From contig JAJPKN010000020.1 of the NCBI GenBank assembly GCA_021323695.1, positions 1-64,000 on the forward strand: DNA of 64,000 nucleotides, read 5' to 3'. The translations under genes were made by a program, and so were the position numbers. Origin of the DNA: Actinomycetota bacterium. GTDB taxonomy: Bacteria; Actinomycetota; Acidimicrobiia; Acidimicrobiales; Palsa-688. The notes beneath the pieces are model-generated. The model worked only from the letters and a program-made list of their open reading frames with translations. It did no database searches and was not told the DNA's origin. Shown here in pieces: positions 1 through 64,000 of the stretch (its first letter is position 1; each line of letters starts with the position of its first letter).

Positions 1-108
1 AGACAGCCAGGCCGTCACCTCAGCCGAGACCTCCCTCAAGGAGGCCCAGCAAAAAGACAGCCAGGCCGTCACCTCAGCCGAGACCTCCCTCAAGGAGGCC
101 CAGCAAAG
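1..108 (+). repeat. 54-bp near-perfect tandem duplication in the adaptor coiled coil
   Basis: Positions 1-54 and 55-108 are almost identical. Each encodes the 18-residue unit DSQAVTSAETSLKEAQQ(K/S). The period is a multiple of three, so the frame is kept and the helical hairpin is lengthened by five turns. More copies may exist left of the window. Confidence 0.9.
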
Positions 109-1195
109 TGACGAGCAGGCGGTCAGCACGGCCCAGCTCAACGTCGCATCGACCGAGCAGAAAGACGCCCAGTCCCTCCAGCAGGCCCAAGCCCAGGTTT
201 CCACGGCCCAGATCCAGCTTTCGCAGGCGCAGGCCAGCGTTGTCGCCGACCAGTTGGCCCAGCCTTCCCAGGTGGCAGCCGACCGGGCGGCGGTGGCGGC
301 CGACGAGGTGGCCCTGTCCCAAGCGCGCCAAGACCTGGCCGACGCCGTGCTCCGGGCACCAGTGGCGGGTACGGTCGTCTCGGTCGACCTCACCCCAGGG
401 CAAGTGGTCACGGCCAGCACTACCACGGTCAGCGCAGACCCGACCGGGGCCTCCAGCTCGAGCAGTTCAAGCGCCGGCGGCTCCGGTGCTGGCAGCTCCG
501 CCAGGGGCAGCTCCGGCACGGGCAGCTCCGGCACGGGCAGCTCCGGCACGGGCAGCTCCGGCACGGGCAGCTCCGGCACGGGCAGCTCCGGCACGGGCAG
601 CTCCGGCACGGGTTCGTCTTCTGCTGAGGTGGTGATCGACTCCACCGGCACGTTCTCGGTGGCCGCCGAGGCCACCACGGCCCAGGTCGGCCAGATCCAG
701 GCCGGCGAGCAGGCGCTGGTCAACCCGACCGGCACGAGCACGACCGCCTTCGGCGTGGTGACCAGCATCGGCCTGGTGGGGACGACCAGCAGCGGTGTCA
801 CCAGCTACCCGGTGACGATCTTGGTCACCGGCCACCCTCAGGGCCTCTATGCGGGAGCCTCGGCGGACGTGGAAGTGGTCACCCGCCAGGCCACCAACGT
901 GCTGGTCGTGCCCACTACGGCGGTCCACGTACTGGCCGCTTACTCGTTCGTCTACGTGCTCAAGGGCGGCAAGGAGGTGGCCCAGAGGGTCACTCTGGGG
1001 GCCACCAGCGCGTCCTACGACCAGGTCACCTCCGGGCTCAAGGCCGGCCAGGAGGTGGTCATCGCCTCGTTGTCGTCGAGGGTGCCCACCAGCACCGGCG
1101 GTGCCGCTGGTTCGCCTTTTGGCGGAGGAGGCGGGTTCGCCCGCTTCCGGGGAGGGGGCGGGGCCGTCTTCTTCGGCGGAGGCTTGGGCGGGTGA
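2..1195 (+). CDS. HlyD/MacA-family efflux adaptor subunit, 5' end missing
   Basis: The frame is open from the left edge, so the N-terminus (membrane anchor and first half of the lipoyl domain) lies outside the window. What remains starts in a Gln/Ala/Ser-rich coiled-coil helix that includes two near-identical 18-residue units. It is followed by the second half of a biotinyl-lipoyl domain (APVAGTVVSVDLTPGQVV). A low-complexity Gly-Ser-Thr stretch comes next, then the beta-barrel and membrane-proximal domains (APVAG half-motif, later VLVVPTTAVH), and a Gly/Phe-rich tail. Such adaptors link a MacB-type ABC transporter to the outside of the membrane. The stop overlaps the GTG of the ATPase gene (GTGA), so the two are translationally coupled. 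The substrate is unknown. Confidence 0.85.
   Translation, partial: DSQAVTSAETSLKEAQQKDSQAVTSAETSLKEAQQSDEQAVSTAQLNVASTEQKDAQSLQQAQAQVSTAQIQLSQAQASVVADQLAQPSQVAADRAAVAADEVALSQARQDLADAVLRAPVAGTVVSVDLTPGQVVTASTTTVSADPTGASSSSSSSAGGSGAGSSARGSSGTGSSGTGSSGTGSSGTGSSGTGSSGTGSSGTGSSSAEVVIDSTGTFSVAAEATTAQVGQIQAGEQALVNPTGTSTTAFGVVTSIGLVGTTSSGVTSYPVTILVTGHPQGLYAGASADVEVVTRQATNVLVVPTTAVHVLAAYSFVYVLKGGKEVAQRVTLGATSASYDQVTSGLKAGQEVVIASLSSRVPTSTGGAAGSPFGGGGGFARFRGGGGAVFFGGGLGG
506..610 (+). repeat. Seven perfect 15-bp repeats encoding (GSSGT)7
   Basis: Seven head-to-tail copies of GGCAGCTCCGGCACG insert a flexible Gly-Ser-Thr linker between the lipoyl half-motif and the beta-barrel domain of the adaptor. The copies are identical at the DNA level, which suggests recent expansion by slippage. 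Confidence 0.95.
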
Positions 1196-1917
1196 CCGGG
1201 CCGGCCACCCGGCCTGTCCTGGGTGCCCAGCTGCCCCTCGTGCAGCTGGTCGACGTCTGGAAGACCTACACGGCCGGCGAAGTGCCTGTCCACGCCCTGC
1301 GGGGGGTGTCGGTATCGATCTTCCCTGGGGAGTACATCTCGATCGTCGGCCCCTCGGGGTCGGGCAAGTCGACCTTCATGCACATCTTGGGGTGCTTGGA
1401 CGTGCCCACTTCGGGGCGGTACTACCTGGGGGGTACCGATGTCAGCCACCTGGACGAAGACCGCCTGGCCGAGATCCGCAACCACCGCATCGGCTTTGTG
1501 TTCCAGCAGTTCCACCTGCTCCCCAGGCTCAACGCCTGGCGCAACGTCGAGCTGCCCCTGATCTACGCCGCGGTGGACCGCCGTGCCCGCCGGGCCCGGG
1601 CACTGGCTGCCCTGGAGGAGGTGGGCCTGGCCAACCGGGCCAACCACTTCCCCAACCAGCTCTCTGGTGGCCAGCAACAAAGGGTGGCCGTGGCCCGGGC
1701 GTTGGTGACCGAGCCGGACCTGCTGCTGGCGGACGAGCCGACAGGCAACCTTGACTCCCGCTCCAGCGCGGACGTGCTGGCCATGCTGGCCGAGCTGCAC
1801 CGCTCGGGGCGCACGATCGTGCTCATCACCCACGAGAACGATGTCGCGGCGGCCGCCGAGCGGACCATGCGTTTCCGTGACGGCCGTTTCGTTGGCGACC
1901 AGGAGAGCGCGGCGTGA
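1192..1917 (+). CDS. ABC transporter ATP-binding protein, MacB/LolD type
   Basis: This 241-residue ATPase powers the exporter formed with the flanking adaptor and permease. Visible motifs are Walker A GPSGSGKS (about residues 53-60), Q-loop VFQQFHLLPRLNAWRNVELPL, signature LSGGQQQR (about 157-164), Walker B LLLADEP and a His switch in LITHEND. The spacing and the Q-loop to signature region fit the MacB/LolD/FtsE group. The GTG start overlaps the adaptor stop, and the gene end overlaps the permease GTG by 4 bp. The assignment to family is firm; the transported molecule cannot be inferred. Confidence 0.95.
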   Translation: MTGPATRPVLGAQLPLVQLVDVWKTYTAGEVPVHALRGVSVSIFPGEYISIVGPSGSGKSTFMHILGCLDVPTSGRYYLGGTDVSHLDEDRLAEIRNHRIGFVFQQFHLLPRLNAWRNVELPLIYAAVDRRARRARALAALEEVGLANRANHFPNQLSGGQQQRVAVARALVTEPDLLLADEPTGNLDSRSSADVLAMLAELHRSGRTIVLITHENDVAAAAERTMRFRDGRFVGDQESAA

Positions 1918-3131
1918 GCTGGCTGGACACGGTCCGTTCCGGGTTGGAGGCCATAGCCAGCCACCGGCTGCGGTCCTCGCTCACCGTCCTGGGCATCCTC
2001 ATAGGTATTGCGGCAGTGATCCTCACCGTGGGCCTGGGCGAGGGCGCCACCGCCTCGGTCAACTCCGCCATCAGCGCCCTGGGCACCAACCTGTTGATAG
2101 TCCAGCCTGGCAGCTCGAGCACGGGCCTGGTGAGGGGCGGTTTTGGCAGCCTCTCGTCGCTCACCTACCAAGATGCCCAGGCGCTGGCCAACAAGGTGGA
2201 CTGCCCTGACATCGCCGCGGTCGCCCCCCAGGTGAGCACCGTGGGCACCTTGGTGGCCGGCAACCAGAACTGGACCACGAGCGTGTACGGCTCCACGCCG
2301 TCTTGGCTGTCGGTCCGGGGCCGCTCGGTCCAGGTGGGCACGTTCTTCACCCAGGCCGACCTCGCCCACGATGCCAACGTCGTGGTGCTCGGCCAGACCA
2401 CGGCCCAAGAGCTGGGCCTTTTCTCCCCGATAGGCCAGACGGTGGACATCGGCAACATCCCCTTTTCGGTCATCGGGGTGCTGTCCAGCGCCGGGAGCTC
2501 GTCGTCCACCAACGAGGACGACATGGCGGTCGTGCCCATCACCACGGCTCAGGACGAGCTGTTGGGCTCTTCGTCGGTCAACACCATCTACCTGGAGGCG
2601 GCCAGCCGCTCCACCATGGGCGCGGCCTATGAGGAGGCCACCGACGAGCTGCTGGCGCTGCACGGGATAACCAACCCCGTGGACGCCGACTTCAACATAA
2701 CCACCCAGTCTTCGCTGCTGCAGACGGCCACGTCGGTGGACCACACCCTCACCGTCTTGCTGGCGGGGATCGCGGCGATATCGCTCCTCGTGGGGGGCAT
2801 AGGGGTCATGAACATAATGCTGGTCTCGGTCACCGAACGGGTGAGGGAGATCGGGCTGCGAAAGGCCCTCGGGGCGACGCCGCGGGTCATCCGGCGCCAG
2901 TTCCTGGTGGAAGCCTCGGCGCTCGGCCTGGCCGGGGGCCTGGCCGGCGCCGCCTTGGGCATAGCCGGCACCTTCGTGCTGCCGCACTTCATTTCCAACC
3001 ATATTTCGCTGTCGGGGAGCGCGACCGCGGGGGCAGTAGTGGTGGCAGTGGCCATCGGCGTCGTGTTCGGCGTGTACCCAGCATCTCGTGCCGCCCGGCT
3101 GGCACCGATCGAAGCGTTGCGAAGCGAGTGA
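1914..3131 (+). CDS. MacB-like ABC transporter permease
   Basis: A 405-residue permease with an N-terminal transmembrane helix (HRLRSSLTVLGILIGIAAVIL), a large extracytoplasmic MacB_PCD domain, and three C-terminal FtsX-type helices. Around the second helix lies the hallmark GGIGVMNIMLVSVTERVREIGLRKALGA; the C-terminus reads YPASRAARLAPIEALR. The GTG start overlaps the ATPase stop by 4 bp. In MacB systems the periplasmic domain transmits mechanical force to export proteins, peptides or drugs. Here it probably acts in a cytoplasmic-membrane complex with the adaptor. Confidence 0.95.
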   Translation: MSWLDTVRSGLEAIASHRLRSSLTVLGILIGIAAVILTVGLGEGATASVNSAISALGTNLLIVQPGSSSTGLVRGGFGSLSSLTYQDAQALANKVDCPDIAAVAPQVSTVGTLVAGNQNWTTSVYGSTPSWLSVRGRSVQVGTFFTQADLAHDANVVVLGQTTAQELGLFSPIGQTVDIGNIPFSVIGVLSSAGSSSSTNEDDMAVVPITTAQDELLGSSSVNTIYLEAASRSTMGAAYEEATDELLALHGITNPVDADFNITTQSSLLQTATSVDHTLTVLLAGIAAISLLVGGIGVMNIMLVSVTERVREIGLRKALGATPRVIRRQFLVEASALGLAGGLAGAALGIAGTFVLPHFISNHISLSGSATAGAVVVAVAIGVVFGVYPASRAARLAPIEALRSE

Positions 3132-3177
3132 AATGCCGAGCGAGCGAAATCGTACCTGGAGCGAAAAAGGAGGCACC

Positions 3178-4296
3178 TTGTCCGGCCTGCAGGGGCCAGT
3201 TACGACGAAAGGGCAGAGAGGCAGTGCCGTGGGCAACCGGCAGGCAGACGTGAGGACCGGCCGGGAGGCAAATGCGGGCACAGGGCCGGGGCTGTCACCC
3301 CGGGCCGGTTGCCGGCCGGCCCGTGGCCTGGTGGCTGTGGCGGCTGTTGCCGTGACTTCGTTGGTGCTGGCAGCCTGCGGTGGCGGGGGGGCGAGCGCCA
3401 CCAAGGGCGCGACCACCAAGAGGGCCACGACCACGACGGCGGCAGCCACGGGCGCAGCCCGGCGCGGGGCGGCCCGGCCCAGCGCCGCCGGGCCTGGTGG
3501 CACCAGCCCCGGGGCTCCCGGCCGCGCCTTCGGGCCGGCCGCGTCCGGCACCATCGCGAGCATTTCGGGCAGCACCCTCGAGGTGCAGGACCCCCAGGCA
3601 CAGATCCAGACCACGGTCGAGATCACCCCCAAGACCGTGATCACCCAGACCCTGCCCAGCACGCTGCACGCGGTGGCTGCCGGGGTGTGCATCTCGGCCG
3701 TCGGCACCAAGGCCGCGGGCGGCGCCGTGGCCGCCAGTTCGGTGACCATCTTCGGGCCGAGCAGCGGCGGCTGCAGCTTGCGGGGTGCGTTCGGTCGGGG
3801 AGGGCCGCCTGGGGGCTTCACCCGGGGAGCGGCCGCTGCCCGCTCCGGCGCCGGCCGGCCTCGCACGACGTTCACCCGGCCGGCCAACTTCGCCTCCGCC
3901 ACGGGCAAGGTCATGTCGGTCGCCGGCACGAAGATAACCGTGCTGGCTGAGCGGGTCTCGTTCTCCGCCAGCACCACCTCCACCACCACCGCGACCGAGA
4001 CCGTCGAGGTGGGCCCGTCTACCCGGTACTCGCGCTTTGAGGCGGCCTCGGTCGGCTCGCTGAAGGTGGGGGAGTGCGCCGTCGCCCTGGGCACCACCAA
4101 CGATATCGGTGCCGTGACCGCCCGTAGCCTGTCGGTGAGCCAGCCCACCTCTCAGGGCTGCACCCAAGGGCCAGCCGGGGGCTTCTTCTTCGGCCGGTCC
4201 TTTGGCCAGGGGGCTGGTGGAGGGACGGCTGGGCCCGGCGGGGCCGGTGCCGGCGCCAACGGTGCCCCGTCGGTGACCGCCGGGGGTGGAGCGTGA
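3178..4296 (+). CDS. Putative lipoprotein with two DUF5666-like domains
   Basis: A hydrophobic segment (LVAVAAVAVTSLVLAAC) ends in a lipobox Cys followed by a Gly run, so this is a predicted lipoprotein. After a Thr/Ala-rich spacer come two copies of a small beta domain, GTIASISGSTLEVQ...TPKTVITQT and ATGKVMSVAGTKITV...VGPSTRYSR, which resemble DUF5666. The TTG start at 3178 is chosen because AAGGAGG (3167-3173) lies 4 nt upstream. An ATG at 3133 and a GTG at 3229 are alternatives, and the long region before the signal makes the later start possible. The gene end overlaps the next gene by GTGA. The function is unknown; position suggests a partner or regulator of the exporter. Confidence 0.75.
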   Translation: MSGLQGPVTTKGQRGSAVGNRQADVRTGREANAGTGPGLSPRAGCRPARGLVAVAAVAVTSLVLAACGGGGASATKGATTKRATTTTAAATGAARRGAARPSAAGPGGTSPGAPGRAFGPAASGTIASISGSTLEVQDPQAQIQTTVEITPKTVITQTLPSTLHAVAAGVCISAVGTKAAGGAVAASSVTIFGPSSGGCSLRGAFGRGGPPGGFTRGAAAARSGAGRPRTTFTRPANFASATGKVMSVAGTKITVLAERVSFSASTTSTTTATETVEVGPSTRYSRFEAASVGSLKVGECAVALGTTNDIGAVTARSLSVSQPTSQGCTQGPAGGFFFGRSFGQGAGGGTAGPGGAGAGANGAPSVTAGGGA

Positions 4297-6200
4297 CCAC
4301 CGGCTCGGCGCGCCGGGGCTGGCCCTGGGCCAGGGCCTGGCCTCTGGGCTTGGCCGGCCTGGCCGTGGCTGTTGGCGGTGGGGGCCTGGCCCTCGGTGCA
4401 GCACCGGCCTCGGCTGCCTCGTCGCCGGCCTGCGGCGGGACAGCCAGCTCCTACACGATCGCCGCAGTAGCGGGGACGCCCCAGTCGGCCAAGGTGGGCC
4501 AGGCTTTTGCGACTGACCTCGTTGTCCAGGTGCTCGAGGGCACCCCGACGGGCAGCTGCCCGGCCGCAGGGGTGGAGGTCACCTTCAGCACGCCCAGCTC
4601 GGGGCCAAGTGCCAGCTTCAACGGCGGTGCCCTGTCGGTGAGCGTGGAGACCGGCCAAGACGGCGAAGCCACCGCCCCCACTCTGTACGCCAATGGCCTG
4701 GTCGGCTCCTACACGGTGACCGCCTCGGCGTCGGTCACCTCGGCCGTGGCTAGCTTCTCTCTCGCCAACACGACAGTGGGGGCCCCGGCGCTCGTGCAAG
4801 CCACCTCCGGCGAGGGCCAGTCGGCCACCGTCGGTACCAGCTTTGCCAACCCCCTGGTCGTGACCGTGACCGACGCCTACGGAGGCCCGGTGGCAGGAGC
4901 GGAGGTGAGCTTCGTGGTCGTGGCCTCGCAGGGGGCAGGGGCCAGCTTCGCCGGGGGTGGCCAGAGCGCCCAGGTAGCCACCAACGCGGAGGGCGAGGCT
5001 ACCTCCCCCCTCGTCACCGCTGGGGCCACGGCGGGGAGCTTCACCGTCCAAGCCAGCGTGCCCGGCGTTGCCCCCGCCAGCTTCGAGCTCACCAACTTGG
5101 CCTCTGCCCCCTACTCCATCTCCGCCGGCCCCGGCTCGGGCCAGCAGGCCCCCCTTGGCACCGACTTCGCTGTCCCCTTGGCCGTGACCGTGGCCGACGC
5201 CAACGGCAACCCCGTTGCGGGGGCGGCCGTGACCTTCACCGCACCGGCTTCAGGCCCCAGCGGTGTCTTCGCCAACGGTGGCCACCAGGTCACGGTCGCG
5301 GCCAACGCTTCTGGGGTGGCAACCGCCCCCGCCTTGTCCGCCGCTACTGCTCCCGGCGGTTACGTGGTGGTCGCCCGGGTAGCGGGCCTGGCCGAGGTTG
5401 CCAGCTTTGCCTTGGTCAACACGGCCCGTACCACGGCCTCCGCCCCCGGCCCACCCGGCAGCTACTGGGCCGCCACCAGCGGGGGCAAGGTGCTTGCCTC
5501 CGGGGCGGCGGCCTCCTTGGGCTGGCCGCGCCAGCCCGCCGGGCCGGTGGTGGCCATGGCTGCCCTACCCGGTGGGCGGGGCTACTGGCTGGCCAGCGCC
5601 GCGGGGCACGTCTATGCCTACGGGCAGGCCGCCTACCTGGGCGCCCCGGCCCTCCGCAGGGGCCAGGGCCAGGTGGTGGCCATGGCCGCCACGCCCGACG
5701 GCCGGGGCTACTGGCTGGCCACTTCGGCGGGGGCGGTCTACGCCTTCGGGGACGCCCGCTCCTACGGGTCACCCCTGGGCCAGGGGCTGCGCCTGGCATC
5801 CCCCGTGGTCGGCCTGGCCCCCACCCCTGACGGCCGGGGCTACTGGCTGGCCGCCCGGGACGGGGGGACCTTCGCCTACGGCGACGCCCGCTACCTGGGC
5901 TCGGCGGCCGGCCTGGCCCGCCGCTCGCCGTTGGTGGCCATCGCGCCGGCTGCCCAGGGCCTGGGCTACTGGCTCCTCAGCGCCAACGGCGGGGTCTTCG
6001 CCTACGGGTCGGCCACGTTCTACGGCTCGGCCGTCGGCTTGCTCGGCGGCCCGGCCAGGGCCCTGGTGCCCACCCCTGGAGGAGCCGGCTACTGGGTGAT
6101 GAGCGGGGCCGGGACGGTGGCCGGCTTCGGCGATGCCGGTGCCCAGGGCTCAGTCGCGCCCCCCAAGGGCTCGTCGGTGGTGGCGGGAGCGGCAGCGTGA
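4293..6200 (+). CDS. Secreted protein: three Ig-like domains plus propeller-type repeats
   Basis: The 635-residue product has an N-terminal signal peptide (about residues 1-42, ending APASAAS). Three tandem Big_1/invasin-like Ig domains follow, each with a 'V..AGA.V.F' core and a closing 'ANASGVATAP' segment. After them come six repeats of the form YWL(A/L)S..G.V(Y/F)A(Y/F)GDA...G(S/A)...PVV.(M/L)A.TPDGRG, likely blades of a beta-propeller. I know this repeat mainly from large families of surface proteins in Acidimicrobiia and related actinomycetes. The GTG start overlaps the lipoprotein stop, making this the last gene of the five-gene cassette. It is a plausible cargo of the exporter or a surface adhesin, but this is an inference. 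Confidence 0.8.
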   Translation: MTTGSARRGWPWARAWPLGLAGLAVAVGGGGLALGAAPASAASSPACGGTASSYTIAAVAGTPQSAKVGQAFATDLVVQVLEGTPTGSCPAAGVEVTFSTPSSGPSASFNGGALSVSVETGQDGEATAPTLYANGLVGSYTVTASASVTSAVASFSLANTTVGAPALVQATSGEGQSATVGTSFANPLVVTVTDAYGGPVAGAEVSFVVVASQGAGASFAGGGQSAQVATNAEGEATSPLVTAGATAGSFTVQASVPGVAPASFELTNLASAPYSISAGPGSGQQAPLGTDFAVPLAVTVADANGNPVAGAAVTFTAPASGPSGVFANGGHQVTVAANASGVATAPALSAATAPGGYVVVARVAGLAEVASFALVNTARTTASAPGPPGSYWAATSGGKVLASGAAASLGWPRQPAGPVVAMAALPGGRGYWLASAAGHVYAYGQAAYLGAPALRRGQGQVVAMAATPDGRGYWLATSAGAVYAFGDARSYGSPLGQGLRLASPVVGLAPTPDGRGYWLAARDGGTFAYGDARYLGSAAGLARRSPLVAIAPAAQGLGYWLLSANGGVFAYGSATFYGSAVGLLGGPARALVPTPGGAGYWVMSGAGTVAGFGDAGAQGSVAPPKGSSVVAGAAA

Positions 6201-6225
6201 AAGCCTGAGCCTGGGGCGGTTGCCC

Positions 6226-6261
6226 GGGGCGCGCTGTCCGTCGGTGCGCCCCGCTATTATT
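6226..6261. terminator. Candidate bidirectional terminator between convergent genes
   Basis: The inverted repeat GGGGCGC (6226-6232) / GCGCCCC (6246-6252), with a 13-nt loop, sits in the 56-bp gap between the converging genes. It is followed by GCTATTATT, AT-rich for this genome but lacking a proper T-run. Confidence 0.5.
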
Positions 6262-7312
6262 CGATCCGCCTGGCCTGCAACTGGGCGGTGATGGCCAGTT
6301 CGGCCGCTTTGAAGGCGTGTTCCTGGGGCATGGAGCGCTCGGTGCGCTCGAGGCAGTCCAGGACCAGCTGGCCGAAGAACGGGTAGCCCACCAGGCCCCG
6401 AGCAGCCAGGTGGTGCTCACCGTGGTGGTCCACCCAATAGACGTGGCCGCCTTCGGGGTCGCGGGCCACGTCCAGGTACTTGCGCAGCTCGATGTAGCCG
6501 TCGGTGCCCAAGATGAGCGTCCGGCCGTCGCCCCAGGCCGACAGCCCGTCGGGGGTGAACCAGTCCACCCGGAAGTAGCCGGTGGCGCCGTTGGCCCCGG
6601 CCAGGAGGCAGTCGCCGAAGTCGTCGAGGCCGGGGTACTGCTTGTGGGCGTAGTTGGCCACCTGGCTGGAGAGCACCTCTGCGTCCTGGTTGGAGGTGAA
6701 GTACAAGAACTGCTCCACCTGGTGGCACCCGATGTCGCACAGGATCCCCCCGTAGCGGTCCCGGTCGAAGAACCAGGCCGGGCGCGACCCGAGGCTGGCC
6801 CGGTGGGGCCCGGTGCCCAGCACCTGCAGGACCCGGCCGACGGCCCCGCCTTGGACCATCTCCCCGGCCAGCACGGCCGCCTCCACGTGCAGGCGCTCGC
6901 TGTAGTAGACGGCGTACTTCCTCCCCGTCTGGGCCACCGCGGCCCGGGCCATGGCCAGCTGGCTCAGCGTGGTGAGCGGCGGCTTGTCGGTGAAGTAGTC
7001 TTTGCCCGCCCCCATGACCCGGGCCCCGAACGCGGCCCGCTCGGAGGGGACCTTGGCCGCGGCCACCAGGGGTACGGCCGGGTCTTCGAGCACCTCGGCC
7101 TCGTCCCGGGCCGGCCGGGCGGACGGGAAGCGCTCCAGGAACCGGGCCAGCTTGGCCGGGTCCTTGTCGTAGGCCCACTTGAGCTCGGCGCCCGCCTCGG
7201 TGAGCCCATTGCACATCCCGTAGATGTGGTCGTGGTCGAGGCCCACCGCGGCAAAGGCGAACTCCCCGGGGCCCACCACCGGGCGGGCCGGGCCAGTCGG
7301 CGCGTAGTGCAT
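6257..7312 (-). CDS. Gfo/Idh/MocA-family oxidoreductase
   Basis: This 351-residue protein has an N-terminal Rossmann-like region (FAAVGLDHDHIYGMCNGL) in which the usual GxGxxG is degenerate. It carries a TDKP version of the family's EKP motif (KDYFTDKPPL) and the GGILCDIGCHQVEQFL segment where the catalytic Asp/His pair is normally found. These NAD(P)-dependent enzymes act on sugars, inositols or related metabolites. The substrate cannot be told from sequence, and no sugar genes lie nearby. The gene stands alone, divergent from rpsL. A TACGAT box lies 11 nt before the ATG on this strand. Confidence 0.85.
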   Translation of the reverse strand: MHYAPTGPARPVVGPGEFAFAAVGLDHDHIYGMCNGLTEAGAELKWAYDKDPAKLARFLERFPSARPARDEAEVLEDPAVPLVAAAKVPSERAAFGARVMGAGKDYFTDKPPLTTLSQLAMARAAVAQTGRKYAVYYSERLHVEAAVLAGEMVQGGAVGRVLQVLGTGPHRASLGSRPAWFFDRDRYGGILCDIGCHQVEQFLYFTSNQDAEVLSSQVANYAHKQYPGLDDFGDCLLAGANGATGYFRVDWFTPDGLSAWGDGRTLILGTDGYIELRKYLDVARDPEGGHVYWVDHHGEHHLAARGLVGYPFFGQLVLDCLERTERSMPQEHAFKAAELAITAQLQARRIE

Positions 7313-7374
7313 GTCGGGAGCCGATCGTAACGCCGGGGCGCCAGGCGGCGTGACCCCGGGGCCCGAGGGCGTGC

Positions 7375-7380
7375 TAACAT
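7375..7380 (+). promoter_or_regulatory. Candidate -10 box of the str operon
   Basis: TAACAT in the divergent gap, about 100 nt before the rpsL start. A weak GTGACC lies near the -35 distance. The leader that follows holds a degenerate 17-bp direct repeat (7444-7455 and 7461-7472, one mismatch). Confidence 0.45.
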
Positions 7381-7480
7381 GTCCGCCTGTCCCCCGGGGC
7401 CGTGCCGGTGGTGCGCGCGCCCATTATGGGGGACGGAGCGAGAGCCTCCTGACGACGAAAGCCTTCTGACGAGAGGTCCA

Positions 7481-7849
7481 GTGCCCACCATCGCGCAGTT
7501 GGTCCGCAAGGGCCGGGAACAAAAGACCGTGAAGACCAAGACGCCGGCCCTGCGGGGTGCGCCCCAACGGCGGGGGGTGTGCACGCGCGTCTACACCAAC
7601 ACCCCCAAGAAGCCCAACTCGGCGTTGCGCAAGGTGGCCCGGGTCCGGCTGTCGAGCGGGGTAGAGATCACCGCCTACATCCCCGGTGTGGGCCACAACC
7701 TCCAGGAGCACTCGATCGTGCTGGTCCGGGGCGGACGGGTGCGGGACCTGCCCGGGGTGCGCTACAAGGTCATCAGGGGCACGCTCGACACGGCGGGGGT
7801 CAAGGACCGCAAGCAGGCTCGTAGCCGCTACGGGGCCAAGAAGGCCTAG
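7481..7849 (+). CDS. rpsL: 30S ribosomal protein S12
   Basis: The 122-residue product is the S12 protein of the decoding centre. [10 protein letters not shown] at the start, [11 protein letters not shown] and GHNLQEHS are all present, including the lysines where streptomycin resistance arises in other bacteria. The GTG at 7481 is chosen because it gives the family's exact N-terminus; upstream in-frame starts would add about 34 unrelated residues. It opens the conserved rpsL-rpsG-fusA-tuf order. Confidence 0.98.
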
Positions 7850-7861
7850 GAGGCAAGAGGT

Positions 7862-8332
7862 ATGCCACGCAAAGGGGCCGCGCCCCGCCGGGAGCTGCCG
7901 CCCGACCCGGTCTACCACTCGGTGCTGGTCACCCAGCTGGTCAACAAGGTGCTGTCCCGGGGCAAGCGCAGCCTGGCCGAGCGCATCGTCTACGAAGCGC
8001 TGAGCACGGTGAAGGAACGCACCGGCACCGAGCCCCTCGCCACCTTGAAGCGGGCGGTAGACAACACCCGGCCCCAGCTCGAGGTGAAAAGCCGCCGGGT
8101 GGGCGGCGCCACCTACCAGGTGCCGGTCGACGTGCGCCCCAAGCGGGCCACGACGCTGTCGGTGCGGTGGCTGGTGGGCTTTGCCCGCCAGCGGCGGGAA
8201 AAGACGATGGCCGCCCGGCTGGCGAGCGAGCTGCTCGATGCGGCCAACGGCGTCGGGGCGGCGGTGAAGCGCCGGGAGGACATGCACAAGATGGCTGAGG
8301 CCAACCGGGCCTTCTCCCACTACCGGTGGTAG
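7862..8332 (+). CDS. rpsG: 30S ribosomal protein S7
   Basis: The 156-residue product is S7, which nucleates assembly of the 30S head and contacts the E-site t[37 protein letters not shown] and [15 protein letters not shown] are all standard. It starts 12 bp after rpsL, and AGGAGG overlaps the rpsL stop region. Confidence 0.98.
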
Positions 8333-8468
8333 CTGCCGGCGCCACCTGCTAGCAGCCGAAGCTCCCGCCGGCTGCGGCCTGGCATCCCCCACAATGGACG
8401 GGGGCCAGGTGACCGGGCTGGGCCACTGGGGCTGGGGCGAGCCTGGCACCGAAGCGAGCACTGGGGCC

Positions 8469-8514
8469 AGGCACCGAGGCTAGGCACCGAGACTAGGCAC
8501 CGAGACGAGGCACA
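8469..8514 (+). repeat. 13-bp tandem repeat, 3.5 copies, in the fusA leader
   Basis: AGGCACCGAG(G/A)C(T/G) recurs at 8469, 8482 and 8495 with a partial copy at 8508. It lies in the 228-bp rpsG-fusA gap, which otherwise shows only GC-rich sequence. The repeat is not coding. Confidence 0.85.
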
Positions 8515-8561
8515 GGCGCACAAGGGCGCGAAGGCACTGAGGACCCACGAGAGGCAAGACA

Positions 8562-10664
8562 ATGGCTGACGTTGCCAGCAAGCGAGAGTTCCCACTGGCC
8601 AGGACCCGCAACATCGGGATCATGGCCCACATCGACGCGGGCAAGACCACGACGACCGAGCGCATCTTGTACTACACCGGCGTCAACTACAAGATGGGCG
8701 AGGTCCACGAGGGCAACGCCACCATGGACTGGATGCCCCAGGAGCAGGAACGGGGCATCACCATCACTTCCGCCGCCACCACCTGCCACTGGGCCGACCA
8801 CCGGGTGAACATCATCGACACGCCTGGCCACGTCGACTTCACCGTCGAGGTCGAGCGCAGCCTGCGGGTCCTCGACGGGGCCATAGCCATCTTCGACGCA
8901 GTGGCCGGGGTCGAGCCCCAAACCGAGACCGTGTGGCGCCAGGCCGACAAGTACCACGTCCCGCGCATCTGCTTCGTCAACAAGATGGACCGCATCGGTG
9001 CCAACTTCTCCCGTTCGGTGGGCATGATCGAGGACCGCCTGGGAGCCACGGTGGCCGTCGTCCAGTTGCCCATCGGCGCGGAGAGCAGCTTCGCCGGTGT
9101 CGTCGACTTGCTGAGGATGAAGGCCTTGGTCTGGGACGAGAGCTCGCCCCGAGGAGAGTCTTGGAGCGAGGTCGAGATCCCAGCGGACATGGCCGAGGAG
9201 GCCGCCCGTGCCCGCAGCCGCCTGGTCGACACCCTTTCCACCTTCGACGACTCCACCACCGAGAAGTTCCTGGCCGACCAGGAGCTGACTGCGGACGACC
9301 TGCGGTCGGCCCTGAGGCGGGCCACCATTGCCGGCCACGCCGTGCCCGTGCTGTGCGGCGCTGCCTTCAAGAACAAGGGCGTCCAGCCGCTGCTCGACGC
9401 GGTGGTTGACTACCTGCCCAGCCCGCTCGACGTCCCGCCGACCAAGGGCAAGGGCCCCAAGGGGGGCGACGAGGTCGAACGGCGGGCCGACGACAAGGAG
9501 CCGTTCTCGGCCCTGGCCTTCAAGATCATGGCCGACCAGCACCTGGGCAAGCTGACCTTCGCCCGGGTCTACTCGGGCATGGTCAGCCAGGGCGACACGG
9601 TGCTCAACTCGACCAAGGACCGCAAGGAGCGCATCGGGCGGATCCTGCAGATGCATGCCAACCACCGGGAGCCTCGCAACGTCGCCTATGCCGGCGACAT
9701 CATCGCCCTGGTGGGGATGCGGGACACGACCACGGGTGACACCCTGTGCGACCCGAGCGCTCCCATCGTCTTGGAGTCGCTCGACTTCCCCGAGCCGGTC
9801 ATCCACGTGGCGGTCGAGCCCAAGACCAAGGCCGACCAGGACAAGCTGTCGCGTGCCCTGCAGGCACTGGCTGAGGAGGACCCCACCTTCCAGGTGCACT
9901 CGGACGAGGAGACAGGCCAGACGGTGATCGGCGGCATGGGCGAGCTCCACCTGGAAGTGCTGGTCGACCGGATGCTGCGGGAGTTCCGGGTCGACGCCCA
10001 CGTAGGGAAGCCCCAGGTGGCCTACCGGGAGACCATCCGCAACGCGGTCGAAAGGGTCGAGCACCGCTACGTCCGCCAGACCGGTGGGCGTGGCCAGTAC
10101 GGCCACGTCGTGCTCAACCTGGAACCAACCGGCCCCGGGGGCGGCTACGAGTTCGTGGACAAGATAACCGGCGGGGCGATCCCCAAGGAGTACATACCTG
10201 CGGTCGACACGGGCATCCAAGATGCCATGCAGTCCGGGGTGCTGGCCGGGTTCCCGGTGGTCGACCTGCGGGCGACGCTGGTGGACGGCTCGTTCCACGA
10301 AGTCGACAGTTCCGAGATGGCCTTCAAGATCGCGGCCTCGATGTGCTTCAAGGAAGCCTGCCGCCGGGCCTCCCCGGTCCTCCTGGAGCCGATAATGGCC
10401 GTCGAGGTGGTCACTCCCGAGGAGTACCTGGGCGACGTGATGGGGGACTTGTCGTCACGGCGCGGCCGGGTCGAGGGGATGGACCAGAGGGCCAACAACC
10501 AGGTGGTCCGGGCCGAGGTGCCGCTAGCCGAGATGTTCGGCTACGCGACGGACCTGCGCAGCCGCACCCAGGGCCGCGCCACCTACACGATGCAGTTCCG
10601 CAGCTACCAGGAGGTTCCTGACCAGGTAGCGAGGGAGATAGTGGCGAGGGTGCGGGGTGAGTGA
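8562..10664 (+). CDS. fusA: Elongation factor G
   Basis: The 700-residue GTPase catalyses ribosomal translocation and, with RRF, recycling. [15 protein letters not shown] (G1), RGITITSAA (G2), [22 protein letters not shown] (G3) and [10 protein letters not shown] (G4) are intact. Domains II-V are full length and the C-terminus is [25 protein letters not shown] stands 8-13 nt before the ATG. Five isoleucines use AUA (for example at 8883, 10164, 10194, 10392, 10638), unusual for a highly expressed gene in a GC-rich genome. Confidence 0.98.
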
Positions 10665-10762
10665 GGCCCGGCCGGCCGCCGGTGCCGGCCCCGGGGCTGC
10701 CCCGCCCAGGGCCCGGGCACACCTTTGGGGGCACGCCGGTGCCGGCCTGCCCCGCCACCTGC

Positions 10763-10791
10763 TAGGGTACTAGACCGCCTCCGCCGGAGGC
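10763..10791 (+). promoter_or_regulatory. Candidate tuf promoter and leader hairpin
   Basis: TAGGGT (10763-10768) is a good -10 candidate. It is followed in the leader by a compact hairpin, GCCTCC (10777-10782) / GGAGGC (10786-10791). The gap also holds two copies of GCCGGTGCCGGCC around 10678 and 10734. This suggests tuf has its own promoter in addition to read-through from fusA. Confidence 0.45.
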
Positions 10792-10815
10792 CCGATCTGC
10801 ACAGGGAGCACTTTC

Positions 10816-12006
<1,191 letters not shown>

Positions 12007-12021
12007 TAGTGGCTAGATCTC

Positions 12022-12348
12022 ATGGTTGACGGCACCCGGCAACGGATACGCATACGCCTCAAGGCTTACGACCATGAGGTCATAGACCAGTCAACGAAAA
12101 AGATCGTGGAGACCGTGCTGCGCACCCAGGCAAAGGTGCGCGGCCCGGTCCCCCTGCCCACCGAGATCCGGCGCTTCACTGTGATCCGCAGCCCCCACAA
12201 GTACAAAGACAGCCGGGAGCATTTCGAGATGCGGGTGCACAAGCGCCTGCTCGACATCGTCGAGCACACCTCCAAGACGGTTGACTCGCTCCAGCGCATC
12301 GAGCTGCCGGCGGGTGTCGACATCGAGATCAAGATCCAAAGCGCCTGA
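12022..12348 (+). CDS. rpsJ: 30S ribosomal protein S10 (NusE)
   Basis: The 108-residue product is S10, which is both a ribosomal protein and the NusE antitermination factor. [31 protein letters not shown] and [26 protein letters not shown] are diagnostic. It follows tuf by 15 bp, as in the joined str-S10 arrangement, but rplC, rplD and rplW do not follow. The next gene is def, so the S10 operon has been broken right after its first gene. Confidence 0.97.
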
Positions 12349-12451
12349 AGCAGCCTGGGCGCTGGGGAGCGGGCCGGTGGCGGGCGGCCGGGACCGGGCG
12401 CGGGTGAACCGCCCGAGTGCCGCCCTTGGGCGGCGAGGTGCCTGCGGGCCG

Positions 12452-12466
12452 TACAATGAGCCAGGT
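12452..12466 (+). promoter_or_regulatory. Leaderless-type promoter of def
   Basis: TACAAT (12452-12457) lies 9 nt before the def ATG, so transcription would begin at or next to the start codon. No Shine-Dalgarno sequence is seen. Confidence 0.6.
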
Positions 12467-12979
12467 ATGGCTTCTTACCGGATCCGGACCTTTGGCGACC
12501 CGGTCCTGAAACGCCGTGCCGAAGAGGTCACGGAGATAAACGGCCGGGTGGCCCGCCTGGCCGAGGACATGTACGCCACCATGAAAGAGGCCCGAGGCCT
12601 GGGCTTGGCCGCTCCCCAGGTGGGGGTGGGGCGCCGGCTGTTCGTCTACGAGCTGGACGACGGCGGCCCCCGCACCATCGTCAACCCGGTCATCGACGAG
12701 GCCCAGGGAGAGTGGGAGTTCGAAGAGGGCTGCCTGTCTGTCCCCGGCCTGTACTTCCGCATCACCCGGCCCAAGCAGGTCCACATCAAGGGCTACGACC
12801 TGGACGGCCGTGAGGTGTCGATCGAGGCCGACGAGCTGGAGGCCAGGCTGTTCCAGCACGAGCTGGACCACCTGGACGGGCGCCTGCTGCTGGAGCTGCT
12901 GGACGACGACCAGCGCAAGGCGGCCATGCGGGAGCTGAGGAGGCGGGCGGAAGGCACGGCGGGCCCAGGGGCCCTGTGA
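12467..12979 (+). CDS. def: Peptide deformylase
   Basis: The 170-residue enzyme removes the formyl group from new polypeptides. All three metal/active-site motifs are present: GLGLAAPQVG, EGCLSVP and QHELDHLDG. The ATG at 12467 is chosen because it gives the family N-terminus (MASYRIRTFGDPVLKRRAEEV) and follows a -10 box at leaderless spacing. It is paired with fmt, which adds the formyl group. Confidence 0.96.
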   Translation: MASYRIRTFGDPVLKRRAEEVTEINGRVARLAEDMYATMKEARGLGLAAPQVGVGRRLFVYELDDGGPRTIVNPVIDEAQGEWEFEEGCLSVPGLYFRITRPKQVHIKGYDLDGREVSIEADELEARLFQHELDHLDGRLLLELLDDDQRKAAMRELRRRAEGTAGPGAL

Positions 12980-13016
12980 CCGCGCCGCGGGCCGAGGCCC
13001 AGGTGGCGGCCTGGCC

Positions 13017-13880
13017 GTGAAGCTCGCGTTCTTGGGCACCCCCGAGGTGGCGGCCTCGGCCTTGCGGGCGTTGCACCAGGCCGGTCACGACGTCCGCATG
13101 GTCGTCACCCGGGCCGACGCCCGCCGGGGCCGAGGTGGGCGGCTGGGGCCCAGCCCGGTCAAAGTGGCCGCAGCCGAGCTGGGCCTGCCGGTCGCCTACG
13201 AACCGGCCGCCGCAGTCGGCTCGGGGGCCGAACTGGGGGTGGTGGTGGCCTACGGCCGCCTGGTCAAGCCCGAGGTGCTGGCCGCCTTGCCCATGGTCAA
13301 CCTGCACTTGTCGTTGCTGCCCCGCTGGCGGGGAGCGGCACCGGTCGAGCGGGCCGTGCTGGCCGGGGACACCGAGACGGGAGTAAGCCTCATGGCCCTC
13401 GACGAGGGGTTGGACACCGGGCCGCTCTACGCCCAGGTGGCAACCGCCATAGGCCCCGAGGAGACAGCCGACGAACTGCGCCAGCGGTTGGGCCGCCTGG
13501 GCACCGACCTCCTGTTGGAGCGGCTGGGAAGGGGCCTGGGCGACCCCCTGCCCCAGTCCGGCCCGCCGAGCTACGCCGACAAGCTGAGGCCCGAGGAGCT
13601 GCGGCTGGACTTTTCCCAACCGGCCGTGCAGTGCCACCGGGTAGTGCGCGTGGGGCGGGCATGGACCACCTGGAGAGGCCGGCGGCTACTGGTCCACCGG
13701 GCGCGGGTGGCGGGTGCCGAGGCGGGCCTTGCCCCCGGGGAGCTGCGGGGGACGCTGGTCGGGACCGCCCAGGGAGCCTTGGAGCTGGTCGTGGTCCAGC
13801 CCGAAGGCAAGCCGGCTATGGGCGCCGCCGACTGGGCCCGGGGCGCCCGGCCGAGCCCGGGCGAGCGCCTGGGCAGGTGA
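13017..13880 (+). CDS. fmt: Methionyl-tRNA formyltransferase
   Basis: The 287-residue product formylates initiator Met-tRNA. MKLAFLGTPEVAASALRAL is the typical start, and NLHLSLLPRWRGAAPVERAVLAGD together with EGLDTGP carry the catalytic Asn, His and Asp. The protein is slightly shorter than the usual 310 or so residues because the C-terminal domain is compact. The GTG start lies 37 bp after def, and its end overlaps rsmB by GTGA. Confidence 0.95.
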   Translation: MKLAFLGTPEVAASALRALHQAGHDVRMVVTRADARRGRGGRLGPSPVKVAAAELGLPVAYEPAAAVGSGAELGVVVAYGRLVKPEVLAALPMVNLHLSLLPRWRGAAPVERAVLAGDTETGVSLMALDEGLDTGPLYAQVATAIGPEETADELRQRLGRLGTDLLLERLGRGLGDPLPQSGPPSYADKLRPEELRLDFSQPAVQCHRVVRVGRAWTTWRGRRLLVHRARVAGAEAGLAPGELRGTLVGTAQGALELVVVQPEGKPAMGAADWARGARPSPGERLGR

Positions 13881-15133
13881 AGGCCATGGCAGCGAGGCAG
13901 GCCACGGCGCGACAGGCGACCGGGGGCCCGGCCACGGCACGGCCGTCCAGGGTTGCGCCAGCCCCGGCGCCGCCGGCTGCGGTGCCGGCCACGGCGCGGG
14001 GCTTGGCGGTCGCCGCCCTGGTGGCCGTGGAAAGAGGCGCCCGGGCCAACGAGGAGCTGGCCCGGCTCCTGGCCGCCAGCGAGCTGGACGAACGAGACCG
14101 CGCCTTTGCCACCGAGGTCGTCTACGGCACGTTGCGGATGCGAAGGGCTTGCGACTGGTTGGTGGCGCACTTTGCCCGGGGCAGGACCGGTGCCCAGCTG
14201 CGGGCTGTGCTGCGGGCCGGTGCCTACCAGCTGGCCTTCATGCGGGTGCCGGCTCACGCGGCCGTGTCGGCCACGGTGGCCGAGGCCCCAGCCGGGGGCA
14301 AAGGCTTGGCCAATGCCGTGCTGCGCCGGGTGGCCCGCCTGGTGGAGGGCCAGGCGGTCCAGTGGCCGGACCTCGCCACCCGGCTCAGCTACCCCGACTG
14401 GGTGGTGGGGCAGCTGAGCCGCGACCTCGGCCCCGGGCCGGCCCTACAGGCGCTGGAACAGATGGACCAGGCCGCGGTCGTCAGCCGGCGCCCCGACGGC
14501 TATGCCCAGGGGCCAGCCAGCCAGGCTGTGGCCGAGCACTTGGGCAGGCTCATAGGTGGTGGCCCGAGCCGGGCACGGGTGGCCGACCTGTGCGCTGCCC
14601 CCGGGGGCAAGGCCACCGCGTTGGCTCGCCACGCCCGGCTAGTGGTCGCGGTGGACCTGGCCCCGGCCCGGTCGGCGCTGATGGCGGCCAATGCCCGAAG
14701 GCTCGGGCTGGCCAACGTGGCCGTGGTGGTGGCCGACGGGGCCCAGCCGCCTCTGCGGGAGGGGAGCTTCGACCTCGTGCTGGTCGACGCGCCCTGCAGC
14801 GGCCTGGGCGCCTTGTGCCGGCGGCCGGACGCCCGCTGGCGGGCCAAGCCCGAGGACATCCCCCGCTTGGCCAGGCTCCAGCGCCGCTTGCTCCTGGCGG
14901 CCGCGCCCCTGGTCCGTCCGGGTGGGTGGCTGGCTTACAGCGTGTGCACCCTGACCCGGGCCGAGACGGCCGATGCGGACGCCTGGCTGGCCGAGGCCCT
15001 GGCCGGGTGGGAGGCGGCCAGCCCTCCCGGTCCCCCCTGGGCCCCCTGGGGGCGAGGAGCGCTGGTGCTGCCCCAGGCCGGGGGCGGCGACGGGATGTAC
15101 CTACTGGTGCTGCGCCGGCCGGTCAAGCGCTAG
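13877..15133 (+). CDS. rsmB: 16S rRNA (cytosine967-C5)-methyltransferase RsmB
   Basis: The product is about 418 residues long. A Pro/Ala-rich N-terminal tail leads into a NusB-like RNA-binding domain (ARGLAVAALVAVERGARANEELARLL...ATEVVYGTLRMRRACDWLVAHF). The SAM-dependent domain follows with VADLCAAPGGKATAL, the catalytic DAPCSGLG and YSVCTLTRAE, each carrying an active-site Cys. The linker region where RsmB proteins usually read 'VQDxxS' is degenerate (YAQGPASQAVAEHL). The GTG at 13877 overlaps the fmt stop; ATG 13886 in the same frame is the alternative. Confidence 0.9.
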   Translation: MKAMAARQATARQATGGPATARPSRVAPAPAPPAAVPATARGLAVAALVAVERGARANEELARLLAASELDERDRAFATEVVYGTLRMRRACDWLVAHFARGRTGAQLRAVLRAGAYQLAFMRVPAHAAVSATVAEAPAGGKGLANAVLRRVARLVEGQAVQWPDLATRLSYPDWVVGQLSRDLGPGPALQALEQMDQAAVVSRRPDGYAQGPASQAVAEHLGRLIGGGPSRARVADLCAAPGGKATALARHARLVVAVDLAPARSALMAANARRLGLANVAVVVADGAQPPLREGSFDLVLVDAPCSGLGALCRRPDARWRAKPEDIPRLARLQRRLLLAAAPLVRPGGWLAYSVCTLTRAETADADAWLAEALAGWEAASPPGPPWAPWGRGALVLPQAGGGDGMYLLVLRRPVKR

Positions 15134-15144
15134 GTTCGACCCGG
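15131..15144 (+). promoter_or_regulatory. Possible leaderless promoter of rpe overlapping the rsmB stop
   Basis: TAGGTT (15131-15136) includes the rsmB TAG stop and lies 8 nt before the rpe ATG. The spacing matches the other leaderless starts here, but the stop codon alone supplies half the motif. Confidence 0.35.
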
Positions 15145-15957
15145 ATGGCAGACGACCAGGGCACCGACCAGCCCAAGCCCGGCTCCTCGCCGGCTGGCCA
15201 GGGGCTGCTGCCCACCGGCCCGGCCCCGCCCGCTGCCCCGGCCGCTGCCCCTGCCCAACCTCTCCCCCGGCCCGTCCCGGACCGGCCCTGGGAGGTGCTC
15301 CGGGTCGCCCCGTCGATCCTGTCGGCTGACTTTGCCCGGTTGGGTGAGGAGATATCGGCGGTGGCCCCCGAGGCCGACGTGCTCCACGTGGACGTGATGG
15401 ACGGCCACTTCGTCCCCAACTTGACCATCGGCCCCCCGGTGGTGCGCTGGATCCGCCGGCACACCGGCTTGTACCTCGACTGCCACCTCATGATGGACAA
15501 CCCGGGCAGCTACCTGCGGGCGTTCAGGGACGCGGGGGCCGATGGCTGTACGGTGCACGTGGAGGTCGGGGGGACGGCCGAACTGGTCCGCCAGATGCGG
15601 GACCTGGGGCTGGACGTGGGCTTGGCCCTGAACCCGGGCACGCCGTTCGAGCAGTGCCGGCCCTGGCTGGCCTCGGTCGACTTGTTGCTGGTCATGACCG
15701 TCCACCCGGGCTTTGGGGGCCAGAGCTTCATGGCCGAGGTGCTCCCCAAGGTGGCGGCTGCCCGCCGTGCCATCGACGAGGCGGGCTTGCCGGTGGTGCT
15801 CGAGGTGGACGGGGGCATCGACGCCGGCACCGCGCCGGCTGTCACCCGAGCGGGGGCGCGGCTGCTCGTTGCCGGCAGTGCCATCTTCGGCCACGAGGAC
15901 CGGGTGGGCGCGGCGCGCCGGATCCGGGAAGCTGCCCAGGCGGTACTTTTGCCATGA
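15145..15957 (+). CDS. rpe: Ribulose-phosphate 3-epimerase with N-terminal extension
   Basis: The epimerase links ribulose-5-phosphate and xylulose-5-phosphate in the pentose phosphate pathway. The TIM-barrel motifs APSILSADFARLGEE, DVMDGHFVPNLTIGPPV, HLMMDNP, MTVHPGFGGQSF and EVDGGID are intact. The 270-residue product has about 50 extra Pro/Ala-rich residues before the barrel; the core begins near 15300. ATG 15145 is the only ATG in this stretch and is favoured by promoter spacing. Its stop overlaps mog by ATGA. Confidence 0.93.
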   Translation: MADDQGTDQPKPGSSPAGQGLLPTGPAPPAAPAAAPAQPLPRPVPDRPWEVLRVAPSILSADFARLGEEISAVAPEADVLHVDVMDGHFVPNLTIGPPVVRWIRRHTGLYLDCHLMMDNPGSYLRAFRDAGADGCTVHVEVGGTAELVRQMRDLGLDVGLALNPGTPFEQCRPWLASVDLLLVMTVHPGFGGQSFMAEVLPKVAAARRAIDEAGLPVVLEVDGGIDAGTAPAVTRAGARLLVAGSAIFGHEDRVGAARRIREAAQAVLLP

Positions 15958-16421
15958 CCCACCAGGCCAAGGTGCTGACCGTGTCGGACTCGGTGGTGCG
16001 GGGCGAGCGGGAGGACCAGGCCGGCCCGGCCGTGGTCAAGGCGCTGACCGAGGCTGGGTTCGAGGTCGTGGAGGTGGGCCAGGCCCCCGACGGGGTCGCC
16101 TCGGTGGCGGGCGACCTGGCCCGCATGGCCGGGGCGTTCACCGGCCTCATCGTGACCACTGGCGGCACCGGCTTCGGGCCCCGCGACCTCACCCCGGAGG
16201 GCACCGCCGAGGTGGTGGAGCGCCTGGCGCCCGGCCTGGCCGAGGCCATGCGCCGGTCGGGCCCTCTGGCACCACTGTCACGTGGCATCGCCGGGGTGCG
16301 GGGTAGCGCCCTCGTGCTCAACCTCCCTGGGTCCCCGAAGGGGGCGTTGGAGTGCCTGGCTGCGGTGGTCGACCTGCTGCCCCACGCCCTCGAGCTGCTG
16401 GAAGGCCACCAGCCGCACTAG
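15954..16421 (+). CDS. MogA/MoaB-type molybdopterin adenylyltransferase
   Basis: The 155-residue protein is of the MoCF-binding family: KVLTVSDSVVRGEREDQAG, the TTGGTGFGPRDLTPE loop and VLNLPGSPKGALECL. It is expected to adenylate molybdopterin during molybdenum cofactor synthesis. No other moa or moe genes are in the window. The ATG overlaps the rpe stop by 4 bp. MogA and MoaB cannot be separated by eye. Confidence 0.88.
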   Translation: MTHQAKVLTVSDSVVRGEREDQAGPAVVKALTEAGFEVVEVGQAPDGVASVAGDLARMAGAFTGLIVTTGGTGFGPRDLTPEGTAEVVERLAPGLAEAMRRSGPLAPLSRGIAGVRGSALVLNLPGSPKGALECLAAVVDLLPHALELLEGHQPH

Positions 16422-16474
16422 CACCAGGCCCGCCCGCCGGCGCCTCGGGGACCAGGCTGGGGTGCCCGAGCGTG

Positions 16475-16488
16475 TAGGGTCAGTGCCC
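16475..16488 (+). promoter_or_regulatory. Leaderless-type promoter of hisG
   Basis: TAGGGT (16475-16480) lies 8 nt before the hisG ATG. There is no Shine-Dalgarno sequence. Confidence 0.6.
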
Positions 16489-17364
16489 ATGCTGCGCTTA
16501 GTGCTGCCCAAGGGCTCGCTGGAGCGGGCCACCATCGAACTTTTCGAAGCGGCGGACCTGGCTGTCTCGCGCAGTTCCGAGGTCGACTACCGCGCCACGG
16601 TGAACGACCACCGCATCTCCGAGGTGCGGATCCTGCGCCCCCAAGAGATCCCCCGCTACGTCGCCAGCGGGCTTTTCGACTTGGGCATCACCGGGCGGGA
16701 CTGGATCGAAGAGACAGGGGCCGAGGTGGTCTCGTTGGGCCAGCTCCACTACTCCAAGGCCACAGCTCGGCCCATCCGCATCGTGCTGGCCGTGGCCGAG
16801 AGCTCGCCCTGGTCCTCGGCCAAGGACCTGCCGGCCGGGGCCCGGGTGTCGACCGAGTACCCGGCGCTGACCCAGCGCTACTTTGCCGAGCAGGGGGTGG
16901 AGGCCGAGGTGGTGCTCTCCTACGGGGCCACCGAGGCCAAGGTGCCCGAGATAGCCGATGCGGTGGTGGAGCTGACCGAGACCGGCCGGGCCCTCAAGGC
17001 GGCCGGGTTGCGGGTCATCGAGACCATCCTCGTCTCCTACACCGAACTGGTGGCCTGCCCTGCTTCTTACGCCGACCCCGAGCTGCGCCGGGCCATGGAG
17101 CACATCAGCACCCTGCTGCAGGGCGCCCTCATGGCCCGGGGCCGGGTGCTCGTGAAGCTGAACGTGGCCGCCCCCGACCTCGACAAGGTGATCTCCCTGC
17201 TGCCGGCTATGCGCAGCCCTACCGTCTCGGAGCTGTTCGGGGGTGGCAGCTACGCGGTGGAGACGGTGGTGCCCAAAGAGTCGGTCAACAAGCTGATACC
17301 CGAGCTCAAAGACGCGGGGGCCTCGGACATAATCGAGCTGCCGATCAGCAAGATCGTGGCCTGA
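16489..17364 (+). CDS. hisG: ATP phosphoribosyltransferase, long form
   Basis: The 291-residue enzyme condenses ATP and PRPP in the first step of histidine synthesis. MLRLVLPKGSLERATIELFEAADL, GLFDLGITGRDWIEE and the C-terminal regulatory domain (LVKLNVAAPDLDKVISLLPAMRSPTVSEL) mark it as the long, histidine-sensitive form. No other his gene adjoins it. The ATG is set by homology and by the -10 box 8 nt upstream. Confidence 0.96.
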   Translation: MLRLVLPKGSLERATIELFEAADLAVSRSSEVDYRATVNDHRISEVRILRPQEIPRYVASGLFDLGITGRDWIEETGAEVVSLGQLHYSKATARPIRIVLAVAESSPWSSAKDLPAGARVSTEYPALTQRYFAEQGVEAEVVLSYGATEAKVPEIADAVVELTETGRALKAAGLRVIETILVSYTELVACPASYADPELRRAMEHISTLLQGALMARGRVLVKLNVAAPDLDKVISLLPAMRSPTVSELFGGGSYAVETVVPKESVNKLIPELKDAGASDIIELPISKIVA

Positions 17365-17388
17365 GCAAAAGAGGGCAGGGGGCTCGCC

Positions 17389-17595
17389 ATGGAGCACAAG
17401 AGGGGAAAGGTCGAGCGCTTCGACGCTGGCGCCGGGCTCGGCGAGGTGAGGGCCGACGACGGCCGGCTGTACCCGTTCCATTGCACCCAGGTAGCCGACG
17501 GGTCGCGCCACATCGCCGTGGGCACCGAAGTGGGCTTCGTGGTCGTGGCCGGCCACCGGGGGGCCTGGGAGGCCAGGTCCTTGGCGCCGGCCTGA
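17389..17595 (+). CDS. Small cold-shock-domain-like protein
   Basis: The 68-residue product reads GKVERFDAGAGLGEVRADDGRLYPFHCTQVADGSRHIAVGTEVGFVVVAG. This fits a divergent cold-shock (OB-fold) domain: the RNP1 region is GLGEV rather than GFGFI, and RNP2-like YPFHC is kept. It probably binds single-stranded nucleic acid. It sits 24 bp after hisG and 53 bp before bpa. Confidence 0.75.
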   Translation: MEHKRGKVERFDAGAGLGEVRADDGRLYPFHCTQVADGSRHIAVGTEVGFVVVAGHRGAWEARSLAPA

Positions 17596-17648
17596 GCGGG
17601 GCACCCCGCCCGGCGCGCTCGGTCGGCCCGGTGCGCCAAGATGGGTAC

Positions 17649-18182
17649 GTGACCAACACGCCGACAGACAGCGAGCACCAGGGCCAGGAGCCCCGCCTGA
17701 TCGTGGTGCAGGCAGGAGCCCCCCGTCCCCAGCCTTCCGAGGCGGCTGACGGCAGCGACGGTGCCGAGACGGTCGAGCAGCCGGCCAAGGTGATGCGGAT
17801 CGGGTCGATGATCCGCCAGCTGCTCGACGAGGTCCGCCAGGCACCCCTGGACGAGGCCAGCCGTGCCCGCCTCCGGGAGATCTACGACACGTCCCTGGCC
17901 GAGCTGCAAGAGGGCCTTTCCCCCGACCTGAGCGCCGAGCTGGCGCGCATGGCCCCCCCGTTCCACCCTGAGCGGGTGCCGACCGACGCCGAGCTGCGGG
18001 TGGCCCAGGCGCAGCTAGTGGGCTGGCTGGAAGGGCTGTTCCACGGGATCCAGGCCACCTTGTTCGCCCAGCAGATGGCCCAGCGCGCCCAGATGGAAGA
18101 GGCCCGCCGCCGCGGCCTGCCCAGCGCCCAGCCCGGGAGGGACGAAAGCGAGGAAAGGCCCATGCCGGGCACGTACCTGTAG
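17649..18182 (+). CDS. bpa: Bacterial proteasome activator (Bpa/PafE family)
   Basis: The 177-residue protein matches the actinomycete family that forms a ring on the 20S proteasome and promotes ATP-independent degradation of unfolded proteins. After a disordered acidic N-terminus come VMRIGSMIRQLLDEVRQAPLDEASRARLREIYDTSLAELQEGLSPDLSAEL and LVGWLEGLFHGIQATLFAQQMAQRAQMEEARRRGL. The C-terminus is PGTYL, where the mycobacterial protein ends in GQYL, the peptide that docks into the proteasome alpha-ring. The GTG at 17649 is the most upstream start that keeps a natural length. This gene implies that the organism has a 20S proteasome. Confidence 0.88.
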   Translation: MTNTPTDSEHQGQEPRLIVVQAGAPRPQPSEAADGSDGAETVEQPAKVMRIGSMIRQLLDEVRQAPLDEASRARLREIYDTSLAELQEGLSPDLSAELARMAPPFHPERVPTDAELRVAQAQLVGWLEGLFHGIQATLFAQQMAQRAQMEEARRRGLPSAQPGRDESEERPMPGTYL

Positions 18183-18248
18183 CCCACCCTTGGCCCTGGG
18201 GGCCCGGCAGCACCGGCGGCCTCGCTGGCCCGGCCTGGCTCAGTGCGG

Positions 18249-18309
18249 TAGCGTGGGGGCGAACGACACAGGTGTTGTCTGTCCACAAGTTGGGCACAGG
18301 CGCTTGTGG
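18249..18309 (+). promoter_or_regulatory. dnaE upstream region: -10 box, DnaA-box-like site, inverted repeat
   Basis: TAGCGT (18249-18254) is a possible -10 box. CTGTCCACA (18279-18287) differs by one base from the actinomycete DnaA box TTGTCCACA. It overlaps the left arm of the inverted repeat CCACAAG (18283-18289) / CTTGTGG (18303-18309). The remainder of the 158-bp gap shows nothing else. Confidence 0.4.
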
Positions 18310-18340
18310 GTAGGTGGCAGTTCGAGCCGGGAGGTGGCTG

Positions 18341-21300
18341 ATGGCTTCGTCGTTTGCGCACCTGCACCTCCACACCGAGTTCTCCATGCTGGACGGTGCC
18401 GCTCGGGTGGACGAGGTGATAGCACGGGCGGCCGCTGACGGCCAGCCCGCCATCGGCATAACCGACCACGGCAACATGTACGGCGTCTTGGACTTCTACA
18501 AGGCTGCCCACCAGGCCGGCATCAAGCCCGTCATCGGCATAGAGGCGTACATGGCGGCCGGGAGCCGGCGCGAAAGGCCCCTGCGCCGAGGCCGCCTGGA
18601 CGACACCGGGGGCGAAGGTGACCAGGGCGACAAGCTCTACTACCACCTGACGCTGCTGGCCGAGGACGGGACCGGCTACAAGAACCTGCTGAAGCTGGCG
18701 TCGGAGGCGTACCTTTCCGGCTACTGGTACAAGCCCCGCTGCGACTGGGAGCTGCTCGAGCAGTACCACGAGGGCGTGATCGCGGCCACCGGGTGCCTCG
18801 GTGGCTTGGTCAACCAGGCCCTGCTGCGGGGGGACCTCGAAGAAGCCACCCGGCTGGCCGGCCGGTTCCAGGACATATTCGGGCGGGACAACCTGTTCGT
18901 TGAGCTGCAGGACCACGGGCTGGAGGCCCAGCACAAGACCAACCCCCAGCTGGTGGAGGTCGCCCGGCGCATAGGCGCCCCGCTGCTGGCCACCAACGAC
19001 AGCCACTACACCCGCAAAGAGGACCACCTGGCCCACGACGCCCTGCTGTGCGTGCAGACCGGCTCCACCATGGACGACCCCAAGAGGTTCCGCTTCGAGG
19101 GCTCGGAGCACTACCTGAAGTCGGCCGCGGAGATGAGGGCCGTCTTCTCCGAGCTGCCGGAGGCGTGCGACAACACCTTGTGGGTGGCCGAGCGGGCCAA
19201 CGTCACCATCGAGCTGGGCAAGCCCAAACTGCCCAGCTTCCCCCGGCCCGAGGGGTTCGCCAGCTCGGACGCCTACCTGCGCCACCTCAGTTATGCCGGG
19301 GCCGAACAGCGCTACGGCCACCCGCTGCCGTCAGCCGTCACCCAGCGCCTCGACTACGAGCTGGGCGTCATCGCGTCGATGGGCTTCAGCGACTACTTCC
19401 TCATCGTCTGGGACCTGATCCGCCACGCTCACAGCCAGGGCATCCGGGTCGGGCCCGGACGGGGGAGCTCGGCCGGCAGCTGCGTCGCCTACTGCCTACG
19501 CATCGTGGACCTGGACCCCCTCGAGTACGGCCTCATCTTCGAGAGGTTCTTGAACCCGGGGCGCAAGCAGATGCCCGACATCGACATGGACTTCGACGAG
19601 CGCTACCGGGGCGAGATGATCCGTTACGCCTCCGAGCGCTGGGGCTGGGACCATGTGGCCCAGATCGTGACCTTCTCCACCATCAAGGCGCGCGCCGCGG
19701 TCCGGGACGCGGCCCGGGTCCTGGGCTACCCCTACGGGCTGGGCGACCGCATCGCCAAGGCCATGCCACCGTTGGTCATGGGCCGGGACACGCCCCTTTG
19801 GGCCTGCTTCCGGGAGGACCCCCGCTACAGCGACGGGTACAAAGCCGCGGCAGAGCTGCGGGAGATGTACAACGTCGACCCCGACGTGAAGCGGGTGGTC
19901 GACGTGGCCATGGGCCTGGAGGGGCTGCGCCGCCAGGACGGCATCCACGCCGCTGCAGTGGTCATCTCCGGCGACCCGCTCACCGAGCACCTGCCGGTCC
20001 AGCGCAAGCCCGAGCCGGGTGGCAAGCCGGAGGACGCCCCCATCGTCACCCAGTACGAAATGCACGCAGTAGAGGAACTGGGCCTGCTCAAGATGGACTT
20101 CCTCGGCCTGCGCAACCTGTCGGTGATCGAGCGGACGCTGGACCTGGTCGAGGCCGCTACCGGGGCCCGCCCGGACATCGACCGCGTGCCTCTCGACGAC
20201 CCCTCGACCTACGAGCTCCTCCAGCGGGGCGACACCGTGGGGGTGTTCCAGCTCGAGGGCCAGGCCATGCGGGCGCTGCTGCGCTCGGTGGTGCCCACCA
20301 ACCTGCACGACGTGGCCGCGGTCAACGCCCTGTACCGGCCTGGGCCGATGGCGGCCAACATGCACTACGACTACGCCGAGCGCAAGAACGGCCGCAAGCC
20401 GGTCACCTACCTGCACCCTGACCTGGCTGAGGTCCTGGGCGACACCTACGGCCTCATGATCTACCAGGAGTCCATGATGAGGGTGGCCCAGCGCTTCGCC
20501 GGCTACAGCCTGGAGGAGGCAGACAACCTGCGCAAGGCAGCCGGCAAGAAGGTGCGCGAGATCATGGCCAAGGAGCGAGAGAAGTTCGTGGCCGGTTGCG
20601 TGCGGACCGGCTATGGGGAGGCCATCGGCACCGCCCTGTTCGACATAATCGAGCCCTTTGCCGACTATGCCTTCGCCAAGAGCCATGCCTACGGCTACGC
20701 CCTGGTCTCGTACTGGACGGCGTGGCTGAAGGCCAACCACCCCGTCGAGTACATGGCCTGCCTGCTCACCAGCGTGAAGGACGACAAGGACAAGCTGGCC
20801 GTCTACCTGGCCGAGTGCCGGGCCATGGGCATAGACGTCTTGGTCCCGGACATCAACCTGTCCGCCTCGGACTTCACCGCTGTCCGGCGGGCCCCTGGAG
20901 CAGCCGGTGGCCGGGCCCCAGGCGTCATCCCCTTCGGCCTGTCGGCCATCCGCAACGTGGGCGAAGGCCTGGTGGAACGGGTCGTGGCCGAGCGCGCCGC
21001 CCGGGGGCCGTTCCGCGACTTCTACGACTTCTGCAACCGGGTCGACCCGGTCGTGCTCAACAAGCGCACGGTCGAGTCGCTTGTCAAGGCGGGTGCCTTC
21101 GACTCCCTGGGCCACCCCCGCCAGGGCCTCTGCCTGGTCTTCGAGCAGGTGGTGGACCGTACCCTGGCCCGCCGCCGGGAGGAGGACATGGGCGTGATGA
21201 GCCTGTTCGGCGCCGCCGAGGGCACACGTGACGTCTTCGACGGCTCCCGGGCCCCCATCCCCGACCAGGAGTTCGACAAGCACGCCAAGCTCGCCTTCGA

Positions 21301-21958
21301 GAAGGAGATGCTGGGGCTGTACGTGAGCGACCACCCCCTCATCGGGGTCGAAGCCGCCCTGCGCCGGGTGACCGACTGCACGATCGTCGACCTTCGGGAA
21401 GAGGCCTCCGGGGAGGCAGGTGCCGGCAACGTCGGCCCAGGCCCGGCCAACGGCGGCCGCCCGGCCGAGCGCTGGGTGGGCGGGGTGGTGACCGGCCTGT
21501 CCCGCCGTTACACCAAAAAGGGCGAGCTCATGGCCAGCTTCGTGCTGGAGGACCTGGAGTCGTCGATCGAGGTCTTCGTCTTCCCGCGGGTCATGCAGGA
21601 GGTGGGGCCGTACCTGGCCGACGACGTGGTGGTGTGCGTGAAGGGCCGGCTCGACCTGCGCGACGAGGAGCCCAAGCTCATCTGCTCGGAACTACGGCGC
21701 CCGTCCCTCAGCTCGGAGGAGGCCGAGCCGCTGCGGGTGGTGCTCCCGGTGCACGCGCTCGACGACGGCCGGGCCCAGCGCCTGGCCGAGCTGCTGTCCG
21801 AGCACCCCGGCAGCTCTCCGGTGTACCTGCACGTGGGGCCCAGGGTGGTGCGGCTGGCGCCCAAGTTCAACGTCTCCCCCAGCCCCGGGCTGCTGGCCGA
21901 GCTGCGGGTCCTGCTCGGACCAGCTTGTTTGTGGAACGGAAGGCCGCGGAGCGTCTAA
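18341..21958 (+). CDS. dnaE: DNA polymerase III alpha subunit
   Basis: The 1205-residue replicative polymerase begins with a PHP domain (FAHLHLHTEFSMLDGAARVDEVI, GITDHGNMYG). The catalytic region follows, with GPGRGSSAGSCVAYCL and PDIDMDFDERYRGEMI carrying the metal-binding aspartates. Beyond it are the helix-hairpin-helix region and an OB domain (GGVVTGLSRRYTKKGELMASFVLEDLESSIEVFVFP). Length and layout fit DnaE1. ATG 18341 is chosen for GGAGGTGG just upstream and the exact family N-terminus. A 27-bp upstream in-frame GTG gives no homologous residues. Confidence 0.97.
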   Translation: MASSFAHLHLHTEFSMLDGAARVDEVIARAAADGQPAIGITDHGNMYGVLDFYKAAHQAGIKPVIGIEAYMAAGSRRERPLRRGRLDDTGGEGDQGDKLYYHLTLLAEDGTGYKNLLKLASEAYLSGYWYKPRCDWELLEQYHEGVIAATGCLGGLVNQALLRGDLEEATRLAGRFQDIFGRDNLFVELQDHGLEAQHKTNPQLVEVARRIGAPLLATNDSHYTRKEDHLAHDALLCVQTGSTMDDPKRFRFEGSEHYLKSAAEMRAVFSELPEACDNTLWVAERANVTIELGKPKLPSFPRPEGFASSDAYLRHLSYAGAEQRYGHPLPSAVTQRLDYELGVIASMGFSDYFLIVWDLIRHAHSQGIRVGPGRGSSAGSCVAYCLRIVDLDPLEYGLIFERFLNPGRKQMPDIDMDFDERYRGEMIRYASERWGWDHVAQIVTFSTIKARAAVRDAARVLGYPYGLGDRIAKAMPPLVMGRDTPLWACFREDPRYSDGYKAAAELREMYNVDPDVKRVVDVAMGLEGLRRQDGIHAAAVVISGDPLTEHLPVQRKPEPGGKPEDAPIVTQYEMHAVEELGLLKMDFLGLRNLSVIERTLDLVEAATGARPDIDRVPLDDPSTYELLQRGDTVGVFQLEGQAMRALLRSVVPTNLHDVAAVNALYRPGPMAANMHYDYAERKNGRKPVTYLHPDLAEVLGDTYGLMIYQESMMRVAQRFAGYSLEEADNLRKAAGKKVREIMAKEREKFVAGCVRTGYGEAIGTALFDIIEPFADYAFAKSHAYGYALVSYWTAWLKANHPVEYMACLLTSVKDDKDKLAVYLAECRAMGIDVLVPDINLSASDFTAVRRAPGAAGGRAPGVIPFGLSAIRNVGEGLVERVVAERAARGPFRDFYDFCNRVDPVVLNKRTVESLVKAGAFDSLGHPRQGLCLVFEQVVDRTLARRREEDMGVMSLFGAAEGTRDVFDGSRAPIPDQEFDKHAKLAFEKEMLGLYVSDHPLIGVEAALRRVTDCTIVDLREEASGEAGAGNVGPGPANGGRPAERWVGGVVTGLSRRYTKKGELMASFVLEDLESSIEVFVFPRVMQEVGPYLADDVVVCVKGRLDLRDEEPKLICSELRRPSLSSEEAEPLRVVLPVHALDDGRAQRLAELLSEHPGSSPVYLHVGPRVVRLAPKFNVSPSPGLLAELRVLLGPACLWNGRPRSV

Positions 21959-22102
21959 CCTTAAAGCTGGTCCTAGTGCAAGCGACAGGCGGACCTGACG
22001 CCCTGGTACCGCCCCTGGCCCGTTGGACGAGGTGCCTGACCAGGGGGACCGGGCAGAGGCCCCCTGGTGGCCGCACTTTTGCAACGAGGAGTGATCAGCT
22101 GC

Positions 22103-22774
22103 ATGACGTTCGAGGTCGAGACCAAGGATTGCACGGCACTGTCCGACGGTGAACTGGCCGAGATGGCCGACCTCGTGGCAGACGGCCCCGCTGGCTTCGA
22201 CATAGGGCTGCTGTCCAAGCAGAGGGACGAATGGGTGCTCATCACCCAGGTACGCAGCTCTGGCCAACTGGCCGGGTTCTCCTTTTGCACCCTGGAGCGC
22301 ATCGGCGGCACTCCCTGCGTGCTGTGGGGCCTCGTCTCGGTGAAACGCTGCCCGGAGCGAGCCGCCATCTTGGACGCGCTGCTGGCTGACCAGTTCCGCA
22401 AGGCGGTGTTGGCCTTCCCCGACGAGGACGTCTTGGTGGGCACCCGGCTGCGCGACCCGGGGGCCTTCATCGCCTTCTCCGGGCTCCACGACATCTGCCC
22501 CCGGCCTGGTTACAGGGTCTCGGGCGAGGAGCGGGCCTGGTCGCGCCGGCTGGCCAAGCGCTTTGGGGCCGAGGGCCGGGTGGACGACCGCAGCTTCATC
22601 GTCCGGGGCGACGGGTCAGCCTGCGGGGTGCTCGACTACGAGCCCGAGGGCCCGGACCAGGTCGACCCCGAGGTCGCCGCCTTGGTGCAGGGTTTGGACC
22701 CCAAGGCCTACGACGTGCTCATTGCCTTTGGCTGGGCCATGGCCGAGGACCTGGCCGCCAAGTACAGCCCCTGA
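22103..22774 (+). CDS. Conserved-looking protein of unknown function
   Basis: The 223-residue product is soluble, with no signal or membrane segment. It has mixed alpha/beta character and clear actinomycete codon use. ATCTLERIGGTPCVLWGLVSVKR and the helical stretch ERAAILDALLADQFRKAVLAF loosely recall an N-acetyltransferase (GNAT) fold, but no acetyl-CoA loop can be identified. I do not recognise the family. GAGGAG lies 12 nt before ATG 22103; GTG 22091 is an alternative. The gene converges on the next one with a 4-bp gap. Confidence 0.7.
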   Translation: MTFEVETKDCTALSDGELAEMADLVADGPAGFDIGLLSKQRDEWVLITQVRSSGQLAGFSFCTLERIGGTPCVLWGLVSVKRCPERAAILDALLADQFRKAVLAFPDEDVLVGTRLRDPGAFIAFSGLHDICPRPGYRVSGEERAWSRRLAKRFGAEGRVDDRSFIVRGDGSACGVLDYEPEGPDQVDPEVAALVQGLDPKAYDVLIAFGWAMAEDLAAKYSP

Positions 22775-22778
22775 GGCC

Positions 22779-23435
22779 TCAGCGGGGCGGGACCACGGCT
22801 TCCACGATCTTGTGGCAGTGGCCCTCCACCGGCGGGCCTAGGGCCACCACCAGCACGGTGCCGTCCCGCAGCAGGGCGTAGCTGCGCCCCGAGCGCCCCA
22901 AGGAGGCCGCCAGGCGCGGGTCGGTGCAGACCAAGGCGTGCTCCCGGCCCAGCCAGGGGAAACGGCACCATAGCCGTTGCCGTTCGATGGTCGCGCTGAG
23001 GGGGCGCCGGGGCCGGACCAGCGCGATCGAGGGGTGGTCCCGGTTGCGCTCCCAGAAGGGCACGGCCGGGCTGAGGGTGCCGAGCAACGGCTGGTTCTCG
23101 GGGTGCAGCAGGGGCCCTATGAGGCGGCGGGCGGGACGGCCGGTCAACCGGCCCGCCAGTACCGGGGGGCCGGCGGAGGCCACCGCTTCGGGCTCAGCAG
23201 GGTCGGGGACCAGGTCGGTGTCGGTGCCCACCACGATGCTGACCACGTCGTAGGGCCGCAGGCGCTGGTCGACCGGCTGGGGGCACCAAGCCCGCACCAA
23301 GGCACCTGACCCCAGGTCTATGCCGGCGCAGTGGCGGGGACCGGTGGACATGACCATCAGCCGCAAGGTCTTGCCGGGTGCGGCGACCAGGCGGGGCAGG
23401 CGTCTTTGCGGTGCTCGGGGGCTCACGGCCAGCAC
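22779..23435 (-). CDS. Unrecognised protein downstream of the DUF255 gene
   Basis: The predicted product has 218 residues. It contains an acidic-poor, Arg/Pro-rich core with HCAGIDLGSGALVRAW, PYDVVSIVVGTDTDLVPDPAEPEAV and WCRFPWLGREHALVCTDPRLAASLGRSGRSYALLRDGTVLVVALGPPVEGHCHKIVEAV. I do not recognise it. The GTG start is chosen 2 nt after the TAA of the upstream DUF255 gene, so the two form a tight operon; a second GTG nine bases further in is equally possible. Confidence 0.6.
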   Translation of the reverse strand: MLAVSPRAPQRRLPRLVAAPGKTLRLMVMSTGPRHCAGIDLGSGALVRAWCPQPVDQRLRPYDVVSIVVGTDTDLVPDPAEPEAVASAGPPVLAGRLTGRPARRLIGPLLHPENQPLLGTLSPAVPFWERNRDHPSIALVRPRRPLSATIERQRLWCRFPWLGREHALVCTDPRLAASLGRSGRSYALLRDGTVLVVALGPPVEGHCHKIVEAVVPPR

Positions 23436-23437
23436 GC

Positions 23438-25531
23438 TTATGATGTTGCCCTCTCGTCGGTCCCTATTGGTGGATTTTGTGGGCCGCCGGGTGGGCCTTG
23501 GGGCCTTGCCGCTGGCCCCTGTGGGCCTACGGGCGGCTTTTGTGGGGGGGCCAGGGCGTCCAGCTGGCGGGCCAGGCCGGCGGGCGTGGCCACCGGCAGC
23601 TGGCAGGCATAGCCCTCGCACACGAACGCCTTGCCTCGGGCCTCGGGGCCGCGGCGGCCCTCCCACAGAGGGGAGCGGGACGGCTCGCCCCAGGCCACGA
23701 CGGTGTAGGGCAGGTACCGTTCCCATACCGGCTTCACCAGGTCGGTCGCCGATGAGCTGACCACCACCTGGCTGGGGGGGCCGTCCAGGTAGGAGGCGGC
23801 ACAGGCCATGGCACAGAACGCGGCTGGTACGGTGGCCATGGCCGGGGCCAGCGCGTCCAGGGCCCGGCGGGCCACCTCCAAGTAGCGGGCCTCCCCGGTC
23901 AGCTCGCCCAGGCGGGCCAGGGCCAGCACGGCAGTGGCGTTGGCGGAGGGGCAGGCGCCGTCGTGGACGTCTTTCAGCCGGGCCACGGGGGCTTCTGCGT
24001 CCGCCCCGGTGGTACGGAAGGCGCCATCGGCCGGATCCCAGAACAGCTCTATGAGCGAAGTGGCCGTCTCACAGGCAGCCGAGGTCCAAGAGGCCCGCCC
24101 GGTCGCCTCCCCCAGGCGGGTGAACGCGTCCACCAGCCAGGCGTAGTCGCCGGCGCAGGCCAAGGGCGGGGCGGTGGCGGCCCGCCCGGCGGCCGGGGCC
24201 CAGCAGCGCAGCCACCGCCCGTCGTCGCGCCGCAGGCGGGCGAGCAGGGCCTCGCCCGTGCGGCGGGCCTCCGCCACCCACTCCGGGCGGCCCAGGGCAC
24301 TGCCCGCGGCCAGGAGCGCGGACACGGCCATGGCGTTCCATTCGGCCACCACCTTGGTGTCGAGGCCGGGGCGGGCACGCCGCTCCCGGTGCGCGAACAG
24401 CGCCTGGCGGGCCTGTTCGACCTCAGCCGGCCGGGCCAGCGAGCCGAGGCCCGGCCGCCACAGGATGTTGCGCCCCTGCCAGTTGCCCTCGGGGCGGGCA
24501 CCGTACCACTCGGTGGCCACCTCCCCTCCGACCTGGCGCACCTCGTCGTAGGACCAGGTGTAAAAGCGGCCCTCTTCCCCCTCGCTGTCGGCGTCCTCGG
24601 AGCTGGCCCAGGCCCCTTCGGGGAGCCGGACAGGCGGGCGCAGCAGGTAGCCGACCGTCTCCTCGACCACCTGGCGGTAGCGGCCGGAGCGGGTGAGCTG
24701 CCAGGCATGGACGTAGGCCGTCACCAACAGGGCGTTGTCGTACAGCATCTTTTCGAAATGCGGCACCAGCCAGCGCCGGTCGGTCGAGTAGCGGGCGAAC
24801 CCCCCGCCCAGGTGGTCGTAGATGCCGCCCGAGCTCATGGCGTCGAGGGCCAGGCGCCAGGCCTGCTCGGAAGCAGGCGAGCCGGTGCGCCACCAGTGGA
24901 GGGCGAGCAGCTCCAAGCACGGCGGCTCGGGGAACTTCGGGCTGGGGCTGAAACCTCCCCACTCGGGGTCGGCGCGGGCCACCAGGGCCTCAGAGGCCTC
25001 GTCGAGGAAGCTCCGCCCGGAGGCGGGCCGGGCCGGGCCCGACGGCAGGCGGGCCGAGCCCCGGACCGCTTGGGCCAGGCGCTGCGCACCGGCTTCGATG
25101 GTGGCCCTCTGGGTGGCCCACAGCTCGCCCACCTGGCGTACCAGGGCCAGGAAGCTGGCTTTGGGCAGGTAGGTGCCGCCCCAGAACGGTGAGCCGTCCG
25201 CCAGCGCCAGCACCGTCATCGGCCAGCCTCCTCGGCCGGCCACCAGCTGCACCGCCTGCATGTAGGCGGCGTCGACGTCGGGGTGTTCTTCCCGGTCGAC
25301 CTTGATGCTCACGAACCCCTGGTTGAGCACGCCGGCCACTTCGGCGTCCTCGAAGGTCTCGTGGGCCATCACGTGGCACCAGTGGCAGGCCGAGTAGCCC
25401 ACCGATATGAGCACAGGCACGTCCCTGGCCCGGGCCTGCTCGAAGGCCTCCGGGCACCACGGCCACCAGTCGACCGGGTTGCCGGCGTGCTGCTGGAGGT
25501 AGGGGCTGGGCTCGGTGGCGAGGCGGTTCAC
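23438..25531 (-). CDS. Thioredoxin-fold DUF255 protein (YyaL/SSP411 family)
   Basis: The 697-residue protein begins with the family hallmark [61 protein letters not shown], a thioredoxin-like domain with a CHWC motif. It continues with the (alpha/alpha)6-barrel-like region ([50 protein letters not shown]). The family is widespread and its biochemical role is not settled; a redox or sugar-related function has been suggested. The start is GTG. Confidence 0.92.
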
Positions 25532-25596
25532 CGTGCGGCACCCTAGCCTCTGCCCCGCCCTAGCACCGGGGGCGGCTTGTCACCGCCCCCGGGCTG

Positions 25597-27222
25597 CTAG
25601 CGCACCCGGTAGACGGTCCCGTTCCAGCGGGACCACTGGTGGCCGGCCACCTCCAGCTCGACCAGGCGCCCTCTCATGGGCCCGCCCAGCTTGAAGTGGT
25701 CGTCCCAGTCGAACCTGAGGTGCCCGCGGACATCGACGCTGACGCGCACCCGTACGCCCCTCACCGGCAGCAAGCGGCACGGGAAGGCCACCACCATGAA
25801 GGCCCCGTGGCCCTTGAGCACCAGCGACCAAGGAGCGAGCACGCCGATCTTGAAGTGGCAGAGCCGAAGGCGGGGGTGAGGGTGGCGGCCTGGGGGTGGG
25901 GGAGGGGCCGGCACCGTCGTGGTCGTGGAGGCGGGCACGGTGGTCGAGGTGGTCGTGGTGGCCGGGGCCGGCCCGGCGCTGTAGAGGTAGAGCTCGTCGA
26001 CCGACCACCACCAGTTGGTGCTGGCGGTGAGGACGACGGCGACGTACTGGGCCGTCTGGGCCGGGAAGCTCACGACCTCAGGGGTACCCGTGCCGGAGCA
26101 GGACGCCACGACGACCCAGTTGGTGCCGTTGTAAACCTCGACGTCGTAGCCGCGGGCGAAGTCGTGGGGCGAGTTGGGCACGTCCATCTCGAGCTCGTCG
26201 AAGCTCTGGGGCGTGCCCAGGTCGACCATGAGGTAGAGCCCGGGCCTTTGCGGCTCGTTGGTGCTGAAGCGGGTGGCGAGGTTGCCGTCCAGGGCGTTGG
26301 CGGGCACGTCGGAGCTGCTCGATGGGGCATTGGTGCTGGCCACCCAGCCGGTGCGGGCCAATGCGGCCCCGCTGATGGGGGCCGAGCAGCCCACCCCCGC
26401 CACCGTGGTGGTGGTGGTGGGAGCCGTCGTGGTGGTTGTCGTTGAGGTGATCGTAGTGGTAGTGGTGCTCGGCGGGTAGCGGTGCAGGTACCTGTCGAGC
26501 ACGCCGAGGTCCCGGCGGGCCAGCGAGATGGCTTGGAGGGCGGTGCGGACGCTCGTCTGGGCCGGCACGAGCAGCCCGGGGTTGGCGTCCCACTGCGCCG
26601 CTGTGTAGCCAAGCAGCTCGGCGCTCAGCCCGTTGGTGGCGTTGGCCGCCACCTGGAGCTCGGCCTGCACCTGGGCCACCAGGGGGCCGAGCGCGCCCTG
26701 GCCCGAGGAGCTCACCCGGGCCTGGGCTTCGGCCAGCTCCTGGTTGAGGGCGGGCAGCACTACGTTCACGATGTAGCCCGTGGTGGCCACCAGGCGGGCC
26801 ACGGGCAGGACGAGCCTGTAGACCCGGAACTGCGTCCAGATCAGGGCTTGGTCGGAGGCCGCCTGCTGCACGGTGGTGTCTGCCGCGATCTTTGCCTCGA
26901 GGGCCTGCAGGCCAGTGATGTCGGCCTGCATGGCTGCCTCCAAGGTGGCGGCATCGGTGCCCAGGTAGCTCTCGCGGCCGACAGCTCGGATGGCGGCTTC
27001 CAGCGAGGCCACCCGCTGGCGCACCAGCGCCGCGCTGCGGGCCTGGATGGCCACCAACTGGCCCGGTGGAGGTACCGCAGTGGTGCTCGTAGCCGTCTGG
27101 TCATCGGCCAGGGCCGCAGGCGCGCCGGGAGCCAGCATGGCAGCCACGGTCGCCAGGGCCGCCAAGAGGACCGTGCCGGCCAGGGCACGCCAATGCCTGA
27201 TGTTCCGCCTGGGGTTGGTCAT
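25597..27222 (-). CDS. Secreted protein with a discoidin (F5/8 type C) domain
   Basis: The 541-residue product has a signal peptide (about residues 1-39, ending APAALA). A helical region of about 190 residues rich in Ala/Gln follows, then a Thr linker. Next is a carbohydrate-binding type discoidin domain (NAPSSSSDVPANALDGNLATRFSTNEPQRPGLYLMVDLGTPQSFDELEMDVPN...YVAVVLTASTNWWWSVDELYLY). After a second Thr/Pro linker comes a basic C-terminal domain of about 90 residues that I do not recognise. The ATG has AAAGGGAG 4-11 nt upstream. It is likely exported to the cell surface, where it may bind glycans. Confidence 0.8.
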   Translation of the reverse strand: MTNPRRNIRHWRALAGTVLLAALATVAAMLAPGAPAALADDQTATSTTAVPPPGQLVAIQARSAALVRQRVASLEAAIRAVGRESYLGTDAATLEAAMQADITGLQALEAKIAADTTVQQAASDQALIWTQFRVYRLVLPVARLVATTGYIVNVVLPALNQELAEAQARVSSSGQGALGPLVAQVQAELQVAANATNGLSAELLGYTAAQWDANPGLLVPAQTSVRTALQAISLARRDLGVLDRYLHRYPPSTTTTTITSTTTTTTAPTTTTTVAGVGCSAPISGAALARTGWVASTNAPSSSSDVPANALDGNLATRFSTNEPQRPGLYLMVDLGTPQSFDELEMDVPNSPHDFARGYDVEVYNGTNWVVVASCSGTGTPEVVSFPAQTAQYVAVVLTASTNWWWSVDELYLYSAGPAPATTTTSTTVPASTTTTVPAPPPPPGRHPHPRLRLCHFKIGVLAPWSLVLKGHGAFMVVAFPCRLLPVRGVRVRVSVDVRGHLRFDWDDHFKLGGPMRGRLVELEVAGHQWSRWNGTVYRVR

Positions 27223-27340
27223 GTGCTCCCTTTCGTAGTCGAACGGTTCCGTAGCCGGACAGTTCTGTGCTAGGTGGGAACTTCCCCCCAGAGGTTGGCC
27301 GGGCGTTGATCCCCGTGTGAAGATCGCGTGAAGGCGGGCG

Positions 27341-28465
27341 TCAGGCCCGGCGCAGCAGGGCCTTTAGGGCGTGGCGGCGGGGCTTGCCGAGCGAGGTCCT
27401 CGGGAGGGAGCCCATGAGGACCACCTCACGGGGGGCGGCGAAGGGGGCCACCTGGTCACGCACCAGGGCCCGCAGCTCCTCCAGCTTGGGTGGCTGGGCC
27501 GGGTCCCGGGGGACAACGCAGGCGACCACCCGTTCCCCCCATTCGGGGTCGGGACGGCTGGAGACGGCCACGTCAGCGACGCCTGGGTGCTGGCGGAGGA
27601 CGTTTTCCACCGCGACCGGCCACACATTTTCCCCTCCGGTGATGATGAGCTCGGAGAGCCGGCCCTTCACGTGCAGGCGCCCGGCACCGTCGAGCTCACC
27701 GGCGTCGCCGGTGCGCAACCAGCCGTCGCGGTCCAGGGGGACCGTGCCGTCCCGGTAGCAGCGCAGGAGCATCGGGCCCCGCAGGCGGATCTCGCCTCCG
27801 GCCATTGCCACCTCCACCCCTTCCAGGGGGACGCCGTCGTAGACGACACCGCTGCCCGTCTCGGTCATGCCGTAGGTGGTGACGACGTTGGGCGGCAGGT
27901 CCCGGGGAGGGGCCGAACCGCCCAGCAGGACGGTGCGGAAAGCACCCGGCTCCACCCGGCGCAGCGCCGTGGGCACCAGGGCGACCAGCACCTCAGGGCC
28001 GGCCTCAGCCATAACGGCGGCCGGGTCGAAGCGAGGGAGCACCCGGAGGCCGGTCCCGGTCAGCAGAGCCCGGGTGATGACAGCCAGGCCCCCTACGTGG
28101 GACAGGGGTAGGCAGGCCAACCAGCGGTGCTCGGAGGGGGCCACTGCCAAGCGGGCCGTGGTGGCCCGAGCCGATGCCGCCACCGCCGAGTGGGCCAGGA
28201 CCACGCCGCGAGGCTCTCCCTCGCTGCCGCTCGTGGCCACTACCAGGGCGTCGCCGTCTTGCACCGGGAGGGAGCCCGGGCGGCGGTAGCGGCCGGTGGG
28301 GGTCACCACCCAAGCCGGCTTCAGCATGTCCAGCAGGCGTTCCCGAGCCGGGGGGGCCAGGCGCTGGTCCACCGGTGCCACCGCGTCGCCCGAGGCCCAG
28401 GTGGCCTCCAGCTCCCGGACGAACTGGGGGCCAGCCGGCAGGTCCAGGGCAACCAAGTCGCGCAC
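27341..28465 (-). CDS. menE: o-Succinylbenzoate-CoA ligase
   Basis: The 374-residue AMP-forming ligase activates o-succinylbenzoate in menaquinone synthesis. The signature VVATSGSEGEPRGVVLAHSAV binds ATP, TYGMTETGSGVVYDGVPL and GWLRTGDAGEL are the adenylate motifs, and PRTSLGKPRRHAL holds the catalytic Lys. It is short for the superfamily, as MenE proteins of actinomycetes are. The GTG start at 28465 faces menA. The call rests on sequence plus the men genes around it. Confidence 0.9.
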   Translation of the reverse strand: MRDLVALDLPAGPQFVRELEATWASGDAVAPVDQRLAPPARERLLDMLKPAWVVTPTGRYRRPGSLPVQDGDALVVATSGSEGEPRGVVLAHSAVAASARATTARLAVAPSEHRWLACLPLSHVGGLAVITRALLTGTGLRVLPRFDPAAVMAEAGPEVLVALVPTALRRVEPGAFRTVLLGGSAPPRDLPPNVVTTYGMTETGSGVVYDGVPLEGVEVAMAGGEIRLRGPMLLRCYRDGTVPLDRDGWLRTGDAGELDGAGRLHVKGRLSELIITGGENVWPVAVENVLRQHPGVADVAVSSRPDPEWGERVVACVVPRDPAQPPKLEELRALVRDQVAPFAAPREVVLMGSLPRTSLGKPRRHALKALLRRA

Positions 28466-28578
28466 TGGGCTAGTTTGCCAGCGGTGACGGACTTCTCCCC
28501 CCCGCCGGGCGCGAAGCCGGCCAGGCCGGCCACGGCCTGGCCGCTTTGGTGGCCAGGGGCCAAGCGGGTCCGGTGGCG

Positions 28579-29460
28579 GTGACGAGCCAGCCCCGCCGCC
28601 CGCGCCACCCCTGGCTGGAAGGGGCGCGGCCCCGGACCCTGCCGGCGTCGGTGGTGCCGGTCCTGGTCGGCACCGGGGCAGCCGCAGCCTACGGCCGGGC
28701 CGTCTGGTGGCGGGCAGTGCTGGCCGCGGTGGTGGCGGTGGCGCTCCAGGTGGGTGTGAACTACGCCAACGACTACAGCGACGGCGTGCGGGGCGCGGAC
28801 CGGGGCAGGGTAGGCCCGGTGCGGTTGGTGGCCTCGGGCCTGGCGGCGCCAGCGGCTGTCCGGCGCGCCGCCCTGGCCTCGTTCGCCCTGGCTGGCCTGG
28901 CCGGGCTGGCCCTGGCCGCTGTGGCCGGCTGGTGGTTGGTGGGCCTGGGGGCTGCCTGCGTGCTGGCGGCCTGGGCCTACACCGGCGGCCCGCGGCCCTA
29001 CGGGTACATGGGCTTGGGCGAGCTGTCCGTGTTCGTGTTCTTCGGGCTGGTGGCCACGGTGGGGACGTCCTATGTCCAAACCGGGCGGGTCACCGGCCTG
29101 GAGGTACTGGTGGCTGTGCCGGTGGGGCTGATGGCGGTGGCCCTGCTGGTGGTGAACAACCTGCGCGACGTGGCTGGTGACGCCGCGGCCGGCAAGCGCA
29201 CCCTGGCGGTGCGCATGGGACCGGCCGCCACCCGGGCCTTCTACGGAGGCTGCGTGGGGATGGCGATGGCCATGGTGGTGGTGGCCGGCATTGCACGCCC
29301 GTGGGCGCTGTTGGGCCTGGCCGCCTGCCCCTTGGCCCTGGTCCCGGTCCGGGCGGTGCTCTCCGGTGCCCAAGGCGCGGCGCTGGTCCCGGCCCTGGGC
29401 GCCACCGGGCGGGCGCAGCTGGCCCTGGGCGTACTGCTCGCCGTCGGCCTGGCCATCTAG
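28579..29460 (+). CDS. menA: 1,4-Dihydroxy-2-naphthoate polyprenyltransferase
   Basis: This 293-residue membrane protein has about nine transmembrane helices and belongs to the UbiA superfamily. NYANDYSDGVRGAD is the first Asp-rich prenyl-diphosphate/metal site, and NNLRDVAGDAAAGKRTLAVRMG is the second. It attaches the isoprenoid tail to the naphthoate ring. GTG 28579 is preferred because it gives MTSQPRRPRHPWLEGARPRTLPAS, which aligns with known MenA starts; GTG 28573 and 28546 are alternatives. It converges with menH, 8 bp apart. Confidence 0.92.
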   Translation: MTSQPRRPRHPWLEGARPRTLPASVVPVLVGTGAAAAYGRAVWWRAVLAAVVAVALQVGVNYANDYSDGVRGADRGRVGPVRLVASGLAAPAAVRRAALASFALAGLAGLALAAVAGWWLVGLGAACVLAAWAYTGGPRPYGYMGLGELSVFVFFGLVATVGTSYVQTGRVTGLEVLVAVPVGLMAVALLVVNNLRDVAGDAAAGKRTLAVRMGPAATRAFYGGCVGMAMAMVVVAGIARPWALLGLAACPLALVPVRAVLSGAQGAALVPALGATGRAQLALGVLLAVGLAI

Positions 29461-29468
29461 CTCCAGCT

Positions 29469-30308
29469 CTAGCTGGTCTGGCAGAAGGCGGCCAGTGCCT
29501 CGGCCACCTCGTCCGGCCTTTCCAGGTGGCAGGCGTGCCCGGCCGAGCCGACCACGAGGTGCCGGGCCGTAGGCCCGATGGCCTCGGCCATCTGCTCGGC
29601 ATGGCGGCAATAAGCGGTGTCGAGCTCTCCGGTGATGAGCAGCACGGGCAGCCGGCGGCGCCCCAGCTCGGCCAGGCGAGGCTGCAGGGGCTCCTGGCGG
29701 CCAAGCCCGGCCAGGCGGAGGCTCCAGGCCAGGCCCTCAGCGGTGTTGGCCAGGCGCTCCTGGCGGCCGGCCGCCGTGGGCGGGAGGGTGGCGAACAACG
29801 GCTGGGACAGCCACCAGTCGAGGAACGGCCCGACCCCCTCGCGCTCCACCCGGGCGGCCAGGGCCTCGTCGGAGGCCTGGCGGGCCTGGCGGGCCTGGGG
29901 GCCCTCGATGCCCGGGTTGGTGCTTATGAGCACCAGGCGGGTGACCACCTCAGGGTGGGCCAGGGCCACGTGGAGAGCCAGGCGGCCGCCCATCGAGTAA
30001 CCGGCCCAGGCTGCCCCCCTGGCCTGGGCCGCACTCTCGGCCGGCCTGGCCCGGGCGACGGTCCCCGCTGCCGCGGCCCCCTCCCGGTCCCCCAGCTTGG
30101 CCGCCAGCAGGTCGGCAGCCTGCCAGAGGTTGGCTCGCACACCGCTGGAACGGCCGTGCCCGGGGGCATCGGGCATGAACAGGTCGAAGCGGCCCTGCAG
30201 GTGCCGGGCCAGCGGCCGCCAGGAGGCTCCGGTCTGGGTGAAGCCGTGGAGGAGCACGAGCGTGGGCTTGATCGCGCGATGATGCCCCCATGAGATGGGC
30301 CCTCGCAT
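29469..30308 (-). CDS. menH: MenH-like alpha/beta hydrolase (SHCHC synthase)
   Basis: The 279-residue alpha/beta-hydrolase is expected to eliminate pyruvate from the MenD product. Key motifs are LVLLHGFTQTGASWRPLARHL, DAPGHGRSS, the nucleophile elbow GYSMGGRLALHVAL, Asp in LLITGELDTAY, and His in GSAGHACHLERPDEV. ATG 30308 is chosen; GTG 30332 would add eight residues. Its start faces the menD start with no room for a long promoter. Confidence 0.88.
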   Translation of the reverse strand: MRGPISWGHHRAIKPTLVLLHGFTQTGASWRPLARHLQGRFDLFMPDAPGHGRSSGVRANLWQAADLLAAKLGDREGAAAAGTVARARPAESAAQARGAAWAGYSMGGRLALHVALAHPEVVTRLVLISTNPGIEGPQARQARQASDEALAARVEREGVGPFLDWWLSQPLFATLPPTAAGRQERLANTAEGLAWSLRLAGLGRQEPLQPRLAELGRRRLPVLLITGELDTAYCRHAEQMAEAIGPTARHLVVGSAGHACHLERPDEVAEALAAFCQTS

Positions 30309-30352
30309 GCCGCTGAGCGGGAGGACGCTCACATGAGCGCGAGGAGGCGCGG

Positions 30353-32164
30353 GTGAGCGGGGCGGCCGGCCCGGCCGGGGCTGCCCGCCCCCAAGACGTC
30401 CAAGCCGCCTTTGCGGCCGTGCTGGTCGACGAGTGGGCACGCGCCGGGGTGCGCGACGTGGTCGTCTGCCCCGGGTCGCGTTCCACGCCACTGCTCTTGG
30501 CGCTGGACCAGGCGGCCGGTCGGGGAGCGCTACGGCTGCACTTCCTGCTGGACGAGCGTTCGGCCGGGTTCTTTGCCCTTGGCCTGGGCTTGGCCGGGGG
30601 CCGGCCGGCGGCGGTGGTGACCACTAGCGGGACGGCCGCGGCCGAGCTGCACCCCGCGGTCATGGAGGCTCACCACGCGGGCGTGCCGCTGCTCGCCGTC
30701 ACCGCCGACCGTCCCCCTGACCTGCACGGCTGCGGTGCTTCCCAGACGGCCGACCAGGACGGCCTCTACGGGGCGGCCACCCGTTGGGAGCCAAGCCTTG
30801 GGGTGCCCGACCTGGCTTGGGCCGGCTCGTGGCGCTCGCTCGCCTCCCGGTCGGTGGCCGAGGCACTGGGCGGGGTGGGCCGCCCGGGGCCGGTCCACCT
30901 CAACCTGGCCTTCCGAGAGCCCCTGGTGGGCCAGCCGGAGAGCATCTTGGCGGGCCCGGCGCTGGCCGGCCGCCCGGGAGGGGCCCCTTGGCACGCCCGG
31001 CGCCCGTCTCCCGGGCTGGGCCCTCCTCCCGAGGTGCTGGAGCTGCTGGAGGCGGCTGGCGACCGGGGCCTCATCGTGGCCGGGCCGGGGGCGGGTGAAG
31101 CCAGTGCCGTATGGGCGCTTTCCCAGGCGGCGGGGTGGCCGGTTATCGCTGACTTCCCCAGCGGCTGCCGCTGGCCGGGGGCCGTGGGGGCAGCCGATGC
31201 CATAGTGCGCAGCCCCTTCGCCGCCCGGCTGGAGCCGACGGTGGTCCTCCGCCTGGGCGCTCCACCCGTGTCCCGGGCCCTGGCCGAGTGGCTGGGCGCC
31301 TTGGGCTGCCCCCAGGTGCTGGTTGACCGCTGGGGCACCTGGGCGGCTCCCGACCGGCGGCCTGAGGAGGTAGTGGTCGCCGACCCGTCAGCGCTGTGCC
31401 TGGCCCTGGCCAGCCGCTTGGGGCCGGGCCGGGGGCGGACGGCTTGGGCTGAGCCCTGGAGCTGGGCCGAGGCGGTGGCCCAGGCGGCCATCGACGCCGT
31501 CTTGGCCGAGGAGGCCGGGCTGAACGAGCCGGCGGTGGTGAGGCAACTGGTCGACCAGCTGCCAGAAGGAGCCGACTTGGTAGTGTCCGCCTCGATGCCG
31601 GTCCGGGAGCTGGAGTGGTGGTCCCGGCCCCGGCGTGGCCTGCGGGTGCTGTTCAACCGGGGTGTCAACGGTATAGACGGGGTGCTCTCCACCGCCTTGG
31701 GTGTGGCCGCTGCGGGTGGCGGCACCACTTCTACGGTCAGCACGCCGGCCCACAGCCCGCAGGCACCGGTGGTGGCCTTGGTCGGGGACCTGGCCTTCCT
31801 CTATGACGTGGGGGCGCTGGCTTACGCCGCCCGCCGGGGCCTGGACCTGGTCGTCGTCGTGCTGGACAACGACGGAGGCGGGATCTTCAGCTTCCTGCCC
31901 CAGGCGGCGCAGCCCCATGAGCGCTTCGAGCGGCTGTGGGGAACGCCTCACGGCTTGGACCTGGTAGCGGTCGCCCGGGGCTTCGGGGTCGCCGCCGAGG
32001 AGCTGGCCGACCTGGGCCAGCTGGCCAAGGCCGTGGTGGCCCCTCCGGGCGGGGGGACGAGGGTGCTGGTGGCTCGCAGCGACCGGGCGGCGAGCGTCGC
32101 CGTCCACCAGCGGCTGTGGGCGGCCGTCAGCTCCGCCCTGCTAGGGACGGACCAGAGCGGCTAG
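30353..32164 (+). CDS. menD: MenD: SEPHCHC synthase (thiamine diphosphate-dependent)
   Basis: The 603-residue enzyme joins isochorismate and 2-oxoglutarate. CPGSRSTPLLLAL, TTSGTAAAELHPAVMEAHHAGVPLLAVTADRPPDLHGCGASQTADQ and the ThDP-binding VALVGDLAFLYDVGAL...DNDGGGIFSFLPQ are diagnostic. GAGGAGG precedes the GTG start by about 6 nt. Its 3' end overlaps the 3' end of menF on the other strand by 24 bp. Confidence 0.95.
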   Translation: MSGAAGPAGAARPQDVQAAFAAVLVDEWARAGVRDVVVCPGSRSTPLLLALDQAAGRGALRLHFLLDERSAGFFALGLGLAGGRPAAVVTTSGTAAAELHPAVMEAHHAGVPLLAVTADRPPDLHGCGASQTADQDGLYGAATRWEPSLGVPDLAWAGSWRSLASRSVAEALGGVGRPGPVHLNLAFREPLVGQPESILAGPALAGRPGGAPWHARRPSPGLGPPPEVLELLEAAGDRGLIVAGPGAGEASAVWALSQAAGWPVIADFPSGCRWPGAVGAADAIVRSPFAARLEPTVVLRLGAPPVSRALAEWLGALGCPQVLVDRWGTWAAPDRRPEEVVVADPSALCLALASRLGPGRGRTAWAEPWSWAEAVAQAAIDAVLAEEAGLNEPAVVRQLVDQLPEGADLVVSASMPVRELEWWSRPRRGLRVLFNRGVNGIDGVLSTALGVAAAGGGTTSTVSTPAHSPQAPVVALVGDLAFLYDVGALAYAARRGLDLVVVVLDNDGGGIFSFLPQAAQPHERFERLWGTPHGLDLVAVARGFGVAAEELADLGQLAKAVVAPPGGGTRVLVARSDRAASVAVHQRLWAAVSSALLGTDQSG

Positions 32165-33586
32165 GAGAGCCTGCAGCTTGAGCTGGGTCTCGGCCAGCTC
32201 GGCGTCAGGGTCGGAGCCGGGCACGATGCCCGCCCCGGCGTACAGCGAGGCTCTGGGGCCGCGGATGTCGGCACTGCGCAGGCCGACCACCCAGGCGCCA
32301 TCGCCCCGGGCGTCCACCCACCCCACCGGCCCGGCGTACAGCCCTCTCCGGAACCCCTCGTTGGCCCGTTGCCAGGCCAGGGCGGCAGCCGTCGGCACGC
32401 CCCCGACCGCGGGCGTGGGCTGGAGACGGGCGACGACCTCCAAGGCGGTGGGGGCCCCACGCGGCTCGAGGGCCCCGTGCAGGAGCGTGCCCAGGTGGGA
32501 AACGTTGCGCAATGTGAGCGCGGACGGGGCCTCCGGCACCTCTAGCTGGGTGCACCAAGGGGCGAGGGTGCTGGCAATGGCGTCCACGACCACCTGGTGC
32601 TCCAGGCGGTCCTTGGTCGAGGACAACAGCCCGTTGACGAGGGCGTCGTCCGCGGTGGGGTCGCCGCTGCGGGGCACCGTGCCGGCCAGCGGCAGGCTGT
32701 AGACGTCCAAGCCCCGGCGTCGCAGCAAGGTCTCGGGGCTGGCGCCGATGAAGCCCCCGAAGCGGAACACGGTGCACGTTGGGTACAAGGCGACCAGGCG
32801 CCGCAGGGCGTCAGTGAGCGAGAAGGCCCGGTTGGCCACCACGTCCACCTTCCTCGCCACCACCACCTTGGTGAGGGCCCCGGACTCCGCCTCGCCGATG
32901 GCCCGCGACACCAGTTCTTTCCATTGCGAGTGCGCCAGCGCGGCGCTCAGGCTGAACGAGTCAGGCGGCTCTTCCGGCTGGCCGGCCTGCACGGCCAGGG
33001 CGAGCTCGGCTTGGGCCTGGCCCCGGGCACGGCGCTCGTCCCGGCCTCCCGCGCTGCTCGCGGGCCGGGTGAGGGTCGCCCATGCCCGCCCCTCTCGCCG
33101 GCCTACCACCAGCCGGGGGACGTACAGCCACCCCGGCTCGGCCGGGTCGTAGGGGAGGGCGCCCATGGCCACCGGCCCGGTGCCGGGAAGGCCCAAGGGG
33201 TCGTCCCGGCGGATACCCTCGAGCACCTCGCGCACCAGGGCCGGGCCGTCGGGGGCGGCCAAGCCGCCGACCAGGGGCAAGCGCAGTGCCTGGCCGAGGC
33301 CGACCAGCACTTCGCCTTCGCTGTGCCACAGCCGGGCCCCTGGTGCCCCGCCCGCGGCTACCAGGTCCCCGAGCGGCTCGGGGCCCATGTCGACCGTGGT
33401 GGACACCAGGCCTCGTGCGGCCTGGGCCAGGGCCTCGGGGGGCAGCTCGGCGGTCGCGGCCCCCTGGCCGGGGGCGGTGCCCTCGCTGGGGAGGCGGCCG
33501 GCCCCCCCGGTCGCCGGGACGGGCCCAAGGGCCGTGGCGTCGGCGGCACAGTCCTGGCCGAGCCCTGTCCCCGCCGGTGCCCTCAT
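32141..33586 (-). CDS. menF: Isochorismate synthase
   Basis: The 481-residue chorismate-binding enzyme makes isochorismate, the first committed step to menaquinone. The conserved C-terminal core is present: VVVARKVDV, GFIGASPETLLRRRG, LAGTVPRSGDPTADDALVNGLLSSTKDRLEHQVVVDAI, LQPTPAVGGVPTAAAL and GLRSADI. The N-terminal half is Pro/Ala-rich and poorly conserved. The ATG overlaps the menG stop by 4 bp, so the pair is coupled. A siderophore-type isochorismate synthase (EntC) is the only serious alternative, and the men context argues against it. Confidence 0.92.
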   Translation of the reverse strand: MRAPAGTGLGQDCAADATALGPVPATGGAGRLPSEGTAPGQGAATAELPPEALAQAARGLVSTTVDMGPEPLGDLVAAGGAPGARLWHSEGEVLVGLGQALRLPLVGGLAAPDGPALVREVLEGIRRDDPLGLPGTGPVAMGALPYDPAEPGWLYVPRLVVGRREGRAWATLTRPASSAGGRDERRARGQAQAELALAVQAGQPEEPPDSFSLSAALAHSQWKELVSRAIGEAESGALTKVVVARKVDVVANRAFSLTDALRRLVALYPTCTVFRFGGFIGASPETLLRRRGLDVYSLPLAGTVPRSGDPTADDALVNGLLSSTKDRLEHQVVVDAIASTLAPWCTQLEVPEAPSALTLRNVSHLGTLLHGALEPRGAPTALEVVARLQPTPAVGGVPTAAALAWQRANEGFRRGLYAGPVGWVDARGDGAWVVGLRSADIRGPRASLYAGAGIVPGSDPDAELAETQLKLQALLAALVRP

Positions 33587-34308
33587 GCGGCCCTCGTGGC
33601 GACGAAAAGCTGGCTGGTCCCAGCGCTGAGGGGGACGTGCTCGATGTCGGCGAAGCCCGCCGCGCCCAGCATGAGGGCTATGTCCTCGGCCGGCGGCAGG
33701 TAGGCGAGGCTGCGGGGCAGGTACTGGTAGGCCTGGGCGTCGGAGAGCAGGGCGCCGATCCTCGGGACCACGTGACGGCTCCACAGCCGGTGGCCCGTGC
33801 GCAGCAGGGGGTGGGAGGGCTCGCCCAGTTCCAGGAGCGAGATGCGGCCCCCCGGGCGGACGACCCGGGCCAGCTCGGCGAACAGGGCGGCCAGGTCCAC
33901 CACGTTGCGCAGCGCGAAGCCGCTCACCGCCCCATCGAAGCTGGCGGTGCGCACGGGCCCGTCCAGCGCGTCCCCCAGGACCAGCCTCGCGGTCCCGTGC
34001 GCCCGGGCCAGCATCCCCGGGGAGAGGTCGATGCCCACGGCGTGCAGGCCCTGCTTCTCCAGGCCGCGTGACAGGTCCCCGGTCCCGCAGGCCACGTCCA
34101 GCACCCGCGAACCGGGGGGCAGGCCCAGCCGCTCGAGGCAGCGCCGCCGCCAACCGCGGTCCAGGCCCATGGAGACCACGCGGTTGAGCAGCTCGTAGTG
34201 CTGAGCGATGGAGTCGAACATCTCGCGCACGGCTGTGCGCTTGGCCAGCCCGGTGGGCAGTGCGCCGACCCCCCGCGCTCGGGGCAGGCCCGCCTCGGTG
34301 TGGCTCAT
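33583..34308 (-). CDS. menG: Demethylmenaquinone methyltransferase
   Basis: The 241-residue SAM-dependent methyltransferase performs the last step of menaquinone synthesis. VREMFDSIAQHYELLNRVVSMGLDRGWRR, VLDVACGTGDLSRGL, GIDLSPGMLARA and FALRNVVDLAALFAELARVVRPGGRISLLELGEP are UbiE/MenG signatures. On this strand TAGCCT (34320-34315) lies 6 nt before the ATG, so the mRNA may be leaderless. It is divergent from ffh. Confidence 0.95.
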   Translation of the reverse strand: MSHTEAGLPRARGVGALPTGLAKRTAVREMFDSIAQHYELLNRVVSMGLDRGWRRRCLERLGLPPGSRVLDVACGTGDLSRGLEKQGLHAVGIDLSPGMLARAHGTARLVLGDALDGPVRTASFDGAVSGFALRNVVDLAALFAELARVVRPGGRISLLELGEPSHPLLRTGHRLWSRHVVPRIGALLSDAQAYQYLPRSLAYLPPAEDIALMLGAAGFADIEHVPLSAGTSQLFVATRAA

Positions 34309-34380
34309 GGGGGCAGGCTACGGCAGCTGCCTGGGCTGCGGCCACTCCAGCCAGCCACCAGGTGGCCAGCTAGGGCCGGG

Positions 34381-34396
34381 TAGCATGGCCGGCGGC
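34381..34396 (+). promoter_or_regulatory. Leaderless-type promoter of ffh
   Basis: TAGCAT (34381-34386) lies 10 nt before ATG 34397. An in-frame ATG at 34385 overlaps the box itself, so it could not be translated from this transcript. Confidence 0.6.
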
Positions 34397-35746
34397 ATGT
34401 TCGAGGCGTTGTCCGACCGGTTCGAAGCCATCTTCACGCGCCTCAGGGGCAAGGGCCGGCTCTCGCAAGCCGACGTGGACGAGGCGCTACGCGAGGTGCG
34501 CCTGGCGCTGTTGCAGGCCGACGTCAACCTGCTCGTGGTCCGCGGCATCGTCGCCCGGCTGCGTGAGCAGCTGGCCGGCAGCGAGCTGTCCCAGAGCCTC
34601 ACGCCCGGCCAGCAGGTGGTGAAGGCAGTGCACGAGGAGCTGGTACGGGCCCTGGGCGGCCAGGCCCTCAGGGTCACCTACGCCCCCCGGCCTCCTACGG
34701 TCGTGCTGCTGGCGGGCCTGCAGGGAGCGGGCAAGACCACGGTGGCGGCCAAGTTGGGCCGCTGGTTCAAGCAGCAGGGGCGCAACCCGTTGCTGGTCGG
34801 GGCGGACCTCCAGCGCCCGGCGGCTGTAGAGCAGCTGCGGGTGCTGGGCGGCCAGGTCAACCTGCCGGTCTTCTCCGAGCCGTCCGACCCGGTCACGGTG
34901 GCCAAAAAGGGCCTGGCGGAGGCGGTGCGCGTGGGGCGCGACGTGCTCATAGTCGACACCGCAGGCCGCCTGCACATCGACGAGCAGATGATGGCCGAGG
35001 TCCGGGAGATATCCAGCACCATCGAGCCCCATTACACCTTCTTGGTCCTCGATGCCATGACCGGCCAGGACGCAGTGGCGACCGCGGAGGCGTTCCACAA
35101 GGCGCTGGAGCTCGACGCCGTGGTCCTGACCAAGGTGGACGGTGACGCCCGGGGGGGCGCAGCGCTCTCGGTGAAGGAAGTGGTGGGCCGGCCCATCGCC
35201 TTTGTGTCCACCGGTGAGAGGGCCGAGGACTTCGAGCTGTTCCACCCGGACCGCATGGCTGGCCGGATCCTGGGCATGGGCGACGTGCTCACCCTCATCG
35301 ACCGGGCCGAGCAGGCCATGAAGAAGGAGGAGGCGGAGCGTGCGGTCGCCAAACTGGCCGAGGGGCGCTTCACTCTTGACGACTTCCTCAGCCAGCTGCA
35401 GGCGGTGAAGAAAATGGGGCCCCTTTCGGGCCTGGTGGGGATGCTGCCCATGGTCCCCAAGGAGGTCCGCAACGCCCAGCTCGACGACTCCATGTTCAAG
35501 CCGGTCGAAGCGATCATCAACTCCATGACGCCGGCCGAACGGGCCGAACCGGCGATCATCAACGGCTCCCGCCGGGCGCGGATAGCCGCCGGGTCGGGGA
35601 CCAGCGTGCAGGAGGTCAACGACCTGCTGGAACGGTTCAAGCAGGTGCAGGCCTACATGCGCCAGGTGCCCGCCCTGGCCGGCATGGCGCGACGGGCCTC
35701 CAAGCCCGGTAAAAAGGCCGCGCCCAGGCGCAAGAAGCGGCGCTGA
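34397..35746 (+). CDS. ffh: Signal recognition particle protein Ffh
   Basis: The 449-residue SRP GTPase targets membrane proteins co-translationally. The N domain (MFEALSDRFEAIFTRLRGKGRLSQADVDEALREVRLALLQADVN) matches the family from its first residue, which fixes the start at ATG 34397. G motifs are GLQGAGKTTVAAKL, DTAGRLHID and TKVDGDARGGAAL. The Met-rich M domain ends in a basic tail (GKKAAPRRKKRR). It begins the ffh-rpsP-khpA-rimM-trmD-rplS run. Confidence 0.97.
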   Translation: MFEALSDRFEAIFTRLRGKGRLSQADVDEALREVRLALLQADVNLLVVRGIVARLREQLAGSELSQSLTPGQQVVKAVHEELVRALGGQALRVTYAPRPPTVVLLAGLQGAGKTTVAAKLGRWFKQQGRNPLLVGADLQRPAAVEQLRVLGGQVNLPVFSEPSDPVTVAKKGLAEAVRVGRDVLIVDTAGRLHIDEQMMAEVREISSTIEPHYTFLVLDAMTGQDAVATAEAFHKALELDAVVLTKVDGDARGGAALSVKEVVGRPIAFVSTGERAEDFELFHPDRMAGRILGMGDVLTLIDRAEQAMKKEEAERAVAKLAEGRFTLDDFLSQLQAVKKMGPLSGLVGMLPMVPKEVRNAQLDDSMFKPVEAIINSMTPAERAEPAIINGSRRARIAAGSGTSVQEVNDLLERFKQVQAYMRQVPALAGMARRASKPGKKAAPRRKKRR

Positions 35747-35761
35747 GCGGTGGGGCGGGGC

Positions 35762-35771
35762 AGTGTACACT
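35762..35771 (+). promoter_or_regulatory. Candidate rpsP -10 box inside a perfect palindrome
   Basis: AGTGTACACT is a 10-bp perfect palindrome containing the -10 candidate TACACT (35766-35771). It lies 16 bp after the ffh stop. The resulting rpsP leader would be about 120 nt. Confidence 0.4.
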
Positions 35772-35847
35772 GGGTCGCGCCCCGCTGGTGCCCCGGCCGC
35801 CAGCCCGAAGAGCCGCAGTGGCTCACTGGCCTGACAGCCCAAAGGAC

Positions 35848-35879
35848 AGCCCTCAAGCCCGAAAGCCCTCAAGCCCGAA
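35848..35879 (+). repeat. 16-bp perfect tandem duplication in the rpsP leader
   Basis: AGCCCTCAAGCCCGAA occurs twice in direct succession, ending 17 nt before the rpsP ATG and just before the GAAGGA ribosome-binding region. It is non-coding and the period is not a multiple of three. Confidence 0.9.
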
Positions 35880-35896
35880 AGAAGGACGAAGACGAC

Positions 35897-36217
35897 ATGG
35901 CAGTGAAGCTCCGCCTCATGCGGATGGGCAAGACCAAGCAACCCACCTACAGGGTCGTGGCGGCAGACAGCCGTTCGCCTCGGGACGGGCGCTTCATCGA
36001 GGTCCTGGGTACCTACGAGCCCCGCCAGGAGCCAACCCGGGTGGTGCTGGACGCCGAGCGGGCCCGTAGGTGGCTGCAGGAAGGTGCCCAGCCTACCGAC
36101 CGGGTCAGGCGCATCTTGGTGGGCCAAGGCATCTTGGGCGGCGCCCTTGGAGCAGCCACCTCGGCCGGGAGCCCCCGCCTGTCACCCGCCACCCGGGAGC
36201 GACCTTCGGCCCAGTGA
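35897..36217 (+). CDS. rpsP: 30S ribosomal protein S16
   Basis: The 106-residue product carries [42 protein letters not shown] and the DRVRRIL region typical of S16. The C-terminal 25 residues ([26 protein letters not shown]) are a non-conserved tail. AAGGA lies upstream of ATG 35897. Confidence 0.96.
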
Positions 36218-36240
36218 CTGACCAGTTCGATGTCCGGTGA
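36214..36240 (+). other. Eight-codon mini-cistron bridging rpsP and khpA
   Basis: GTG 36214 overlaps the rpsP stop (GTGA) and opens MTDQFDVR, whose TGA overlaps the GTG start of khpA (GTGA). The first twelve bases, GTGACTGACCAG, are identical to the first twelve of khpA 23 bp downstream. This could be a relic of a tandem duplication that keeps translational coupling intact. Confidence 0.4.
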
Positions 36241-36500
36241 CTGACCAGCCCAACCGGGCCCCCGGCGGCAGGGCCAAGGCCGTCCTCGAGTACTTGGCCC
36301 GCCAGTTGGTGGACGAGCCCGACCAGGTCGTGGTGGAGGTGGCTGAGGGCAGCCCGCTTCGGCTCACGCTCCGGGTGGCGCCCGACGACGTCGGGCGGGT
36401 CATCGGCCGGCGGGGGCGGACGGCGCAGGCGTTGCGGGCGGTCACCCGGGCGGCCGCGGCCAAAGAAGGCGACAGCATCTTCGTGGACATTGCTGGCTGA
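36237..36500 (+). CDS. khpA: KH-domain RNA-binding protein KhpA
   Basis: This 87-residue single KH domain has the GxxG-type loop in DDVGRVIGRRGRTAQALRAVTRAAAAKEGDSIFVDI. In Gram-positive bacteria KhpA partners with KhpB to bind RNA and influence cell growth and division. The order rpsP-khpA-rimM-trmD-rplS is conserved across firmicutes and actinomycetes. The GTG start is preceded by the mini-cistron described at 36214. Confidence 0.93.
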   Translation: MTDQPNRAPGGRAKAVLEYLARQLVDEPDQVVVEVAEGSPLRLTLRVAPDDVGRVIGRRGRTAQALRAVTRAAAAKEGDSIFVDIAG

Positions 36501-36510
36501 CGGCGGGGCC

Positions 36511-36996
36511 GTGCTGCTCGAAGTGGGCCGGGTGCTGCGCCCGCACGGCCTGAGGGGCGAGGTGGTGGTCGAGGTGGTCACGACCCGGCTGGAGCGCATG
36601 GCCCCGGGCAGCGTGCTGGAGTGCGAGGGACGCCGGCTCGTCGTCGAGGGCGGGCGCCAGGTCCCAGCCAAAGCCGGCCCCACCGGGCGGTGGGCCCTGC
36701 GTTTTGTGGGCATCGGCAGCCGGGACGAGGCCGAAGCCTTGCGGGGCAGGGCACTGATGGCGGAGGTGCCCGAGGGCCGGGACGGGACCGGGGGCCTTTG
36801 GGCGCACGAGGTCATAGGCTCCGAGGTGGTGGGCACGGGTGGCGAGCGCGCCGGGCGGGTGGTGGAGATCGAGGCCAACCCCGCCAGCGACCTGCTGGTC
36901 TTGGACAGCGGGGCCCTGGTGCCGATGTGCTTTGTGACCAGCCAGCAACCGGGGCTGCTCGTCGTCGACCTACCGCCTGGGCTGCTGGAGCTCTAG
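36511..36996 (+). CDS. rimM: Ribosome maturation factor RimM
   Basis: The 161-residue 16S processing factor binds S19 and helps mature the 30S head. MLLEVGRVLRPHGLRGEVVVEVVT is the typical N-terminal barrel, and HEVIGSEVVGTGGERAGRVVEIEANPASDLLVL with MCFVTSQQPGLLVVDLPPGLLEL forms the PRC-barrel. GTG 36511 gives the exact family start; TTG 36490 would overlap the khpA stop. Confidence 0.92.
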   Translation: MLLEVGRVLRPHGLRGEVVVEVVTTRLERMAPGSVLECEGRRLVVEGGRQVPAKAGPTGRWALRFVGIGSRDEAEALRGRALMAEVPEGRDGTGGLWAHEVIGSEVVGTGGERAGRVVEIEANPASDLLVLDSGALVPMCFVTSQQPGLLVVDLPPGLLEL

Positions 36997-37031
36997 GCCA
37001 TTCGGCCGGGAGGGCCACCGGTACCCGCCGC

Positions 37032-37049
37032 ATGGAGGCAGCCGCATGA
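37032..37049 (+). other. Five-codon upstream ORF ending on the trmD start
   Basis: ATG 37032 encodes MEAAA and its TGA overlaps the trmD ATG (ATGA). It also contains the trmD ribosome-binding site GGAGG (37034-37038). It may be chance, since any ATGA start can serve as a stop for the upstream frame. Confidence 0.2.
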
Positions 37050-37798
37050 AGATAGAGGTGTTCACCATCTTCCCCGACTTGGTGGGGGCTTGGGTGGACG
37101 CCAGCCTTATCGGCAAGGCCCGGCGTAGGGGGGCCATCGAGGTCGTCGTCCACGACCTGCGGGCCGGGGCCAAGGGGCCGCACCGCAGTGTCGACGACAG
37201 CCCGTTCGGTGGTGGGGCCGGCATGGTCCTGGCTCCCGAGCCGGTCTTCAGCGCCGTCGAGCAGGCGCAGCCGGTGCGGCCCTTGTTCCTGCTATCGCCC
37301 AGCGGTCAGCGCTTCGACCAGGACATGGCCGGGGGCCTGGCCCGCCTAGAGGGGTTCTCGCTCTTGTGCGGCCGCTACGAGGGAGTCGACGAAAGGGTTG
37401 CCCAGCACCTGGTCGACGGCGAGCTGTCGGTAGGGGACTACGTGCTGGCGGGCGGCGAGGTGGCGGCCCTGGCCGTGGTCGAGGCGGTGGCCCGCCTCGT
37501 CCCTGGGGTGATGGGCAACCAGGCGTCGGGCGAGGAGGAGAGCTTCACCGAGGGGCTGCTGGAGTACCCTCAGTACACCCGGCCGGCTGTGTTCCGGGGA
37601 TGGGCGGTGCCCGATGTCCTGCTCTCCGGGCACCATGGCCAGGTGGCCCGATGGAGGAAGGCGGCTGCCATCGCCCGGACGTTGGAGCGCCGGCCGGACC
37701 TGATCGCCGCGCGCGGTGGGCTTTCCCCCGACGAGGAGGCCCTGTTGGCAGAGTGGGGCTTCGATCATCTAACCTGTGGTCCCCGTGGGCCCGACTGA
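37046..37798 (+). CDS. trmD: tRNA (guanine37-N1)-methyltransferase
   Basis: The 250-residue SPOUT methyltransferase modifies G37 next to the anticodon and prevents +1 frameshifts. [62 protein letters not shown] and the C-terminal [16 protein letters not shown] are diagnostic. GGAGG lies 7 nt before the ATG. Its last codons overlap the rplS start region. Confidence 0.97.
37770..37784 (+). promoter_or_regulatory. Leaderless-type promoter of rplS inside trmD
   Basis: TAACCT (37770-37775), within the end of trmD, lies 9 nt before GTG 37785. It would give rplS its own transcript apart from the operon. Confidence 0.55.
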
Positions 37799-38135
37799 CC
37801 TTGTTGACCGTGACAGCCTGCGCGACGACGTCCCTCAGTTCGCCCCCGGCGACACCGTGCGGGTCCACGTGAGGGTGGTCGAAGGCAACAAGGAACGCCT
37901 GCAGGCCTTCCAGGGCGCGGTCATCGCCCGCAAGGGGTCGGGGGCTAGGGAGACCTTCACCGTGCGCAAGGTGAGCTCGGGCGTCGGGGTGGAGCGGACC
38001 TGGCCCGTGCACTCCCCGGCCATCGCCCGCATCGAGCTGGTCAGCCAGGGCGACGTCCGGCGGGCCAAGCTCTATTACCTGCGCGACCGCATCGGCAAGG
38101 CGGCCAAGGTCAAAGAAAGGCGCCTGGCCCGTTAG
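37785..38135 (+). CDS. rplS: 50S ribosomal protein L19
   Basis: The 116-residue product carries [56 protein letters not shown] and [22 protein letters not shown], all standard for L19. GTG 37785 gives the usual length and sits 9 nt behind a -10 box. GTG 37776 in the same frame is the alternative. The gene overlaps trmD by 14 bp. A small hairpin, GGTGC/GCACC, lies at 38143-38158 after the stop. Confidence 0.96.
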
Positions 38136-38213
38136 CCCGCCTGGTGCCTTGGAGCACCGAGGTCCACGGGGCGCTGCTGCTGCGCAGCTGGCCAGCCAGC
38201 AACCCGGAGCCAG

Positions 38214-38525
38214 TCAGCAACCAAGGGCATAGCTGACCGCCGAGCACACCTTGCGCATGATGTCGTCGCTGAGCTGTCCCACCGGCCCGCTGAGCGACGC
38301 CCGAGGGATGGTGTGAAGGCCGTCGCAGTTTATGACCGAGGGCCAGTCCAGGCCAACCTCGGCGGCGTGGTCGATGGCGACCTCCGCGGCCAGGCCCCGG
38401 ACCGATGTGGTGACCTCAGCCACGGTGACGAGCTGGCGGACGTCGAGGACCTCGGAGCGCGTGAGCAGGAGGACGGGCCGCCTCTTGCCACCGACCTCGG
38501 CCAGCCACAGCTCGCCGCGCCTCAT
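38214..38525 (-). CDS. MazF/PemK-like toxin
   Basis: The 103-residue protein begins MRRGELWLAEVGGKRRPVLLLTRSEVLDVRQLVTVAEVTTSVRG and continues VINCDGLHTIPRASLSGPVGQLSDDIMRKVCSAV. This is the MazF/PemK fold with RP and NCD segments in place. Such toxins are sequence-specific mRNA interferases. The ATG overlaps the antitoxin stop by 4 bp. It lies where lepB and rnhB often separate rplS from the DUF2469 gene. Confidence 0.88.
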   Translation of the reverse strand: MRRGELWLAEVGGKRRPVLLLTRSEVLDVRQLVTVAEVTTSVRGLAAEVAIDHAAEVGLDWPSVINCDGLHTIPRASLSGPVGQLSDDIMRKVCSAVSYALGC

Positions 38526-38722
38526 GGCTCGCCCCAGGCTTCAGCTCCGGCCCATGAGGTCTCCGCCGGTTCGGGGTGCCTCAGGTACGCCTCCCGGTCG
38601 GACCGCTCCATCGCGGCGCGCACCGCGTCGGCGACTCCCTGCCGTGCTGCGGCCGAAATGTTGACGCCGAGCTGGTGGGCTCGCTCGGCCAGCTCCTCGT
38701 CCAAGGTGAAGGTGGTCCTCAT
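38522..38722 (-). CDS. Antitoxin paired with the MazF-like toxin
   Basis: The 66-residue product starts MRTTFTLDEELAERAHQLGVNISAAARQGVADAVRAAME, a ribbon-helix-helix-like DNA-binding N-terminus. It ends in the acidic, Trp-containing segment REAYLRHPEPAETSWAGAEAWGE typical of CcdA/MazE-type antitoxins, which wraps around the toxin. ATG 38722 is chosen because TACGAT lies 7 nt upstream; ATG 38731 overlaps that box. The order (antitoxin then toxin, ATGA overlap) is standard. Confidence 0.85.
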   Translation of the reverse strand: MRTTFTLDEELAERAHQLGVNISAAARQGVADAVRAAMERSDREAYLRHPEPAETSWAGAEAWGEP

Positions 38723-38729
38723 GGAGCTC

Positions 38730-38755
38730 ATCGTACGCTATCGTTATGTGATAGC
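38730..38755 (-). promoter_or_regulatory. Promoter and operator of the toxin-antitoxin operon
   Basis: On the minus strand TACGAT (38735-38730) lies 7 nt before ATG 38722. Just upstream is the inverted repeat GCTATC (38737-38742) / GATAGC (38750-38755) with a 7-nt spacer, placed where an autorepressing antitoxin would block RNA polymerase. Confidence 0.6.
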
Positions 38756-38813
38756 AACCGGTGCTTGCAGCCCCAGCAGCTTGACCGCGCCGTTGTAGGG
38801 GGCCTGGCCGTCG

Positions 38814-38855
38814 TAGCATGGTGCCATGCGGGCGAAGCTAACAGGGCCACGATGA
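38814..38855 (+). promoter_or_regulatory. Promoter and nine-codon leader ORF of the DUF2469 gene
   Basis: TAGCAT (38814-38819) lies 6 nt before ATG 38826. That ATG opens the mini-ORF MRAKLTGPR, whose TGA overlaps the DUF2469 start (ATGA). The box lies inside an inverted repeat, GCATGG TG CCATGC (38816-38829). Confidence 0.4.
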
Positions 38856-39145
38856 GCGCCGAGGACCTGGAGCGTTACGAGACAGAGATCGAACTGGCGC
38901 TCTACCAGGAGTACCGGGCGGTCTTGCCGATGTTCCGCTACGTGGTGGAGACCGAGAGGCGCTTCTACCTGGCCAACGAGGTCGACATGGAGGCCAAGGG
39001 CGAAGGGGGCCGCACCTACTTCGAGGTCAAGCTGGGGGACGCCTGGGTGTGGGACATGTACCGCCCGGCCCGTTTCGTCTCCAACGTGAGGGTCGTCACC
39101 TTCAAGGACGTGAACGTCGAAGAGCTCCCCGAAAAGGAGCTGTAG
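38852..39145 (+). CDS. DUF2469 family protein
   Basis: This 97-residue acidic protein (SAEDLERYETEIELALYQEYRAVLPMFRYVVETERRFYLANEVDM...YFEVKLGDAWVWDMYRPARFV) is an actinomycete-specific conserved family of unknown function. It is usually found between rnhB and yraN. Here yraN follows but rnhB is missing. It has no signal or membrane segments. Confidence 0.92.
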   Translation: MSAEDLERYETEIELALYQEYRAVLPMFRYVVETERRFYLANEVDMEAKGEGGRTYFEVKLGDAWVWDMYRPARFVSNVRVVTFKDVNVEELPEKEL

Positions 39146-39308
39146 CCCGGCCCCCTGGCCAGCTCCGGCCACGGCAGCCTGGCCGTCGCACCGGCACGAG
39201 CGGGCGGCGGCCCCCGCCCGCGGTGCCGGGCTGCCTCTCAGGCGCTAGCCAAGGTAACTGAGAGCTGCCTGGGGACGACCGCGGGCGTCCCGGTCCTATC
39301 GGCGTGCT

Positions 39309-39734
39309 GTGCTGGGGGCTGTGGAGAGCGGTGAGGATGCGGCGAGAGGCCACGGAGCCGGGCCCGCTGGCCGGCAGGAGCCGGCATGGAGGCAGTGGCT
39401 CGGCAGACGGGGCGAGGACATGGCCGCGGCTTGGTACGAGTCCCAGGGCTACGTGGTGGTCGCCCGCAACTGGTCCTGTCGGGAAGGGGAGCTGGACATC
39501 GTGGCCCGACGGGGCCGCCTGCATGTCTTTTGCGAGGTGAAGGCCCGGTCCACCACCGCCTTCGGGTCGCCCGCGGAGGCTGTGGGCCGGGCCAAGCGCG
39601 CCCGGGCCCGTCGCCTGGCTGCCCGCTGGTTCGCCTCCGCCGGCCGGCCACCGGGCAGCCAGGGAGGCCCGGTCCGCTTCGACGTCGCCTGTGTGCTGGG
39701 AGAGCAGCTCGACGTGATCGAGGGAGCCTTCTGA
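39309..39734 (+). CDS. yraN: YraN/UPF0102 family endonuclease-like protein
   Basis: The 141-residue protein contains the restriction-nuclease-like core of the family: RRGEDMAAAWYESQGYVVVARNWSCREGELDIVARRGRLHVFCEVKARSTTAFG. The E-x-D...E-V-K residues form the predicted metal site. The start is uncertain: GTG 39309 is used, GTG 39321 is equally possible, and the conserved region begins near 39393. The 163-bp gap upstream shows no clear signal. Confidence 0.88.
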   Translation: MLGAVESGEDAARGHGAGPAGRQEPAWRQWLGRRGEDMAAAWYESQGYVVVARNWSCREGELDIVARRGRLHVFCEVKARSTTAFGSPAEAVGRAKRARARRLAARWFASAGRPPGSQGGPVRFDVACVLGEQLDVIEGAF

Positions 39735-39822
39735 CGGTCACAGGTCGCAGCTAACCTCGCTCGTGCGCCAGTGGCCCGCTCGGGCACGGGTGGCTTGGTG
39801 CGCTCGGGGCCCCCGTTGGCCT

Positions 39823-39890
39823 CCTTCTCGCCGCTGCGGCCTTCTCGCCGCTGCGGCCTTCTCGCCGCTGCGGCCTTCTCGCCGCTGCGG
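39823..39890 (+). repeat. Four perfect 17-bp tandem repeats upstream of comM
   Basis: CCTTCTCGCCGCTGCGG is repeated four times without change, ending 55 nt before the comM ATG. Each unit contains a small GCCG/CGGC inverted repeat, so the leader RNA can form a row of hairpins. The period is not a multiple of three and the stretch is non-coding. Confidence 0.95.
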
Positions 39891-39945
39891 TGGCCTTTTG
39901 CCCTTGTGCCACAGGGCTTCAGCCCTTCTGCCCCAAGGAGGAGCC

Positions 39946-41577
39946 ATGCTCGCCACGGTTGCGTCCGCCACGCTCGTCGGCGTCGACGGCTACCCGGTAG
40001 CCGTCGAGGTCCATGTGGCCAACGGGTTGCCAGGCTTCCGGGTGGTCGGCCTGCCGGACGCGTCGTGCCGTGAGGCGCGAGACCGGGCCCGGGCCGCGGT
40101 CGTCTCCAGCGGTTTCCGCTGGCCGCAACGCAGGGTCACGGTCAACCTGGCCCCTTCCGGCCTGCGCAAAGGAGGGCCCGGGCTCGACCTGCCCATCGCC
40201 CTGGGTGTCCTGGCGGCCGACGGCCAGCTGGAGCCAGAGCTGTTGAGGGGCAGGGCCTTCGTGGGCGAGCTGGGCCTGGACGGCACGCTCCGACCGGTGG
40301 CGGGCACCCTGCCTCTGGTGGCGGCCGTAGCCGAGCCTGAGGTGGTCGTGCCAGCCAGTTCCTTGGGCGAAGCCAGGCTCGTGCGCCGGGAGGGCCTGCG
40401 GGGAGCGGCTCGCCTGCGGTCCCTGGTGGAGGCGCTGCAGGGGCGGGCCGCCTGGCCCGAGGTGCCCGCCGCCGGTCCCCAGGACCAACCCGCGGTGGCC
40501 GACCTGGCCGACGTGCGGGGCCAGCCGTTGGCCCGCCGAGCGCTCGAAGTGGCTGCCGCCGGCGCCCACCACCTCCTGCTCGTCGGGCCGGCCGGTGCGG
40601 GCAAGACCATGCTGGCCACCCGCTTGCCAGGCCTGCTGCCCGACCTCACCCCGACCGAGGCCATCGAGGTGGCCAGGATCCACTCCGCTGCCGGCCTGGA
40701 GCTGCCGGGAGGGGCCTTGTCCCTGCGCCCACCGTTCCGAGCCCCCCACCATGGGGCTTCGGCCGTAGCCCTGATAGGAGGAGGTGGGGCCCGGTTGCGC
40801 CCGGGCGAGGTGAGCTGTGCCCACCGGGGGGTGCTCTTCTTGGACGAGCTGGCCGAGTTCGCCCCCCACGTCCTCGACCACCTCCGCCAACCTCTAGAAG
40901 AGGGACGGGTAGTTGTTTGCCGGGCCGCTGCAGCGGTCGCCTTCCCGGCCAGGTTCCTGCTGGTAGCGGCCATGAACGCCTGCCGCTGCGGATCCGACGG
41001 CTCCCCTGGGTCGTGCCGCTGCAGCGAGCCGGCGCGCGAACGCTACCGCGCTCGGGTCTCTGGCCCCCTACTGGACCGCTTCGACCTGCGCGTCCGGGTC
41101 AGCCAGCCGGACGTGGGAGCCCTGCTGGCAGCTCCCGGCGGGCCTGCCCGGGCGCCCGGGCGCCCTGGCCCCTCCCCCAAGGCTCCTGGCACCCCGGCCG
41201 ACCAGGGTGAGGAGCCCACCTCGGTCGTGGCGGCCAGGGTGGCCCGAGCGCGCTGGCGTGCTCGGGAGCGCGGCCTGCGCTGCAGCTCCGAGCTGCCGGC
41301 GAGCCAGCTGGACGAGCTCGCCCCGCTCAGCCCGGGGGCGCGCCGGCTGCTGGAGAGGCGCCTGCGCGAAGGGCTCCTTTCTGCCCGGGGCCTGCACCGG
41401 GCCTGGCGGGTCGCCTTGACGGTGGCCGACTTGGCTGGCCATGACGGGCCCTTGAGCGAGGAGCACGTGCTTTTGTCCCTCGCCCTGCGGGGCGAGGGGA
41501 TTGCCGACGACGGCTCGGCCCGCAGCTCGAGCCGGGACGACGCCCAGTCCCTGGCGGTGGCCTCATGGGTGAGCTAG
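39946..41577 (+). CDS. comM: YifB/ComM family AAA+ ATPase
   Basis: The 543-residue Mg-chelatase-like ATPase is, in other bacteria, a helicase that extends strand invasion during natural transformation. It has the N-terminal Lon-S5-like domain (GLPGFRVVGLPDASCREARDRARAAV), Walker A GPAGAGKTML, the PFRAPHHGASAVALIGGG loop, Walker B GVLFLDELAEF, and zinc-type Cys in MNACRCGSDGSPGSCRCS. AAGGAGG precedes ATG 39946. It is followed by dprA, overlapping by 13 bp. Confidence 0.95.
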   Translation: MLATVASATLVGVDGYPVAVEVHVANGLPGFRVVGLPDASCREARDRARAAVVSSGFRWPQRRVTVNLAPSGLRKGGPGLDLPIALGVLAADGQLEPELLRGRAFVGELGLDGTLRPVAGTLPLVAAVAEPEVVVPASSLGEARLVRREGLRGAARLRSLVEALQGRAAWPEVPAAGPQDQPAVADLADVRGQPLARRALEVAAAGAHHLLLVGPAGAGKTMLATRLPGLLPDLTPTEAIEVARIHSAAGLELPGGALSLRPPFRAPHHGASAVALIGGGGARLRPGEVSCAHRGVLFLDELAEFAPHVLDHLRQPLEEGRVVVCRAAAAVAFPARFLLVAAMNACRCGSDGSPGSCRCSEPARERYRARVSGPLLDRFDLRVRVSQPDVGALLAAPGGPARAPGRPGPSPKAPGTPADQGEEPTSVVAARVARARWRARERGLRCSSELPASQLDELAPLSPGARRLLERRLREGLLSARGLHRAWRVALTVADLAGHDGPLSEEHVLLSLALRGEGIADDGSARSSSRDDAQSLAVASWVS

Positions 41578-42809
41578 CCCTGCCCCCCGGGGCGTACGCG
41601 GCCGCCCTGGCGTCCCTGCCCGGGGCTGGCCCGGCCTGGCTCGCCCGGGTGTTCCTGGACGGCGGCACCCCCCGGTCCCCGGAGCAGGCCTGGCAGGACG
41701 TCGTGTCCGGCCGGTTGCCACCCCCCGGTGCCGGAGCCGCTCGCCCGCCGCAGCTGCCTTTGGGCCTGGCCTGCCCCGGTGCTGCCGGGCGGGCCGTTGC
41801 GGGGAGCGGGGGCGCTCAGGGCGGGCTGGGCACGTGCACTCCCGAGCGGCTCTGGCAGTACTGCCAGAGCCGGCGGATCCGAGCCACGTGGATCGGCGGC
41901 CCCGGCTACCCTGCCCGGCTGGCGGAGGGCCCGGCCCCTCCCGGTGTGCTGTTCTGGGTGGGCGACATCGGCTTGCTGGAGCGCCCGTGCGTGGCTGTGG
42001 TCGGCACCCGTCGGTGCACCCCCGATGGCCAGCAGGTTGCCTACCAACTGGGCCGGGAGCTTTCAGCGGCTGGGGCCTGCGTGGTCTCCGGGTTGGCCGC
42101 GGGCATCGACGGCGCCGCCCATGCTGGTGCCCTGGCGGCCGCCTGCGAGCTCGGGCCCGAGGCAGGCGCCACTGTGGGCATCGCCGCTAGCGGGGTCGAC
42201 GTCGCCTACCCTCCCCGGCACCGCTTGCTCTGGGAGGAGGTCACCCGCAAGGGTGCGGTCATCTCGGAGGCACCGCCTGGCCGGCCGGCCCAGTCCTGGC
42301 GTTTCCCTTCTCGCAACCGGGTCATCGCCGGCCTGGCGCGCCTGGTGGTGGTCGTCGAGTCCCATGCCAAGGGCGGCTCCTGGCACACCGTCGAAGCCGC
42401 CCTCGCCCGAGGGGTGGAGGTGGCCGCCGTCCCGGGCTCGGTCCTGAGCCCCGCGTCCGTGGGCACCAACCTCCTCATAAAAGAGGGGGCGCTGGCCGTG
42501 GCCAGTGCCCAGGACGTCCTTGACGCTCTCGGCCTGCCCGCCCGCCCCGGCCCGTGCTCCCCGCCCGGCCCGGCCGCTGAGGGCGCGGCCGCCGGCAGCG
42601 GGGGCGGCACCGCTTGGGGGCCTGTCCACCGCAGCGTCCTGGGCGCCCTCGGCCGCCGGCCACGGACGGTCGACGAGATAGTGGAACGTAGCGGGTTGCC
42701 ACTGGGCGCGGTGCTGGTGGCTCTGGACGACCTGGAGCAGCGAGGGGCCGCGCTCGGCCGGGCGGGCTGGTGGGCCCTGGGGACCTTCCCTGGCTCGCCG
42801 GTGGCCTAG
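41565..42809 (+). CDS. dprA: DNA processing protein DprA
   Basis: The 414-residue RecA loader for incoming single-stranded DNA contains the Rossmann-like DprA core: VAVVGTRRCTPDG, VVSGLAAGIDGAAHAGAL, FPSRNRVIAGLARLVVVVE, GSWHTVEAAL and PGSVLSPASVGTNLLI. A C-terminal winged-helix-like domain (GRRPRTVDEIVERSGLPLGAVLVALDDLEQRGA) follows. Its N-terminal SAM-like region is Pro/Ala-rich. It starts inside comM, so the two are likely coupled. Confidence 0.95.
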   Translation: MGELALPPGAYAAALASLPGAGPAWLARVFLDGGTPRSPEQAWQDVVSGRLPPPGAGAARPPQLPLGLACPGAAGRAVAGSGGAQGGLGTCTPERLWQYCQSRRIRATWIGGPGYPARLAEGPAPPGVLFWVGDIGLLERPCVAVVGTRRCTPDGQQVAYQLGRELSAAGACVVSGLAAGIDGAAHAGALAAACELGPEAGATVGIAASGVDVAYPPRHRLLWEEVTRKGAVISEAPPGRPAQSWRFPSRNRVIAGLARLVVVVESHAKGGSWHTVEAALARGVEVAAVPGSVLSPASVGTNLLIKEGALAVASAQDVLDALGLPARPGPCSPPGPAAEGAAAGSGGGTAWGPVHRSVLGALGRRPRTVDEIVERSGLPLGAVLVALDDLEQRGAALGRAGWWALGTFPGSPVA

Positions 42810-42924
42810 ACCGGTGCCCGGCAGCGCCCGGGGTGGCTGCCGGCCCCGCCTGGCCCGCCTGGGGGCTGGGGGCTGGGGGCTGGGGCCTTCAGCCGTGTAA
42901 CGGCGCCGGCGAACCGCTTCCGGC

Positions 42925-42939
42925 TAGCATTGGCGGTCG
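42925..42939 (+). promoter_or_regulatory. Leaderless-type promoter of xerC
   Basis: TAGCAT (42925-42930) lies 9 nt before ATG 42940. No Shine-Dalgarno sequence precedes the start. Confidence 0.6.
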
Positions 42940-43908
42940 ATGGCCCCTGGTGCTGGCGCGAAAGGTGGCGACGACCTGGCGCAGGGGGCAGGCAGCCCAG
43001 GCGGCGAGCAGGGGCCACAGAGCTGGCACGGCTGGCACCTGGACGAGTGGCTCCTGTCCCTGAGCGGCCTGTCCAGCGAGAGCCGCCGGGCGTACCGCCA
43101 GGGCTTGGCTTGCTTTGTCACCTGGGCACAGCGGTGCGGGCTTCAAGGCCCAGGAGATGTCGAGCGCCTCGGCCTGCGCCGGTTCCTCGCCTATCTCGCG
43201 ACCCGGGGCTACGCCCGGCGCACGGTGGCGCTCCGGGCCGCGGCACTGAGGCGGTACTTCGACTGGGCGCGCCGCCAGGGGCTGGTGAGCAACGACCCGA
43301 CCACCGGGCTTTCGGCTCCCGCCGGTGAGGGCCGGCTGCCTCGGGTGCTGTCGCACGCTGAGCTGGTCGCTCTGCTGGAGGGGCCCGTCCGGGCGTCGTC
43401 AGCCGTGCCAGAGGCGCTCAGGCTGCGCGACGACGCCGTCTTGGAGCTGCTGTACGGCTCGGGCCTGCGGGTGAGCGAGCTGTGCCAGCTCGACGTCCAG
43501 GACGTGGACCTGAAGGGCGGCTGGGCCACGGTGTGGGGCAAGGGGGCCAAGCAGAGACGGGTGCCCATCTCCGGCCCGGCCCGGGAGGCTGTGAGCGGGT
43601 GGCTACAGCGCGGCCGCCCCCGGGTAGCAAGGGCCGTGGTCCCCGGCGAGGCCCTGTTCCTCAACCGGGCTGGCCGGCGGCTTGGCCCCCGCGACGTACG
43701 CCGGCTGCTCGACCGCCGTGCCCTGTCGCCCACCCATCCTCACGCGCTGCGGCACAGCTTTGCCACGCACCTTTTGGACGGAGGTGCCGATCTAAGGGTC
43801 GTGCAGGAGCTCCTGGGCCACGCCAGCCTGCGGACCACGCAGGTCTACACCCATGTCAGCAAAGAACGCCTGCTGCAGGTCTATGCCAGCACGCACCCGA
43901 GGGCCTGA
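42940..43908 (+). CDS. xerC: Tyrosine recombinase XerC-like
   Basis: The 322-residue recombinase has a SAM-like N-terminal domain ([32 protein letters not shown]). The catalytic set is complete: Arg in [19 protein letters not shown], Lys in [49 protein letters not shown] with His-Arg-His and the nucleophilic Tyr. Its chromosomal site next to dprA and whiG matches the Xer protein that resolves chromosome dimers. XerD cannot be excluded. It ends in TGATG shared with whiG. Confidence 0.9.
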
Positions 43909-44690
43909 TGCAGGCTGACCTGGCTTCGCTGGCCACAGAGGAGCTGTGGGCGGAGTACAAGCGGACGGGCTCGCGCGAGCTGCGAGACGAGCTGATCGTG
44001 CGCTACTCCCCGTTGGTCAAGTACGTCGCCGGGCGCGTGTCGGTCGGGCTGCCTCACAGCATCGAGCAGTGCGACCTGGTGAGCTATGGGATCTTCGGGC
44101 TGATCGACGCCATCGAGAAGTTCGACACCGAGCGGGCCATCAAGTTCGAGACCTACGCCATCACCAGGATCAAGGGGGCCATCATCGACGAGCTGCGCAG
44201 CATCGACTGGGTGCCCCGGTCGGTGAGGGCCAAGGCGCGGGCTATAGAGAAGTCCTACGCCAAATTGGAGGGCCAGTTGCTGCGCACCCCCACCGACAGC
44301 GAGGTGGCGGCGGACCTGGGCATCACCGAGGAAGAGCTGCAGGCCCAGTTCTCGCAGATCTCCTTCGTCGGCATAGTGGCGCTCGACGAGGTCCTCTCAG
44401 GGGGGGACCGGGGGGAGGCCACCACCTTGGGGGACACCCTGCCGGACCGGGGCCACGGGCCCATGGCCGCGTTCGAGGTGGAAGAGATGAAGCAGGTCCT
44501 GGCGGGTGCCATCAACCGTCTGGGGGACCGGGAAAAGATCGTGCTCACCCTGTACTACTACGAAGGCCTGACCCTGGCCGAGATCGGCCAGGTGCTGGGC
44601 GTCACCGAAAGCCGTGTCTGCCAGATCCACACCAAGGCGGTGCTGCAGTTGCGGGCCCGGGTGATGGTGGCGGACAAGGAGCTGGCGTAG
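43908..44690 (+). CDS. whiG: FliA/WhiG-family sigma factor
   Basis: The 260-residue sigma-70 family protein has region 2 ([84 protein letters not shown]). Region 3 and region 4 follow ([33 protein letters not shown]). In Streptomyces WhiG controls sporulation and lies in the same place upstream of rpsB; FliA controls flagellar genes elsewhere. No flagellar genes are in this window, so its regulon is open. It overlaps xerC by one base (TGATG). Confidence 0.92.
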
Positions 44691-44815
44691 GCGTGGGGCG
44701 GGGGCCCCTGGCCAAGGGCTCGTGGCCGAGGCGTCCCCAAGAGCTGGTGCTGAGCTGCCAGCGGCCCGGGTTGGACGGCGGGCGGCCCAGGTGGGTGGCC
44801 GGGGGGCAGAGGCGC

Positions 44816-44904
44816 TAGACTGCTAGGCGCCCGGCACGGGCCGGGCTGGCAATCCCTGCCGGGTGCGTCCACGGTCGCCGCAGCACTGCGGTGTAGGCAC
44901 CCGG
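44816..44904 (+). promoter_or_regulatory. rpsB promoter and structured leader
   Basis: TAGACT (44816-44821) is the candidate -10 box. The leader folds well on paper. A first hairpin is GCCCGG (44829-44834) / CCGGGC (44841-44846). An 8-bp stem CCGGGTGC (44859-44866) / GCACCCGG (44897-44904) encloses the hairpin CCGCAG (44878-44883) / CTGCGG (44886-44891). GGAGGAGGGG follows just before the GTG. This is where S2 could bind its own mRNA. Nothing else is seen in the 244-bp gap. Confidence 0.55.
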
Positions 44905-44934
44905 GCGCGAGCACAACCGATGGAGGAGGGGTAA

Positions 44935-45873
44935 GTGGCCGTAGTCACCATGCGGCAGCTGCTGGAGGCGGGCGTCCACTTCGGGCACCAGACGAGGCGC
45001 TGGAACCCGAAGATGAAGCGTTTCATTTTCGGTGAACGCAACGGCATATACATCATCGACCTGAAGCAGACCCTCGAACGGGTCGAGGTTGCCTACTCTT
45101 TTGTCCGGGACCTGGTGGCCAACGGTGGGACAGTCCTCTTCGTGGGGACCAAGAAGCAGGCCCAGGGCCCGGTGGCCCATGCTGCGCAGGAGTGCCACAT
45201 GCCGTACGTCAACGAGCGCTGGTTAGGCGGGATGCTGACCAACTTCGCGACCATCGCGGCGCGGGTCAAAAAGATGCAAGAGCTGGAGCGGATGCGCAAC
45301 GCGGGCGACTTCGACGCCATGCCCAAGAAAGAAGCGCTCATGCACGCACGCGAGCTGGAGAAGCTCGAGCGCAACCTGGGCGGCATACGCGACATGGACC
45401 GGCTCCCTGACGCCCTGTTCATCATCGACATAAAGAAGGAGCACATCGCGGTTTCGGAGGCGAACAAGATGGGCATCCCCATCGTTGCCGTGGTGGACAC
45501 CAACTGCGACCCTGACCTGGTCCAGTACGTGATACCGGGCAACGACGATGCCATCCGCAGCGGTACCCTCATGTGCCACGTGATCGCCGAAGCGGTCCAA
45601 GAGGGACGCTTCATCGCTTCCCGGCGTGGCTTTTCCGCTCCGGCCGGCCCGCCCGCTGAGCCTCCCAGCCCGCTCAGCCTTCCGCTGGCCCGTGGCGCTG
45701 CCCCGGGGCGGCCGGCGCCTGAGGCGGAGCCTGGGACTGCAGAGGCCGCCGCTGCTGAGGCTGGAGGAGGGCCAGAGGCCGGTGGGCCAGAGGAGGCCGG
45801 GGTGGCTGCAGAGCCTGGGGCCCTTGGCCAAGCCGCCGGCGCAAGCGGGCCCGGTGGGGCCCAGCAAAGCTGA
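44935..45873 (+). CDS. rpsB: 30S ribosomal protein S2 with long C-terminal tail
   Basis: The conserved part ([103 protein letters not shown]) is typical S2. After about residue 225 comes an 85-residue tail rich in Pro, Ala, Gly and Glu, with no counterpart in most S2 proteins. Four isoleucines use AUA (45046, 45385, 45430, 45532). The GTG follows a strong GGAGGAGGGG. Confidence 0.97.
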
Positions 45874-45886
45874 GCGCACCTGCGGG

Positions 45887-45936
45887 CGCCCAACAGGCCG
45901 AACAGTTACGACGCCCAACAGGCCGAACAGTTACGA
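45887..45936 (+). repeat. 25-bp perfect tandem duplication in the rpsB-tsf gap
   Basis: Two identical 25-bp units (45887-45911 and 45912-45936), each containing CAACAGGCCGAACAGTTACG, end 24 nt before the tsf ATG. The duplication fills most of the 87-bp gap. Confidence 0.95.
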
Positions 45937-45960
45937 GAGGAAGGGACGGGACCTACAGAT

Positions 45961-46770
45961 ATGGCAGAGTTCACCGCCAAGGACGTGCAGGCGCTCCGCT
46001 TGGCCACCGGTGCAGGGATGATGGACGCCAAGCGAGCCCTGACCGAGGCCAACGGGGACCGGGACGCGGCCGTGAAGTGGCTGCGCGAGCGGGGCCTGGG
46101 CAAGGCCGCCGAACGAGCCGGCCGCGACAGCACCGAAGGTGCGGTGGCGGTCTGCTACGACGGCAACGTTGGCGCCGTCTCGTTGGTGGAGCTGCGTTCG
46201 GAGACGGACTTCGCCGCCAAGAGCCCCGAGTTCGTGGGGCTGGTGGAGGAGCTGGCTGCGCTGGTGGCCGCCGAAGGCGAGGCCGCGGTGGACCAGCGCA
46301 AGGGCGCCATAGAAGATCTCAACATTGCCACCCGGGAGAACGTGCAGCTCGGCCGGGTCGTCCGTTTCCAGGCGGCACCGGGCCACGTCCTGGGCAGCTA
46401 CTTGCACGTGCAGAACGACCGCGGCGTGAACGGCGTGGTCGTCGAGCTGGCCAACGGCTCCCCGGAGCTGGCCCATGACGTCGCCGTCCACATCGCCTTC
46501 GGCCGTCCCGGTTACCTGCGGCGCGAGGAAGTCCCGGCCGGGGAGGTGGAAGCCGAGCGGGCCACCCTCGAGGCCGAGGCGCGCCGGGAGGGCAAGGCTG
46601 AGCCAGCCGTGGCCAAGATCGTCGAGGGCAGGCTCAACGCCTGGTACAGGCGCATCCCGGGCGGTGTCCTGCTGGACCAGCCCTTCGCCAAGGACGACCG
46701 GCGCAGCGTGTCCGAGGTGCTGGGCGGGGCCGAGGTGGTGCGCTTCGCCCAAGTCGTGATCGGCGGCTGA
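45961..46770 (+). CDS. tsf: Elongation factor Ts
   Basis: The 269-residue nucleotide exchange factor for EF-Tu begins MAEFTAKDVQALRLATGAGMMDAKRALTEANGDRDAAVKWLRERGLGKAA, the UBA-like domain. The TDFAAKSPEF core follows, with AHDVAVHIAFGRPGYLRREEVP, and the end is DQPFAKDDRRSVSEVLGG. AGAGGAAGGGA lies upstream of the ATG. Confidence 0.97.
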   Translation: MAEFTAKDVQALRLATGAGMMDAKRALTEANGDRDAAVKWLRERGLGKAAERAGRDSTEGAVAVCYDGNVGAVSLVELRSETDFAAKSPEFVGLVEELAALVAAEGEAAVDQRKGAIEDLNIATRENVQLGRVVRFQAAPGHVLGSYLHVQNDRGVNGVVVELANGSPELAHDVAVHIAFGRPGYLRREEVPAGEVEAERATLEAEARREGKAEPAVAKIVEGRLNAWYRRIPGGVLLDQPFAKDDRRSVSEVLGGAEVVRFAQVVIGG

Positions 46771-46776
46771 GCCCAG

Positions 46777-47508
46777 GTGGGCCGCCCGGGCGCTCCCTGG
46801 CGCCGCGTGGTGCTCAAGATCTCGGGCGAGGCGCTGGCGAGCGACGTCGCCGACGAGACCATAGACGGGCGGGTCGTGGAGCGCCTGGCCCGCGAGATAG
46901 CCGAGGCCCACCGCAGCCTGGGTACTGAAATAGCGGTCGTCATGGGCGGCGGCAACATATGGCGCGGCGCGGTCGGCTCGGCCAGCGGCATGGACCGGGC
47001 CACCGCGGACTACATGGGCATGCTGGCCACGGTCATCAACGCCCTGGCCCTGCGGGACGCCTTGGAGCGAGAGGGCCAGCCCACCCGGGTGCAGACGGCC
47101 ATCGGCATGTCCGAGCTGGCGGAGCCCTATATCCGCCTCAGGGCCATCCGGCACCTGGAAAAGGGCCGGGTCGTGATCTTTGCCGCGGGGACGGGCAACC
47201 CGTTTTTCACCACGGACACCGCGGGGGCGCTCAGGGCCGTCGAGATCGGCGCCGAGGTGCTGTTGAAAGGCACCCACGGAGGCGCCGGCGCGATCTACAC
47301 GGCTGACCCTCGCCGGGACCCCTCGGCCGCGCCCATGGAAGAGGTCACCTTCGACCAGGTCCTGGACATGGACCTGCGGGCCATGGACCTGACTGCCATC
47401 ACGCTTTGCCGGGAGAACTCACTGCCGGTGCTGTACTTCAGCATCATGGAAGAGGGCAACCTGCGCCGCGCCCTGCTGGGTGAGCGGATAGGTACGCTGG
47501 TCCACTGA
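46777..47508 (+). CDS. pyrH: Uridylate kinase
   Basis: The 243-residue UMP kinase of the amino-acid-kinase family has VVLKISGEAL, IAVVMGGGNIWRG, ATADYMGMLATVINALALRDALE, IFAAGTGNPFFTTDTAGALRAVEIGAEVLLKGT and GAIYTADPRRDP. It makes UDP for RNA and cell-wall precursors. The GTG start is 6 nt after tsf, and the stop shares TGATG with frr. Confidence 0.97.
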   Translation: MGRPGAPWRRVVLKISGEALASDVADETIDGRVVERLAREIAEAHRSLGTEIAVVMGGGNIWRGAVGSASGMDRATADYMGMLATVINALALRDALEREGQPTRVQTAIGMSELAEPYIRLRAIRHLEKGRVVIFAAGTGNPFFTTDTAGALRAVEIGAEVLLKGTHGGAGAIYTADPRRDPSAAPMEEVTFDQVLDMDLRAMDLTAITLCRENSLPVLYFSIMEEGNLRRALLGERIGTLVH

Positions 47509-48077
47509 TGGCCGACCCCCTCATTGAAGCTGCCCTGGAGGACTGCCGCCAACGGATGGCCCAGGCCGTCGAGCACACCAAGGGTGAGTTCGCCGGCATC
47601 AGGACCGGGCGAGCGGCACCCGCCCTGGTGGAAAAGCTCAAGGTCGACTACTACGGCGCCGAGGTGCCGCTGCAGCAACTGGCTGGCCTGCACGTCCCCG
47701 AGGCCAGGGTGCTGGTCATAACGCCCTACGACAAGTCCTCCCTCAAAGCCATAGAGAAGGCTGTCCAGTCCTCCGACCTGGGCGTCAACCCGAGCAACGA
47801 CGGCTCGGTGGTCCGCTTGGTGTTCCCGCCGCTCACCGAAGAGAGGCGCAGGGAGCTGGTCAAGGTGGCCCACCACAAGGCCGAGGAGGGCCGGGTGGCA
47901 GTGCGCAACGTCCGGCGAGCCACCCGCAAGGACCTCGAGGCTTTGGAAAAAGACGGCGAGCTTTCCTCCGACGAGCTGGAGCGGGTGGAAAAGGACCTGG
48001 ACAAGCTGACTCACGAGCACACCGCCGAGATCGACCGGATGCTGGCGCACAAGGAACAAGAGCTCCTCGGGGGCTGA
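47508..48077 (+). CDS. frr: Ribosome recycling factor
   Basis: The 189-residue factor splits post-termination ribosomes with EF-G. It shows FAGIRTGRAAPALVEKLKVDYYGAEVPLQQLAGLHVPEARVLVITPYDKSSLKAIEKAV, the VFPPLTEERRRELVKVAHHKAEEGRVAVRNVRR helices and an EIDRMLAHKEQELL end. It overlaps pyrH and cdsA by one base each (TGATG). Confidence 0.97.
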   Translation: MADPLIEAALEDCRQRMAQAVEHTKGEFAGIRTGRAAPALVEKLKVDYYGAEVPLQQLAGLHVPEARVLVITPYDKSSLKAIEKAVQSSDLGVNPSNDGSVVRLVFPPLTEERRRELVKVAHHKAEEGRVAVRNVRRATRKDLEALEKDGELSSDELERVEKDLDKLTHEHTAEIDRMLAHKEQELLGG

Positions 48078-49750
48078 TGGCCCCGATGGCCAACGAGCTG
48101 CTTGGCCCCCGATATGACGGGTGGGGCCCGGACGGTGGCCCCCCGGAGGGCTATGACCCCGGGGCCGCAACCGAGCCGTTCCCCCTGGGGGGAGCCCAGC
48201 AGGGAGGAGCCAAGCCCAAGCGCAATGAAGCCGAGCCCAGTGGAGCTAGCCTGGAGGCTGTCGGAGGGGCGCTCGGGGCCGGCACACCGGCCGCCATCAC
48301 CAAACCGACCAGGGCCATAGGCTACCCTCGGGAGGTACCCGAGAAGCTGGCGGCAGGGGAGTTGAGCGTACCAGTGAGCACAGGAGAGGGCAACGAGCTT
48401 CCCCACTGGACAGACCCGCCCACCGGGGAAGTGCCGCGAGCCCTGGCCGGGGGTGGCGCGCCGGGGGCGACCGAAGACGACATGGCAGCCTGGCGCCTGC
48501 TCGGTTCACGGGGGCTGCGCTGGCGCGACGACGTGAACGACTGGGCGGACGAGCCCAGCGTGGCCGACCTGATGGGGGACGACGCCGAGTACACATCCGG
48601 TGCCGAGGGGGAGGGCCAGTACTCCTTCGACGAGGAGTTCGAACGGTTGGAACGCCAACGCCAGGGTCCTGCGGCCGCCTTCGGCGGGGCACAAGGCTCT
48701 GACGACGTGACGGTGTCGTTGCCCGGGCCCCCCTTGCCGTCCCCGGGGCCAGTGGCCAGCTCGGGCGAGGGGGCCTCGGAGCGCACCGCCGGCTCCGCCA
48801 CTGGCGTACCGCCCGTCCGGCCTCGGGCCCGGCCACTTCGCCCGACGGGGCTAGCGGCCGACGACGAGGCGGCTGGTGCCGGCCAGGCCGCCGGGCCCAC
48901 GCCCGCCCGTCATGCCCGGGCGCGGGGAACGGGAGCCGGGGAAGAAGGCCGCCGGGCCGGGACGGCGGTCCTGGCCGGGACGGCGATGGTGGTGGTGCTG
49001 GCGGCCTGTTACGCCCTGGGCCCAGTTGCGTTGCTGGTGCTGGCCGCCCTCGTGGTCTTCGGCTGCGTCCTCGAGGTCCTGGCCATGTTCCAAAAGGCCG
49101 GGTTCCGCCCGGCCACCTTGGTGGCCGCCGTGGGGTCGGCAGGGGCGGTGCTGGCCACCTACTGGAGGGGCGAGCCTGCCCTGCCGGTGGTCTTCGCCTT
49201 GGTGGTAGGGGCCAGCCTGGTGTGGTACCTGGCCCGGGTGACCGAGGCCCGCCCGGTGGTGAACGTCGCTGTCACGCTGCTGGCCTTTGCCTGGGTGGGC
49301 GTGCTCGGCTCCTATGCCGGCCTGCTGCTCCAGGCCCACGACGGCAAGCACCTGTTCCTGGCCGCAGTAGCCCCGGCCGTGGCGGCCGACGTGGTGGCCT
49401 GGTTCGTGGGCAGCCGCGTCGGCCAGCACCAGCTGGCCCCCCGCACCAGCCCGTCCAAGACCTGGGAGGGCCTGGCGGCAGGGGCTTTCGCGGCACTGGT
49501 GGCGGGCGTGGTCATCGGCAAGAACCTCGCTCCTTGGGGGGGCTTGAAGCACGGCCTGGAGCTCGGTGTGGTCATTGCCATCGTTGGCCCGGTGGGCGAC
49601 CTGGCCCAGTCCATGGTCAAACGGGACCTCCACCTCAAGGACTCCGGTCGCCTGCTGCCTGGCCACGGAGGGCTCTTCGACCGCTTCGACTCGTTGTTGT
49701 TCGCCCTGCCCGCCACCTACTACCTGGCCGTCGTGCTCCACCTCGTGTAG
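48077..49750 (+). CDS. cdsA: Phosphatidate cytidylyltransferase with long N-terminal extension
   Basis: The C-terminal 260 residues form an integral membrane CdsA domain of about eight helices ending in the signature SMVKRDLHLKDSGRLLPGHGGLFDRFDSLLFALP. It makes CDP-diacylglycerol for phospholipid synthesis. The first 290 or so residues are hydrophilic, Pro/Gly/Ala-rich and probably disordered, with an acidic stretch (WRDDVNDWADEPSVADLMGDDAEYTSGAEGEGQYSFDEEFERLERQ). Whether the whole extension is translated depends on the start; ATG 48077 overlaps the frr stop and has no rival nearer the membrane part that is obviously better. Confidence 0.92.
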   Translation: MAPMANELLGPRYDGWGPDGGPPEGYDPGAATEPFPLGGAQQGGAKPKRNEAEPSGASLEAVGGALGAGTPAAITKPTRAIGYPREVPEKLAAGELSVPVSTGEGNELPHWTDPPTGEVPRALAGGGAPGATEDDMAAWRLLGSRGLRWRDDVNDWADEPSVADLMGDDAEYTSGAEGEGQYSFDEEFERLERQRQGPAAAFGGAQGSDDVTVSLPGPPLPSPGPVASSGEGASERTAGSATGVPPVRPRARPLRPTGLAADDEAAGAGQAAGPTPARHARARGTGAGEEGRRAGTAVLAGTAMVVVLAACYALGPVALLVLAALVVFGCVLEVLAMFQKAGFRPATLVAAVGSAGAVLATYWRGEPALPVVFALVVGASLVWYLARVTEARPVVNVAVTLLAFAWVGVLGSYAGLLLQAHDGKHLFLAAVAPAVAADVVAWFVGSRVGQHQLAPRTSPSKTWEGLAAGAFAALVAGVVIGKNLAPWGGLKHGLELGVVIAIVGPVGDLAQSMVKRDLHLKDSGRLLPGHGGLFDRFDSLLFALPATYYLAVVLHLV

Positions 49751-49759
49751 TGCCCGCCT

Positions 49760-50947
49760 GTGGCTGAAGAAAGGACGGTCGCCCTAGCCGGCAGCACCGG
49801 TTCGATCGGGGCCCAGGCCATCGACGTCATCCGGGCTGCCCCTGGGCGCTTCCGGGTGGTCGCCCTGGGAGCGGGCTCCAATATCGAGCTGCTCGCCCGC
49901 CAGGCGAACGAGCTGCGCCCGCAGCGGGTGGCGCTCGCCGACCCGGCACGGGCAGCCGAGCTGGCCCAGATGCTGCCCCCGGGCACCGAGCTGCTGGCCG
50001 GCGAGGGTGCCCTGGCTGCCATAGCCAAGGACGCCGACATCGTGCTGAACGGCGTGGTGGGCTTCGCCGGCCTCCCCGTCACCCTCGCCGCCCTGCAGGC
50101 GGGCCGGCGCCTGGCCCTGGCCAACAAGGAGTCCCTCGTGGCGGCGGGGCCGGTGGTCCAGCGTGCCCTCTCCACCCCCGGGGCCGAGCTGGTACCGGTC
50201 GACTCGGAGCACTGCGCCGTCCACCAGTGCCTGCGGGCTGCCGGGGTGGGGGAAAATGGCGGCCCGGCGCTGCGCCGCATCCTGCTCACCGCCTCGGGCG
50301 GCCCGTTCCGGGGCAAGTCCGCCCAGGAGCTGGCGGAGGTGACCGTGGACGACGCCCTGGCCCATCCCACCTGGAAGATGGGCCCCAAGATCACCGTCGA
50401 CTCGTCCACCCTCATGAACAAAGGCCTGGAGGTCATCGAAGCCCACCTACTGTTCTCGGCCGGCTACGACCAGATCGAGGTGGTCGTCCACCCTCAGTCC
50501 GTGGTCCACTCGATGGTGGAGACCACCGACGGTGCCACGCTGGCCCAGCTGTCCTGGCCCGACATGCGCCTGCCCATTGGTTACGCCCTTTCCTACCCTG
50601 AACGTATGGCGTCGGCCTTTGGTGCCATCGACTGGGCCCGGCTGCGGAGGCTCGACTTCGAGCCGCCCGACCTCGCTGCGTTCCCCTGCCTGGCCCTGGC
50701 CTACGAAGCGGGCCGCCGGGGAGGGACGGCCCCGGCCTGCCTCAACGGGGCCAACGAAGTGGCCGTCCAGGCTTTCCTCAGCCGGCGCCTGCGCTGGGTC
50801 GATATACCGGTGGTGATCGAGGACGTCCTGTCCAGCTACGAGCCCAGCGAGCCCCGGGACCTCGACGACGTCCTGGCTGCCGACGCCGAGGCGAGGGAGC
50901 TGGCCGCCCAGGCGGTGGGACGGCGCTCGGCCTGGGGGAGAGCATAA
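49760..50947 (+). CDS. dxr: 1-Deoxy-D-xylulose 5-phosphate reductoisomerase
   Basis: The 395-residue enzyme makes MEP in the non-mevalonate isoprenoid pathway. VALAGSTGSIGAQAIDVIRAAPGRFRVVALGAGSN binds NADPH, NKESLVAAG and DSEHCAVHQCL hold catalytic residues, and ILLTASGGPFRGKS with KMGPKITVDSSTLMNKGLEVIEAHLLF completes the active site. It precedes rseP and ispG, so two MEP pathway genes share this operon. Confidence 0.96.
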   Translation: MAEERTVALAGSTGSIGAQAIDVIRAAPGRFRVVALGAGSNIELLARQANELRPQRVALADPARAAELAQMLPPGTELLAGEGALAAIAKDADIVLNGVVGFAGLPVTLAALQAGRRLALANKESLVAAGPVVQRALSTPGAELVPVDSEHCAVHQCLRAAGVGENGGPALRRILLTASGGPFRGKSAQELAEVTVDDALAHPTWKMGPKITVDSSTLMNKGLEVIEAHLLFSAGYDQIEVVVHPQSVVHSMVETTDGATLAQLSWPDMRLPIGYALSYPERMASAFGAIDWARLRRLDFEPPDLAAFPCLALAYEAGRRGGTAPACLNGANEVAVQAFLSRRLRWVDIPVVIEDVLSSYEPSEPRDLDDVLAADAEARELAAQAVGRRSAWGRA

Positions 50948-50949
50948 CT

Positions 50950-52293
50950 GTGGCCGCGCCCGGGCCCAGTCCCCAAGCGGCTTGGCCCGCTGAGGTGCCG
51001 GTGGGGCAGCGGCGCACGGAGCCGGGCGAGGCGGGGCCAAGGGGCATGGAGCCGCGCGAGCAGCGGGGGGCGCTCCTGCGCTTGGCGCTGGTGGTCGTGT
51101 GCGGGCTGGTGGTGGCCAAGCTGGCTGGGGCGCTCGACACGGTGCTGATCGTCATGGCCCTGCTCCTCATGATCGTGCTGCACGAGCTCGGCCACTTCCT
51201 CACCGCCAAGTGGGCGGGCATGAAGGTCACCGAGTTTTTCGTTGGTTTCGGCCCCCGGTTGTGGTCCGTGCGCAAGGGGGAGACGACCTACGGGGTAAAG
51301 GCCCTGCCCCTGGGCGGCTATTGCCGCATCTTGGGCATGACCAACCTGGAAGTGGTGAGCCCGCAGGACGAAGCCCGGGCCTACCGCAGCCGTCCCACCT
51401 GGAGGCGGCTGTCGGTGGCGTTCGCCGGTTCGTTCATGCACTTCCTCATGGCCTTCGTCTTGCTGGTCGTGCTGTTTGCCGGCCCGGGCGACATCGGCAA
51501 CCTGGTCGGCAACCCGCCGGCAGACAACCCGATAGCGGCTGTGGACGGTTTTGCCACCGGCAGGAGCCCGGCTCAAGAGGCGGGCTTGCGCCCCGGTGAC
51601 CGCATCGTGGCGGTGAACGGGCACCGTTTCGCTGGCTGGTCGCAGTTGACCGCGTACCTGCGGGCACGGCCGGGCCAGCTGGTGGTGCTCAGCGTCGAGC
51701 GCGCTGGCCACCGGTTCACCACCAGGCCCGTCCGCCTGGCTGACGGCTCCAAGGTGGTGGTGGAGGGGGACAAGGCCCCCCTGTACTCGAGGCCGACCGG
51801 GCTGCTCGGTGTCGAGGCCGGGCCGGTGCGCTTCGGCCTGCTGGGCGCGCTGGAGCACGCAGGCAGCTCTTTTGGTTCCATCGCCACGGTGTCGGTCAGC
51901 CGGCTGGTGGCCACCATCGGTTCGCCGGGCAACTACGTCAACATGCTGCAGAGCCAAAAGGCGGCCGACAACCCCCACGCCACCCGGTTCGTGTCCCCGG
52001 TCGGCGTCGTCGTCCTGGCCCACGAGGCGGCCCAGATAGGCTGGTCCGAGGTCTTGTACCTCCTGGTCCTCATCAACATCTTCGTCGGGTTCTTCAACCT
52101 GGTCCCGCTGTTGCCCCTGGACGGGGGCCACGTGGCGATCGCTCTCTACGAAAAGGCCCGGAGCCTGAGGGCCAGGCGCCCTTACCACGCCGATGTCAAC
52201 AAGTTGGCCCCTGTGCTCTACGCGGTGCTGGCGGTGCTGGCCTTTTACGCCATCTCGTCGCTGTTCTTGGACCTGCGCGACGTCGTGCGCTGA
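50950..52293 (+). CDS. rseP: RIP metalloprotease RseP (site-2 protease)
   Basis: The 447-residue M50 membrane protease has HELGH in LHELGHFLTAKWAGMKVTEFFVGFGP. Membrane helices flank one PDZ domain (AQEAGLRPGDRIVAVNGHRFAGWSQLTAYLRARPGQLV), and FFNLVPLLPLDGGHVAIALYEKARS holds the third zinc ligand. Such proteases cut anti-sigma factors or signal peptides within the membrane. GTG 50950 lies 2 nt after dxr; ATG 51046, nearer the first helix, is a good alternative. Confidence 0.94.
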   Translation: MAAPGPSPQAAWPAEVPVGQRRTEPGEAGPRGMEPREQRGALLRLALVVVCGLVVAKLAGALDTVLIVMALLLMIVLHELGHFLTAKWAGMKVTEFFVGFGPRLWSVRKGETTYGVKALPLGGYCRILGMTNLEVVSPQDEARAYRSRPTWRRLSVAFAGSFMHFLMAFVLLVVLFAGPGDIGNLVGNPPADNPIAAVDGFATGRSPAQEAGLRPGDRIVAVNGHRFAGWSQLTAYLRARPGQLVVLSVERAGHRFTTRPVRLADGSKVVVEGDKAPLYSRPTGLLGVEAGPVRFGLLGALEHAGSSFGSIATVSVSRLVATIGSPGNYVNMLQSQKAADNPHATRFVSPVGVVVLAHEAAQIGWSEVLYLLVLINIFVGFFNLVPLLPLDGGHVAIALYEKARSLRARRPYHADVNKLAPVLYAVLAVLAFYAISSLFLDLRDVVR

Positions 52294-52335
52294 GGCGCCG
52301 GGGGTACCAGCCGGGCAAGTTGGGCCGGCAAGCAG

Positions 52336-52350
52336 TAGGGTGATAGGACC
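52336..52350 (+). promoter_or_regulatory. Leaderless-type promoter of ispG
   Basis: TAGGGT (52336-52341) lies 9 nt before GTG 52351 in the 57-bp rseP-ispG gap. Confidence 0.6.
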
Positions 52351-53580
<1,230 letters not shown>

Positions 53581-53664
53581 CAGGTCGTGCCTGCAGCTCC
53601 TGGCCGGCTGGCTGCCCCGCAGCCGCGGCTGAACAAGGCCAAGAGCACAGGGGCTGACCGAAGC

Positions 53665-53741
53665 TATAATACTACTCGTCACGTAGGGTGACATGTTGGG
53701 CGTGGGCTTACCTGCCTGGCAGGGTGCCCACGCTTTTGTTT
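53665..53741 (+). promoter_or_regulatory. Promoter followed by hairpins and T-run ahead of rimP (candidate attenuator)
   Basis: TATAAT (53665-53670) is the best -10 box in the window. Downstream are a hairpin GTCAC (53678-53682) / GTGAC (53688-53692), then a strong stem GCGTGGGC (53700-53707) / GCCCACGC (53726-53733). The strong stem has a nested CCTGCC/GGCAGG, and TTTTGTTT (53734-53741) follows. This is a textbook intrinsic terminator placed about 60 nt after the expected start of transcription and 59 nt before rimP. It could be an attenuator for rimP-nusA-infB, the end of a short RNA, or the ispG terminator. Confidence 0.7.
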
Positions 53742-53799
53742 GCAGAGCTGGACGAGCCGGCAGGCCAACCAAGGGCCGGCAGGGTGACGAGGAGGTGAG

Positions 53800-54384
53800 A
53801 TGGCCACAGCAGAGGAGCTGGCAGCGACGCTCCGGCCGACGGTAGCCGCGGCCGGGCTCGAGCTCTGGGACGTGGAGCGGGCCAGCAACCTGGTCAAGGT
53901 CACGGTCGACCGTCCCGGCGGCGTGGACCTGGACGCCATCTCCGCCCTGAGCCGGGCTTTGGCCAGCGTCCTCGACCGGCGGGACGACCTCGTCCCCCGG
54001 GGTCATTACGTGCTGGAGGTCTCCAGCCCCGGGGTCGAGCGCCGCCTGCGCCGGCCCGAGCACTTCGCCCGCTGCATCGGGGCACGGGTGGCGGTCAGGA
54101 CGACCGAGCCGGTGGGAGGCCGCCGGCGCCTCGAAGGCACCCTGGTGGCCTGCGACGACGAGGCCATATCGCTCCAGCTGGCGCCCGAGCTGGGCGCCAG
54201 CCCGCGTGCCCCTGGCTCGCAGGGGGCGGCTGCCCCGACCGGGAGCGAGCCCGGCCCCGCCGCCAGTCGCGTACGCATCCCGTTGCGGGTGGTCGAGCGC
54301 GCCCGCACGGTTTTCGACTGGGGTGCCTCGCTCAAGCCCGGCTCAGGTGCAGGGCTTCGCCCGCTAGCCAGTGGGGCCGCCTGA
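53800..54384 (+). CDS. rimP: Ribosome maturation factor RimP
   Basis: The 194-residue 30S assembly factor carries AAAGLELWDVERASNLVKVTVDRPGGVDLDAISALSRALASVLD and YVLEVSSPGVERRLRRPEHFARCIGARVAVRT. A Pro/Ala/Gly-rich insert of about 30 residues near the C-terminus is not typical. GAGGAGG lies 5 nt before the ATG. It overlaps nusA by one base (TGATG). Confidence 0.95.
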   Translation: MATAEELAATLRPTVAAAGLELWDVERASNLVKVTVDRPGGVDLDAISALSRALASVLDRRDDLVPRGHYVLEVSSPGVERRLRRPEHFARCIGARVAVRTTEPVGGRRRLEGTLVACDDEAISLQLAPELGASPRAPGSQGAAAPTGSEPGPAASRVRIPLRVVERARTVFDWGASLKPGSGAGLRPLASGAA

Positions 54385-55745
54385 TGAGGGACAACTTCGC
54401 CTTCCAAGAGGCGCTGCAGCAAGTGGCAAGGGAAAAGGGGATCAGCGTCGACGTGCTCCTCGACGCCTTGGCCAACGCCTTGGTGGCTGCCTACAAGCGC
54501 ATGCCGGGGGCAGCCGAGGAGGCGGTCGTGGCCATAGACCTCGACCCCTTTGACATCCGCGTGTACGCCCAGGAGCTCGATGAAGAGGGCAACGTGGTGC
54601 GGGAGTGGGACGACACCCCCAAGGACTTCGGCCGTATCGCCGCCCAAACGGCCAAGCAGGTCATCCTCCAGCGGGTGCGGGAAGCTGAGCGGGACCGCAA
54701 GTACGAGGAGTACGCCGGCCGGGAGGGCGACATCGTCACCGGCATCATCCAGCAGAGCGACAACCGTTACACGCTGCTGGACCTGGGCAAGGTAGAGGCC
54801 CTCCTACCTCAGGCCGAGCAGGTGCCTTTCGAGCACTACGAGCACAATGCCAGGCTGAAGGCCTACATCGTCGAGGTCCGCAAGACGAGCAAAGGGCCCC
54901 AGATCGTGGTGTCCCGGACCCACCCTGGGCTGATCAAGCGGCTGTTCGAGCTGGAGGTCCCAGAGATCGCCAACGGCATCGTCGAGATCAAGGCCTGTGC
55001 CCGGGAGCCGGGCCACCGCACCAAGATCGCCGTGTGGTCCAATGACCCCAACGTGGACCCGGTCGGTGCCTGCGTCGGGGCCCGAGGTGCCCGGGTGAGG
55101 ATGGTGACCACCGAGCTGCGGGGCGAGAAGGTCGACATCGTCCCCTATTCCGAGGACCCCCGTGAGTTCGTGATGCGCGCCCTTCAGCCCGCCAAGGTGA
55201 AAGACGTCGTGCTGGACGAGGACTCCGGCACCGCCATGGTCGTGGTCAACGACTACCAGCTCTCCTTGGCCATCGGCAAGGAAGGCCAGAACGCCCGTTT
55301 GGCGGCCAGGCTGACGGGCTGGCGGATCGACATCAAAAGCGAGAGCCAGCTGGCTGAAGAACAGGCCTATGCCGCCCAGGAGTGGGCCGAGGGCGAGTGG
55401 GTCGAGGACGAAAACGGTGAGATGGTGTGGAAGCCGGCTGGAGGCGGCCAGGGCGTGTCGGTCGAGGAGTGGGAGGCCCAGAGCGCCGCGGGTGAGGCCA
55501 CCCAAGGCAGCGGATCATGGGCCGCCGGCAGCCAGCCCGGGGAGGCCGGCGGGGCTCCTGGGCAGGCTGAGGGCCAGGTCGAGCAGAAGGGCGCCGGGCC
55601 CTCTGCCAGCGCGGAGGTTGGCGGCGCAGAGGTGGCTCCGGCCGAGGGCACGCCGGGCCCGGCCCCGGGCCAGGCGGTGGACGGCGTCGGCCTGAGCCCC
55701 ACCGACGGTACTTTGGCGGGCGAGCCTACACGTGAGGTGGGCTAA
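54384..55745 (+). CDS. nusA: Transcription termination/antitermination factor NusA
   Basis: The 453-residue factor has the polymerase-binding N-terminal domain. An S1 domain follows ([34 protein letters not shown]), then two KH domains ([29 protein letters not shown] and [23 protein letters not shown]). The final 110 residues are acidic and Gly/Ala-rich, without the helical repeats of the enterobacterial protein. The TAA stop is followed immediately, in the same frame, by ylxR. Confidence 0.96.
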
Positions 55746-56085
55746 ACGAGCGCGCCTACCCGGACCTGCATCGGGTGCCGGGCACGGGAGCCTGCCGATA
55801 GACTTGTCCGTGTAGCCCTGGAGGCCGACGGCCAGGTGGTCATCAGCCGGGGCGCGCCTGGCCGTGGTGCGTGGCTTTGCCAGTCCGCCACCCCTGGGCT
55901 CCCCAAGCCCGAGTGCTTGGCCGCGGCCCGGCACAGGGGTGCCTTCAGCAAAGCTCTGCGTGCTCCGGTGGCTGACAGTGAGCTGGAGGTGCTGCCCATG
56001 GCCAGCACCAAAGGTGCGAGGATTTGGGGCAGGGGATTTCTCCCGGGTGCCCAAAGGGGACCGAAGGAAGGGACCAGCAAGCAAC

Positions 56086-56093
<8 letters not shown>
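55746..56093 (+). CDS. ylxR: YlxR (DUF448) RNA-binding protein with apparent ACG start
   Basis: The frame right after the nusA TAA reads TSAPTRTCIGCRAREPADRLVRVALEADGQVVISRGAPGRGAWLC...PECLAAARHRGAFSKALR, which is a complete YlxR protein with its RTCIGCR and GRGAWLC motifs. No ATG, GTG or TTG occurs before GTG 55836, and starting there would delete half the fold. ACG 55746 is therefore the most likely start, probably reached by ribosomes that have just terminated nusA. Alternatives are an ATG-to-ACG change making a pseudogene, a base-call error, or stop read-through. The usual order nusA-ylxR-infB supports the identity. About 115 residues. Confidence 0.75.
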
Positions 56094-59337
<3,244 letters not shown>

Positions 59338-59342
59338 GCCCC

Positions 59343-59630
59343 TTGCACGCCGCCGTCCTCGACCTCGACCTGCACATACCCCAGGCGCGCTCGCTCAAGG
59401 ACAAAAGGGCTGTGCTGAAACCGATCCTCGAAGGCTGCCGCCGGCGTTTCTCGGTGGCGGCAGCCGAGGTGGGGGCCCAGGACCGCTGGCAGGCCGCCGA
59501 GCTGGGGGTGGCTGCTGTAGCTTCCAGCGCCCAGCACGTGAGCGACGTCTTGGACGCGGTCGAGCGCTTCGTGTGGTCGTTCCCCGAGGTGGAGGTGGTC
59601 TCGGCCGAGCGGTGCTGGCTCGGGCCATGA
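59343..59630 (+). CDS. ylxP: DUF503 family protein YlxP
   Basis: The 95-residue protein (HAAVLDLDLHIPQARSLKDKRAVLKPILEGCRRRFSVAAAEVGAQDRWQAAELGVAAVASSAQHVSDVLDAVERFV) is the small ferredoxin-fold family found between infB and rbfA in Gram-positive bacteria. Its exact role is unknown; the position suggests ribosome biogenesis. The start is TTG, 5 nt after infB. Its TGA overlaps the ATG of a mini-ORF at 59627. Confidence 0.92.
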   Translation: MHAAVLDLDLHIPQARSLKDKRAVLKPILEGCRRRFSVAAAEVGAQDRWQAAELGVAAVASSAQHVSDVLDAVERFVWSFPEVEVVSAERCWLGP

Positions 59631-59731
59631 GCCGTGCCGCGAGCAGCCCGTGGGCGGGAGGCGCCCCGGCCAGGGTGGGTGGGCTGGCCGCCCGCCCGGG
59701 CCAGGGCCAGCCGGGGCAGGCTGGGCGATGA
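59627..59731 (+). other. 34-codon mini-ORF bridging ylxP and rbfA
   Basis: ATG 59627 overlaps the ylxP stop (ATGA). The frame runs MSRAASSPWAGGAPARVGGL and on for 34 residues to a TGA overlapping the rbfA ATG (ATGA). It begins ATGAGCCGTGC where rbfA begins ATGAGCCGGGC, 101 bp later. The Gly/Ala/Pro-rich peptide looks like no known protein. Confidence 0.4.
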
Positions 59732-60093
59732 GCCGGGCGACGGGCGCCCGGCCCGGTGCGCACAGCTACCCGCGTGTGGCGCGGCTCAACGAGGTCCTGC
59801 GGGAAGTCATCGCCGACGAGATCGAGAGGGTAGCCACTTCGGACGAACGGCTGGAGCTGGTGACGGTGACGGCTGTGCTGTGCGACCCCGACCTGCAGCA
59901 CGCGACCGTCCTGTTCGCGTCCCTACCCGAGGGCGCCAGGGCGGCTTTGAGCCGTGCCCGCCCCCGCCTCCAGTCAGCCGTGGCCCACCAGGTGAAGCTC
60001 AAGCGGACGCCGCAGCTGGCCTTTGCGGCCGACCCCGTGGTGGCCCAGGGCGAACGGGTGGAGCAGGCGCTGCGTTCGCTCCACGACCAGTGA
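59728..60093 (+). CDS. rbfA: Ribosome-binding factor A
   Basis: The 121-residue protein binds the 30S platform during late assembly. PRVARLNEVLREVIADEIERV, LVTVTAVLCDPDLQHATVLFASL and HQVKLKRTPQLAFAADPVVAQGERVEQAL fit the KH-like fold. ATG 59728 is chosen for the conserved N-terminus; an in-frame GTG at 59650 would add 26 low-complexity residues. The stop overlaps truB by GTGA. Confidence 0.93.
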   Translation: MSRATGARPGAHSYPRVARLNEVLREVIADEIERVATSDERLELVTVTAVLCDPDLQHATVLFASLPEGARAALSRARPRLQSAVAHQVKLKRTPQLAFAADPVVAQGERVEQALRSLHDQ

Positions 60094-61046
60094 GAGGCAC
60101 CGACCGGGCCGGTGGGCGCGGGCCGGACGGCTTGGTCGTGGTGGACAAGCCCGCCGGCTGGACCAGCCATGACGTCGTGGCCCGCTGCCGGCGCATCTTC
60201 GCCCAGCCAAGGGCAGGCCACGCGGGCACCCTCGACCCCGACGCGACCGGGGTGCTCCTGGTGGGCCTGGGGCAGGTCACCAGGCTCCTGCAGTTCCTCT
60301 CCGGCCTGCCCAAGCGCTACCGGGGGGAAGTAGTACTGGGGGTCTCGACCAGCACCCTCGACTCGGGCGGCGAGGTGACCGGCACCTGGGACATGCGGCA
60401 AGTCACCCTGGCCGACGCCCGCAAGGCGGCGGCCGCCCTCACGGGCGAGATCTGGCAGGTACCCCCCATGGTGTCGGCCGTCAAGGTCGGGGGCCAGAGG
60501 TTGCACCGCCTGGCCCGGGCCGGCCTGGAGGTACCGCGCCCGGCGCGCCAGGTGCGCGTGGGGCGCTTCGAGGTCGACCTTGCCGCCGACCAGCAGGTGG
60601 AGCCGGCCGGGGCCGGGCCGGTGCTGGCCGTGGAAGTGGAGTGCTCCTCTGGCACCTACGTCCGCTCCCTCGCGGCTGACCTGGGGAGGCTCCTGGGTGG
60701 GGGCGCCCACCTCAGGCGGTTGCGGCGCCTGTCCGTGGGCCCGTTCTCGGTGGCCGACGCGGCGACGCAGGAGGAGCTGGCCGCGGCGGGGCCGGCCCGG
60801 GCCCTGCCAGCGGTGGCGGCCCTGGCTGGCATGCCCGTCGTCCAGCTGGGCCCGCCCGCCGTGGCGGGGGTGGCCCACGGCCGGGTGTTGCCGGTGGCCG
60901 TCCTACAGGACGCGGGTGCCACCGGGGCCGGTCCCTGGGCCGTGGTGGACGGCGAGGGCCAGCTGCTGGCCGTCTACCAGGCGCACGGCCCGGACCGGGC
61001 CAAGCCCGTGGTCGTGCTGGAGGCAGCGGCGGGCCTGGGCAGCTGA
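60090..61046 (+). CDS. truB: tRNA pseudouridine55 synthase
   Basis: The 318-residue enzyme converts U55 of tRNAs. DGLVVVDKPAGWTSHDVVARCR, the catalytic Asp in RAGHAGTLDPDATGVLLVGLGQVTRLLQFLSGLPKRYRGEV, and the QVPPMVSAVKVGGQRLHRLAR segment are diagnostic. SSGTYVRSLAADLG follows in the catalytic domain, and a PUA-like tail ends the protein. The GTG overlaps the rbfA stop by 4 bp. Confidence 0.96.
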   Translation: MRGTDRAGGRGPDGLVVVDKPAGWTSHDVVARCRRIFAQPRAGHAGTLDPDATGVLLVGLGQVTRLLQFLSGLPKRYRGEVVLGVSTSTLDSGGEVTGTWDMRQVTLADARKAAAALTGEIWQVPPMVSAVKVGGQRLHRLARAGLEVPRPARQVRVGRFEVDLAADQQVEPAGAGPVLAVEVECSSGTYVRSLAADLGRLLGGGAHLRRLRRLSVGPFSVADAATQEELAAAGPARALPAVAALAGMPVVQLGPPAVAGVAHGRVLPVAVLQDAGATGAGPWAVVDGEGQLLAVYQAHGPDRAKPVVVLEAAAGLGS

Positions 61047-61066
61047 GGTGCCCGCCCAGCTGAGCG

Positions 61067-61106
61067 CCGGTAGCCTCGCCTGGATGCCGGTAGCCTCGCC
61101 TGGATG
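61067..61106 (+). repeat. 20-bp perfect tandem duplication containing the ribF promoter and start
   Basis: Two adjacent 20-bp copies (61067-61086, 61087-61106) each contain TAGCCT and an ATG 7 nt later. Only the second ATG (61104) opens ribF. The first (61084) is out of frame and leads to a 40-codon frame ending at 61206. TAGCCT-to-ATG spacing fits a leaderless start, so the promoter and start codon were duplicated together. Confidence 0.9.
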
Positions 61107-62066
61107 GAGGTCTTCTACTACCCCGGCGACTGCCCGTCCCTGCCGTCGGGCTCGGCCGTCACCATCGGGGCCTACGACGGTGTGCACCTGGGCCACCGCC
61201 GGCTGATCGAGCGGCTTCGCCAGACCGCCTCGGAGATCGGTGCCGCGTCGGTGGTGGTGACCTTCGACCGCCATCCTGCCACCGTGGTGCGCCCCGGGTC
61301 GGCTCCCCAGCTCCTTACCAGCTTCGGCTACAAGCTCGAGCTGCTGGCGGAGACCGGGGTGGACGTGGTGCTCGTGGTGCGTTTCGACCAACAGCGAGCG
61401 GCCGAGGCGGCCGCCGATTTCGTATCGGAGGTCCTGGTCGGCTGCCTGGGGGCCCGGGCGGTGGTGGTGGGGCACGACTTCCACTTCGGGCGGGGGAGGG
61501 AGGGGGACGTGCCCATGCTCCAGCGCATGGGGGCCCAGCTGGGCTTCGACGTGACCGGGTGCCGGTTGTTCGGCGCCGGCCCCGGGGACGAGCCAGCCGT
61601 GTCGTCCACCCGCATCCGCGGCCTGCTTGCCAGCGGGGACGTGGTCGGGGCGGCTGGCTTGCTCGGGCGTTGGCACCGCCTCCAAGGGGTGGTCGGCCAC
61701 GGGGACAAGCGGGGGCGGGAACTGGGGTTCCCGACCGCCAACCTCGAAGTGAGCCGGGAGATGCAGCTTTGTGCGGACGGTGTCTACGCCGGCTGGTACC
61801 TGCGGCCTGACGGCACCCGGCACCAGACCGCGGTCTCGGTAGGCCGCCAGCCCACCTTCTATGACTCGAGGCCGTTTTCGCTGGTGGAGGCGCACCTGCT
61901 CGATTTCCAGGGGGACCTCTACGACGAGGTGGGCACGGTGGAACTGGTGGCGCGCCTGCGCGGGCAGGAGAAGTTCGCCTCGGTCGAGGCTCTGGTCGAC
62001 CAGATGGCGGCCGACGTCGAGGCCACCCGGGCCGCCCTGGCCGCGGCCCGCCCGCCCGGACGGTAA
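61104..62066 (+). CDS. ribF: Bifunctional riboflavin kinase/FAD synthetase
   Basis: The 320-residue protein makes FMN and FAD. The N-terminal nucleotidyltransferase has VTIGAYDGVHLGHRRLI, TFDRHP, VVVGHDFHFGRGREGDV and SSTRIRGLL. The C-terminal kinase has GVVGHGDKRGRELGFPTANLEV, DGVYAGWY and SVGRQPTF. The truB-ribF-rpsO order is common. Confidence 0.96.
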   Translation: MEVFYYPGDCPSLPSGSAVTIGAYDGVHLGHRRLIERLRQTASEIGAASVVVTFDRHPATVVRPGSAPQLLTSFGYKLELLAETGVDVVLVVRFDQQRAAEAAADFVSEVLVGCLGARAVVVGHDFHFGRGREGDVPMLQRMGAQLGFDVTGCRLFGAGPGDEPAVSSTRIRGLLASGDVVGAAGLLGRWHRLQGVVGHGDKRGRELGFPTANLEVSREMQLCADGVYAGWYLRPDGTRHQTAVSVGRQPTFYDSRPFSLVEAHLLDFQGDLYDEVGTVELVARLRGQEKFASVEALVDQMAADVEATRAALAAARPPGR

Positions 62067-62140
62067 GCCTCGGGGCCACCGGGGTCGCCTCGGCGCCAGG
62101 GGCCAGCACGGGGGCGACCAGCCAGCCGAGGACGACCTGC

Positions 62141-62155
62141 TAAGATGCCGCTGAC
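62141..62155 (+). promoter_or_regulatory. Leaderless-type promoter of rpsO
   Basis: TAAGAT (62141-62146) lies 9 nt before ATG 62156, with no Shine-Dalgarno sequence. Confidence 0.6.
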
Positions 62156-62413
62156 ATGCCGGAGAAAGCCGCCACGATCGAGTCGTACCGCCTGCACCCC
62201 ACCGACACAGGCTCGCCGGAGGTGCAAGTGGCGTTGCTGAGCGAGCGCATTGCCCACCTGACCGAGCACCTGAGGGCTCACAAGCACGACCACCACTCGC
62301 GCCGGGGCCTCATGATGCTGATCGGCCGCCGGCGGCGCCTGCTCGACTACGTCCGCAACAATGACGTTGAGCGGTACCGTGAGCTGATTGGGCGGCTTGG
62401 CCTACGCCGCTGA
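62156..62413 (+). CDS. rpsO: 30S ribosomal protein S15
   Basis: The 85-residue product has [72 protein letters not shown], complete for S15, which bridges the two ribosomal subunits. The N-terminus is a few residues shorter than in E. coli. rpsO followed by pnp is the classical order. Confidence 0.97.
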
Positions 62414-62455
62414 GCTCACCTTGCCCAGCACCCCAGCGCGAGGTTGCGGTCAGCT

Positions 62456-62515
62456 GCCAGTCGAGGATCTCCACCAAAGGTGGCGTGGAGGTCGTCAACT
62501 GACAACTGGCTCGAC
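62456..62515 (+). ncRNA. Structured pnp leader, candidate Actino-pnp motif
   Basis: The rpsO-pnp gap contains nested helices. CCACC (62471-62475) / GGTGG (62479-62483) sits inside GATCT (62466-62470) / AGGTC (62489-62493), with CGTGG unpaired on one side. Two outer pairings are possible, GCCAGT (62456-62461) / ACTGGC (62505-62510) or GTCGAG (62460-62465) / CTCGAC (62510-62515). These share bases and exclude each other. An RNA motif called Actino-pnp is known in 5' leaders of actinomycete pnp genes; position and complexity fit, but the consensus could not be compared here. Confidence 0.5.
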
Positions 62516-62590
62516 CTGCGCGGGTGGCTGCGGCGCCCAGGCCGCCGGCACTGACCACACCAGGCCGTTGGCTCGGCCACTAGGAGGCTC

Positions 62591-62668
62591 ATGAGGGCCG
62601 GAAGGAGCACCCACTGCGATGGGAGAGCCGTTCGTTTCTGTTTCAGCGCCGGTTTCGGGTACCACTAA
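62591..62668 (+). other. 25-codon upstream ORF overlapping the pnp start
   Basis: ATG 62591 has AGGAGG 3 nt before it and opens a 25-codon frame (beginning MRAGRSTHCDGRAVRF). It runs across the pnp start in another frame and ends at TAA 62666-62668. If translated, it would compete with or modulate initiation at pnp. Confidence 0.3.
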
Positions 62669-64000
62669 GTCGCTGACGTTGGAGACTGGCTTATTGGCGC
62701 GCCAGTCCCAAGGGGCGGTCATTGGCCGCATCGGCGACACCGTCGTGCTGGCCACTGCCAATGCTGCCCCCAGCGCGCCTGAGGGCATCGACTTTTTCCC
62801 GCTTACCGTGGACGTCGAAGAAAAGATGTACGCGGCGGGCAAGATCCCCGGGTCGTTCTTCCGCCGGGAGGGCCGGCCGACCGAGAGCGCCATCTTGACT
62901 GCCCGGCTCATAGACCGGCCCCTGCGCCCTTCGTTCGCCGACGGCTACCGCAACGAGACCCAGGTCATAGTCACGGTCCTGGGGGCGGACCTGGTCAACC
63001 CCCACGACGTCATCGCCATCAACGCGGCCAGCGCTGCGCTCATGGTCTCGGGGATCCCCTTCGAGGGGCCGGTGGGAGCGGTGCGTGTCGCGTACACCCA
63101 AGAGGGCACATGGCTGGCGAACCCCACCTATGAGGAAGGCGACGCGTCGACCTTCGAGCTGGTGGTGGCCGGCCGTGCCCTGCCCGACGGCGACGTGGCG
63201 ATAATGATGGTCGAAGCCGGCGGGACCGAGCGGGCCTGGCAGTACTACAGCCAGGGCGCGCCCAAGGTCACCGAGGAGGTGATCGCCGAGGGGATCGAGG
63301 CGGCCAAGGTCTGGGTCAAAGAGTCGGTCGAGCTTCAACGCAAGCTCGTCGCCGAAGCCGGCTCACGCCCGCCGCTGGCCTATGAGCCCCGCAAGGACTA
63401 CGGCCCCGACGTCTACGAAAAGGTGGAGGCGCTGGGGGCCGAGCGGTTGGCGAAGGCCACCACGATATCGCTGAAGTCGGAGCGGGAGGCCGCCATCAGC
63501 CAAGCGACCGCCTCGTTGGTGGAGGAACTGGCCCCCGAGCTGCCCGGGCGGGAAAAGGAAATAGCCGCTGCGGCCCGTTCGCTGGTCAAGGCCATCGTCC
63601 GCCAGCGCATCGTCAACGAGGGCACCCGCATCGACGGCCGGTCCACCCGCGATATCCGCCCTCTTTTGGCCCAGGTGGGCCTGGTGCCCACTGCCCACGG
63701 CTCGGGCCTGTTCCAGAGGGGGGAGACCCAGGTGCTCAATATTGCGACCCTGGGCATGCCCCGCATGGACCAGCTGCTCGACACCATCGGCGCGGACGAG
63801 CGCAAGCGCTACATGCACCACTACAACATGCCGCCGTTTGCCAACGGCGAGGTGGGCAGGGTGGGCAGCCCCAAGCGGCGCGAGATAGGCCACGGCCTCT
63901 TGGCCGAGCGGGCGCTGCTGCCCGTGGTACCTCCCTTCGAGGAGTTCCCTTACGCCATCCGGCTGGTCTCCGAGGTGCTCTCGTCCAACGGCTCCACCTC
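62619..64000 (+). CDS. pnp: Polyribonucleotide nucleotidyltransferase (PNPase), 3' end missing
   Basis: The frame is open from ATG 62619 through the right edge, giving 460 residues. The first RNase PH domain begins SLTLETGLLARQSQGAVIGRIGDTVVLATANAAPSAPEGIDFFPLTVDVEEKMYAAGKIPGSFFRREGRPTESAILTARLIDRPLRPSF. The helical domain follows, and the second PH domain starts RIDGRSTRDIRPL and HGSGLFQRGETQVLN. KH and S1 domains would lie beyond the window. AAGGAG (62602-62607) is 11 nt from the ATG, rather far. Confidence 0.96.
   Translation, partial: MGEPFVSVSAPVSGTTKSLTLETGLLARQSQGAVIGRIGDTVVLATANAAPSAPEGIDFFPLTVDVEEKMYAAGKIPGSFFRREGRPTESAILTARLIDRPLRPSFADGYRNETQVIVTVLGADLVNPHDVIAINAASAALMVSGIPFEGPVGAVRVAYTQEGTWLANPTYEEGDASTFELVVAGRALPDGDVAIMMVEAGGTERAWQYYSQGAPKVTEEVIAEGIEAAKVWVKESVELQRKLVAEAGSRPPLAYEPRKDYGPDVYEKVEALGAERLAKATTISLKSEREAAISQATASLVEELAPELPGREKEIAAAARSLVKAIVRQRIVNEGTRIDGRSTRDIRPLLAQVGLVPTAHGSGLFQRGETQVLNIATLGMPRMDQLLDTIGADERKRYMHHYNMPPFANGEVGRVGSPKRREIGHGLLAERALLPVVPPFEEFPYAIRLVSEVLSSNGST

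Follow-up and report, generated by a model that had tools for sequence, protein, structure and literature searches.

The leader of the rimP operon (rimP-leader) was once called the most ubiquitous transcription attenuator, its sensor then being guessed from sequence. In its general form the rimP-leader consists of a GGGc(...)gCCC terminator with a U-stretch, placed 4-130 nt before the gene and bearing a signature that is nearly exclusive to the operon (Naville & Gautheret 2010, PMC2965389). A gammaproteobacterial tandem form, with an upstream terminator/antiterminator pair, is represented in Rfam by RF01770. In S. agalactiae, RNA-seq of gbs0413-gbs0418 revealed two transcripts that share one start, a long one and a short one terminated 31 nt downstream (PMC4448216). 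For B. subtilis the autoregulation of NusA is experimental, with NusA stimulating the terminator in the leader, as related in the passage of PMC12288461 that cites Mondal et al. 2016.

The leader described here precedes rimP-nusA-infB in a stretch of 64,000 nucleotides from an uncultured member of the Acidimicrobiales (the whole stretch is called the window below) and, judged by its sequence, is a member of the known rimP-leader kind: it shares with the general form the position before the operon, the GGGc...gCCC stem, the U-stretch and, at 58 nt, the distance from the gene. It differs from that form in its extended outer stem, GCGTGGGC, and in the hairpin at its 5' end; in addition, the window's family adds a loop of 18-26 nt with a nested helix, and some lineages carry the leader before nusA, with rimP missing. 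The preliminary description had not settled whether the leader is related to known rimP attenuators. Such a relation holds for the general form but does not extend to RF01770, whose covariance model matched 0 of 21 genomes (the window's own and 20 relatives) at E <= 0.001, with E. coli alone matching among the control genomes; likewise, an Rfam search of the window gave no gathering hit for rimP, and permissive settings applied to the leader returned nothing relevant. RF01770 concerns the same operon and the same general idea, but its terminator/antiterminator pair is not seen in the window leader. The streptococcal and window leaders have in common the operon and a terminator just downstream of the start, at ~60-65 nt as predicted for the window versus the 31 nt of S. 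agalactiae. With B. subtilis, as far as the cited passage describes it, the window shares a leader terminator of the intrinsic type in NusA's own operon, a likeness that does not come from direct sequence comparison; the stimulation by NusA that is shown there is a presumed one here.

The open-access literature that we searched contained no account of this leader from Acidimicrobiia and none of its retention before nusA after loss of rimP, which is not proof of absence. The leader is now documented through an uncultured actinobacterial order in which it goes undetected by the Rfam model, and it supplies a simple signature for annotation.

Anatomy of the leader

All genes discussed lie on the forward strand. 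The first gene of the operon, rimP (53800-54384, 194 aa), which encodes a factor for ribosome assembly (30S maturation), carries Pfam RimP_N (5.3e-16) and the RimP C-terminal domain, and is preceded by a Shine-Dalgarno sequence, GGAGG, at 53791-53795. It is followed by nusA (54384-55745, 453 aa; Pfam NusA_N 2.2e-22 and NusA KH_5 3.9e-28), which encodes the transcription factor NusA as the presumed feedback regulator, and by infB (55864-59337), a listed open reading frame with an uncertain start codon and recognisable GTPase motifs of IF-2 in its translation. The upstream gene is ispG (gcpE; 52351-53580; Pfam GcpE 2.7e-137). The upstream neighbour of rimP varies, and ispG is not adjacent to rimP in most relatives' loci, which indicates that the leader belongs to the rimP operon.

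The putative promoter is marked by a -10 element, TATAAT, at 53665-53670 on the forward strand, which proved on recounting to be, as the preliminary description had claimed, the only exact copy on either strand of the window (G+C 71%). Transcription is predicted from the position of this element to start at 53677, ~7 nt after it. No near-consensus -35 hexamer was found for this promoter, and a promoter scanner gives no forward-strand promoter here. Most relatives have TATANT or a similar box at the matching place; in the window's family the distance from this box down to the stem is typically ~30-45 nt. A block like GGCCAAG..GGGGCCGACC, common to close relatives, occupies 53636-53664, adjoining the -10 element where a -35 element would be; it is possibly a factor site.

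At the extreme 5' end of the leader, folding places a hairpin, GTCAC-GTAGG-GTGAC, at 53678-53692 (arms 53678-53682 and 53688-53692). The terminator hairpin, which bears the GGGc...gCCC signature, spans 53700-53733 on the same strand, with an 8-bp stem formed by GCGTGGGC (53700-53707) and GCCCACGC (53726-53733); inside its loop, in what the alignment identifies as a family-specific insertion, lies a nested helix at 53711-53723 (CCTGC 53711-53715, GCAGG 53719-53723). The U-tract TTTTGTTT follows the stem directly at 53734-53741, where the 3' end of a terminated leader RNA of ~65 nt is expected, and the terminator ends 58 nt before the ATG of rimP. This layout of two hairpins, 8-bp stem with nested helix and T-run had been proposed from inspection, and it is borne out by both the sequence and the fold: the minimum free energy fold of 53677-53742 is exactly the 5' hairpin plus the terminator hairpin (-34.2 kcal/mol, z = -4.3), with 0 of 200 shuffles as stable. 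When the leader is folded on to the ATG its stability is unremarkable (z = -1.06), so the signal is confined to the two 5' hairpins. The terminator is missed by the scanner because scanner loops are limited to 3-8 nt.

The 5' hairpin recurs at the same place with different sequences in most family members (GTCACC/GGTGAC, AACCGCC/GGCGGTT, CCGCTCG/CGGGCGG and others), and the subgroups fall in different registers there in the family alignment. Its stability in single sequences is modestly above that of mononucleotide shuffles (mean z -1.7), so the argument for it is this recurrence with changed sequence. A role for it as a conserved antiterminator was rejected, its complementarity to the terminator arms being inconsistent across relatives. 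Likewise rejected, as a conserved switch, was a distal pairing of CGTCAC (53677-53682) with GTGACG (53783-53788) that appears in the fold to the ATG; the distal sequence is missing in close relatives. Between these sites, 53756-53782 represents ~25 nt of extra spacing between terminator and rimP relative to a congener (L003), and a repeated GCCGGCAGG within it could fold as a further, non-conserved hairpin.

Distribution ahead of rimP

To describe the leader in relatives, the region upstream of rimP was extracted at 78 distinct loci of Acidimicrobiales. The same kind of terminator is present in 77 of the 78, mostly with a different upstream gene; a scan for a GC-rich hairpin with a T-run recovered 74, and three were recognised on inspection (L012 and L013, whose loops are long, and L071, with a misplaced start codon), leaving L076 as the only one of the 78 leaders in which it is absent. 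The stem, whose conservation the preliminary description had named as a refutation test, is therefore conserved and not a product of chance, and these loci show the leader, at the level of sequence, to be ancient in Acidimicrobiales. A cultured relative, Acidithrix ferrooxidans (locus L054), likewise carries a leader hairpin of this class.

The motif is also specific. A strict pattern, GCGTGGGC(3-26)GCCCACGCTTT, occurs in 21 of 61 genomes, 20 times directly before rimP and once (G039) before nusA, as placed by comparing match coordinates with the coordinates of the rimP search; it occurs at no other place in the 61 genomes, and the reversed control gave zero matches. The strict pattern is thus confined to the fronts of rimP and nusA, which is the operon-specific motif by which the rimP-leader is recognised. 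Over the order, 28 of the best 30 places of a looser pattern adjoin rimP, the exceptions being L210 and L216, which have long loops. Outside the order the hairpin takes the form AGTGGG...CCCACT, and nearly all of its occurrences precede rimP or nusA; exceptions are G128:C5, G124:C35 and G124:C118, and G067 is apparently split by a contig end. The few places away from the operon that looser patterns yield comprise these three, L210, L216 and G004:C17.

The hairpin was not found ahead of rimP at L117, L130, L137, L139, L140 and L158, which belong to a family with genomes of 7-10 Mb (f55), nor at L159-L161, L164 and L170. Judging from these sequences, part of the phylum, including the large f55 genomes, seems to have lost the leader, and the feedback proposed below would therefore not be universal. 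In f55 a conserved block, GACCGGATACCCTTTGACC.., occupies the region ahead of rimP instead of the hairpin. In one further genome (G151), two RimP_N matches were observed, G151:C51 and G151:C21.

Leaders before nusA and the probable sensor

While rimP is usually present in bacteria, none could be recognised in 19 genomes, of which 16 belong to family f41, two to f59 and one to f9 (G039, a member of the Acidimicrobiales). Neither RimP domain reaches the Pfam cut-off anywhere in these 19 genomes. In all 19 the hairpin stands directly before nusA, with no rimP intervening, and it usually has a TATANT box ahead of it; most f41 leaders, too, keep a box resembling TATAAT or TATACT. G039 has a prolyl-tRNA-synthetase-like gene followed in turn by TATACT, a 5' hairpin, GCGTGGGCGTTGCCCACGCTTTT and nusA, and in G283, of the same family, rimP still lies between leader and nusA. 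A sequence-divergent RimP could conceivably be encoded elsewhere in the 19 genomes, but these loci have no room for one between leader and nusA. From the sequences, entire families of Actinomycetota MAGs with small genomes, together with one Acidimicrobiales genome, appear to have dispensed with rimP (apparent loss at L233, L238 and L242-L260 in f41, f59 and f9), and the pattern would suggest that the losses were independent in the three families. The retention of the leader before nusA after loss of rimP argues that it serves nusA (or a downstream product) and not rimP. These rimP-less lineages amount to a natural experiment, whose outcome favours NusA (or a downstream product) over RimP as the sensor.

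Our preferred reading, to which we assign a probability of about 0.8, is that the rimP-nusA-infB leader is a NusA-stimulated terminator of the rimP-leader class that gives negative feedback. RNA polymerase would start near 53677 and make the short 5' hairpin, followed by a strong intrinsic terminator with the GGGc/gCCC core. NusA bound to the polymerase would then promote hairpin-dependent pausing and termination in the U-tract at 53734-53741, and may also read the conserved stem. High NusA would result in more termination, in the form of the ~65-nt leader RNA, and in less transcription of the operon, while low NusA would permit read-through into rimP, nusA and infB. For this organism, an uncultured MAG, we infer where transcription starts, that it ends at the terminator and that NusA acts as the sensor. 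The attenuator already suspected in the preliminary description gains support from the conservation of promoter and terminator before rimP across the order and from the GGGc...gCCC signature; it is also backed by the leader kept before nusA without rimP and by NusA autoregulation in B. subtilis as given in the cited passage (PMC12288461).

The rimP-less loci also bear on whether an attenuator in the same operon might respond to a different sensor, be it RimP, IF-2, a ribosomal factor or NusG, which we consider unlikely. RimP and IF-2 are encoded by the operon as well, and in B. subtilis NusG enhances termination at intrinsic sites (PMC12288461); however, RimP is improbable as a general sensor because the leader persists where rimP does not, and the order shows no separate conserved RNA element that might serve another sensor.

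Stem core and loop insertion

When the hairpins are aligned by their core, the GGG/CCC pairs hardly vary within the family, the order or the phylum, while the flanking pairs change in compensation: either T-A or C-G precedes the core, and position -3 is C-G within this order versus A-T elsewhere in the phylum. The hairpins in this set were picked for pairing and from a core-motif list, so the percentages paired are inflated and the invariance is partly selected; the best hairpins picked without the core motif have the same core in most loci. A nearly invariant core beside compensating flanking pairs suggests that the core sequence itself is recognised.

By this comparison the core is conserved beyond the needs of a generic terminator, which counts against an unregulated terminator/promoter module that would insulate the operon from upstream read-through and provide constant low transcription. 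Read-through from ispG or proS could indeed be stopped by a strong terminator behind either gene, and in most family members the predicted fold of the full leader is dominated by the terminator stem, but the motif is almost exclusive to the rimP/nusA operon and a promoter-like box precedes the terminator in nearly all relatives, so that the terminator would act on the operon's own transcript; we regard such a module as very unlikely. The short RNA that had been raised as an alternative is expected, at ~65 nt, as a by-product of NusA-stimulated termination, and nothing suggests a separate function for it: promoter, two hairpins and terminator do form a compact unit, but a stand-alone, trans-acting small RNA of this size is scarcely credible for a unit that, throughout the phylum, remains linked in cis to rimP or nusA and whose 5' part differs in sequence between lineages.

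The terminator loop usually measures 18-26 nt in the window's family, compared with mostly 3-7 nt in the other families of the order. The insertion reads CCTGCCTGGCAGG in the window and CCTGCGTGGCAGG in many relatives and is similar to portions of both arms of the stem; in the family alignment its CCTG/CAGG is nearly invariant and the TTTGT of the U-tract invariant. In folds of truncated transcripts the 5' arm can be trapped by the loop before the 3' arm exists, both in the window and in most of the nine nearest leaders; over the whole family this trapping is inconsistent, and the terminator dominates the full leader. Some 10 nt separate the end of the nested helix from the U-tract, a spacing at which a pause hairpin would act. 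It is conceivable, if doubtful, that the insertion makes the terminator of this family a kinetic switch, in which pausing prolonged by NusA would decide whether the trapped 5' arm refolds as part of the terminator.

Other lineages elaborate the leader differently. In three loci of one genus (L017, L021 and L031) an extra conserved hairpin, GCTTTGCTGGCGCA..CCGGCGA, lies after the 5' hairpin and ahead of the terminator. Many Acidimicrobiaceae-type genomes carry a strongly conserved 5' leader part, ACAGTCCGC..GGACGTTTGGACTCGTTTAA, before the terminator (at L046, L056, L067, L069, L077, L086 and L098, among others), in which AGTCC is able to pair with GGAC or GGACT. The GGACTC of these leaders looks loosely like GAACUC, a sequence in the RNA that mycobacterial NusA binds.

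Follow-up and report, generated by a model that had tools for sequence, protein, structure and literature searches.

A short reading frame spanning the ylxP-rbfA spacer of an Actinomycetota bacterium and the recurrence of such bridging frames between neighbouring genes

The window analysed here is a stretch of 64,000 nucleotides from an Actinomycetota bacterium whose genome comprises 3.2 Mb in 74 contigs. Within the window, the genes ylxP and rbfA are separated by a G+C-rich spacer that is crossed from end to end by a short open reading frame. The terminal ATGA of ylxP (59627-59630) contains the ATG that opens this frame of 34 codons, and the TGA of the frame (59729-59731) overlaps the ATG of rbfA at 59728. 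As rbfA itself opens with ATGA (59728-59731), the stop of the short frame overlaps the start of the next gene, and the frame thus shares 4 nt with the ylxP stop and 4 nt with the rbfA start. This is the layout that had been described in the initial annotation of the window, and the sequence places the frame at 59627-59731. Two further junctions in the window are bridged in the same manner. The names rpsP, khpA, def and fmt, as well as cofD, cofE, rmlC, tyrA and aroA used below, are presumptive assignments made from the protein sequences. The features are as follows.

59343..59630, forward strand: ylxP (DUF503), with a TTG start and a stop inside ATGA (Pfam DUF503, E 1.8e-31, and the sequence)
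59627..59731, forward strand: bridging frame of 34 codons between ylxP and rbfA, read from the sequence and its translation
59631..59727, forward strand: ylxP-rbfA spacer of 97 nt, 87% G+C
59728..60093, forward strand: rbfA (Pfam RBFA, E 1.7e-19, and relatives), with an alternative in-frame start GTG at 59650
36214..36240, forward strand: bridging frame of 8 codons between rpsP and khpA, with a 23-nt tandem duplication
12976..13020, forward strand: bridging frame of 14 codons between def and fmt, with GTGA at both ends, the third case in the window

The placement of the rbfA start at 59728 rests on homology and falls short of proof because the in-frame GTG at 59650, 19 nt past the ylxP stop, also exists. 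The protein encoded by the 34-codon frame matches no Pfam or NCBIfam family. The spacer has a G+C content of 87% compared to 71% for the whole window, and it is 37 nt long in the other examined species of the genus (G001). A separate observation concerns ylxR (window 55746-56093, forward strand; Pfam PF04296, E 2.3e-16, with the match starting at position one of the profile), which directly follows the TAA of nusA in the frame of nusA. No ATG, GTG or TTG precedes the conserved start of ylxR, and the first such codon is the GTG at 55836 in the middle of the domain; an odd start codon, readthrough or a sequence error could each account for this.

Taken alone, the ylxP-rbfA bridge is not clearly beyond chance, in agreement with the caution of the initial annotation that a single case would be weak. 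The beginnings of the frame (ATGAGCCGTGC) and of rbfA (ATGAGCCGGGC) are equal in 10 of 11 bases, the single mismatch having been noted before, and the two ends of the frame form a 23-nt repeat that is 78% alike over a distance of 101 nt. When the region was shuffled 200 times, 30 of the shuffles contained a self-match as good as this one. Moreover, open frames are cheap at this junction because the 97-nt spacer consists of 87% G+C. The spacer was also considered as a repeat, and this candidate was rejected: among 41 matches in its own genome at E up to 10, the best non-self match (78% over 65 nt) lies within an open coding frame. The own-genome search yielded no second copy of the spacer, and thus not the dispersed repeat family that is a criterion for mycobacterial interspersed repetitive units (MIRUs), nor did it yield a source of inserted DNA. 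A special RNA structure was likewise rejected since z-scores of -0.88 (59600-59760) and -0.96 (59690-59760) indicate that the stability at the junction is what the composition gives. Because one bridge in a spacer of such composition is a weak case, the recurrence of the arrangement was tested, and the recurrence is beyond chance.

The ylxP-rbfA junction was examined in 32 genomes of the family, which belong to 16 genera. In 18 genomes the two genes share 4 or 1 nt; they are separated by a 1-nt gap in five and spaced by 16-97 nt in the remaining nine (G000, the genome studied here, G001, G010, G022, G028, G018, G004, G026 and G009), which fall into the genera g1, g4, g9 and g10. All nine gaps (16, 19, 37, 46 or 97 nt) are 1 mod 3, a property that is independent of the choice of the rbfA start. 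In eight of the nine spaced junctions, a bridging frame (34, 8, 17, 13, 7, 7, 7 and 7 codons) has its stop on an rbfA start, and it begins on the ylxP stop with a 4-nt overlap in seven cases and with a 1-nt overlap in one (L030). The sequence of the spacer is not conserved in the relatives, and neither a length nor a sequence is shared at this junction. In G001, which belongs to the same genus, the frame is open but headed by CTG (L002). CTG-headed frames of bridge layout were also observed at the def-fmt junction of genus g7 (L289 and L297); all three could be either decayed bridges or frames using CTG starts.

In a tree of up to nine proteins, g1, g10, g3 and g4 form one clade, of which g3 has the direct overlap, and g9 is placed elsewhere, its exact position being weakly supported. 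Because the tree separates g9 from these four genera, the ylxP-rbfA bridge would have arisen twice or more, or else once long ago with later losses. Judged from its distribution, the bridge predates the species. In the wider order, 38 of 91 loci from beyond the family have ylxP upstream of rbfA. Bridges end at the rbfA start in two of these loci (L053 and L060), and three spaced cases with an NTGA stop (N being A, G or T) are without a bridge (L025, L054 and L139).

Six further junctions that are bridged in this genome were compared in the relatives, with conserved genes being chosen from the list of bridges and rpsP-khpA being taken from the initial annotation. Among the usable relatives, a direct 4-nt overlap is present in 25 of 28 for rpsP-khpA, 5 of 20 for def-fmt, 18 of 27 for cofD-cofE, 8 of 9 for rmlC-cofD and 16 of 28 for tyrA-aroA. 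At the sixth, an acyltransferase junction (C33), none of the usable relatives has the overlap, and the upstream frame looks doubtful and spurious. Some relatives are bridged as well, namely G022 at rpsP-khpA, G003 and G025 at cofD-cofE, G010 at rmlC-cofD, and G017, G011, G005 and G019 (by a looser rule also G010) at tyrA-aroA. At several junctions, a bridge thus stands in the place of a direct overlap. Since many relatives have the overlap, the bridges at the five other junctions look derived from it. The direction of change from overlap to bridge is suggested by the majority state of the relatives and one tree rather than by a formal reconstruction.

When six junctions including ylxP-rbfA were scored by one rule and without G000, 13 of 16 spaced junctions with an NTGA stop were bridged compared to 6 of 14 with other stops (p 0.035); with genus-by-junction units, the comparison reads 9/10 versus 4/7 (p 0.16). 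For this test, 26 unusable loci and the acyltransferase junction were left out, and L010, L365, L372 and L387 leave the spaced class because of another in-frame start between -60 and +3. A locus with two consecutive bridges lies on contig C46 of G000 at about 58.8-59.9 kb (L157), where a rmlC-like gene, a frame of 5 codons, cofD, a frame of 8 codons and cofE follow each other; it looks like an F420 operon.

As to the source of the inserted DNA, the initial annotation had attributed the spacers to local duplication, and this holds for its companion case: between rpsP and khpA, GTGACTGACCAG is present twice, 23 nt apart, a 12-base exact repeat that was reached in 0 of 200 shuffles, and the inserted DNA there is clearly a 23-nt tandem duplication. 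A local duplication is also plausible for rpsP-khpA in G022. For ylxP-rbfA the attribution fails, as the likeness of the ends is within chance and the bridge predates the species. Local duplication as the general origin was rejected: at least 6 of 8 bases after NTGA are alike in 4 of 31 bridged pairs (two of them being the cases of the initial annotation) compared to 19 of 930 cross pairings. Furthermore, the three genomes of genus g3 carry dispersed copies of a palindromic repeat of ~50 nt (TTCTTGYAGACG...CGTCTRCAAGAA), and a copy lies in the cofD-cofE spacer. The search returned 17 rows for G003 and 7 each for G017 and G025, some rows being both strands of one copy (L336-L364), and none for G000, G004 and G010 at the same threshold. 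In G003 and G025 (L313 and L314), one copy lies within a 33-codon bridge (TTGA..GTGA) between cofD and cofE.

A genome-wide count against a control had been proposed in the initial annotation. For this purpose, genes were called by a simple codon-usage caller made for the analysis, the starts being predictions, in a pooled sample made up of 1,217,385 bases from this genome and 800,000 from three relatives (G019, G004 and G008), which contains 1212 same-strand pairs. A frame opened at -4 closes on the next start only if the gap is 1 mod 3; pairs with gaps of 4-250 nt that are 0 or 1 mod 3 were counted. Set aside were pairs with gaps of 2 mod 3 (78 NTGA, 86 CTGA and 90 other), gene pairs scoring <15 and gaps outside 4-250. 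NTGA comprises ATGA, GTGA and TTGA, and CTGA served as a control with the same layout and no usual start. Bridges that end at the predicted start of the next gene number 30 among 103 pairs with NTGA, 19 among 196 with CTGA (p < 5e-5) and 40 among 385 with all the other stops (p about 1e-5). At the rate of these other stops, 10.7 NTGA bridges would be expected, so that the observed number is about three times the expectation and chance would account for roughly one in three of the 30 bridges; after shuffling of the stop classes within genomes, 30 was reached once in 20000. If any candidate start is allowed, the counts are 48/103, 55/196 and 112/385, respectively. The ylxP-rbfA bridge is itself missing from the 30 because the caller set the rbfA start too far downstream (59776). 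Across the sample, the bridges comprise 3-47 codons.

The first 852 kb, where 17 of 51 NTGA and 7 of 71 CTGA pairs are bridged, gave rise to the hypothesis, and the remainder is new, with 13/52 versus 12/125 (p 0.009). The excess is carried by G019 (4/14 NTGA versus 5/45 CTGA) and G008 (5/13 versus 2/23). G004 (2/8 versus 2/26) has just 8 NTGA pairs and contributes little or nothing, and the second piece of this genome (G000b, 365 kb) is without excess, with 2/17 NTGA versus 3/31 CTGA and 10/64 for all other stops. By gap, bridges are found in 13/34 versus 7/31 at 4-30 nt (p 0.14), 11/35 versus 8/65 at 31-80 nt (p 0.02) and 6/34 versus 4/100 at 81-250 nt (p 0.02). An A follows the next start in 35 of 75 NTGA pairs with a gap of 1 mod 3, in 7 of 28 NTGA pairs with a gap of 0 mod 3 and in 30 of 117 CTGA pairs with a gap of 1 mod 3. 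Thus, bridges are commoner in this bacterial group than the matched control predicts in the pooled sample, with the excess being absent from some subsets. The proposed recurrence and the count suggested for it are borne out in the pooled sample and not in the 365 kb of G000b.

Frames opened by a 1-nt overlap of the TGATG type show no frame bias (gaps of 0, 1 and 2 mod 3: 6, 6 and 11). A gap of 1 mod 3 was rejected as evidence by itself: it proves little because 8-nt overlaps and other stops give it too. Indeed, it is frequent with other stops (224/385), and among orthologue pairs with a direct junction in one genome and a spaced one in another, all 7 TAG rows show it. Weak Shine-Dalgarno sequences at bridged starts were also rejected, with a match of >=4 being present in 17 of 31 bridged starts versus 133 of 234 direct overlaps and 265 of 688 other spaced starts.

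Coupling of neighbouring genes via overlapping stop and start codons is widespread. The ylxP-rbfA frame is probably a relay that keeps rbfA coupled to ylxP across the 97-nt spacer. A ribosome finishing ylxP on ATGA would restart at the overlapping ATG, read 34 codons whose sequence is irrelevant, stop on the ATGA of rbfA and restart again, so that rbfA would remain coupled to ylxP over 97 nt. Without the bridge, the spacer would break termination-reinitiation and uncouple rbfA because, according to a study on native E. coli gene pairs, reinitiation drops by 40-80% with an additional 14 nt and almost ceases with 38 nt (PMC10666635). Such a bridge could arise if DNA with a length of 2 mod 3 was inserted or duplicated within an ancestral direct NTGA overlap: the old start would still sit on the first gene's stop, and the frame it opens would happen to terminate on the second gene's start. 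DNA inserted into a coupled junction may then be retained when two-step coupling persists. We infer that the bridges are translated and retained for the sake of coupling, and that they keep translation continuous is a fair inference. More tentatively, and with somewhat less than even confidence, bridges may be a class that is generally under selection in these high-G+C bacteria, the surviving insertions in coupled NTGA junctions being those in which the old start runs exactly into the new one.

It is rather doubtful, though worth taking seriously, that the arrangement is a coincidence of composition: G+C-rich spacers are mostly open, NTGA stops and starts are common and a third of the gaps is in the right frame. 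The identical layout in 40 of 385 pairs with other stops, the 87% G+C of the spacer, the lacking excess in G000b and the likeness of the ylxP-rbfA ends within that of shuffles fit such a coincidence. However, the threefold pooled excess depends on whether the stop contains a usable start codon, the following start shows a frame-specific enrichment of NTGA, and a bridge is present in 8 of the 9 ylxP-rbfA junctions of the family that are spaced. RbfA might also be longer, the spacer being its coding start from the GTG at 59650 or an equivalent codon, and length changes in multiples of three would therefore follow from the RbfA frame. In line with a longer protein, this genome has its in-frame GTG 19 nt past the ylxP stop, and GTG codons occur at gap 4 in L007, L010 and L011 and at gap 10 in L002. 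Further in-frame starts lie at -14 in L010 and at 37 in L006. Yet in L003, L008 and L030 the RbfA frame offers no further start codon from the ylxP stop up to the bridged start, the spacer sequence is unconserved and the Pfam RBFA match begins 16 residues past 59728, which makes this explanation improbable. That the frame constitutes an independent small protein gene, packed into the operon via ordinary 4-nt overlaps, is most improbable. Although bridges after NTGA are slightly more coding-like (mean log-odds -0.16 for 25 bridges versus about -0.30 for 29 after other stops, p 0.026), the frame lacks a Pfam or NCBIfam match, and the bridges at this junction, with 7-34 codons, share no sequence among relatives, and lengths across the sample run from 3 to 47 codons.

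If bridges are selected, seemingly non-coding spacers are read, operon coupling is much commoner than counts of overlaps say, and many tiny intergenic frames are explained without calling them proteins. Frame statistics would then be a cheap test of which gene pairs need coupling. If they form a general selected class, operons would stay coupled by serial restarts whatever is inserted, including mobile palindromic repeats as in cofD-cofE of genus g3. A search of listings and opening lines of abstracts of open-licence papers turned up no account of frames that bridge genes at both ends being in excess across a genome.

The bridge would work like the upstream ORFs (uORFs) acting by termination-reinitiation and like the MIRU ORFs. 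The primary paper on MIRU ORFs is reportedly that of Supply from 1997. According to a review, a MIRU ORF is a short ORF in inserted DNA that is coupled by -4 nt to the next gene, and this coupling is described as likely softening the effect of the insertion; uORFs delivering ribosomes are also described (PMC12548453). The ylxP-rbfA bridge shares the internal ORF and its -4 nt coupling to the gene downstream. However, it is not a MIRU because its spacer is no repeat, and the examined bridges are without an evident common sequence family. In M. tuberculosis, the AUGA-overlapping uORF uPPE2 drives the translation of PPE2 mainly via termination-reinitiation, as shown by reporters, and the authors speak of a relay and a landing pad (PMC11260477). 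There too, the TGA of a short frame overlaps a gene start (NUGA overlap), but the uPPE2 uORF sits in a leader behind a riboswitch and has its own start (PMC11260477), whereas ribosomes would reach the ylxP-rbfA bridge from the stop of the gene before it, resulting in two successive restarts. Short frames delivering ribosomes to the next gene are likewise described for the minigene upstream of txe in axe-txe (PMC8708949) and for bicistronic designs in biotechnology (PMC12548453). Unlike the ylxP-rbfA bridge, the txe minigene starts inside the upstream region and not on a previous stop, and the stop of mg2 lies 15 nt before txe (PMC8708949).
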